Below, piece by piece: positions 1 to 39,504 of a stretch of 39,504 bases of DNA (within the stretch, counting starts at the first letter, position 1; every line of letters begins with the position of its first letter). A program made the translations under genes and the position numbers. The stretch spans positions 1 to 39,504 of the forward strand of contig JAAFIC010000024.1 in the NCBI GenBank assembly GCA_013298565.1. Reading direction: 5' to 3'. Below the pieces are notes generated by a model. It made no database searches. It was given only the letters and a program-made list of their open reading frames with translations, and was not told the origin of the DNA. Source of the DNA: Alphaproteobacteria bacterium (GTDB lineage Bacteria > Pseudomonadota > Alphaproteobacteria > Elsterales > Elsteraceae).

Positions 1-1356
1 CATGAGCCTGCGGTTCCGAGGCGTTTCAACCGCTCTTGGCACAAGCAGCGTGTCATGGATCTTGTCGCCAGCCTGAGCCGTCGCTGTTCCCGCGTACACC
101 CCAGAGGGAAACGCCAAGCCGCCCGGAACCTGAGTCATATCGATTTCGCCGCCAGCCAGCAAAACCTTTGCCGCTAGGCCTACGGGGAGCGACAGGATGG
201 GTGTGAACGGCGACCGACCAAGATAGGCGCCACTAACCTTGATGCCATCACGCCAGTTGATCGCCCTCCGCGTAGCCTGAGACGGTAAATTTACGTTTTC
301 TCGGTTCCTGAATTTCGCAAGGACCCAACGCGAATTGATATTGTCGTAGGACGTTATCGCTCCATCGTCACATTCCGCGAGGCGAGAGCGTCGTAGGAGG
401 ATGAGACTGGAAGCTTGTGAGCTGGTCGCCCTCGCACGGCCCCAACCAAGGTCCTCCATTGAGACGGCACCGCTCTTGATCGCCTTTACAATGGCGTCAG
501 GAACGAACTTTCGAGCGTCTTCAGGATCACAAAGCGCCCTGCGCTCACCCGACGGAGACACTCTAAATAGCTCGTGATCGCCGAAATCGCCTCGCATGAC
601 CAACAGATCTTCGAGCGCAGTATATTCGGCGACGAAGTTGTACCATGCCTTCCAGAAGGTCGTCTCGAGATACTCGCTTCCGCCCTGGCGCCAGGAGACG
701 TCGAAAAGACGGAAATTGTATGCAAACGAAGGCATCGTATCAGTGTTCATGTCGCGGTGGGTGGCAACGCCGCGCGAAATCTCCATCGGGTCGAGCAGCT
801 TCTGCTGTCCGATGATTTGACGCAGCCTTTTGAAAGCCGCTTTGTCGCGCGACGTGGGAAATGCGATGCGGAGCGTCCGTCCGATCTGCGAATGGGGATG
901 GATGTCAGGAAGGACAAGTTCGATCCCGTGCTCATTCGCCAGATAAGCCCGGAGATGGTCCCACATTGGATTAAGGCCTCGTATAAGCGCGCCTAGAAAG
1001 TTGATGCCCGTGTGCCTCCCGAGCATTCCACGGAAGTCGGTGTCCTGCTCCTCCCGAACCTTCGAAGTCTGCATCCAGCAGACAAAGGTGAGGATGCGCA
1101 TATAGTCTGGCTTCTTGAACGAAAGCGGAGGGTATTCCCCCGCGAGGAGAGACTTCAGTCGGGAAATTCCAGTGACGCAGTCAACGAAGCGGTCATGCAT
1201 CTCTCCAAGATCAGCGGCGCCGAATATCTCGATCAAAGCGTCGTCGTCCACCGAGACGCTTCCGATCGGGCCATGACTGCCGGGATCGAGAAAAAATTTC
1301 TCAAGAAATATCCCTTCCAGCTCTGACAATGCTTCTCTACCCCGTCTCGTCCTCAC
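1..1356 (-). CDS. Unrecognised protein downstream of a C5-methyltransferase (3' end outside window)
   Basis: An uninterrupted minus-strand reading frame of 452 codons starts at a GTG (1354-1356), directly after an in-frame TAA at 1357-1359, and leaves the window at position 1 without a stop. The next in-frame starts are much further in (ATG at 1200), so GTG is my choice. The frame begins 44 bp behind the methyltransferase stop, so the two probably form one operon. The product is soluble-looking and rich in W, F and charged residues; I see no signal peptide, membrane segment, Walker motif or clear PD-(D/E)XK pattern. I do not recognise a family. Its position suggests a restriction or modification-dependent partner, but this is inference from context only. 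No Vsr-type mismatch endonuclease is visible. Shorter plus-strand frames over this stretch are shadows. Confidence 0.75.
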   Translation of the reverse strand, partial: MRTRRGREALSELEGIFLEKFFLDPGSHGPIGSVSVDDDALIEIFGAADLGEMHDRFVDCVTGISRLKSLLAGEYPPLSFKKPDYMRILTFVCWMQTSKVREEQDTDFRGMLGRHTGINFLGALIRGLNPMWDHLRAYLANEHGIELVLPDIHPHSQIGRTLRIAFPTSRDKAAFKRLRQIIGQQKLLDPMEISRGVATHRDMNTDTMPSFAYNFRLFDVSWRQGGSEYLETTFWKAWYNFVAEYTALEDLLVMRGDFGDHELFRVSPSGERRALCDPEDARKFVPDAIVKAIKSGAVSMEDLGWGRARATSSQASSLILLRRSRLAECDDGAITSYDNINSRWVLAKFRNRENVNLPSQATRRAINWRDGIKVSGAYLGRSPFTPILSLPVGLAAKVLLAGGEIDMTQVPGGLAFPSGVYAGTATAQAGDKIHDTLLVPRAVETPRNRRLM

Positions 1357-1400
1357 TTATCTAAAGTCGAACAACTTCTTTATCAGCGCAACTGGAATCG

Positions 1401-3221
1401 TTAGCCCGCGTGATGGTCTTTTCCAATTCGAATGCCATCGGCCTCCCCGTGCCGCCAATGGAGAACTAGGTGCGGGCCCCGGACAGCGTCAGCGTCGGCC
1501 AGATCGGAGTCCTCGAACGCAAGCCGCGCGAACTGCTGGAGGGCGTTAGGCTTCCCAAACCGAATGACCTCGTCTTCATCGACGATCTCCATCGAAGGCA
1601 AATCCAACGCCTGCTTCTCCCTAAGTTGCTCGTACAACAGCTTCGTCCTGGCGCGGAGGTAGCGAACCGGAGCGTCGACTTCCAGCGATCCCGCTCTCGT
1701 GCCGACCACCGCGAGGATCTGAACGATTGCCCGGTCGATGGCATCGACGTCGTCCTGCTTGACGAGCGGAAATGCAATCGACCCGGCGGACACTAGCTGC
1801 TGGCGCTGAGTCTCGTAGACCTTGACGATGTCCTGATCGACGAAACGATCCCGGTTCGCGCGCCACTCGTCGCGGCGACGGTAGCGAAGTGGCATGTCTT
1901 CCTTGAGGCGGTAGCCATTGGCCGCGACCGCGTCCGCAGCAATGGGTTCGCCCCAGCCCGCTGGCCAGTAGGTGCCCCCGCCGTATCCGTCGCGCGAGCG
2001 CTCGGAGTCGTTTCTCTTCGCGGTGAAACGCTTCACCATGCTCGGCAGCTTTTTGGCGCTTGCCAGAGCCGCCGCCGTGATACGGGCGGGCACACCCTTC
2101 TCGCCGGATAGTAGGTGCTGCACGAGCTGCATCATAAAGAACGGCGGGACGGCATTGCCGACCTGACGGTATTGCGCTTCCTTCGGGCCGAGGAACTCGA
2201 AGGAGTCTCTGAAACCCTGCAGGCGGGCGCCCTCGCGCACGGTCAGCGCGCGGTCGTGGATGGGATGCGTAAAGCAGCCGGAGGTGACGTTGTTGAAGCC
2301 AGCCGAGATCGTGTAAGCAGGCGAGGCCTGGTGAAGACGGCCGTAGAGCGTCGCGTAATCGGTCAAGCGGACACGGCGAAAGCGATCAGGCAGAAGCTCC
2401 GGCGGAATGTCCTTCCAGCAACCACCCTGCGGCACGGTGGCTACGCGCTTCCGGTTGATTTCCGACAGGTTGTTGCAGTGGTGGTTCGGTGCGAACCCCG
2501 AGCCGTCGCGAACATACGATTGGAACCGCGTCGGCTGACCACCGCGAGCCGCAAGCTTGATCACGGCCTTGCTGTCGGCCTGACCGACCGCCAGATCGGC
2601 GATGGCCTCGCTGACCGACACATATTCCTTCAGCTCGCCGTTCTTTACCGGAGCATGGGTATGGCGTGGGAACGTCGGTGGCACCTCATCGACGGTCGCG
2701 ATGAGAATGAAGCGGTTCCGCAGCTGCGGTAGACCGTAGTCCGCCATGTTCACGACGTCGGCGAAGACATGGTAGCCGCGCTCCTTGAAGAGCTTGAACA
2801 GCTCCCTGACGATAACGAGGTTCCGACCGTAGACAACGCCGGGCACGTTCTCCATGACGACGTTACGCGGTTTCCGGTCAGCCACGGTAAAGCCGTCGAG
2901 CAACCGGATGAAGTGGACGAAGAGAGCGTTCCGCGGGTCTTCAAGATGGAAGACGCCCATCGTGCTCACTGCTTGGCAGGTAGGCCCCGCGAAGAACCAG
3001 TCGATCTTCTCGATCCCTGCTCGCTCGATGACGTCGGCCGCCGACACGAGAGAAACGTCGCAACAGTCGACCACAGCTTCAGGGTGAGCATTTGCGAATG
3101 TCTTGGTGGCGTTGACGTCGATGTCGAGTGCCCACTTGACCTGCAGATCGGGAACGGCCGCCGCGGCTCCGGCTGACATCCCACCGCAGCCGGAATAGAG
3201 ATCGATTGCGACTTGACCCAT
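1401..3221 (-). CDS. DNA (cytosine-5-)-methyltransferase with long C-terminal extension
   Basis: A C5-cytosine DNA methyltransferase of about 606 residues that would transfer methyl from S-adenosylmethionine to cytosine in a specific site. Visible motifs in order: SAM-binding motif I (DLYSGCGGMS, residues 7-16), catalytic motif IV with Cys82, motif VI ENV (124-126), motif VIII QLRNR (166-170) and motif X (GNAVPP, about 355-360). The catalytic loop reads GPTCQ instead of the usual GPPCQ, so threonine replaces the proline before the nucleophile. The Dcm fold ends near residue 375; about 230 further residues follow that I cannot assign. The start at 3221 was chosen because GGGGAG lies just upstream and motif I then falls at the usual place; an ATG at 3233 is less likely. 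It lies on an integrase-bearing island, upstream of an unknown gene 44 bp away. Confidence 0.9.
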   Translation of the reverse strand: MGQVAIDLYSGCGGMSAGAAAAVPDLQVKWALDIDVNATKTFANAHPEAVVDCCDVSLVSAADVIERAGIEKIDWFFAGPTCQAVSTMGVFHLEDPRNALFVHFIRLLDGFTVADRKPRNVVMENVPGVVYGRNLVIVRELFKLFKERGYHVFADVVNMADYGLPQLRNRFILIATVDEVPPTFPRHTHAPVKNGELKEYVSVSEAIADLAVGQADSKAVIKLAARGGQPTRFQSYVRDGSGFAPNHHCNNLSEINRKRVATVPQGGCWKDIPPELLPDRFRRVRLTDYATLYGRLHQASPAYTISAGFNNVTSGCFTHPIHDRALTVREGARLQGFRDSFEFLGPKEAQYRQVGNAVPPFFMMQLVQHLLSGEKGVPARITAAALASAKKLPSMVKRFTAKRNDSERSRDGYGGGTYWPAGWGEPIAADAVAANGYRLKEDMPLRYRRRDEWRANRDRFVDQDIVKVYETQRQQLVSAGSIAFPLVKQDDVDAIDRAIVQILAVVGTRAGSLEVDAPVRYLRARTKLLYEQLREKQALDLPSMEIVDEDEVIRFGKPNALQQFARLAFEDSDLADADAVRGPHLVLHWRHGEADGIRIGKDHHAG

Positions 3222-3334
3222 AGTTCTCCCCATACATTCCAGCAAACTTAGCAGCACGCGATGCACGCTTCGATAGAAAAGATAGCTTACCCAGAACTAT
3301 TTCTTGAAACAGTTCGAAGACACTCGCAGATGTT

Positions 3335-4215
3335 TTATGCGAGCTTGCCCTCTGCACTATACGATGCACGAAACCTCCCCCTCCCCGCCATCTCGCGCAG
3401 GCCGACCTCCAAAACGATTCGTCGCGCCGCCTGCGGCGTGACGTCGAGTGTTTTCGCCACCATCCCGGCCGACACCAACTGCCTTGCCATCACCAGCTCG
3501 ACCAGCTCCCGCAGTTTGACGACGTTCGTCTTCCTGCCAATTTGGGCTCCATCATCTGGCGAGCGAGCACCAGCCGGTCATGTTCTTTGATGCCGACCTC
3601 GGCGGCCGCGATCAGGCCGTGGGCGATCGCAAGCAGCCGCGTCTCCCGGTCACGATGCCGGCGCCGATCGACGGGAATGGTTTAGAGACCAGCATTGATG
3701 GAAACGAGAGGCCGCCAGTGGTGATGCCGACCTGGCGCAGGATCGCAGCGACAAATAGCCGGCCGAGCCAAGGGGCATGCTGAAGGACCGAAATTTCGTT
3801 CCAGACATCAAGGACGATAACGGCCTGCAGCACCACCGGCAAATCATGCACCTGCCGCAGCACCGCACGCCATTCGTCCAGCCGGGCATCCTCGTCCCAG
3901 TCGAGATCGTAGAACATCGAATCTTTTTCGGCAGCATGGCTGCCGCCGTCACGGCCGGGCCGTGTAGCACTCTCGATCGCTGCATCCGATCGGCCAGCAG
4001 TGCATCGATGTCGTCACCGTCCTCTCCCTCCCCTTCCCGATAGATCACGGCCGTAGGCCGAATGACCCCGGCCGTCTCGGCCTCATCCATGCCGACCGAC
4101 GTAATCTTTGACGCCTGTCGGAGCCTCTGTAATCCGTCGGCGGACAGCGCCCAGGCGGATGACTGGCCATAAATGCGTCGGCGGGTGCGGAGACCCGATG
4201 ACAGCGTCCTTCGGG
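3335..4215 (-). pseudogene. Decayed RHE_PE00001/DUF1612-type helix-turn-helix protein
   Basis: Pieces of one protein lie in order but in different minus-strand frames. Around 4170-3960 the frame reads RRRIYGQ...WALSADGLQRLR and an acidic [12 protein letters not shown] stretch. After a frameshift near 3950 it reads [16 protein letters not shown]...[10 protein letters not shown]. After a further shift near 3720 it reads SINAGL, an in-frame TAA (about 3682-3684), then [12 protein letters not shown]...IKEHDRLVLARQ. After another shift near 3510 it ends with the helix-turn-helix tail LVSAGMVAKTLDVTPQAARR and GRGRFRA. This order matches the RHE_PE00001 family (DUF1612 plus C-terminal HTH) common on rhizobial plasmids, as I remember it. 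The usual last residues are replaced, and translation would stop at 3335-3337. At least three frameshifts and one nonsense codon make it a dead gene, marking an older plasmid-like insertion. Confidence 0.75.
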
Positions 4216-4401
4216 AGCGGATGCGCGTTACAGCGCGTGAGCGTCGTCGCTCGGCTAAACAGCACTTGCGGCATGCCCGCTTTGCACCTGTTGATTTGGG
4301 AATTTGTGTTTTATATTGGGGAGTTAGCGTTTGATGGCAGCGCTGTGGCGCAGAGGATCGTAGTTTTGGGCTGCTGCCGGATAGCGTGTCGTGCTGTAGA
4401 G

Positions 4402-4436
4402 TGGTTGCGGGGGCAAGATTTGAACCTGCTACCGTC
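4402..4436 (-). other. 3' fragment of an initiator tRNA(fMet)-like gene next to the integrase stop
   Basis: Read on the minus strand, this stretch has a T-arm (GCAGG stem, TTCAAAT loop, CTTGC stem), then CCCCGCA, a discriminator A and CCA. The A at position 72 of the acceptor is typical of bacterial initiator tRNA. Nothing upstream completes a tRNA; the integrase stop codon lies 3 bp away. Such fragments mark att cores of tRNA-targeting integrases. It may be the attP-derived core of this integrase or the scar of another integration. Confidence 0.6.
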
Positions 4437-4439
4437 ACG

Positions 4440-5720
4440 CTACGAACCCGAAGACGGCTCCCTCCCCTTCCCGACCGCCCTTAACCCCGCCGCCGCCGGA
4501 GCCGCCGCCCTCTCCGCCAGTTCCGCCCGCGCCGCGCCCGCAAAGTGGATATACTTCTGCGTCGTCGACATCTGGCTATGCCCCAGCGCCGCCATCAGTT
4601 GCGCGGCCTGAGCCCCATCCAAAGCCATCCATGACGCAACCGAATGTCTCAGCGAATACGGCACAATCCCCTCCGGAAAGTCCGCCGCGGGGCGGACCTT
4701 TTCGCGCCAGATGGTGGCATAGGAAAGCGGGCCGTCGCCTTTTGAGGGGCGGAAGACGTAGTCGTCGGGGGTGCCGGGGGGTTGGCGGGTGACGATGGCG
4801 AGGCCGTCTTCGGTGAGGGGGATGATGCGGTTGCGGCCGGTGGCTTTGCCCGCCTTATGTTTGTCGGGCGGTAGCACGATGGCGCTGGCGCGCAGGTCGA
4901 TGTGTTTCCACTGGCAGCGGGTGATTTCGGCCGGGCGGGCGCCGGTCAGGGCCATCATCCGGAAGGCGTCGGCTACTGCCGGGCGGATGCGGCGTTCTTC
5001 TTCCAGTTGCGCGAGCGCCGCGAAGAGACGGACGTAGTGGGCCGGATCGTCGAGGAAGGCTTCGCGATGGGCTTGCGGCGGCAGTTTGAAGCCGTTGGCG
5101 GGATGCTCCTTCAGCAGCCCCTCGCTGACCGCCCAGTTCAGGCAGGTGCGCAGCACGATGATGCAGTCACGGGCCGCTGTTGCGCCGCCGCGGGCGCGGA
5201 TGAAGCCGCGGGGTTTATCGCTTTTCTGATGCTTCTGGCTCTGGCCGTCGCGGATGGCGGCGAAGGCTTTGCGAATTTGCTCCAGGGTCAGGGCTTCGGC
5301 GAAGACGGACCCAACCAAGGGGCGCAGATGATGGTCGATCCGGCCGATGTCGAGCGGCCGGGCGCTGTCGGCTTTGGCGGCGAAGCGAGCTGAGGCGAGG
5401 TAGCGGTCGAAGAGATCGTTGAGGGTGAACGCTTCCCGCGCCCCCTGCTTCACCGCCAGCGGATCGCCTCCGGCGCGGACGAGGGCCGACCAGCCTTCGG
5501 CGATGGCGCGGGCTTGATCGGGGGTCAACGCGCCGAGTTTGCCGATGGTGGCACGGCGTTTCTGGCCGTTGGCATTACGGTAATCAAAGATGTAACTGGC
5601 CGCGCCGGAGGGCAGGCAAAGGAAGCCGAAGCCCTTCACGTCCGTATCCCAAAGCACGGTTCGCGTCTCAAAAACCTGCGTCCGTGTCACATCAATTAGG
5701 CGTTTCGATAGCTTCGGCAC
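4440..5720 (-). CDS. Tyrosine-type site-specific integrase
   Basis: A 426-residue tyrosine recombinase of the P4-like class that would excise and insert the island at a tRNA/tmRNA 3' end. An N-terminal arm-binding DUF4102-like domain (about 1-90, with DVKGFGFLCLPSG and the RRATIGKLGALTPDQAR segment) is followed by a core-binding region and the catalytic domain. Expected catalytic residues are visible: Arg262 in TGARPAEI, a Lys near 287-289, Arg358 in YSLRHS, His381 in LGHSQMSTTQ and Tyr390 as nucleophile. The usual His of HxxR is Tyr355, a variation seen in some integrases. The gene is full length with no frameshift. Its stop lies 3 bp from an initiator-tRNA-like fragment, and its start faces a repeat-bearing 190-bp stretch that ends in a second tRNA fragment. 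Confidence 0.93.
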   Translation of the reverse strand: MPKLSKRLIDVTRTQVFETRTVLWDTDVKGFGFLCLPSGAASYIFDYRNANGQKRRATIGKLGALTPDQARAIAEGWSALVRAGGDPLAVKQGAREAFTLNDLFDRYLASARFAAKADSARPLDIGRIDHHLRPLVGSVFAEALTLEQIRKAFAAIRDGQSQKHQKSDKPRGFIRARGGATAARDCIIVLRTCLNWAVSEGLLKEHPANGFKLPPQAHREAFLDDPAHYVRLFAALAQLEEERRIRPAVADAFRMMALTGARPAEITRCQWKHIDLRASAIVLPPDKHKAGKATGRNRIIPLTEDGLAIVTRQPPGTPDDYVFRPSKGDGPLSYATIWREKVRPAADFPEGIVPYSLRHSVASWMALDGAQAAQLMAALGHSQMSTTQKYIHFAGAARAELAERAAAPAAAGLRAVGKGREPSSGS

Positions 5721-5732
5721 GGGCTAGCCTCT

Positions 5733-5889
5733 TGTCACTACATGATATTTTCCCCGATTCTGTGTCACCACCATGTCACCAGATGCGGGAAAAACAGGGT
5801 AAAATCGGGGGTCACCGCTACAATGAGGGTAAACAGAAAATTCTTTGATATCAATGAGTAGCGCACTCGGGAAAACCCGCGTGTCACCA
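5733..5889 (+). repeat. Repeated TGTCACC-like heptamers, probable integrase arm sites
   Basis: Five same-strand copies of TGTCAC(C) lie between the integrase start and the tRNA fragment: 5733-5738, 5763-5769, 5774-5780, 5810-5816 (GGTCACC) and 5882-5888. Spacing is irregular, apart from one pair 11 bp apart. Arm-type sites of lambda-like integrases have this layout beside attP cores. A frame of 80 codons across this stretch is not a convincing gene. Confidence 0.5.
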
Positions 5890-5911
5890 AGAAAACACCC
5901 CTGAACTACGA

Positions 5912-5955
5912 TGGAATTGTAGAGGTCAACGGTTCGATCCCGTTTAGCTTCACCA
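5912..5955 (+). other. Right att site: 3' fragment of a tRNA (or tmRNA) ending in CCA
   Basis: The plus strand carries a T-arm with perfect 5-bp stem (AACGG / CCGTT, loop TTCGATC), the acceptor half TAGCTTC, discriminator A and CCA at 5953-5955. A U at position 70 would pair with G3, as in tRNA-Ala or tmRNA. No 5' half is present: the 76-nt start would be near 5880, where acceptor and D-arm are absent. The fragment is followed by a strong terminator, as expected for the original RNA gene. The intact gene should lie left of position 1. Confidence 0.7.
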
Positions 5956-5964
5956 AAACAAATC

Positions 5965-6000
5965 AAGGGGTTAGCAGCATAAAGCGGCTAACCCCTTTTT
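5965..6000 (+). terminator. Rho-independent terminator behind the tRNA fragment
   Basis: A perfect 11-bp stem (AAGGGGTTAGC at 5965-5975 with its complement at 5987-5997) is followed by a T run. It probably terminated the tRNA/tmRNA gene that served as integration site. Confidence 0.85.
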
Positions 6001-6043
6001 GTTGTGGCACCAAATTTGTGAGTTCGCACGCCTACGACAGGTG

Positions 6044-6098
6044 GGCCCCCTGACGAGCATTTCGAGAATCTCGAAAAGCGCCTCCTCGCCAGGGGGCC
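6044..6098. repeat. Nested palindrome (hairpin within a hairpin)
   Basis: The outer arms 6044-6057 and 6085-6098 pair over 14 positions with one mismatch (GGCCCCCTG against CAGGGGGCC). Inside them lies an independent palindrome, TTTCGAGA-A-TCTCGAAA (6060-6076). No T run follows on either strand. The rest of the gene-free stretch 5956-6314 holds a terminator at its left end, a small GGCGG/CCGCC hairpin near 6254-6270 and nothing else that I can name. Confidence 0.7.
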
Positions 6099-6314
6099 GA
6101 CTAACGCTGAGAACAGGCCTTTACCTGAAAATACAGTAACCTACTCATCTTTTCTCACTAACCCGCCCTCCGCACGGGCGAATGAGACGGATGGGACCAC
6201 CTAAATCGGTCATCACCTCCTTTCTTCGTCCGGTTGAGCACGAGGGCATAGAACGGCGGGTCTTTCCGCCGGATACCCGTCACCAACCGTTTCAAGCCTC
6301 TGCAAACGCCCATG

Positions 6315-7457
6315 TTACCCTTTCAGGCAACTCATGTTCCCGCCGACGTAATCATCCACCATCGGGTGTTTGAACCGACCATCGGCGAAGAATTTCTGAA
6401 GTCGGATGCTGTTTGAATGATTGGGAAAACGGGTGATATAAGGAACAGCCCAGGCCATATAGTGCCTGCCGTGCCCGCGTGGATCAAGGAACCCGAGATC
6501 CTGACTGCGGTAATCGGTTCCCGCTGGAACAGATACGTTTGCGGAAGCCTCGCGCAGTACCCGGCTCGGGGTATCGATTGCGTCGAGGAGGAAGGTGATC
6601 AACGTATGGAGAGTAACGCCGCTCACGTCGGTTCCATAGAGATCATACCCTTGCTGATCGCCCATCTCCGCCATAGCAACGAGCGAGCTAATGGCATGGC
6701 GCTGATAGAAAATTGCCCGATAGCCCCGTTGTAGCTCTAGCGGCAGCCCGCCGTCGGCACGGGCTTCAGTAAGCGCTCGGGTATAGCCATCAAGCCCTAT
6801 TTTCAGTTCTCCAGCATCACCAACCAGTGCGCCATAAGCCATATGAACACTATCGCGCAGAATACGGTGATTGTTACGGCTGGAGATTGGCCCGGTTTGG
6901 ACGCGAAGATTCCCGACCATCTTTTTGGCCCAGGTATCAAGACGGTCCCGCTTTGCTGCGTCGAGCGCCGGGCGCAGCAGACTATACCCGACCAGGATCG
7001 GCAGAATGGTGCGGCTAGCAGCATAAGTCCCATTAACAGAATCGCCAGAAATCTGAGTTAACCCATCCTGCCCAGCCCACGTCAGCAGCATCTCGGTTAA
7101 CAGCGCCTGGCTTTCAGTATCCCGATTGGCCCAGGCCGCCGCCGTGAGCCGCATCGTGATAAGCGCGAAAGGCTCGGTATCAGTGGAGCCGCCCCCATAA
7201 CCGCCGACCGCCCCAATGGCGCGAACAGGATTTGCCCCGACCTCGGGAATGGCGATCAAATTGGGGGAGATCCCGCAGCGTAGCGCAAGATCGTTAGGCG
7301 AGAAGCTCGGCAAGCGGCTCGGATCACTCATAACACTACCAGGGTACCGGACGGTGATCTGCTGGGCCATCTGCCCTGTCGCCGCCTCCTTAATGGGCGG
7401 GGAGGCGCACCCCGCAAGGGCGAAAACGCAGGCAGCGGTAATGAAGCGGGAAACCAT
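6315..7457 (-). CDS. Alginate-lyase-like lipoprotein
   Basis: A 380-residue exported protein. The N-terminus MVSRFITAACVFALAGC is a lipoprotein signal with lipobox LAGC (Cys17), so it should be anchored in the periplasm or outer membrane. The middle resembles the alpha-toroid of PL5-type alginate lyases: an SSRNNH segment corresponds to the catalytic NNH motif, followed by ADGGLPLELQRGYRA and a YQRHAISSLVAMAEM helix like those of AlgL. It may degrade a uronic-acid polymer; the substrate is not deducible. No alginate biosynthesis genes are nearby, so a stand-alone role is likely. Start ATG at 7457 is preceded by GAAAGG. It is transcribed divergently from the WYL regulator, with a 78-bp gap. 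Confidence 0.7.
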   Translation of the reverse strand: MVSRFITAACVFALAGCASPPIKEAATGQMAQQITVRYPGSVMSDPSRLPSFSPNDLALRCGISPNLIAIPEVGANPVRAIGAVGGYGGGSTDTEPFALITMRLTAAAWANRDTESQALLTEMLLTWAGQDGLTQISGDSVNGTYAASRTILPILVGYSLLRPALDAAKRDRLDTWAKKMVGNLRVQTGPISSRNNHRILRDSVHMAYGALVGDAGELKIGLDGYTRALTEARADGGLPLELQRGYRAIFYQRHAISSLVAMAEMGDQQGYDLYGTDVSGVTLHTLITFLLDAIDTPSRVLREASANVSVPAGTDYRSQDLGFLDPRGHGRHYMAWAVPYITRFPNHSNSIRLQKFFADGRFKHPMVDDYVGGNMSCLKG

Positions 7458-7535
7458 CGGATAAAACCTTTCTTGTCAATCAGGGGAGCGGTTTGCACTA
7501 TCTCCGCATCTGCGTCATTTAAGGTCGGATGCTCT

Positions 7536-8546
7536 ATGGCTCACCCATCACGGTTTGACACAATTCGTGCCCTTCTATTGTTGCGGGATGCGCTCGCCGG
7601 ATCAGAGGACGGTTTGAGTGTACCCGAGATGATGGAACTCCTGCGGTGCTCCCGCCGCACGGTCGAAAGGCACCGTGCGTTGATTGAAGAAATCTGGGGC
7701 GTTCCGCTCGATGAAATGCCGGGGCATAGCGCGCGGGAAAAGCGATGGCGGCTCGACCCGCGCCCCCTGCGCCACGATATTGCGATTTCACCGAACGATC
7801 TCGCTGCCCTTACCCTGGCACGCGATAAATTCACCCAGGAAGGGTTGAGCGGCAATGCCGAGGCCCTACTGCGATTGGAAGCCCTTCTGCTTCGTTTATT
7901 GCCCAAAAACCGTCGCCCTCGCTTTGCGCCAGATTGGGAAGCCCTGTTGCAAGGCGAAGGCTGGGCAACCCGCCCACAACCGCGTCTCACAGGACTAGAG
8001 GCAACGCTAGACACAATCCGCACGGCCTTGAAAGCCTGCCAGAAGTTAAGGTTTCACTACGTTAGCCGCTTCACGAGGAAAGCAAGCCGCCCCACGGTTT
8101 CCCCCTATGGTGTGCTCTACGGGGTTCGCCATTATCTTATTGCCTATAATGATAGTGCCCAAAAATACTTGCTCTATAGTCTTGCGGATATCAGCGATTT
8201 GACGCTGCTAAGCGAGGGGTTTGAGCGCGATCCCAACTTCTCCTTGCCCCCATTTGCCGCCCGCTCCTTCGGGGTGTTTCAAGAAGAGCCGCAAGATATC
8301 CTCTGGTGGGTCAGCCCCTTTGCTGCCGCCGAGGCACGACGCACGCAGTTTCATCCCAGTCAGACAATTGAAGAACAGGCCGATGGTTCGCTGCTCGTCC
8401 GTTTCCAGGCCGGAGGTTTTATTGAAATGGCGTGGTATCTGCTTACCTGGCACGGGGAAATTCGCGTGTTGGAGCCGCACGACCTGAGGGAGGCCGTGGA
8501 GCGGGTCATGGCCGAAGCAGCTTTGAGCATCTCCGACCCCTATTGA
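7536..8546 (+). CDS. HTH/WYL-domain transcriptional regulator
   Basis: A 336-residue regulator with an N-terminal DeoR-like winged helix-turn-helix (about residues 7-55, LSVPEMMELLRCSRRTVERH), a linker and a WYL domain (about 165-235, LRFHYVSRFTRKASRPTVSPYGVLYGVRHYLIAY, shown here only as a positional landmark in pieces: RFHYVSR, then SPYGVLYG, then HYLIAY), followed by the usual C-terminal extension. WYL proteins bind nucleic acid or nucleotides and often control defence, CRISPR or DNA-damage genes. The ATG at 7536 was preferred over a GTG/ATG 63 bp upstream because AAGG lies nearby and the HTH then starts at the usual distance. It is followed after 45 bp by a small FtsZ-like gene with a strong ribosome site, so the two may be cotranscribed. 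Confidence 0.85.
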   Translation: MAHPSRFDTIRALLLLRDALAGSEDGLSVPEMMELLRCSRRTVERHRALIEEIWGVPLDEMPGHSAREKRWRLDPRPLRHDIAISPNDLAALTLARDKFTQEGLSGNAEALLRLEALLLRLLPKNRRPRFAPDWEALLQGEGWATRPQPRLTGLEATLDTIRTALKACQKLRFHYVSRFTRKASRPTVSPYGVLYGVRHYLIAYNDSAQKYLLYSLADISDLTLLSEGFERDPNFSLPPFAARSFGVFQEEPQDILWWVSPFAAAEARRTQFHPSQTIEEQADGSLLVRFQAGGFIEMAWYLLTWHGEIRVLEPHDLREAVERVMAEAALSISDPY

Positions 8547-8591
8547 CGCAGATGCAAGTTTACTGGGGCTTCCATTCCTCAGGAGACCTCC

Positions 8592-8891
8592 ATGCAAGTC
8601 TGCCCCAACTGTTCCGGCCAATGCACCCTCGCCCATAACCCCGGCGGCCCTGACTGTGCGTACCTTGACCGCGTAACCCTCGCCGTAAAGGCCATCAGCG
8701 ACTTAATGACCCACACTGGGCTTATCAATCTCGATTTCGCCGACTTCCGATCCGTTATTCTCGGTGGTGGCATTGCGGCGTTCGGCGTCGGCGAGGCGAG
8801 TGGCCCTGATCGGATACGCCTTGCAACCGATGCAGCGGTGCTTGATTTGAAACGAAGTTTGGCGGCATCTAAATTCAAGAACAGAGAATAA
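8592..8891 (+). CDS. Small protein with Cys-rich head and FtsZ synergy-loop region
   Basis: A 99-residue protein with a good ribosome site (AGGAGA, 6 bp before ATG). Residues 1-25 hold four cysteines (C4, C7, C11, C22), like a small zinc-binding knuckle. From about residue 28 the sequence follows the H7/T7-loop/H8 part of FtsZ: AVKAISDLMTHTGLINLDFA, then DFRSVI, and GVGEASGPDR. In FtsZ, the two Asp residues of this loop complete the GTPase site of the neighbouring subunit; both are present (DFADFR). The GTP-binding half of FtsZ, with its GGGTGTG loop, is missing. It could be a gene remnant with a chance start, or a true mini-protein that caps FtsZ filaments or blocks division. The intact frame, good ribosome site and position behind a WYL regulator favour a real gene. 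I know of no described protein with this layout. Confidence 0.7.
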   Translation: MQVCPNCSGQCTLAHNPGGPDCAYLDRVTLAVKAISDLMTHTGLINLDFADFRSVILGGGIAAFGVGEASGPDRIRLATDAAVLDLKRSLAASKFKNRE

Positions 8892-8920
8892 TAGTGAAAA
8901 AAACACATTGCGAAATTTTA

Positions 8921-8950
8921 TTGACAATCACTCTACAATATGAGTACACA
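8921..8950 (+). promoter_or_regulatory. Possible promoter of the AT-rich nuclease-like gene
   Basis: A consensus -35 TTGACA (8921-8926) is followed after 18 bp by a weak -10 TACACA (8945-8950). The next ATG is at 8987. The surrounding DNA is markedly AT-rich. Confidence 0.35.
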
Positions 8951-8986
8951 TTAAATCCGTGAATATATTTTCTTAGAGAAGTCTAA

Positions 8987-9514
8987 ATGTTATTTAAGAT
9001 TATTGAGTCTGGAGTTAAGTATGCATGCAATGATTATGTTGCAATTTCTCAATTCGGTTCTTTTGACGTAAAACCAAAAGAAGATCAATTAAAATGCGCC
9101 TTCTATCGGGCCTTCAGCGAAGCAAACTTTATTGTCCAAGCGGAAGCAGCCTTGGAGCGTAAGGGGGCTCGATGTGATCTTCTCGTTATTGGAGAAAATA
9201 AGCGCGTTGCCATCGAGTTTAAGACAGCATGGGCAGGCGATGGATGGGTAAATAAACCACCTGCACAACAAAAGACATGGCTTGCAGATATTAATAAATT
9301 AAAAAATTTAAGAGAAAAACAATTCGCTGATATAGGTTTTTTTATTTTATGTCTTATTTATCAAAAAGAGTCAATTTATGAAAAAAAAATAAAAGATGCA
9401 ATGAATAATTTATTTGAACATGATCCAGAATTTATATCTGTTCCAACAGAAATAAAAAACTGGAACGGACTTAATCATTTTCAGGTATTTTCATGGCGTG
9501 TATTTGGATCTTAG
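8987..9514 (+). CDS. PD-(D/E)XK nuclease-like hypothetical protein
   Basis: A 175-residue protein encoded in AT-rich DNA quite unlike its neighbours, with many AAA/AAT/TTT codons. The centre reads ARCDLLVIGENKRVAIEFKT: an Asp, a short strand, then E-F-K, which is the arrangement of a PD-(D/E)XK nuclease core. An upstream Glu (AEAALERKG) could be the first acidic residue. The C-terminal third is Lys-rich and ends in a FQVFSWRVF strand. Such small proteins occur as orphan restriction-like or defence genes. I cannot name the family. Codon use and base composition indicate recent transfer. A MoxR-type ATPase fragment and a MITE follow, so the stretch collects insertions. Confidence 0.65.
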   Translation: MLFKIIESGVKYACNDYVAISQFGSFDVKPKEDQLKCAFYRAFSEANFIVQAEAALERKGARCDLLVIGENKRVAIEFKTAWAGDGWVNKPPAQQKTWLADINKLKNLREKQFADIGFFILCLIYQKESIYEKKIKDAMNNLFEHDPEFISVPTEIKNWNGLNHFQVFSWRVFGS

Positions 9515-9537
9515 AATAAGATGGAATATCATTATGT

Positions 9538-9669
9538 CTCTACGTCTTCGGCCCCACCGGCAGCGATAAGAGCAGCCTGATCCGCCAGGTGGCGGCCAAG
9601 CTCAACTATCCGGTCTTCGAGATCACCGGCCACGGGCGGCTGGAGTTCGCCGATCTTGCCGGGCATCTC
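9538..9669 (+). pseudogene. Fragment of a MoxR/CobS-like AAA ATPase
   Basis: The plus strand encodes YVFGPTGSDKSSLIRQ, then VAAKLNYPVFEITGHGRLEF and ADLAGHL, which match the start of the AAA core of CobS/MoxR-type ATPases carried by many rhizobial plasmids and ICEs. The Walker A loop has Asp where the invariant Gly of GxGKS should be. Similarity ends where the MITE begins, and what follows the MITE does not continue the domain. GC content jumps back to the genomic level here. It is a dead scrap. Confidence 0.65.
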
Positions 9670-9670
9670 A

Positions 9671-9831
9671 GAGGTTGTTTGGAAATTCGGCGGCTGAGAG
9701 ACTGCGAGGGATTTTTGGGACCTGATAGGAGCCAAGCGCAGCAGATATCGAGACTATCTGCAAGATTGGCGACGCAGCAGGGCGTAAAAAGACCCGCAGG
9801 ATCGACCCGTCCGACATTTTCAAACAGGCTC
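9671..9831 (-). mobile_element. 161-bp MITE, copy 1, flanked by TCA duplication
   Basis: Ends GAGGTTGTTTGGAAAT and, on the other strand, GAGCCTGTTTGAAAAT form terminal inverted repeats. The element is flanked by TCA (9668-9670) and TCA (9832-9834). A second copy of exactly the same length lies at 24435-24595 in opposite orientation, about 94% identical. It has no coding capacity. A 3-bp TNA duplication and these ends point to mobilisation by an IS5-family (IS1031-like) transposase, none of which is in the window. The gene-free stretch from here to 9994 shows nothing else. Confidence 0.85.
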
Positions 9832-9994
9832 TCAGCGCTTCTGTTAAGCAATCAGATGACCAATCGCGATTGGCACCCGACAGAATCTTGGGCTTGTGAC
9901 TGCCCCTCTGCCCCGGCGCAACACTCCTCGTCTCCCGAACCCGCAGCGCCCCTTGATCGCTGAACTCGCCGCCCCCCAAAGCGCGCCGCAGTTG

Positions 9995-12900
9995 TTATGC
10001 CACGGCATCGCTTTCCGCATAGACCGTGAGGCGCAGCAGACTGGGATCGTCTAACAGCGCCTCCGACAGCGGCATAATCCGCGCGCCATCGGTCCAGATC
10101 AGCCAGCAGCGTACGGACCTGTCGGGATAAAGCTGCTGCAACAACGCCCGGTAGAGCGCCATCTGTTGGCGATACGCGCGCGATACGCCCACCTCGTGCG
10201 TCGGCGGTGGGCGGTTGGTTTTGAAATCAGCCACCAGCACGTCGGTTGGCCCAACCCACAGCCGATCCACTTGCCCGGAAACCACAACATCCCCTACCCG
10301 CCCAACAAGCGGCACTTCCGCCCGCGCGTCCGCCCCGAACAGGGGTTTCAGATCGGGATGGGTCAGCACGGTCTCGGCCTCTTGCCACAGCGCAAGTTGT
10401 TCGGTTTCGGAAAGCTGATGCACGGGCCGCGCAAGATAGGCGGCGGCGCTTGGCTGCCAGCGGGCGGGGCTAATGTCGGGCAGCATCTGCAACAGCCGAT
10501 GCACCAGCCGCCCGCGCGTAAGGCCCGCCGCCCGCGCCCCTTGATCCGGCAGATCGAGACGCTGGCCTGCGAGCGGGGAGCGCGCCGGTGGCTCTTCCGT
10601 AAGGCGGGAGGGGGTGAGCGGCTTGCTCGGTGTTGGCTCTTCGGGCGGCGGGGCGAATAGCCAAGCGGGAATAGCGGTTTCTGTCAGCGCTGGGGCGTGC
10701 AGCCCTTCCTTAGCCGTCACGGGCCACGTTTGCGGGCAGGACACGCGCACGCCCTTACCGCCCCACTCCGGCGCGCCGTCCGCCGTGAAATCGAAATCGA
10801 GGGTTTCGGCCTGCTCAAGCGCCGCCTGTCGGTCCAGCACGGTTTGGATCAACCCGTACCACGTATCGCCCTTGGCCTCGTCCTCTCTCCCCGCCAGCCA
10901 GCCCGTGATGTACAGCCGATCTTCGGCGCGGGTGAGCGCGACATAGAGCAAGCGCCGATATTCCGCCGCCTCCTGCACCGCTTGCGCCGCCCGCAGCGTG
11001 GCGGTTGCAGGGTCATCATCGGCTTTGCGCGGCGACCACACTGGCCCCCAGTCGCCCGCCTCCGGCCAGAACAGGGTTTTCTTAGACTTCGGTGCGCTGG
11101 CGCAATCGGGCAGAAACACGATAGGCGCTTGCAGGCCCTTGGCACCGTGAACGGTCATAATCCGCACTTCGTTGCGCCCGGCGGTATCGCTATCGCGCTT
11201 GATCTCCTGATCCGACAGATCAAGCCAGTGAATGAAGCCTTGCAAGCTAGGGGTGTGAATGCGCTCGAAAGCTAAGGATTGATTGAGAAACTCGTCAATC
11301 GGGTCTGCTGCCTCGGCCCCTAAGCGTTCCAGCAACGCCCGACGCCCGCCTTCGCGGCTGAGAATATCGGCGTAGAATTCGTAAGGCCGCGTAAAATCGA
11401 CCCGCGCCCGCCAGCGGTTGATTTTTTCCTCTGCCGCTGCCAGCGCGGGCAGCGTTTCCGCCCGCGCCCGCAACGCCGACCAGAGCGACTGGTTGCCCCG
11501 ATCCGACGCCGCAATGAACAACTCATCTTCGGTCAACCCAACCAGCGGCGATTTCAGCAGGCAGGCAAGCGATAGATCATCGGCAGGCAACAGCAGAAAT
11601 CGCCCGAGCGCCAGCAGGTCCATCACGGCTAAGTGCGTGGTAAGACGCAGGCGATCCGCGCCCGCCACCGGCACGCCCTCTTGCTTCAGCGCCCGCACAA
11701 GTTCGCCAACAAATTGGCCGCGCCGCCGCACCAGAATAAGAATATCGCCGGCCTGCACGGGCCTAGCTCTAGCCGTGAGCATCTCCCCTCGATCTAGCCA
11801 GCCGCGAATTCGCCGGGCGATCACGCGCGCGACCACAGCGGGCGGATTGCTCGCGCCTTCGCGGGTCAGCGCTAAACGCCAGGTGCTTGTATCCGGCTCT
11901 TCGGGTTTGCGCTTGGGCAGAACCGGCCACAACTCGACCAACCCCGCCTCCCCCAAGCGTGACACGGCGTGCTCTAAGGGTTGATCCGGTTCGACCACCC
12001 CATCGGCGGCATCCGCTTCCCCAAACACCGCATCGACGGTACCCAAAACCGCGTGGGTTGAGCGGAAGGAATGATCGAGCGATTCGATCCAGAGCCGCTG
12101 CTGGACTTGTTCGAGCAAGCGGGCGAACGCGGCGCGCATGGTTTGAAACGCGCGCGGATCGGCCCCTTGGAAACTGTAAATCGACTGTTTGGCGTCCCCC
12201 ACCACAAACAAAGTGCGAAGCCCTTCCGCCCGGCTTTGCCCAACGAAAAACTCTTGCGCTAACAGCCGCACGATCTGCCACTGGTCCGGGTTGGTGTCTT
12301 GCGCCTCATCAATGAGGATATGATCTAGCCCGCCATCGAGCTTGAACAACACCCACGACGCGCCGCCGTCGCGGTCCAGAAGCTGCACTGTGTGCAAGAT
12401 CAAATCATCGTAATCGAGCCACGCCCGCTGGCGCTTCAACTCGGCATAGGCGCTCAGAATCGCGGCACCCAACCGCAGCAAGGCAACCGTGCCGGTAAAG
12501 ATGGTGACGGCAGCGACCCGGCGGAAAAAACGCAGCAGGCGTTCGGCCTCTCGCGCCATCCAGTCCAGCACGTCCGGCGCGGCTTTCTGCACGGCTTTCG
12601 TACACAGCGCCGCGCGAATATCGCCATCGGCCTTCAGAAAAATTTCGGTATAGGCCGTAAAATTCAGCCCGTTCGGCTCGGCCAGGAACGCCTGAATTTT
12701 CCGCCCTGCCGGTTGATCACTTTTCTCGGTGCCTTTGGCCAACGCCGCCGCTGCTGCCGTAAGGTCCGCCGCTTGCGCGCGGGTCACTTCCAGAGCATCG
12801 CCCTGCACCTGTTCCACCGTCTCGAACGGATCGACCGCCAGCGCCTCGGCCAGCGCCGCAATCATCGGCTCGATCCCGCCGAGACGGGCGGTCAGGCGGA

Positions 12901-13546
12901 GCCACTTGCCCCGTTCCGACGCCAGGGTTTTCAGCAGATTATGGAAGCCTTCCTCCTGCAAACGGTCGGCAATGATTTGCAGCGCCGCGCCCAAATCGGC
13001 CAAGCCTTCGCCACTGCGGGCTTGTGCAAAGACCAGTTCGCGCGCATCAAGCAGCAATGTTTCAGCGTTGGCATCGTCCATCGCTTGAAAATGCGGCGGC
13101 AGTCCGGCTTCGAGGGGGAACCGCGCCAGCACTGACTGGCAGAAGGAATGAATGGTCTGGATTTTCAACCCGCCCGGCGATTCCAGCACGAGGCCGAACA
13201 GCCGCCGCGCCCGGCGAACCTCCCCATCCTCCGGCGCACGCCCCCCCGACAAGGCCGTGAGGGTTTCGAGCAAGCCGGGCAAGGGCATTGAGGCCCACTC
13301 ACCCAAACGCTCCATCAGCCGCTTCTGCATTTCGGCGGCGGCGGCTTTGGTATAGGTGATGCACAATACCCTGTGCGGCGCGGTTCCCGCCAGCAGCAGC
13401 CGCAAGACCCGGCGCGTGAGCACAGTGGTCTTCCCCGTTCCTGCCGAGGCCGCCACCCAGACCGAGCGCTCCGGGATCGTCGCGAGGGTCTGCTTATCGC
13501 CTGCTGCCGTGCGGGCATCGGCGCGCTGCTTTTCGAGATCGCTCAC
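9995..13546 (-). CDS. addA: AddA, helicase-nuclease subunit of double-strand-break repair
   Basis: AddA of 1183 residues, the UvrD-type helicase and 5'-strand nuclease of the AddAB complex that resects double-strand breaks for RecA. Visible: Walker A ASAGTGKTT (about 33-41), helicase motif TYTKAAAAEM, Walker B ILIDEAQD (about 410-417), GDAKQSIYSFQGADPRAF, TVHGAKGLQAPIVFLP and YVALTRAEDRLYI. The C-terminal nuclease shows GQVDRLW and ADFKTNR (Asp near 1107), which hold the metal-binding Asp and the catalytic D-x-K. The start is GTG at 13546, whose GTGA overlaps the addB stop by 4 bp behind a GGGGAGGG ribosome site; an ATG at 13573 would lengthen it without need. In many alphaproteobacteria trxA follows; here remnants and a MITE follow instead. 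Confidence 0.95.
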   Translation of the reverse strand: MSDLEKQRADARTAAGDKQTLATIPERSVWVAASAGTGKTTVLTRRVLRLLLAGTAPHRVLCITYTKAAAAEMQKRLMERLGEWASMPLPGLLETLTALSGGRAPEDGEVRRARRLFGLVLESPGGLKIQTIHSFCQSVLARFPLEAGLPPHFQAMDDANAETLLLDARELVFAQARSGEGLADLGAALQIIADRLQEEGFHNLLKTLASERGKWLRLTARLGGIEPMIAALAEALAVDPFETVEQVQGDALEVTRAQAADLTAAAAALAKGTEKSDQPAGRKIQAFLAEPNGLNFTAYTEIFLKADGDIRAALCTKAVQKAAPDVLDWMAREAERLLRFFRRVAAVTIFTGTVALLRLGAAILSAYAELKRQRAWLDYDDLILHTVQLLDRDGGASWVLFKLDGGLDHILIDEAQDTNPDQWQIVRLLAQEFFVGQSRAEGLRTLFVVGDAKQSIYSFQGADPRAFQTMRAAFARLLEQVQQRLWIESLDHSFRSTHAVLGTVDAVFGEADAADGVVEPDQPLEHAVSRLGEAGLVELWPVLPKRKPEEPDTSTWRLALTREGASNPPAVVARVIARRIRGWLDRGEMLTARARPVQAGDILILVRRRGQFVGELVRALKQEGVPVAGADRLRLTTHLAVMDLLALGRFLLLPADDLSLACLLKSPLVGLTEDELFIAASDRGNQSLWSALRARAETLPALAAAEEKINRWRARVDFTRPYEFYADILSREGGRRALLERLGAEAADPIDEFLNQSLAFERIHTPSLQGFIHWLDLSDQEIKRDSDTAGRNEVRIMTVHGAKGLQAPIVFLPDCASAPKSKKTLFWPEAGDWGPVWSPRKADDDPATATLRAAQAVQEAAEYRRLLYVALTRAEDRLYITGWLAGREDEAKGDTWYGLIQTVLDRQAALEQAETLDFDFTADGAPEWGGKGVRVSCPQTWPVTAKEGLHAPALTETAIPAWLFAPPPEEPTPSKPLTPSRLTEEPPARSPLAGQRLDLPDQGARAAGLTRGRLVHRLLQMLPDISPARWQPSAAAYLARPVHQLSETEQLALWQEAETVLTHPDLKPLFGADARAEVPLVGRVGDVVVSGQVDRLWVGPTDVLVADFKTNRPPPTHEVGVSRAYRQQMALYRALLQQLYPDRSVRCWLIWTDGARIMPLSEALLDDPSLLRLTVYAESDAVA

Positions 13547-16506
13547 GCCTCGCCCTCCCCGCCGCCGCTCCACTCGGCCACGCGGGCGAGGTGGGTGTAG
13601 TCGGAGAATCGCGGCGCATATTGAGCGCGCGGGATAACCGGATAGGGCGTATCGGCCTCGTCATAATGGGCGATGAGGGACGCGATACCGCCGCGCGTTT
13701 CCAGCAACAGCCTTGCCATCTCCCCCTTGACAGGTTGGATTTTTCCAGCAGGCGCGCCGCCCGACAGGTGCCAGAACGCCAAATCTTCGACCCCCTGCGC
13801 CGGCAGATCGGCAAACCCCCCCGCTTCGGCAATCAGCGCTTCGAGCGGTAGTTGCGGCGCATAACCTGCCTGAATCACGGCTTCCGTCGGCGGGGTGCCG
13901 GTTTTATAGTCGATGATGCGATAGCCGCCGTCTTTGAGGCGCTCGATACGGTCGGCCTTGGCCCTCAGCGTGAACGGCCCGGCGGGGCCTTCGACCGTGA
14001 GCGCGCCGGTTACTTCCGTCTTAATTTCGGCAATATCGGTGCGGCGGTGGCGCTCCTCGGCCACGAACCAGGCCGCCACCCGCTCGAAACGCGGCCACCA
14101 GAAGGCGTGCAGGCTGGGAGAGGCAAGTAAGTCGCCAAACGCCTCTCGCCCAATCTGTAAGAGCTTCGGCAAAGCATCGACGGGCAGGGCTTGGGGATAG
14201 GCTTTCACGAACCTATCGAGCGCGGTGTGGATCACCTGCCCACGCTCGGCTGCCCCCGGATCGGCATCAAGCGGATCGAGCGCCTTCAACCCTAAAATCC
14301 GCTTGGCGTAAAGCCCGTAGGGGTCGCGCCGCCACAAATCAATGTCCGTGACATACAGGCTGCGCGGGCGCAAATGCACTGGCGGGCGCGGCTCCGGCGC
14401 GGGATGAGGCGCATAGCGCGCGGGCCGATCCAGCGCTGCCGCCCACAGTGGCAAAGCCGAGGTTGGCAGTTTGCGCCCCTGCCCCGCCAAGAGGACATCC
14501 AGCCGTTGCAACCAGCGCGACGGCACGGTTGGCGTGCCATCCACCCGGCCTGAGCGCGCGAAAATCACCTCCGGGGCCATAGCGGCCTGCATGAAATCAT
14601 GGGCAGATAGGCCAATCCGCCGTGCCAACGGGGGCAGACCGAACTGCTGGCGCATGGGGCGCGACATCCACGGATCGCCCGGCGGCTCGGCAGGCCAAGT
14701 CCCTTCGTTCAACCCCGCCAGGATCATTAGATCAGGCCGGGCAAGCCGGGCTTCGAGCGGCCCTAGGATAGCCAAACGCGGGTGGCGATCATAAACCTGC
14801 CGCACGGCAATTGGCCCCATAAAGCTCATCACGAGGGCCGGATAGTCGGCGGGATTATCGAGATCCAAAGCCCCGGCGTTCTCGACCAAATCAGCCAAGA
14901 AATCCGCCGCCGCCTCCCCCGCCGGTCCCGCCCACAGCCGCTCTTCGCCGGGGAGGGAGTCGGTGGCGCACAGCGCTTCCGCCGCTATCAGATGGGCCAG
15001 AATGGCGGCGCGGAAACTTTGCTGGGGCCGCGCCATTGCGGCTTCCCACGGCCCCAAGCAAGTATCGAGCCTGTCGAGATACGGGCGCAGCACGAGTGCC
15101 GCGCGGGCGGCCCGCTCCGGTGAAAGCTCGGCCAGTGCCGCCTCCATCGCGCGGCGCAACCCGCTCAACCCGCCGTCCGGGCGGGGGCCGCGCAACACCC
15201 GCTCTTCCAGCAGATGCGCCGCGCGCCGCGCCTCGGCAAGCGACAGCCCGAGCGCCGTGAGGGGGTGTTTCAGTAGGGCCAACAGCGGGGCGGGGGCGAA
15301 ATAGTCGCGCGCGGCTTCTGCCAACAGACGCAGAAACACGCCCGGCACCGAGCCGCTCAGGGGCTGCCCAGCAGAATCGTCGCAGCGCACGCCATAGCGG
15401 CTGAGTTCGGCGGCCACCCTGCGGGCAAGGTCGCGGTCGGGCGTGATGAGCGCTGCCGTCCGCCCAGGAGTTTCGAGCGCTTGGCGGAGGGCAATGGCGA
15501 TCATCACCGCTTCCTCCTGCACGCTCCCGGCATCAATGCGGCTGACGCCGGCCAGCGCGCCGTCGAGATCAAGCGGCAGGACGGCGCGGTCTTCCGGCGG
15601 CGCGACCGAGAGCGCTTGCGCCAACAGCCGCGCCCGCGTTGGCACAGTTTGCGCCGCGCCCGTGCAACCGGGCCATATCTGCACTGCCGTTCGACACAGG
15701 TCGAGCGCGGTCAGCAAATCCTGCAAGCCCGACTGCGGATGCGTGGGATGCTCCGGCAACAGCGCCCATTCGGCCTCCGGCATCTCGGTATCGAGACCGG
15801 GCAGCACAACATCCCCGTGCGGCAGACGGGCGATGACGGCAATCAGGTCGCGCGCCGATTGCTGGCTGCCCGTAGTCCCGGCCACGATCACCCGCCCCAG
15901 CGGCGGGGTTTCGGCCCAAACCTGCGCTTGCAGGCGAATAAGCGCATCGCGCCGCGCAATCGGGTCTAACGCCTGTTCTTCGGTCAATACCTGCGGCCAG
16001 GTTTCCGTAACGATTCGCAAAAAATCGAGGGTGATTTGCCAATGATGGGCGAGGCTTTCCGGCACTAGCCGCACTAATCCGTCAAAGCCTAAGCCTTCCG
16101 CCTGCGCCTGGTTCATCAACCGCGCCAGTTCCGCCGCCAACGCCGCCGCCCGGTCCAGCGGTAAGCGCGGATCGCGCGCGCGGATCAACTGCGCCAACAT
16201 GGCCTGACGGCGTAACGGCGGCAGGGCAGGCGGCAGCGTAGCCGCCAAACCGCCAACCGCGATGGAATCGCTAAAGGTTAAATCATCATCATCAATATCG
16301 CCCAAAGCGCTGAAATTCGGCAACACGAGCGCGCGGCCCTCGGCAGCCCGCAAAAACGCCTCGCGCAAAGTTCGGCACGCCCGGCGCGATGGTAACAGCA
16401 GGCGCAAGCGGGCGAACGCCAACGGGTCGCGTGCCGCCTCGGGCAGCAAACCGGCAACCAGCGCGTCCGCAAACCCGATACCGGCAGGGATAGTGTAAAC
16501 AGCCAC
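13543..16506 (-). CDS. addB: AddB, second subunit of AddAB
   Basis: The alphaproteobacterial AddB subunit, about 987 residues. It holds an inactive helicase-like fold and a C-terminal nuclease that cuts the other strand. The N-terminus VAVYTIPAGIGFADALVAGL matches the family start, so the GTG at 16506 is preferred to an ATG at 16662 inside tsaE. The helicase half lacks a proper Walker A, as expected. The nuclease domain shows a DIDLWRRDPYGLYAKRILGL segment, RGQVIHTALDRF, AKADRIER and IIDYKTG (Asp near 866). It begins 8 bp behind tsaE and overlaps addA by 4 bp, so the three are translationally linked. The amgK and murU genes that often sit between tsaE and addB in alphaproteobacteria are absent. 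Confidence 0.93.
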   Translation of the reverse strand: MAVYTIPAGIGFADALVAGLLPEAARDPLAFARLRLLLPSRRACRTLREAFLRAAEGRALVLPNFSALGDIDDDDLTFSDSIAVGGLAATLPPALPPLRRQAMLAQLIRARDPRLPLDRAAALAAELARLMNQAQAEGLGFDGLVRLVPESLAHHWQITLDFLRIVTETWPQVLTEEQALDPIARRDALIRLQAQVWAETPPLGRVIVAGTTGSQQSARDLIAVIARLPHGDVVLPGLDTEMPEAEWALLPEHPTHPQSGLQDLLTALDLCRTAVQIWPGCTGAAQTVPTRARLLAQALSVAPPEDRAVLPLDLDGALAGVSRIDAGSVQEEAVMIAIALRQALETPGRTAALITPDRDLARRVAAELSRYGVRCDDSAGQPLSGSVPGVFLRLLAEAARDYFAPAPLLALLKHPLTALGLSLAEARRAAHLLEERVLRGPRPDGGLSGLRRAMEAALAELSPERAARAALVLRPYLDRLDTCLGPWEAAMARPQQSFRAAILAHLIAAEALCATDSLPGEERLWAGPAGEAAADFLADLVENAGALDLDNPADYPALVMSFMGPIAVRQVYDRHPRLAILGPLEARLARPDLMILAGLNEGTWPAEPPGDPWMSRPMRQQFGLPPLARRIGLSAHDFMQAAMAPEVIFARSGRVDGTPTVPSRWLQRLDVLLAGQGRKLPTSALPLWAAALDRPARYAPHPAPEPRPPVHLRPRSLYVTDIDLWRRDPYGLYAKRILGLKALDPLDADPGAAERGQVIHTALDRFVKAYPQALPVDALPKLLQIGREAFGDLLASPSLHAFWWPRFERVAAWFVAEERHRRTDIAEIKTEVTGALTVEGPAGPFTLRAKADRIERLKDGGYRIIDYKTGTPPTEAVIQAGYAPQLPLEALIAEAGGFADLPAQGVEDLAFWHLSGGAPAGKIQPVKGEMARLLLETRGGIASLIAHYDEADTPYPVIPRAQYAPRFSDYTHLARVAEWSGGGEGEA

Positions 16507-16514
16507 GCGAGCGC

Positions 16515-17003
16515 CTAGAATTTCAGCTTCAGAAAATCGAGCCGCCCGGCCCAGGATGCGCCGCCCTCTAACGTGATCGCCCTCCCGTCCGCCGTGGCGC
16601 CGGGGAGAAAGCTGATAACCAGCGGGTTGCGCGGCAGACCGTCGCCCAAGCGCTCCGGCCACTCGATGAGAATGATCCCGCCGAAAGCATCATCCAACCC
16701 CAACTCGTAGGCATCGCTGGCGTCGCGCAGTCGGTAGAGATCGAAATGGCTAATCAGCCCCGACGGTAGCTCGTAGGCTTGCACCAGCGTAAAGGTGGGG
16801 CTAGGCACCTCTATCGACACCCCCGCGCGGGCTTGAATGAAGGCGCGGGCAAAGGCGCTCTTGCCCATGCCGAGATCGCCGCGCAGGGCAATAACATCCC
16901 CCGGCGCAGCAAGCGCCGCAAGCTCTTGCGCGAGGCGCTGAGTCTCGGTGAGCGAATGGGCTTGAACAGTGAAGGACGTGGCGGTTTGAACGGTAATCTT
17001 CAT
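16515..17003 (-). CDS. tsaE: TsaE, ATPase for tRNA t6A synthesis
   Basis: A 162-residue P-loop ATPase that works with TsaB and TsaD to add threonylcarbamoyl to A37 of ANN-decoding tRNAs. The P-loop GDLGMGKS lies at 42-49 and is followed by the helix AFARAFIQA. VPSPTFTLVQAYE, HFDLYRL and EWPERLG are the usual later family motifs. Length and motif spacing are normal. The start at 17003 lies 53 bp after the stop of an AbrB-like gene; its ribosome site (GGACC) is weak. It heads the tsaE-addB-addA operon. Confidence 0.95.
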   Translation of the reverse strand: MKITVQTATSFTVQAHSLTETQRLAQELAALAAPGDVIALRGDLGMGKSAFARAFIQARAGVSIEVPSPTFTLVQAYELPSGLISHFDLYRLRDASDAYELGLDDAFGGIILIEWPERLGDGLPRNPLVISFLPGATADGRAITLEGGASWAGRLDFLKLKF

Positions 17004-17056
17004 GATAGGTCCAGCCTACGCGAAAACCTAAAGACTGCAAAGATTACGGGGAGGTT

Positions 17057-17305
17057 TTATACTTTACACAGGCTTTCCGCGCCGCGTGGTCGGTCATCAA
17101 AACTCTCATCAGGTAGATTTTCGGGCGTGATCCCGGCCAACAGCGCGTCGAGCGTATAGCGCGGGGGTGCCGGACGCACGGTTAAGCCGTCCAACGTCGC
17201 CTCGACATCGACTGCCGTTCCTTCGTTGAACCCCAACTTGTCCGCTAACGCGCGCGGCACTCGAATCGCGAGGCTGTTGCCCCATTTGGCGACGTCTGTT
17301 CGCAT
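17057..17305 (-). CDS. AbrB/MazE-type antitoxin-like protein, no toxin partner
   Basis: An 82-residue swapped-hairpin DNA-binding protein. The N-terminal half (VAKWGNSLAIRVPRALADKL, GFNEGTAVDV) is the SpoVT-AbrB/MazE fold. The C-terminal tail YTLDALLAGITPENLPDE resembles the toxin-binding tail of MazE antitoxins. A MazF-type toxin would normally overlap or follow, but after this gene there are only 53 bp before tsaE and no toxin-like frame. It is therefore an orphan antitoxin, a solitary regulator, or the survivor of a lost pair. Confidence 0.85.
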   Translation of the reverse strand: MRTDVAKWGNSLAIRVPRALADKLGFNEGTAVDVEATLDGLTVRPAPPRYTLDALLAGITPENLPDESFDDRPRGAESLCKV

Positions 17306-17478
17306 TGATACTGCCCCCTCTGGTTCTAGCCAGAGAGTACGCTTCCCTCGAAAAAGTGTCTACGCCGGATAGACAAGCGATCTCCCCTCAAACCCCCAAT
17401 CCGGGAGGGGTTGCATCGCCGCTGGAGCCGCGCCACTCTGCGGCCTAATAGGCGTGTGACGAGAATGTGAGACGAGTG

Positions 17479-18495
17479 ATGACGGTTAAGACCGACGTAG
17501 TGATTATCGGCGCAGGCCCCGTAGGGCTGTTTGCGGTGTTTGAATGCGGCATGTTGCGCCTCAAGGCCCATGTGATCGACACGCTGGCGGAAGCGGGCGG
17601 GCAATGTACCGCGCTTTATCCTGAAAAGCCGATCTACGATATTCCGGCCCATCCCGCTATTTCCGGCGCGACCCTCATTGATAATCTGATGCAGCAGGCC
17701 GCGCCCTTCACCCCCACTTTTCACTTCGGCGAACAGGTTATGAGCCTAACCCGCACCGAAGCGGATACTTGGAAGATCGTCACCTCAAAAGGCACCGTGC
17801 TTAACGCCCCCGTGGTGATGATCGCGGCAGGCTGCGGCGCGTTCGGCCCCAACCGTCCACCGCTTGACGGGTTGGAAGCCTATGAAGCTAATGGCGGCGT
17901 GCAGTATTTTGTGCAACGGCGCGAAGCCTTTCGCGGCAAGACAGTGGTGATTGCCGGCGGTGGCGATTCGGCAGTTGATTGGGCGATTTCCCTGGCGGAG
18001 GTCGCCGCCCGCGTGCAGGTGGTCCACCGCCGCCCAAAATTCCGCGCCGCCCCGGAAAGTGCCGCCCGCCTCGATCAACTCGCGAAAGACGGCGCGATAG
18101 ACCTGGTTATTCCGTATCAATTGGCCGGGTTGGAGGGCGAGAACGGTACGCTATCGGGCGTCGTGGTGGAAACCCTCGACGGGCAACGCCGCACATCCCG
18201 ATCTGATCACCTGCTGCCCTTCTTCGGGCTTGCTATGACCTTGGGGCCTATTGCCGACTGGGGCCTGAACCTGGAGCGCAACCAAATCGCCGTAACGCAG
18301 GCAACCGCCGCCACGTCCGCGCCCGGCATTTTCGCGATTGGCGATATTGCCACCTACCCCGGCAAGCTGAAACTCATTCTGTCAGGCTTTGCCGAAGCCG
18401 CCTCGGCAGCCCATGCCGCCCACGCCATCGTTCACCCCGGCGAGGTGGTGCATTTCGAGTATTCGACCACGAAAGGCGTGCCGGGGGCAGTGTAA
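17479..18495 (+). CDS. Ferredoxin-NADP reductase, thioredoxin-reductase-like type
   Basis: A flavoprotein of 338 residues that moves electrons between NADPH and ferredoxin. The FAD site VVIIGAGPVGLFAVFE is at the N-terminus, followed by GGQCTALYPEKPIYDIPA, a signature of the TrxR-like ferredoxin reductases of Bacillus YumC type. The NADPH site VVIAGGGDSAVDWA is in the middle, and IFAIGDIATYPGKLKLILSG is the C-terminal FAD-binding motif. The CxxC redox pair of true thioredoxin reductases is absent. The ATG at 17479 is chosen; a GTG 12 bp upstream is possible. A terminator follows. Confidence 0.9.
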   Translation: MTVKTDVVIIGAGPVGLFAVFECGMLRLKAHVIDTLAEAGGQCTALYPEKPIYDIPAHPAISGATLIDNLMQQAAPFTPTFHFGEQVMSLTRTEADTWKIVTSKGTVLNAPVVMIAAGCGAFGPNRPPLDGLEAYEANGGVQYFVQRREAFRGKTVVIAGGGDSAVDWAISLAEVAARVQVVHRRPKFRAAPESAARLDQLAKDGAIDLVIPYQLAGLEGENGTLSGVVVETLDGQRRTSRSDHLLPFFGLAMTLGPIADWGLNLERNQIAVTQATAATSAPGIFAIGDIATYPGKLKLILSGFAEAASAAHAAHAIVHPGEVVHFEYSTTKGVPGAV

Positions 18496-18498
18496 CTA

Positions 18499-18526
18499 AA
18501 AAGGGCGGCAACTGCGCCGCCCTTTT
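18499..18526. terminator. Bidirectional Rho-independent terminator
   Basis: A perfect 11-bp stem (AAAAGGGCGGC at 18499-18509, complement at 18516-18526) has T runs on both strands. It ends the ferredoxin reductase transcript and would also end a minus-strand transcript from the remnant at 18544-18630. Confidence 0.85.
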
Positions 18527-18543
18527 CGTGTCATCCCAAAAAC

Positions 18544-18630
18544 TTACTCGGCAATACCGCCATCGATATCCAGCGCGCCTACCACCATTTCTTTCAGCGT
18601 CCCGAGGCGCTTGCTCGGAAGTAGGTGAAA
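18544..18630 (-). pseudogene. C-terminal remnant of an unidentified gene
   Basis: A minus-strand frame after a TGA reads FHLLPSKRLGTLKEMVVGAL then DIDGGIAE and stops at TAA (18544-18546), 17 bp before a bidirectional terminator. It looks like the last 28 codons of a protein whose front was deleted. I do not recognise the parent. The frame has no start codon near its beginning. Confidence 0.4.
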
Positions 18631-18669
18631 TCATAAAAGACGCGCGCTTTAGGAAGCCGAAACGGCACA

Positions 18670-20085
18670 TCAAAGGCGTTTCGCACTCTCGGTACAGATC
18701 AATCCAACTCGATCCAGCGCCGCGAATACCCTGGCGCTGGGTTCAATCGCGCAGTTGAGCCGTAGAAACTGCCTAAACCCACCCGACGGGGAGAACAGCG
18801 GCCCGGGGCTAACGCTAATATTCTCTCGCGATAACCTGTCCGCCACATCGAGCGCGGAGACCGACACGGGTAGTTCTACCCATAACAAATATCCGGCAGC
18901 AGGGGGTTGGAGCCGTGTTCCTGGCGGAAAAGTTCCCCGCGCCCGCGCAACAATGGCCTCCATAGAGCGGCCAATGCGCTCGCGAAATCGAGCAAGATGC
19001 CGATCATAACCACCATCAGCCATGAAATCGGCCAAAGCTGTCTCCAGCAGGCGCGATCCTCCCAGGCTATCTTGATAGCGTAAGGCCAGCACCCGATCGT
19101 AAAATCGGCCCGGCACAATCCAGCCGATCCTCCATCCCGGTGCGAGAGTTTTGGATATTGAACCGATATGCAGAATTAAGCCGGATTGATCCAATGCCTT
19201 GCAGGGCAAATTAGGGGCGTTGGTTTCCTGAAGATCGCCGTACAAATCATCTTCAATCAGCGGAATCTGAGCACCCTCCAGAAGGGACACAAGCTCTGCC
19301 CGCCGATGGAGTGGCATCACTGCCCCGGTCGGATTCTGGGCGCGGGGAGAGGCGACGACCGCCGCCAGTCGATGTCGGGCACAAATCTGGGCGAGGCTAG
19401 GAACATCAATGCCGGTCACCGGATCGGTCAGGATTTCCAACACACACAAACCCAATTGCTGAGCCAGCAACAGAACGCCGAAATAGCAGGGCGACTCAAC
19501 ACCGATAATATCACCAGGTCGGCAAACAGCTCGCAGCGCAAGGCTAAGAGCTTGGGTGGCACCGGCTGTAACGATGATATTCTCAGGCCCAACGGCGGTC
19601 CCGCCAAGAGCAAAACGGTACGCAAGTTTTGTACGTAGCACCGCATCCCCCGGCGGATAGCTATATCCAATTGCCTGCGTACTCAACCGCCGGGCGACCC
19701 GCTGAAGCGCTTGAGTCAGGGCGGTTTGCGGCATCCAGCTCGCGTCCGGGGTTGCAGCCCCGAAGGGTACTTTTATAGCTTCCCGCTGGGAGAAGAGACG
19801 CAACGCGAGCGCTTCGATGGAAACATCCTGCGGCACCGCAGGCGGTATAATGCGCGTCGGTGCAAGTCCCGATGGCACTTGCGGCGCAACAAAATAGCCG
19901 GAGCGAGGCCGGGCGACGATAAGGCCAGCGCCTTCCAGCACCCGCAGAGCGGCAACCGCCGTCGGCATACTCACCCCTTCTCGCTGCGCAAGGGCGCGAA
20001 CCGAGATGAAGCGCTCGCCAGGCCGTATGGCCTTCATCGTCAAAATATTCCGTAATTTTTCAGCAAGATCGATATACAGCATCAT
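18670..20085 (-). CDS. MocR/PdxR-type regulator (GntR HTH fused to aminotransferase fold)
   Basis: A regulator of about 471 residues. The N-terminal GntR winged helix (FISVRALAQREGVSMPTAVA) is joined to a fold-type I aminotransferase domain. Motifs: YSYPPGDAVLRTKLA, TAGATQALSLAL, PRAQNPTGAVM and SISKTLAPGWRIGW. The last contains the PLP-binding Lys (Lys323 counted from a possible ATG at 20118, Lys312 from 20085). MocR proteins sense PLP or amino compounds and bind repeats next to a divergent target. An ATG at 20118 lies inside a palindrome, so I prefer ATG at 20085; neither has a clear ribosome site. The likely target is the divergent DJ-1-like gene. Confidence 0.9.
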   Translation of the reverse strand: MMLYIDLAEKLRNILTMKAIRPGERFISVRALAQREGVSMPTAVAALRVLEGAGLIVARPRSGYFVAPQVPSGLAPTRIIPPAVPQDVSIEALALRLFSQREAIKVPFGAATPDASWMPQTALTQALQRVARRLSTQAIGYSYPPGDAVLRTKLAYRFALGGTAVGPENIIVTAGATQALSLALRAVCRPGDIIGVESPCYFGVLLLAQQLGLCVLEILTDPVTGIDVPSLAQICARHRLAAVVASPRAQNPTGAVMPLHRRAELVSLLEGAQIPLIEDDLYGDLQETNAPNLPCKALDQSGLILHIGSISKTLAPGWRIGWIVPGRFYDRVLALRYQDSLGGSRLLETALADFMADGGYDRHLARFRERIGRSMEAIVARARGTFPPGTRLQPPAAGYLLWVELPVSVSALDVADRLSRENISVSPGPLFSPSGGFRQFLRLNCAIEPSARVFAALDRVGLICTESAKRL

Positions 20086-20125
20086 CTGTATATATTGATT
20101 TTTGAAGTATCTGTACATACAGATA
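20073..20125. promoter_or_regulatory. Two CTGTA palindromes, likely MocR operators, with promoter
   Basis: Two inverted repeats share CTGTA half-sites: TATACAG-N6-CTGTATA (20073-20092) and TATCTGTA-N2-TACAGATA (20108-20125). A possible plus-strand promoter TTGAAG (20102-20107), 16 bp, TATAGG (20124-20129) embraces the second palindrome. Binding there would cover the promoter of the DJ-1-like gene and the start of the MocR gene. Confidence 0.6.
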
Positions 20126-20177
20126 TAGGGTAAATCGCGCTATAGACAGAGGGCTTCTCCAACCGAAAGGCAACGCG

Positions 20178-20747
20178 ATGAAAGTCTGCTTTCTCACTTT
20201 TGATGGCTTTACGGACGTGGATTTATTTCTGCCGTGGGATTTTATGTGGCGGGTAAAAATTCCTTATGGGGCGAATTACCCCGGCCCCTGGACCCTAAAA
20301 CTCTGCGCCGATACGGAGTTTACCCGCTCCTATTCAGGGGTTGATGTGCGAACCCCAGACACCTTGGAAGATCTTACCGATGCGGATGCCGTCTTCATCG
20401 TGAGTGGCGATGGCAGCCGTCAAAAACTGGCTGATCCCGCCTATATGGCGCGCATTAACCTCGACCCCAGCAAGCAATTGATTGCAGCTATTGACGGCGG
20501 TGTTCTGTTTCTGGCGCACATGGGCTTACTTGACGGAAAATCTGCCACAACCTACCCAACCGTTTTTCCAGAACTGGAAGCCTTTGGGATCAAGACCATC
20601 CGCCAACCCATCGTTGTTCATGGTAATATTGCGACAGGTGGCGGATGCCTATCCACACAGGATTTGTGCCATTGGATTGTAGAGCGGTTAATTAGTAGAG
20701 AGGCTGCTGACAGGGTACATCGCTCATTTCAGCGCGTTGAAAGTTAA
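20178..20747 (+). CDS. DJ-1/PfpI-like protein lacking the nucleophilic cysteine
   Basis: A 189-residue protein of the class I glutamine-amidotransferase-like (DJ-1/PfpI) superfamily. The start VCFLTFDGFTDVDLFLPWDF and the segment AAIDGGVLFLAHMGLLDGKS, then ATTYPTVF, match the InhA-like isonitrile hydratase branch. Members normally have a nucleophile elbow A-x-C-x-G; here the position is Asp106. Unless another residue substitutes, it should not act by a cysteine adduct. It may be a binding protein or sensor, or a hydro-lyase using other residues. AAAGG precedes the ATG. It is divergent from the MocR gene and probably controlled by it. Confidence 0.8.
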   Translation: MKVCFLTFDGFTDVDLFLPWDFMWRVKIPYGANYPGPWTLKLCADTEFTRSYSGVDVRTPDTLEDLTDADAVFIVSGDGSRQKLADPAYMARINLDPSKQLIAAIDGGVLFLAHMGLLDGKSATTYPTVFPELEAFGIKTIRQPIVVHGNIATGGGCLSTQDLCHWIVERLISREAADRVHRSFQRVES

Positions 20748-20757
20748 CGCCCGAACA

Positions 20758-20795
20758 TTCCCTCAGCCGAGGAAACTATCCTCGCGCTGGGGGAA
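20758..20795. terminator. Stem-loop between convergent genes
   Basis: The outer stem TTCCCTCAGC (20758-20767) pairs with GCTGGGGGAA (20786-20795) with one G-U, and an inner stem CGAGGA/TCCTCG closes an AACTA loop. It lies between the DJ-1-like stop and the rpoH stop. No long T run is present, so termination efficiency is uncertain. Confidence 0.55.
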
Positions 20796-20808
20796 GAAGC
20801 GTCAATTT

Positions 20809-21690
20809 CTAAACCGTCAGCAGCTTTTTATCCGTCGCGGCTTCGCGGATCGCCTTTTGCAGCTTCTCGAACGCGCGCACTTCTATTTGGCGCACGCGCT
20901 CCCGGCTAATGCTGTAGAGCTGCGACAAATCTTCCAGGGTTTTCGGCTCTTCGGACAGGCGGCGCGCCACAAGGATGGTGCGCTCGCGCTCGTTCAACTG
21001 TGCCAGCGCGTTATTCAGCAGCACGCGGCGTTTGCTTGATTCATCTTGTTCGGCGAGAGCGATTTCCTGGCTTACGCTGTCATCGACCAGCCAATCTTGC
21101 CACTCGCCGTCGCCATCAATCCGCAGCGGCGCGTTGAGGCTGTGATCCGGCGCGCCGAGGCGGCGGTTCATTTGCACAACATCGTCTTCGCTGACCGCAA
21201 GATCGGTTGCGATTTTCGCCACTTGCTCCGGCGTCATATCGCCATCGTCAATCGCGCGCATTTGGCCTTTCAGCCGTCGCAGATTGAAGAACAGCTTTTT
21301 CTGCGCCGCTGTCGTCCCCATTTTCACGAGGCTCCAGCTATGCAAGATATATTCTTGAATGGCGGCCCGGATCCACCACATAGCGTAGGTCGCGAGGCGA
21401 AACCCCTTGTCGGCATCGAAGCGTTTAACCGCCTGCATCATGCCAACATTACCTTCGGAGATAAGCTCGGAGACAGGTAAACCGTACCCGCGATACCCCA
21501 TCGCGATTTTGGCGACAAGGCGCAAATGGCTCGTAACCATCTTGTGCGCGGCGGTAATATCGCCTTCGTCTTTGAATTTTTTGGCGAGGGAAAATTCATC
21601 CTCGACGGTCAGCATTGGAAATTTTCGGATTTCCGAAAGATACCGGGATAGATTTCCGTCGCTTCCAATCAGCGGCAAGCTTGCGGCCAT
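20809..21690 (-). CDS. rpoH: RNA polymerase sigma-32 (heat-shock sigma factor)
   Basis: A sigma factor of 293 residues that directs RNA polymerase to heat-shock promoters. Region 2 contains SELISEGNVGMMQAVKRFD and ATYAMWWIRAAIQEYIL. The diagnostic RpoH box QKKLFFNLR lies at 130-138, and region 4 holds the LEDLSQLYSISRERVRQIE helix-turn-helix. Length and motif spacing are normal. The ATG at 21690 has AGGAGG 7 bp upstream. A promoter lies about 150 bp upstream, leaving a long leader with a strong hairpin, a setting in which translation control is plausible. rluD upstream is the usual neighbour in alphaproteobacteria. Confidence 0.96.
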   Translation of the reverse strand: MAASLPLIGSDGNLSRYLSEIRKFPMLTVEDEFSLAKKFKDEGDITAAHKMVTSHLRLVAKIAMGYRGYGLPVSELISEGNVGMMQAVKRFDADKGFRLATYAMWWIRAAIQEYILHSWSLVKMGTTAAQKKLFFNLRRLKGQMRAIDDGDMTPEQVAKIATDLAVSEDDVVQMNRRLGAPDHSLNAPLRIDGDGEWQDWLVDDSVSQEIALAEQDESSKRRVLLNNALAQLNERERTILVARRLSEEPKTLEDLSQLYSISRERVRQIEVRAFEKLQKAIREAATDKKLLTV

Positions 21691-21718
21691 TATGAACCCT
21701 CCTGTGGCGTTCGTTTAT

Positions 21719-21733
21719 GGGGGGACTCCCCCC
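21719..21733 (-). promoter_or_regulatory. G6/C6 hairpin in the rpoH leader
   Basis: Six G and six C separated by three bases form a very stable mini-hairpin about 16 nt before the ribosome site. It may affect rpoH mRNA decay or ribosome loading. It is too stable to be a simple melting thermosensor. Confidence 0.4.
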
Positions 21734-21836
21734 TAGGCAGACTCCTGGTCCGAGTTCGGCACCCACGTCTGCGGTGCGGTGACGCTATCCCCCAAAAAAG
21801 GCGAGATAATGTCGGGTTGTCCCCTCGGATGTTCAG

Positions 21837-21864
21837 ACCATATCGCACCTTAACAGTGTTTCAA
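21837..21864 (-). promoter_or_regulatory. rpoH: Likely rpoH promoter
   Basis: On the minus strand TTGAAA (21859-21864), a 16-bp spacer and TATGGT (21837-21842) make a fair sigma-70 promoter. The -35 sits in CTTGAAA, which also fits the sigma-32 -35 element. The leader would be about 140 nt. Confidence 0.5.
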
Positions 21865-21924
21865 GCGCTATTTTTGGTCGGGCAACCGCTTAACGCGATT
21901 ACCCTCATTATTTTGGTCCCTCAA

Positions 21925-21991
21925 GCGCCGGGCGGATCACATCCGTGATCCTTGGCTTCGCGCCCACAAGGGCGCGGGCGCTCAATGCGCC
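21925..21991. repeat. Mosaic hairpin repeat, copy A
   Basis: After CGCCGGGCGG come three hairpins: GGATCAC-ATCC-GTGATCC (21934-21951), CGCGCCC-ACAA-GGGCGCG (21959-21976) and GGCGC-TCAAT-GCGCC (21977-21991), with TTGGC after the first. The first and third loops, the opening decamer and the spacer recur at 26967-27013 with different stem sequences. Together with the rpoH promoter and leader this accounts for the gene-free stretch 21691-22027. Confidence 0.7.
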
Positions 21992-22027
21992 AGTCGCTTC
22001 GCTGGGGGACGATCCGTCGATGACGGC

Positions 22028-23077
22028 TCATCCCTGCTCTAAAAAGGTCTCCAAAGCGGCAAGATCGGGCGGCAGGGCGCTTTCAAACAGCATATGCTCG
22101 CCACTAACCGGGTGAATAAACCCCAAAGCCGCTGCGTGCAGCGCTTGGCGCTGCCATCCCTTAACGGTGGCCGCGATTTGATCCCAGCGTGTTAGGGCCG
22201 AAGATCTTTGCACACCGCGCAAGGACGACAAGGATTGCTTCGACGGCTGGCCATAGACCGGATCGCCCAACAACGGGTGGCCGCGCTGGGTAAGGTGAAC
22301 GCGGATTTGGTGCGTCCGCCCTGTTTCCAAACGGCAGGCCAGTTGCGTTACCAGCGTTACATCGGGCACGCCATAGCGCGCGAGGGTTTTGTAATAGGTA
22401 ACGGCAGGCTTGCCCTTGGCAGTGATTGCCATGCGTTTCCGGTCGTTCGGGTGGCGACCTATTGCGCCGTCAATCCGGTCTTCCAGCGGCACCGGCCCGC
22501 CCCACACGAAAGCGCGGTAGGTGCGGTCCACCGAATGATCGGCAAACTGCGCCGACAGATGCGCGTGCGCGGTGTCGGTTTTCGCCGCGACCAGAATGCC
22601 ACTGGTCTCCTTATCAATGCGATGAACAATCCCTGGCCGCGCCACACCGCCAATGCCGGTCAGGCTATCGCCGCAGTGATAGAGTAGCGCGTTCACCAGC
22701 GTGCCGTCCGGGTTGCCGGGCGCGGGGTGAACGACCAATCCAGCGGGTTTGTTAATAACGATAAGGCTGGCATCTTCATACAGAATCGTTAGCGGAATAT
22801 CCTGGGGCACCGGAGTGGCGGATTCCGCCTCCGGTAAGTGCAGAACGAAGATCTGCCCTAGTTTGACCCGGCCCGAAGGCTCCGTTACTGTCTGCCCGGA
22901 AGCGGTGTCGTCGTCATCGCCTTCATCGGGAAGCTCTGGCAAGAGCTGAAGCTGGCCCGCTTCGATGAGGGCTTTGAGGCGCGAGCGCGACAAATCGGGC
23001 AGCAGGCTTGCCAAAGCACGGTCCAGCCGTTCGCCCGCCAGTTCCTCCGGGATAACGAGGATCGGGGTGGACGTCAT
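22028..23077 (-). CDS. rluD: RluD-type 23S rRNA pseudouridine synthase
   Basis: A 349-residue pseudouridine synthase of the RluA family, expected to modify U1911, U1915 and U1917 in helix 69 of 23S rRNA. An N-terminal S4 RNA-binding domain (about 13-80) is interrupted by an acidic insert DEGDDDD near 51-57. The catalytic motif HRIDKETSG contains Asp155. RTYRAFVWG, RLETGRTHQIRVHL and HPLLGDPVYG are the other family signatures. About 30 extra residues follow YGQPSK before ALHAAALGF. It is divergent from a small membrane-protein gene. It could be another RluA/C/D member, but the rpoH neighbourhood supports RluD. Confidence 0.92.
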   Translation of the reverse strand: MTSTPILVIPEELAGERLDRALASLLPDLSRSRLKALIEAGQLQLLPELPDEGDDDDTASGQTVTEPSGRVKLGQIFVLHLPEAESATPVPQDIPLTILYEDASLIVINKPAGLVVHPAPGNPDGTLVNALLYHCGDSLTGIGGVARPGIVHRIDKETSGILVAAKTDTAHAHLSAQFADHSVDRTYRAFVWGGPVPLEDRIDGAIGRHPNDRKRMAITAKGKPAVTYYKTLARYGVPDVTLVTQLACRLETGRTHQIRVHLTQRGHPLLGDPVYGQPSKQSLSSLRGVQRSSALTRWDQIAATVKGWQRQALHAAALGFIHPVSGEHMLFESALPPDLAALETFLEQG

Positions 23078-23098
23078 GGCAGCACAGAGGAGAGAGGG

Positions 23099-23380
23099 GT
23101 GGCAGCGTTGAAGGCTCTGGTCATTGGAATGGGGATTCTCATTATCGTGGGCGTCGTGGTGCTCTTCGCCACCTTAGCCTCTCGCATGGGCGGGAATAAA
23201 CAGGCTTGGGAGAGCCGCGTTGCTTTGCCAGACGGTTTTGGCCTCGTGGGGGTTGCTGGCACGCAGGATCGCGTGATCTTGCACACGCGCGGCCCGAAGG
23301 GGGAAGCGGTGCTGCTCACCCTCGATCCCGCCACGGGCAAAACCCTAGGCCGCGTTGTTATCGAAGGCGCCGCGCCATGA
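23099..23380 (+). CDS. Small single-pass membrane protein (DUF6476-like)
   Basis: A 93-residue protein with an N-terminal transmembrane helix (about residues 5-27, LVIGMGILIIVGVVVLFATL) and a short globular part with a beta-propeller-blade-like RVILHTRG...LLTLDPATGKTLG pattern. It resembles the small alphaproteobacterial family I know as DUF6476, of unknown role. It starts with GTG at 23099 behind GAGGAGAGAGG, and its TGA overlaps the ATG of the aldolase by 4 bp (ATGA), so the two are cotranslated. Confidence 0.75.
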   Translation: MAALKALVIGMGILIIVGVVVLFATLASRMGGNKQAWESRVALPDGFGLVGVAGTQDRVILHTRGPKGEAVLLTLDPATGKTLGRVVIEGAAP

Positions 23381-24435
23381 ACCTGAACTTCGCCTCCGAT
23401 AATGTGGCCCCCGTGCCGCAAGAGATTTTGGAGGCGATTGCGGTCGCCAATCAATCCAGCGCTATGCCTTACGGTGCGGATGACATGACCGCCTTGGCCC
23501 TGCGCCGGTTCCGCGAGCTATTCGAGTGCGACCTGACGATGATCGCCGTCGCCACCGGCACTGCTGCCAATGCTTTGGCGCTAGCGTGCATCTGCCCGCC
23601 CTGGGGGGAAATCTACTGCCATGCCGACGCCCACATTACTGAAAGCGAGTGCGGCGCGCCGGAGTTTTTCACCAACGGCGCAAAACTGGTCCATATCCAA
23701 GGCGAACACGGCAAGATCACGCCGGAAGCCCTAAGCCGCACGCTCGCCACGACCGCGCCGGGTAATCCACAGAAAACTCAACCAGCGGCCCTGTCGCTCA
23801 GTCAAGCCACGGAATGCGGCACGCTGTATCAGCCGGACGAAATCCGCACGCTCACCGAAATCGCCCATGCTCACGGGTTGAAAGTGCATATGGATGGCGC
23901 GCGCTTCGCCAATGCCGTCGCCACGCTGGCAACCGCCCCGTCCGAGATTACTTGGGAAGCCGGAGTGGACGTGCTGTCTTTCGGTGCGACGAAGAACGGC
24001 GCGATGGCGGCAGAAGCCGTGCTGTTTTTCGACCCCGACCTTGCCCACGAGGCCGCGTTTCGGCGCAAGCGCGCCGGGCATCTCTTCTCTAAAATGCGCT
24101 TTCTGTCCGCTCAACTCGCCGCCAGCCTGGCCGATGGCCGCTGGTTATCTTGGGCCAATCAGGCGAACCTCATGGCCGAACGGATGGTCTCCGGCCTGCT
24201 GCGCGTCCCCGGCACGCGCCTGCTGTATCCGCGCGAGGTGAACGAAGTCTTCGTGACTGTGCCAAGCGGCGTCGCCGATGGGCTAGACGCCGACGGTATC
24301 GGCTTCTACCGCTGGGGCGGGCAAGCATCGTCGGACCTGCGGTTCGTCACTAACTGGGGGACCAAGCCGGAGGATGTGGATTATCTGGTGGACCGGGCGC
24401 TCCTGCACGCGGCGCGCGGGGGGCGGGGTGCTTAG
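23377..24435 (+). CDS. Low-specificity threonine aldolase (beta-eliminating lyase family)
   Basis: A PLP enzyme of 352 residues that cleaves L-threonine or allo-threonine to glycine and acetaldehyde. Signature segments are FASDNVAPVP, ATGTAANALALA, HITESECGAPEFF, VHMDGARFANA (Asp173) and LSFGATKNGAM with the PLP-binding Lys206. The ATG at 23377 overlaps the upstream stop and puts FASDN at the family start; the longer frame from 23206 overlaps the previous gene and is rejected. The last base of its TAG stop (24435) is the first base of a MITE. Confidence 0.92.
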   Translation: MNLNFASDNVAPVPQEILEAIAVANQSSAMPYGADDMTALALRRFRELFECDLTMIAVATGTAANALALACICPPWGEIYCHADAHITESECGAPEFFTNGAKLVHIQGEHGKITPEALSRTLATTAPGNPQKTQPAALSLSQATECGTLYQPDEIRTLTEIAHAHGLKVHMDGARFANAVATLATAPSEITWEAGVDVLSFGATKNGAMAAEAVLFFDPDLAHEAAFRRKRAGHLFSKMRFLSAQLAASLADGRWLSWANQANLMAERMVSGLLRVPGTRLLYPREVNEVFVTVPSGVADGLDADGIGFYRWGGQASSDLRFVTNWGTKPEDVDYLVDRALLHAARGGRGA

Positions 24436-24595
24436 AGCCTGTTTGAAAATGTCGGGCGGGTCGATCCTGCGGGTCTTTTCGTGTCCTGCTGCGTCGCCAA
24501 TCTTGCAGATATTCTCGATATCTGCTGCGCTTGGCTCCTATCAGGCCCCAAAAATCCCTCGCAGGCTCTCAGCCGCCGAATTTCCAGACAGCCTC
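24435..24595 (+). mobile_element. 161-bp MITE, copy 2, flanked by TTA duplication
   Basis: Same length as copy 1, inverted relative to it, with about ten differences. Ends are GAGCCTGTTTGAAAAT and, on the other strand, GAGGCTGTCTGGAAAT. It is flanked by TTA at 24432-24434 and 24596-24598. Removing it and one TTA restores a junction at which the aldolase TAG and the minus-strand TAA overlap. Confidence 0.88.
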
Positions 24596-25225
24596 TTAGA
24601 GCGGGTCTATATAGTTTAAGCGAGACCGCAAACCGGACAAAACGTCGTCGAAAGTAAAGCAGGTCATTTTATGAGAGGCGAAAGAGACATTCTTCGTCCA
24701 CCAGTCCAAACGCTTTTTATCGATTTCATTCTGGAGATCGGCTTTTCGGCCTATAACCAATAAGAAATTTACGTGCGGGTCTCTAAGGCCAAAAATTTCC
24801 TGCGTCTTATCTGTATTAATTTGCGAAGACAGAATGCGCGCCCAATCAACGAGCTGAGAAAAACCGTGCTCGAAACGTGGCGACCACCGTGGCAGCCCTC
24901 CAGTCGCTGAGGGCCTACCGAAAATGCTATTAGGCTGCGCGTCCTCAAATTCGATTAGGGTAAAATGACCATTATTACTATCACCTGAAGCAGCATCGCA
25001 TTGGAAATCGCCATATAGATCGAGTTCCAAAGCATATCGGTCTGGAGCCTCCTCGCCACCCGACAACAATCCAAGCGCAGCAACGAGCAAAGGACGCTTC
25101 TTAAAGAAAGGTAAAACCTGTTTTCGTTCCTGAAGATGACTAGAGTTATTCAGAAAATCATCAAACTCATCCAATTGTTGCCGTAACAACGAAGGGTCTG
25201 ATGTAATTGGCATGAGTTTTTTCAT
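24596..25225 (-). CDS. Shedu-like (DUF4263-type) putative nuclease
   Basis: A 209-residue protein. The N-terminal part (LRQQLDEFDDFLNNSSHLQE, then RKQVLPFFKKRPLLVAALGL) matches the helical lead-in of Shedu-type proteins. The core reads ELDLYGDFQCDAA, then FTLIEFEDAQPNSIF, then RWSPRFEHGFSQLVDWARIL. In DUF4263 proteins this is a PD-(D/E)XK-like nuclease; candidate metal ligands here are Asp77, Glu92 and Glu94, with Gln124 further on. The usual Lys of E-x-K is Glu. Shedu proteins are known single-gene antiphage systems. The start at 25225 follows the upstream stop by one base and has no ribosome site of its own, so it depends on coupling. The stop TAA lies in the MITE target duplication. The assignment is from memory of the family. 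Confidence 0.6.
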   Translation of the reverse strand: MKKLMPITSDPSLLRQQLDEFDDFLNNSSHLQERKQVLPFFKKRPLLVAALGLLSGGEEAPDRYALELDLYGDFQCDAASGDSNNGHFTLIEFEDAQPNSIFGRPSATGGLPRWSPRFEHGFSQLVDWARILSSQINTDKTQEIFGLRDPHVNFLLVIGRKADLQNEIDKKRLDWWTKNVSFASHKMTCFTFDDVLSGLRSRLNYIDPL

Positions 25226-25226
25226 G

Positions 25227-25532
25227 CTATACGTGCCGTTCGGCCGACTTCCCCTGAAAAGTCCGAACTTGACTGAGTCGCAGTATATCAACAACGTGAA
25301 GCGTCTCGCTGTCACGAGTAACCACAACACGCAAATCTGAGCCTACTTTCAGAACAAAGGTCGGTTCGCCATCTTCAGTAAGCTCTGTGGAAAGTTGATG
25401 GAGCCGCCCTTCCGATACCAAAAAATCAAATCTTTCCAATGCATTCCGCAAAGAAACATTGACCGAGTGACGATCCTGATCACTCAGCCGTTCATACACT
25501 GCACTCGCCAATGTTTCCCACTGCATATCCAT
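25227..25532 (-). CDS. Small RelE/ParE-like protein coupled to the Shedu-like gene
   Basis: A protein of 101 residues. A helical front (WETLASAVYERLSDQDRHSV, NVSLRNALERFDFLV) is followed by strands PTFVLKVGSDLRVVVTRD and LHVVDILRL, the order and spacing of RelE/ParE-type mRNA-interferase-fold proteins. Typical catalytic residues are not obvious, so toxin activity is uncertain. The start is ATG at 25532 or 25526. A -10 TATTAT ends 7 bp before the first, so the mRNA may be leaderless. Stop TAG and the next ATG are one base apart (TAGCATG). No antitoxin-like partner is present, so the Shedu-like protein is its only obvious companion. A longer frame upstream overlaps the efflux pump and is rejected. 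Confidence 0.7.
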   Translation of the reverse strand: MDMQWETLASAVYERLSDQDRHSVNVSLRNALERFDFLVSEGRLHQLSTELTEDGEPTFVLKVGSDLRVVVTRDSETLHVVDILRLSQVRTFQGKSAERHV

Positions 25533-25539
25533 GATTAAG

Positions 25540-25568
25540 ATAATAGCTATGAGCAGACACAAGTACAA
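25540..25568 (-). promoter_or_regulatory. Promoter of the RelE-like/Shedu-like pair
   Basis: On the minus strand a -10 TATTAT (25540-25545) lies 17 bp from a weak -35 TTGTAC (25563-25568). Transcription would start at or next to the ATG at 25532. Confidence 0.4.
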
Positions 25569-25638
25569 GGTCTTGCCGCACGCCTCCCGTGCCGGAAAAC
25601 CGCTTGTCCCGCCGCGTTTAACCCCGCTAACTGGTTGC

Positions 25639-26865
25639 ATGGATAACCAATCGTCTGCCCCGGTCGCCGCCGCACCGAAGCCCCTGCCCTTTCCGCTGCT
25701 CGCCGCCGTGCTCGGCCTGATGTCGATGTTCGGGGCGATTTCTATTGATATGTATCTTCCGGCCTTGCCCGCGCTGGAGGCGGCGTTGCAGACCGATCCG
25801 GCATCGGTGCAAATGACGCTCGGCGGGTTTCTGCTGGGGTTCGGTTTCGCGCAACTGCTGTTCGGGCCGCTGTCCGATTCCATTGGGCGACGGCGCGTGA
25901 TGATTGGCGGAATATTGCTCTATGTCATCGGCAGCCTGCTGTGCGCGAGGGCGGAGACGGCGACGGACCTGATTCTGGCGCGAGTGCTGCAAGGGCTTGG
26001 CGCGTCTGCCGGACCCGTGATGGCGCGGGCGATGGTGCGGGACCTCTACACGCGCGACGAGTCGGCTAAAATGTATTCGATTCTGATGCTGCTGATGGGG
26101 GCGGCACCAATGCTTGCGCCAGTCGCGGGTGGGCAGTTGCTGGCCTATTTCGATTGGCGGGCGATTTTTTGGGTGTTGGCGGCGTTCGGTGTGCTTTGCC
26201 TTACGGTAGCGGTGCTGCTCGCGCCAGAAACCCTACCCCGCACGCGGCGTAGCGCCGGATCAATCCGCACCGCCCTGCACCATTACCGCGATTTGCTTCG
26301 CTCCCGCACCTTCCTGGGTTACGCGCTGACGCTCGGTTTTCTCTATGCCGCGATGTTCACCTATATCGCCGGAACGCCGCATGTTTACATTACGGTGATG
26401 GGCGTGAGCGCGCAGGATTTCGGCTATTTGTTCGGTGTCAATGTGGTGGGGATGATGGCGCTCTCGGCGCTGAACAGTCGTATCGTTATCCGCGTCGGCT
26501 CGGATCGAATGCTGGGCTATGGTCTGCTGTTGTCCTTGTGCGGGGCCGTACTGCTGCTGATCACCGCGCTCGGCGGCTTCTTCGGCCTTGCCGGAATTGC
26601 GGTGCCGCTGTTCATTCTACTGGCCTCCTTGGGGATGATCGGCGCGAACGGCACTGCCGGATCTCTGGCGGCTTTTCCGACGATGGCCGGAGCCGCCTCG
26701 GCTTTAGGGGGAGTGTTGCCTTTCCTGATCGGCACCGGCGCGGGCTTTGTGCTCGGGCTGTTTCACGATCCCTCCCCTCGGCCTATGGCCATCATTATCG
26801 TCACGCTGGTAATTTTGGGCTTTCTCACCCATCGCCTCTTGATTGTGAATACCAAAGCGCGTTAG
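25639..26865 (+). CDS. Bcr/CflA-family drug efflux transporter
   Basis: A 408-residue major facilitator of the 12-helix Bcr/CflA type, which exports drugs or small metabolites by proton antiport. Early motifs: FGAISIDMYLPALPALEAAL in helix 1, MTLGGFLLGFGFAQLLFGPL then SDSIGRRRVM (motif A loop), and ARVLQGLGASAGPVMARAMV in helix 4. Hydrophobic helices continue regularly to the end. The ATG at 25639 gives the usual short cytoplasmic N-terminus; upstream in-frame ATGs (25531, 25549) would add an unlikely tail and overlap the divergent gene. A strong terminator follows. Confidence 0.9.
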   Translation: MDNQSSAPVAAAPKPLPFPLLAAVLGLMSMFGAISIDMYLPALPALEAALQTDPASVQMTLGGFLLGFGFAQLLFGPLSDSIGRRRVMIGGILLYVIGSLLCARAETATDLILARVLQGLGASAGPVMARAMVRDLYTRDESAKMYSILMLLMGAAPMLAPVAGGQLLAYFDWRAIFWVLAAFGVLCLTVAVLLAPETLPRTRRSAGSIRTALHHYRDLLRSRTFLGYALTLGFLYAAMFTYIAGTPHVYITVMGVSAQDFGYLFGVNVVGMMALSALNSRIVIRVGSDRMLGYGLLLSLCGAVLLLITALGGFFGLAGIAVPLFILLASLGMIGANGTAGSLAAFPTMAGAASALGGVLPFLIGTGAGFVLGLFHDPSPRPMAIIIVTLVILGFLTHRLLIVNTKAR

Positions 26866-26877
26866 CCCGCCCACAAG

Positions 26878-26913
26878 AAAACCCCCCGGCAGCGCAAGCT
26901 ACCGGGGGGTTTT
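26878..26913. terminator. Terminator behind the efflux gene
   Basis: A perfect 12-bp stem AAAACCCCCCGG (26878-26889) and CCGGGGGGTTTT (26902-26913) encloses a 12-nt loop. T runs exist on both strands. Confidence 0.88.
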
Positions 26914-26949
26914 AGAGCGTCGTGCGTCAACTATGACGCACGACGCTCT
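26914..26949. repeat. Perfect 16-bp inverted repeat
   Basis: AGAGCGTCGTGCGTCA (26914-26929), loop ACTA, and its exact complement (26934-26949). It abuts the preceding terminator; a T-rich stretch follows on the plus strand. It is more stable than needed for termination and may be a dispersed repeat. Confidence 0.75.
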
Positions 26950-26966
26950 CGCTTTATTTTAGCCCT

Positions 26967-27013
26967 CGCCGGGCGGGCGCATCCGCGCCCTTGGCCGCCG
27001 CCTCAATGGCGGC
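26967..27013. repeat. Mosaic hairpin repeat, copy B
   Basis: CGCCGGGCGG leads into GGGCGC-ATCC-GCGCCC (26975-26990), then TTGGC, then GCCGCC-TCAAT-GGCGGC (26997-27013). Loops and spacers equal those of copy A at 21925-21991, while the stem bases differ and still pair. Confidence 0.7.
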
Positions 27014-27016
27014 TTA

Positions 27017-27050
27017 TAGAGCCGCGCCAGAGTTAAGGCGCGCGGCTCTA
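27017..27050 (-). terminator. Stem-loop after rpoC
   Basis: TAGAGCCGCGCC (27017-27028) pairs with GGCGCGCGGCTCTA (27037-27050) with a 2-nt bulge, 17 bp beyond the rpoC stop. There is no strong T run; it probably acts in termination or 3'-end protection of the rpoBC transcript. Confidence 0.5.
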
Positions 27051-27067
27051 GTCTCGACCAGAAGGCT

Positions 27068-31378
<4,311 letters not shown>

Positions 31379-31456
31379 TTACTCCTGCTAACCTTCAGGC
31401 CAGCCTGTTAGAAGACTCGTACTTGTAAAGTCCGAAAGGCTGAAAGAACCGCGCGA

Positions 31457-34400
31457 CTAAGCGCGGTTTTCCAGTTCCACATTCAAGCACAGCGACCGCA
31501 GTTCCTTCACAAGCACGTTGAAGGATTCAGGGATACCGGCCTCGAAGTTATCGTCGCCGCGCACAATGGCCTCGTACACTTTGGTACGGCCCGACACGTC
31601 ATCCGACTTCACGGTTAGCATTTCCTGGAGCGTGTAGGCCGCACCATAGGCTTCCAGCGCCCACACTTCCATTTCCCCGAAGCGCTGACCACCGAACTGC
31701 GCCTTACCGCCCAGCGGTTGCTGAGTAACAAGGCTGTACGGGCCGATGGAGCGTGCGTGGATCTTGTCATCAACCAAGTGATGCAGCTTCAACATATAGA
31801 TGTAGCCAACGGTCACGGAACGGTCGAAAGGCTCGCCCGTCCTCCCATCTACCAGGGTCATCTGACCCGAGCGGTGAATGCCGGCTTTTTCGAGCATGTG
31901 AACGATATCTTCTTCCCGCGCCCCATCGAAAACTGGGGTGGCGAAAGGAATGCCGCGCGTTAGATTTTGCGCCAACTCCAAGGTTTCGCCTTCGTCGAGG
32001 TCGGCAATATCTTCGCCATAAACCTTATCGCCGTAGATGTCCTTGAAGTAGGCGTGCAACGGACCCGTATCGTGCTTGCCGTCGCGGCGGAAGGTATCCA
32101 TCAGGTCTTTGATCTGACGGCCTAAGCCAGCAGAAGCCCAACCCAGATGGGTTTCCAGAATCTGCCCGACGTTCATGCGACTCGGCACGCCCAGCGGGTT
32201 CAAGACGATATCGACTGCCGTGCCGTCTTCGAGATAGGGCATATCCTCGACGGGCGTAATGCGGCTGATAACGCCCTTATTGCCATGACGACCGGCCATT
32301 TTATCGCCCGGTTGCAGCTTGCGCTTCACCGCGACGAACACTTTGACCATTTTCATCACGCCCGGCGGCAACTCGTCGCCGCGCTGGAGCTTTTCAACCT
32401 TGTTTTCAAAACGCTTGTTGAGGCGATCAATGGAGGCATCCATCTGCTTCTTCAAGGCTTCGAGATCGTCCATCACCCCATCGTCGGACACGGCGATTTG
32501 ACGCCACTGACCCGGCGTGAGGCTGCTCAAGGTTTCAGTATCAACGAGCGCACCCGCCTTTACACCGCGCGGACCCGATGCGATGGTTTGGCCCAGTAGC
32601 AATTCCTTCAAACGGCCATTGAAGCTGCGCTCCAGAATGGCGCGTTCGTCATCGCGATCCTTAGCAAGGCGTTCGATTTCTTGGCGTTCAATCGCAATCG
32701 CCCGTTCGTCCTTATCGACTCCCCGGCGGGAGAAGACGCGGACTTCAACAATCGTACCCGTAACGCCCGGCGGTACGCGCAGAGACGTATCGCGCACGTC
32801 CGAGGCTTTTTCCCCGAAAATGGCGCGCAGTAGCTTTTCTTCCGGCGTCATCGGCGACTCGCCCTTCGGCGTCACCTTGCCCACCAGAATATCGCCCGCC
32901 TTCACTTCGGCTCCGATATACACGATACCGGCTTCGTCCAGGTTCTTCAGCGCTTCTTCCCCAACATTGGGAATGTCGCGGGTGATATCTTCTTGGCCGA
33001 GCTTGGTATCGCGGGCCATCACTTCAAACTCTTCGATGTGGATAGACGTAAACACGTCTTCCGACACGATGCGCTCGGAGATCAGGATCGAATCTTCAAA
33101 GTTGTAACCGTTCCAGGGCATGAAGGCGACGAGCACGTTCCGCCCGAGGGCCAGTTCGCCAAGCTCCGTTGAAGGACCATCGGCAATAATATCGCCCGCA
33201 TCAACAATATCGCCCACCTTCACCAGCGGACGCTGATTGATGCAGGTATTCTGGTTGGAGCGCTGGAACTTCAGCAGATTGTAAATATCCACCGCCGACG
33301 ACGACGCATCGGTTGCGTCCGTCACTCGGATCACGATGCGGGTTGCATCTATTTGATCGACCACACCGCCGCGTTTCGCCGAAATCGCCACGCCCGAATC
33401 GCGCGCCACGGTCGCTTCCATACCGGTGCCGACCAGCGGCGCTTCGGCCTGGATGAGCGGCACGGCCTGACGTTGCATATTCGACCCCATGAGGGCGCGG
33501 TTTGCATCATCGTTTTCAAGGAACGGAATGAGGGCTGCCGCCACCGACACTAACTGCTTCGGCGACACGTCGATAAGGTCGATATCGACCGGACGGGCCA
33601 CGATATATTCACCGCCTTGACGGCTTGGCACTAACTCATTGACGAAGCGCATATCGGAATCAAGTTCCGCATTCGCCTCTGCAATCGTATAGCGCCCCTC
33701 TTCCATCGCCGACAAATAAACAACATCGCTGGAGACGATCCCGTCTTTGACCTTGCGATAGGGGCTTTCAATAAAGCCGTATTGGTTTACCCGCGCGTAA
33801 GTCGCGAGCGAGTTGATAAGACCGATATTCGGGCCTTCCGGCGTTTCAATGGGGCAAATACGGCCATAATGCGTCGGATGCACGTCGCGGACTTCAAAGC
33901 CCGCCCGTTCGCGCGTCAAACCGCCCGGCCCAAGCGCCGATAGGCGGCGCTTGTGGGTGATTTCCGACAGCGGATTGGTCTGATCCATGAACTGACTAAG
34001 CTGCGACGAGCCAAAGAACTCGCGCACTGCCGCCGCTGCTGGTTTAGCGTTGATCAAATCATGCGGCATAACCGTGTCGATTTCGACCGATGACATGCGC
34101 TCGCGAATAGCGCGTTCCATCCGCAGCAGGCCGAGACGATATTGATTTTCCATCAACTCGCCGACTGACCGGACACGGCGATTGCCGAGATGATCGATAT
34201 CGTCAATTTCACCGCGACCGTCTTTCAGATCGCAGAGCAGCTTAACAATAGCGAGCACGTCGTACTTGCGGAGCACGCGCATCGTATCCGGCACATCTAG
34301 GCCCAACCGCGCGTTCATCTTCACGCGGCCCACCGCCGACAGATCATAGCGTTCCGAGTCGAAGAACAGATCGCCGAACAGCTTTTCTGCAGTTTCCAGG

Positions 34401-35629
34401 GTTGGCGGCTCGCCGGGGCGCATAACGCGGTAAATGTCGATCAGCGCGTCTTCACGGGTCTTGTTCCGGTCCACGGCCAGCGTGTTGCGGATATACGGAC
34501 CCACATTGATGTGATCAATATTCAGCGTCGGCAGCTCACGGACATTCACATCGGCCAAGGTTTCGAGGAGCTGTTCGCTCACCTCTTCCCCCGCTTCGAC
34601 GTAAATTTCACCCGTCACTTCGTTAATGATATCGGCGGCCACATAGCGCCCAACCAAATCTTCGGTCGGCACGATAACGGCTTCAAGACCTTCAGCAACC
34701 AGCTTATTGGCGAGGCGCGGCGTAATCTTGGTTTCTTTGGGCAGGCGTACTTCGCCGGTCGTCGCATCGACTAGATCATAGGCCAGCTTCATGCCCTTAA
34801 ACTGTTCGGGGCGGAACGGCATTTTCCAGCCGCCCGGCGTACGCTCGAACGGCAGCGTTTCATAGAAATGCTGAAGAATTTCTTCCGCAGGCATCCCCGT
34901 CGCCTCGAACGGGGCCAAGGTGCCGCCGTCTTCCGCGCGCTTAACCCGCAGCTCTGCTGTCATCGCCGAGTCGAGCGCCAGCATAAGTGTGGTAGCCGGC
35001 AGCTTGCGACGACGATCAATGCGGACATACACAATGTCTTTCGCATCGAACTCGAAATCCAGCCACGAGCCGCGATACGGAATAACCCGCGCGGCGAATA
35101 GATATTTCCCGGACGAATGGGTTTTGCCGCGATCGTGATCGAAGAAAACGCCCGGCGAGCGGTGCATCTGGCTAACGATCACGCGCTCGGTGCCGTTAAT
35201 GATGAACGTCCCGTTGCCGGTCATCAGGGGCATATCGCCCATATAGACTTCTTGTTCTTTAATGTCGCGGATCGACCGGGCACCCGTATCCTCGTCGATA
35301 TCCCACACGACCAGACGGAGCGTGACCTTCAGCGGTGCGGCAAAGGTAATGCCGCGCTGTTGGCACTCTTCAACGTCATACTTTGGCTCTTCCAGCTCGT
35401 ATTTAACGAACTCAAGCTGCGAGCGCTCAGAAAAATCCTTAATCGGAAACACCGACCGGAACACTTCTTGTAGCCCAACTGGGGCGCGCTGTTCCGGCGC
35501 GACGTTCATTTGCAAGAAATGATCGTAGGAGCTTTTTTGCACCTCGATCAAATTCGGCATTTGTGTCACTTCCGGGATACGCCCAAAGCTCTTCCGAACC
35601 CGCTTCCGACCCGTGAACGACTTCGCCAT
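31457..35629 (-). CDS. rpoB: RNA polymerase beta subunit
   Basis: The beta subunit, 1390 residues. The rifampicin region reads [20 protein letters not shown], then [11 protein letters not shown], with the sensitive-type Asp, His and Ser at the classical resistance positions. Further on are [20 protein letters not shown] and, near the C-terminus, [16 protein letters not shown] and [20 protein letters not shown]. The ATG at 35629 follows GAGGGG. It is separated from rplL by 245 bp that hold small hairpins, as in other bacteria where partial attenuation lowers rpoBC relative to the ribosomal genes. Confidence 0.99.
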
Positions 35630-35874
35630 TGCTGCCCCTCAATCGACTATGTTCCGCCGCCGCGCCCGGAACCAGAGCCTCGCGTGGCTCCCGATTCTTC
35701 CGCAAACGGGAACAGGCCCGTGCTGCACCGGATATTCCGGCGCCCCGCAGGCCCGCTCTACAGTACGCACCCTCTGTTGCTTTAGCTGGGAGTATGGGGC
35801 GCTCACGCGAACGCATCCATACCCCCGAAAAGCCAAGCAACTTTGCCTCTTGCAGCCCGAAAGCTACAAGCAGC

Positions 35875-36249
35875 TTACTTTACTTCGACCTTAGCACCGG
35901 CTTCTTCAAGCACCTTCTTAATCTTGGCAGCTTCGTCCTTCGAGACGGCTTCCTTGACGGGCTTCGGCGCGGCTTCAACCAAATCCTTCGCTTCCTTCAG
36001 GCCGAGGCCCGTGATCGCGCGGACTTCTTTAATCACGTTGATCTTTTTGTCGCCGATATCGACGAGGATCACGTTGAATTCAGTTTGCTCTTCCACCGGA
36101 GCTGCGGCAGCAGCCGGACCAGCAGCGGCAGCGGCAACCGGAGCGGCAGCGGTAACGCCCCACTTTTCTTCAAGCAGCTTTGCAAGCTCAGCCGCTTCCA
36201 GAACGGTCAGCGCCGAAAGATCGTCAACGATTTTGGCCAAATCAGCCAT
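35875..36249 (-). CDS. rplL: Ribosomal protein L7/L12
   Basis: A 124-residue stalk protein that recruits translation GTPases. The N-terminal dimerisation helix region ([20 protein letters not shown]) is followed by an Ala/Pro-rich hinge (about 36-52) and the C-terminal domain with [20 protein letters not shown] and [17 protein letters not shown] precedes the ATG. It lies 46 bp after rplJ, as usual. Confidence 0.99.
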
Positions 36250-36295
36250 GGTCTATCTCCTAAGAGGATAAGTTTGGAAAAGGGAAGATTGCGAC

Positions 36296-36814
36296 TTACG
36301 CCGCTGCGTCCTTGTCGGCATACGCCTTGACAACACGGGCCAACTGGCTGACCGGCGCCTGAATAACCGCAGCAACTTTTTGCGCCGGGGCTTGCAGAAC
36401 ACCAATGAGCTTGCCACGCAACTCGTCGAGCGACGGTAGCGTAGCGAGGGCCTTCACACCGTCGCCGTTCAGCATAGTGCCCGGAAGAGCACCGCCGACG
36501 ATGGTGAGCTTGTCGTTTGTCTTGGCGAACTCGACGATCACCTTGGCCGCTGCAACCGGGTCAGCCGAATACGCAAGCGCAGTCGGACCCTTCAGCATGT
36601 GGCTGAGGTTTTCGTAAGGCGTGCCGACGAGGGCGAGCTTAGCGAGCCTGTTCTTCGCAACTTTGAAGGAAGCCTGTCCGGCCCGCATCTTGCGCCGCAG
36701 ATTCGTCGTTTCGGCAACCGTCATACCCTTTTGTTGGGCAACGACAACCAAACCAGCGGTCAGCAACGCAGAATGCAAGGACGAAACCAGCTCCTTTTTC
36801 TCGGAACGGTCCAC
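36296..36814 (-). CDS. rplJ: Ribosomal protein L10
   Basis: A 172-residue stalk base protein that carries L7/L12 dimers and represses its own mRNA. Segments LVVVAQQKGMTVAETTNLRR, VAKNRLAKLA and GPTALAYSADPVAAAKVIVE are typical. The start is GTG at 36814 behind GGAGA. The long structured leader upstream is the expected place for L10 autoregulation. Confidence 0.98.
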   Translation of the reverse strand: MDRSEKKELVSSLHSALLTAGLVVVAQQKGMTVAETTNLRRKMRAGQASFKVAKNRLAKLALVGTPYENLSHMLKGPTALAYSADPVAAAKVIVEFAKTNDKLTIVGGALPGTMLNGDGVKALATLPSLDELRGKLIGVLQAPAQKVAAVIQAPVSQLARVVKAYADKDAAA

Positions 36815-37153
36815 GTCTCGTCTCCGTCATCAGGGGAGGGCAGACAATCTGCCTTCCCGATACGACCCAGGGACTTCTGAAAAATCCCCAGGGCACACAG
36901 TGATGACCCGAAGGTCATCCAAGGTTCGCCTGTCCGCGAGAAGTCTTTCCCCAATTTTCCCAAGGCTTGTGGCCGTAAGACTTTGGTTTAATACACTTCC
37001 GTCTACCGTTGGAAGATTAAGCCTTGGAGAATACTCTCCGCAGCCCCAATGGTCTTGGACAGGGGACTGAAAATTCTGAGTTTCCTCAGTTTTCGCAGCC
37101 CGACCAGAGCACCGAAGCGCTCCGGGGAACATTTATCAGCCTACTGGCACGGC
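36815..37153 (-). promoter_or_regulatory. rplA-rplJ intergenic region with L10-type leader hairpins
   Basis: Read leftward, 339 bp without a gene hold several stem-loops. One is CCGGAGCGC-TTCG-GTGCTCTGG (37104-37125). Another is a CTGAG-GAAA-CTCAG hairpin followed by AATTTTC (37069-37094), terminator-like for rplKA. A third is GATGACC-TTCG-GGTCATC (36902-36919). A paired GGGA/TCCC element lies just before rplJ (about 36868-36895). This fits the L10 leader that binds the L10-L12 complex. Confidence 0.65.
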
Positions 37154-37852
37154 TTAGAGGCCGGTCAGCGTACCGATTTCCAGCTTTACGCCCGGACCCA
37201 TGGTCGAGCTTAGGCTGACTTTTTTAATGTAAATGCCCTTCACACCCGTCGGCTTATTGCGGTTGATCGCACCAACGAACGCTTTGACATTTTCCAGCAG
37301 GGCTTCTTCAGAGAAGCTCGCCTTGCCAATCCCAGCATGAACAATCCCAGCCTTTTCGGCACGGAACTGCACTTGGCCCCCTTTTGCAGCCGCAACGGCG
37401 GCGGCAACATCGGTGGTGACAGTGCCGAGCTTCGGGTTCGGCATCAGGCCGCGCGGGCCGAGCACCTTACCGAGACGACCGACAATCGCCATCATGTCCG
37501 GGGTCGCAATGCAGCGATCAAACTCGATCTTGCCGCCCTGGACGATTTCCATCAGATCTTCGGCACCAACCACATCGGCCCCGGCGGTCTTGGCTTCTTC
37601 AGCCTTAACACCGCGCGCGAAAACAGCGACGCGCAAGGTCTTGCCCGTGCCGTTCGGCAGCGAGACAACACCGCGCAGCGCCTGATCGGCCTTGCGAGGA
37701 TCAATATTCAGGTTCATGGCGATTTCGATGGTTTCATCGAATTTCGCGACGGCCCGACCCTTAATCATTGTGACGGCTTGTTCCAGCGATACCATCGCTT
37801 CGGAATCAATGCCCTCATACGCCTTTTTCAGACGCTTGCCCAACCGCGCCAT
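37154..37852 (-). CDS. rplA: Ribosomal protein L1
   Basis: A 232-residue protein of the mobile L1 stalk; in enterobacteria it represses the L11-L1 m[59 protein letters not shown] and the C-terminal [19 protein letters not shown] are the family segments. It starts 4 bp after rplK, so translation is coupled. Confidence 0.99.
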
Positions 37853-37856
37853 CGGC

Positions 37857-38288
37857 TTACTCCACCACTTCCAGGCCCATGGACCGGGCCGAACCGACGA
37901 TCATGCTTGCAGCGGCGTCAATGTCATTGGCATTGAGGTCTTGCATCTTTTTCGCGGCGATTTCGCGGATCTGATCCATCGTGATCTTACCGATTTTGGC
38001 ACCCTTACCCGTGGTCTGGGAGCCTTTGTCGATCCCAGCGGCCTTCTTAACGAAGTAGGTCACCGGCGGGGTCTTCATCACGAACGTGAAGGTACGATCA
38101 CCGTAAGCGGTGATAACCACCGGAATCGGCATCCCGACTTCAAGTTGCTGGGTCTGCGCGTTGAACGACTTGCAGAATTCCATAATGTTTAGACCGCGTT
38201 GACCTAACGCTGGACCAATGGGCGGCGACGGATTTGCTTTGCCCGCCGGCACCTGTAGCTTGATGTAGCCAACAATCTTTTTTGCCAT
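37857..38288 (-). CDS. rplK: Ribosomal protein L11
   Basis: A 143-residue protein at the GTPase-associated centre. [36 protein letters not shown] and [20 protein letters not shown] are characteristic, with the Pro-rich N-terminal domain intact. AGAGGA precedes the ATG. nusG lies 69 bp upstream. Confidence 0.99.
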
Positions 38289-38357
38289 TCTGTCCTCTCA
38301 CACGAGATAGAGCGCGGTGCGGCCATGGCGAGCCTTCCGCGCGACACCAACCAAGTC

Positions 38358-38888
38358 TTAGACTTTTTCGACCTGGCTGTATTCCAATTCCACGGGGGTC
38401 GAGCGCCCGAAGATCGACACCGCTACCTTGAGGCGCGAGCGCTCTTCATCCACATCTTCCACCATCCCATTGAAGGACGCGAACGGGCCATCGGCCACCC
38501 GCACCTGTTCGCCAATCTCGAAGCGCACAGACGGACGGGGACGGTTAGTCCCTTCCTTCACCTGACGGGCCAGCCGCTCGGCTTCAGCATCACTGACGGG
38601 TGACGGCTTGCCTTTTGCGCCCAGAAACCCGGTCACTTTCGGCGTCGAGGTGACGATGTGCCACGTCTGGTCGTTAATTTCCATCTTCACCAGCACGTAG
38701 CCGGGAATGAGCTTACGCTCAGAATTCACCTTTGCGCCGCGCCGGATTTCAACGACCTCTTCGGTCGGAACCATGATATCGCCAATCAGATCGGCCATAC
38801 CTTTTTTCTCGGCGGTTTCGCGGATGGCCTGAGCCACCTTTTTCTCAAAACCCGAATAAACGTGAACAACGTACCAGCGCTGCGTCAT
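38358..38888 (-). CDS. nusG: Transcription elongation/antitermination factor NusG
   Basis: A 176-residue factor that binds RNA polymerase and couples it to ribosomes or Rho. It starts MTQRWYVVHVYSGFEKKVAQ at an ATG (38888) behind AGTAGGG, 4 bp after secE; a longer frame into secE is rejected. The NGN domain contains ERKLIPGYVLVKM and the C-terminal KOW motif is GEQVRVADGPFASFNGMVED. Confidence 0.98.
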   Translation of the reverse strand: MTQRWYVVHVYSGFEKKVAQAIRETAEKKGMADLIGDIMVPTEEVVEIRRGAKVNSERKLIPGYVLVKMEINDQTWHIVTSTPKVTGFLGAKGKPSPVSDAEAERLARQVKEGTNRPRPSVRFEIGEQVRVADGPFASFNGMVEDVDEERSRLKVAVSIFGRSTPVELEYSQVEKV

Positions 38889-38892
38889 AGCC

Positions 38893-39090
38893 CTACTTTC
38901 CCAGACCGAGAATGAGGCGAATGCCGTACGACAGACCCTGATCCACCAGAAAGAAGAATAAGGCCGCAAGCAGCCCCATTACGAACACCATTACAGTGCT
39001 AATCCATGTTTCTTTCCAGGTCGGCCACGTCACCTTGCGGGCTTCGAGCCGGACTTCCTTGAAAAATTGAACCGGGCTTGACTTCGCCAT
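38893..39090 (-). CDS. secE: Preprotein translocase subunit SecE
   Basis: The short, single-helix form of SecE usual in alphaproteobacteria, 65 residues. It clamps SecY in the inner membrane. The amphipathic part FFKEVRLEARKVTWPTWKET is followed by one transmembrane helix (about residues 31-53). The ATG at 39090 gives the normal length; ATGs at 39102 and 39150 would add an atypical tail. Confidence 0.96.
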   Translation of the reverse strand: MAKSSPVQFFKEVRLEARKVTWPTWKETWISTVMVFVMGLLAALFFFLVDQGLSYGIRLILGLGK

Positions 39091-39197
39091 GCGCTTACTC
39101 AACATCTCTGGCCCGAATAGATAAAGCGCGGAAGGGTTCCACGGCTTCAATCGGCCCTATATTTGCCCTGCTGGCGGATGCCACTCGTTTAACAGAA

Positions 39198-39273
39198 TGG
39201 CAGGAGCAGAGGGGATCGAACCCCCAACCCCCGGTTTTGGAGACCGGTGCTCTACCAGTTGAGCTATGCTCCT
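39198..39273 (-). tRNA. trnW: tRNA-Trp (CCA anticodon)
   Basis: A complete 76-nt cloverleaf on the minus strand. The acceptor is AGGAGCA with TGCTCCT, the D-loop is normal, the anticodon loop CTCCAAA (anticodon CCA) closes on a CCGGT/ACCGG stem, the T-loop is TTCGATC and CCA is encoded. The tuf-trnW-secE order is common in proteobacteria. Confidence 0.98.
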
Positions 39274-39335
39274 CCAGATGGGCCGCTGGATTTACCAAGG
39301 GCCAACCCGCATTGCAAGGCTTTTATTCCGAAAGC

Positions 39336-39360
39336 GCCAGGGCCGCCGCGCGACCCTGGC
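39336..39360 (-). terminator. Stem-loop between tuf and trnW
   Basis: GCCAGGG (39336-39342) pairs with CCCTGGC (39354-39360) around a GC-rich loop that can extend the stem. It is 17 bp past the tuf stop with only a short T run behind it, and probably gives partial termination. Confidence 0.5.
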
Positions 39361-39377
39361 ATCCCGTTTCAGCAGTC

Positions 39378-39504
39378 TTACGCAATAATCGACGCGACGA
39401 CGCCTGCGCCGACGGTACGACCACCCTCGCGGATAGCGAAGCGCAAGCCTTCGTCCATCGCGATCGGTTGGATGAGTTCGACATCCATCGACACGTTATC
39501 ACCC
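39378..39504 (-). CDS. tuf: Elongation factor Tu, C-terminal end
   Basis: The last 42 codons of EF-Tu domain 3: [35 protein letters not shown] and a C-terminal ASIIA before TAA (39378-39380). The start lies beyond the right edge. EF-Tu delivers aminoacyl-tRNA to the ribosome. No break is seen in the visible part. Confidence 0.97.

Follow-up and report, generated by a model that had tools for sequence, protein, structure and literature searches.

A recurrent gene pair of a RelE-fold protein and a compact Shedu-family nuclease domain as a candidate two-part defence system

The gene pair in the window

The window is the whole stretch of DNA that we analysed, 39,504 nucleotides of a contig from an alphaproteobacterium of the Elsteraceae. 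Two minus-strand genes in it, which we call A and B, are separated by a single base, so that the stop codon of A and the start codon of B make up TAG-C-ATG (Table 1). Both reading frames and the junction are as an earlier, sequence-only reading had described them. It had also claimed that B has no ribosome site of its own, and we find no Shine-Dalgarno-like purine run 5–13 bases before the ATG of B; the closest one, AGGGGAAG, is about 20 bases upstream and lies within A.

In the window, A lies between B and a divergent MFS transporter gene, and the gene on the far side of B is beta-eliminating lyase/threonine-aldolase-like. None of the flanking ORFs in the window is antitoxin-like, in agreement with the earlier remark that A has no antitoxin, and A lacks the adjacent antitoxin gene of a type II toxin-antitoxin system. 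There is also no obvious defence island around the site, which counts against the split-Shedu reading that we favour below. The arrangement of A and B is not a chance one: B has profile matches, and every intact relative that we examined has the same gene order.

Table 1. Features of the A/B locus, with positions in the window.
Feature	Position	Strand	Basis
Gene A, RelE/ParE-fold partner	25227-25532	-	ORF, 101 aa from ATG
Gene B, compact Shedu-family (SduA_C/DUF4263) nuclease-domain protein	24596-25225	-	ORF, 209 aa from ATG
A/B junction TAG-C-ATG: A stop, 1 base, B start	25223-25229	-	sequence
Predicted PD-(D/E)XK-type site codons of B	24944-24997	-	D77 24995-24997, E92 24950-24952, E94 24944-24946
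Cassette with A, B and the repeat, absent from a same-genus genome	24429-25631		blastn to G001 locus L107
Repeated element of about 165 bp abutting B	24430-24600	+	own-genome DNA search

Gene B, a compact Shedu-family nuclease domain

B matches the Pfam SduA_C family (PF14082) at 5.6e-19 with 69.3 bits, where the curated cut-off is 27, and it matches the PADLOC SduA model PDLC00379 over its full length at 7.8e-54. All 15 clade members that we scanned match the PADLOC model, and NCBI names the relatives of B 'Shedu immune nuclease family protein'. The AlphaFold2 model of B (pLDDT 92.1) has its best PDB matches in E. coli SduA (8ps4, Z 13.6 over 184 residues) and B. cereus Shedu (8ti9, Z 13.5). 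FokI comes next at 8.4, and the Shedu scores are well above those of unrelated nucleases (8.4 or less), which places B in the PD-(D/E)XK fold. A Shedu match in the PDB came from structure comparison and not from the A2 sequence profile. The sequence-only reading had assigned B to Shedu/DUF4263; profiles and structure bear this out, and the predicted model gives no sign of a fold unlike DUF4263.

Because the structural match covers just residues 202–408 of EcSduA, we take B to be the nuclease domain alone. At 209 aa it lacks the fused N-terminal regulatory domain of type I Shedu; in EcSduA, the N-terminal half is a sensor clamp (PMC12904381). The earlier call of a stand-alone antiphage nuclease thus stands for the Shedu family, but not for the well-studied stand-alone type, as B belongs to a distinct clade with an E-x-E motif.

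The predicted active-site residues of B (D77, E92 and E94) are kept in 26 of 26 non-redundant relatives, and Q124 and D127 are likewise invariant in the 26 distant relatives. The active-site Asp and Glu align with those of canonical Shedu. E94 occupies the position of the lysine in the canonical E-x-K motif; most of the aligned canonical Shedu loci have Lys there, and all 26 clade members have Glu. BamHI has a D/E/E catalytic set in the same fold, which the D77/E92/E94 site of B resembles. The conservation of these three residues argues for an active site that is maintained but altered. In VcSduA the E-x-K lysine is essential (K557A; PMC12137116). Since this lysine is missing in B, we consider DNA nuclease activity of B likely but not certain.

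Gene A, a RelE fold with an altered catalytic position

By itself, A has no significant match among the Pfam, NCBIfam, PADLOC and PHROGs profiles. We aligned 18 proteins encoded upstream of B relatives (alignment A1), and the profile from this alignment finds RelE (1wmi) first among solved structures, at 1e-5, and YoeB at 3e-4. The link of A to RelE is therefore visible by sequence only through the family alignment. Weak ParE_toxin matches occur in 9 of the 18 relatives (best 3e-4), whereas A of the window has no ParE/RelE match and does not reach the curated Pfam cut-off. The AlphaFold2 model of A (pLDDT 83.6) matches RelE, ParE, YoeB and HigB structures with a best Z of 11.4, to E. coli RelE (4fxh), and among the best 50 aligned entries nearly all are of the RelE family. 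With the A1 profile matches to RelE and YoeB, this model supports the RelE/ParE fold that had been read from the order of helices and strands.

We mapped R58 and R65 of aRelE, which we take to be functionally important, onto 33 non-redundant relatives of A through the 1wmi alignment. The equivalent of R65 is Arg in 28 of the 33. The equivalent of R58 is lost, with no Arg and only two Lys among the 33, whereas ordinary RelE relatives have Arg or Lys there in 13 of 13 cases, so the catalytic basic pair of RelE ribonucleases is incomplete in the A family. A near-invariant Asp, D82 in A of the window, is gained after the last strand (31/33). A His/Arg/Tyr-rich motif at the C-terminus is kept in cyanobacterial members and is missing from A of the window. 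Because the R58 equivalent is lost and the Asp is gained, A probably has no RelE-type RNase activity despite its fold, although the Arg kept in place of R65 means that some residual RNA-related activity is possible.

Recurrence of the pair

The sequence-only reading had proposed a stable pairing of a RelE-fold protein with Shedu, to be looked for as conserved adjacency in other genomes and to be doubted if the pair did not recur. It does recur. With B as the query, 18 loci came out of 84,980 species genomes, and each has a RelE-like ORF upstream that is coupled to it; the ORF in Desulfonema is broken. To these we added plasmid and phage loci (Rhizobium rhizogenes Ri plasmids, Enterobacter phage-plasmids, Pantoea, Aliarcobacter and a Vibrio phage) and further cyanobacterial and other loci from searches of sampled genomes. 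An A-like gene is directly upstream in 36 of the 36 clade loci with an intact B: 34 were found by the A1 HMM, many of them outside the set from which the HMM was built; one (L021) has a divergent 84-aa relative of A that we recognised by eye; and one (L023, on an Enterobacter plasmid) has a frameshifted A beside its intact B, which counts against the split-Shedu reading. As a control we looked at 14 canonical Shedu loci, drawn from 398 Pseudomonadota genomes; none has an A-like gene. Short length of the Shedu protein is ruled out as the cause of the pairing by locus L072, a 237-aa canonical E-x-K Shedu without A.

The pair is present in at least six bacterial phyla (Pseudomonadota, Cyanobacteriota, Verrucomicrobiota, Planctomycetota and Campylobacterota, plus Desulfonema), and its carriers include plasmids, phage-plasmids and the Vibrio phage. 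A and B overlap by four bases (ATGA or GTGA) in 22 of the 36 inspected loci, where the window has a 1-base gap. A pair on an E. coli plasmid (L117) has a four-base overlap too. In a tree of the nuclease domain, a branch with 100/99 support sets all paired Shedus apart, and this paired clade has E-x-E where canonical Shedu has E-x-K. The pairing is also seen from the side of A: across 292 cyanobacterial genomes, an A profile has 17 matches with E<1e-14, each of which adjoins B or what is left of B, and ordinary RelE genes begin at 4e-12. The distances within A and B correlate (r 0.62; 0 of 2000 permutations), as would be expected of any co-inherited pair.

In plasmids, tblastn with A of the window found nothing and with a cyanobacterial A found Aliarcobacter only, and the A2 profile had no match in the viral contigs scanned. 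Two of the loci, L003 on a Verrucomicrobia MAG contig and L004 in Falsiroseomonas (Alphaproteobacteria), have nearly identical pairs with similar flanks, which could be either a recent transfer or a mis-binned contig. In the Vibrio phage (L027:3546-6784), the pair adjoins a gene noted as Gabija GajB-like, in a phage-borne defence cluster.

Fusions, remnants and mobility

The partner of B is not always a small protein. In Nostocales-type cyanobacteria it is a protein of about 400 aa that ends in the RelE-like domain and also contains an AHJR-like nuclease domain (PF18743, 7.5e-24) together with a weakly matched HEPN-like region (0.004); a RusA-type gene (PF05866) is coupled to its gene on the upstream side. 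The operon order is RusA-like, AHJR-nuclease-HEPN-RelE, Shedu, with all three genes overlapping (L007:4392-6684, also L005 and L017); L079 and L081 have the other operon genes intact but only a short remnant of Shedu. A Planctomycetia genome has a region ahead of the RelE-like domain that looks winged-helix-like by eye, with only a weak MarR match, and in another Planctomycetia locus (L032:578-1411) a 277-aa protein has an N-terminal domain without a Pfam family, then the RelE-like domain, and the Shedu gene is coupled to it. The size of B is constant across all of these fusion types. Single-chain Shedu proteins have exchangeable N-terminal sensors (summarised in PMC12137116), and the fusions of A mirror these, but in trans.

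In our cyanobacterial sample, both genes are intact at 10 loci, and at 9 loci A is intact while B is broken or deleted; there is no case in this sample of an intact B with a broken A. This decay pattern fits a regulator A that does no harm and a B that carries the cost, but it is suggestive only, because some of the nine loci are related. That A persists where B is broken, together with the lost Arg of A, makes it unlikely that A is a toxin restrained by B. The earlier note had left open whether the small protein is regulator, inhibitor or effector. The degenerate catalytic position and the fact that A is tolerable without B point to a regulator or adaptor and away from an effector. At L085:1459-3023, the RelE-like gene is followed by the first third of a Shedu gene only and then by an ORF that is NTPase-like and may be an effector taken up in exchange.

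The pair is also mobile. The GC content of A and B is about 46%, against about 62% in the flanks, and a same-genus genome has 57 bp of intergenic sequence in place of 1.2 kb of the window; this stretch is an acquired cassette. The repeat next to B is MITE-like, with seven near-full-length copies in the genome that are 88–93% identical, another copy being at 9666-9836. The stop codon of B (24596-24598) falls inside the repeat copy, and the end of the repeat apparently supplies it. Elsewhere in the window, a C-5 cytosine methylase (621 aa, with a long C-terminal extension), a 262-aa gene that has no PADLOC match and a tyrosine integrase lie in a row on the minus strand (1401-5720). They are likely to make up a small integrative element, which may serve restriction or defence.

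What the pair may do

It is very likely that A and B form one functional unit. What kind of unit is harder to say, and we give about an even chance to a split Shedu, in which B is a DNA nuclease and A a RelE-fold regulatory or sensor-docking subunit. This model builds on what we describe above: the folds of A and B, the recurrence of the pair and its coupling, the origin of the paired Shedus in a single clade, the modular fusions and the mobility. Together A and B, as two subunits, would make up a Shedu-type defence system that is horizontally mobile and acts against phages. B would be the effector, a counterpart of just the nuclease domain at the C-terminus of characterised Shedus, and A, minus the key residue of RNase toxins, would serve in trans where other Shedus have a fused N-terminal regulatory domain. 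We infer physical binding of A to B, with co-assembly favoured by coupled translation. As for the direction of regulation, A would keep B off the host DNA; the trigger would be invading DNA or another infection signal, on sensing which A would release or direct B. The RelE-like domain may be a common dock that plugs different sensors (AHJR nuclease plus HEPN, winged-helix-like, or the unassigned domain) into the same nuclease. More tentatively, we suggest that throughout this Shedu clade docking and sensing are the task of a non-catalytic RelE-fold domain, which would be a universal adaptor, either alone or fused to exchangeable sensors.

The nearest rival, which we consider unlikely, is that the DNA nuclease B is toxic to its own host and A is a plain inhibitor, making a reversed toxin-antitoxin or addiction module without phage sensing. 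Such a module would suit the cyanobacterial sample, where B does not outlive A and the reverse is common, and the presence of the pair on plasmids and phage-plasmids; Shedu expressed outside its own host can indeed be toxic (PMC12904381). However, A is often a large multi-domain protein with AHJR nuclease, HEPN or winged-helix-like parts, beyond what an inhibitor needs, B is akin to anti-phage Shedu, and B is intact at the Enterobacter plasmid locus despite its frameshifted A. It is also possible, if distinctly improbable, that both proteins are effectors, with A still working as a RelE-type mRNA interferase or a gyrase poison, so that growth arrest would come on top of DNA cleavage by B. The RelE fold, the Arg in place of R65 and the C-terminal motif of the cyanobacterial members would fit, but the R58 equivalent is lost in the family, A of the window is without that motif, no antitoxin gene is beside A, and A is intact at three loci where B is gone (L079, L081 and L085).

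The variant lysine raises another question, namely whether B is a catalytically dead Shedu fold that acts as a DNA-binding or scaffold subunit, with the activity in A or in the fused domains. The change of the E-x-K lysine to Glu in all members would be expected in this case. On the other hand, five positions are invariant in the 26 distant relatives, as for a maintained site, and BamHI, of the same fold, works with D/E/E; we give this explanation a low probability. A classical toxin-antitoxin system, in which A is the toxin and B has turned antitoxin, would also be a two-gene operon with a RelE-fold protein, but we hold it very improbable. Conservation of the B site would be unexpected for a mere antidote, and gene order and size are unlike RelBE and ParDE. 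We reject it because A persists without B, at no fewer than nine cyanobacterial loci where B is broken or deleted (at least 9).

Known systems and significance

B shares the nuclease fold, the SduA_C profile and the active-site D and E with the single-gene type I Shedus (EcSduA, BcSduA, VcSduA). These have a regulatory domain at the N-terminus of the same chain and an E-x-K motif, whereas B has no such domain, has E-x-E, belongs to a separate clade and is always encoded with an upstream RelE-fold partner. Likewise, A has the fold of RelE, ParE and YoeB toxins and weak profile similarity to them, but unlike them it has no antitoxin, has lost one catalytic Arg position, has the near-invariant Asp and is fixed to a nuclease gene. 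The logic that we propose for A and B is that of Hachiman HamAB, where a nuclease is restrained by a sensor subunit in trans until sensing occurs (PMC12278908); the likeness is one of proposed logic, and HamB is a helicase.

Some of this is already known. PADLOC (PDLC00379) and NCBI give Shedu names to B-type proteins but not to A-type proteins, which none of the scanned PADLOC models covers and which carry the annotation 'hypothetical protein'. The depositors of Vibrio phage 10N.286.54.E5_PE002 noted the same adjacent pair in genes 18–19 as 'RelE-like' and 'Shedu__SduA'; their record has domain notes only and does not claim a joint system. Our literature search found no paper on a RelE-like/Shedu pair, but the main Shedu surveys were beyond its reach, so an earlier description is possible and priority for describing the pair is not established.

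Shedu is treated as a single-gene defence in which infection is sensed by fused N-terminal domains, and the clade of B has no such domain. Since it always has a RelE-fold partner instead, a nuclease gene from this clade that is tested alone could miss the activity or score toxicity only. For annotation, we suggest that an SduA of 200–230 aa with E-x-E is a reason to look for a coupled upstream gene, and the copy on the E. coli plasmid makes the pair testable in laboratory strains. If A is a regulator, it would offer a small, genetically separable switch to control a Shedu nuclease, and it would show that a toxin fold can take on the role of an adaptor. We believe that this clade, annotated as a single protein, is probably a two-part defence machine. 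If so, RelE-fold proteins would have been recruited as regulators of DNA nucleases, and single-gene annotation of Shedu would miss half of the system.
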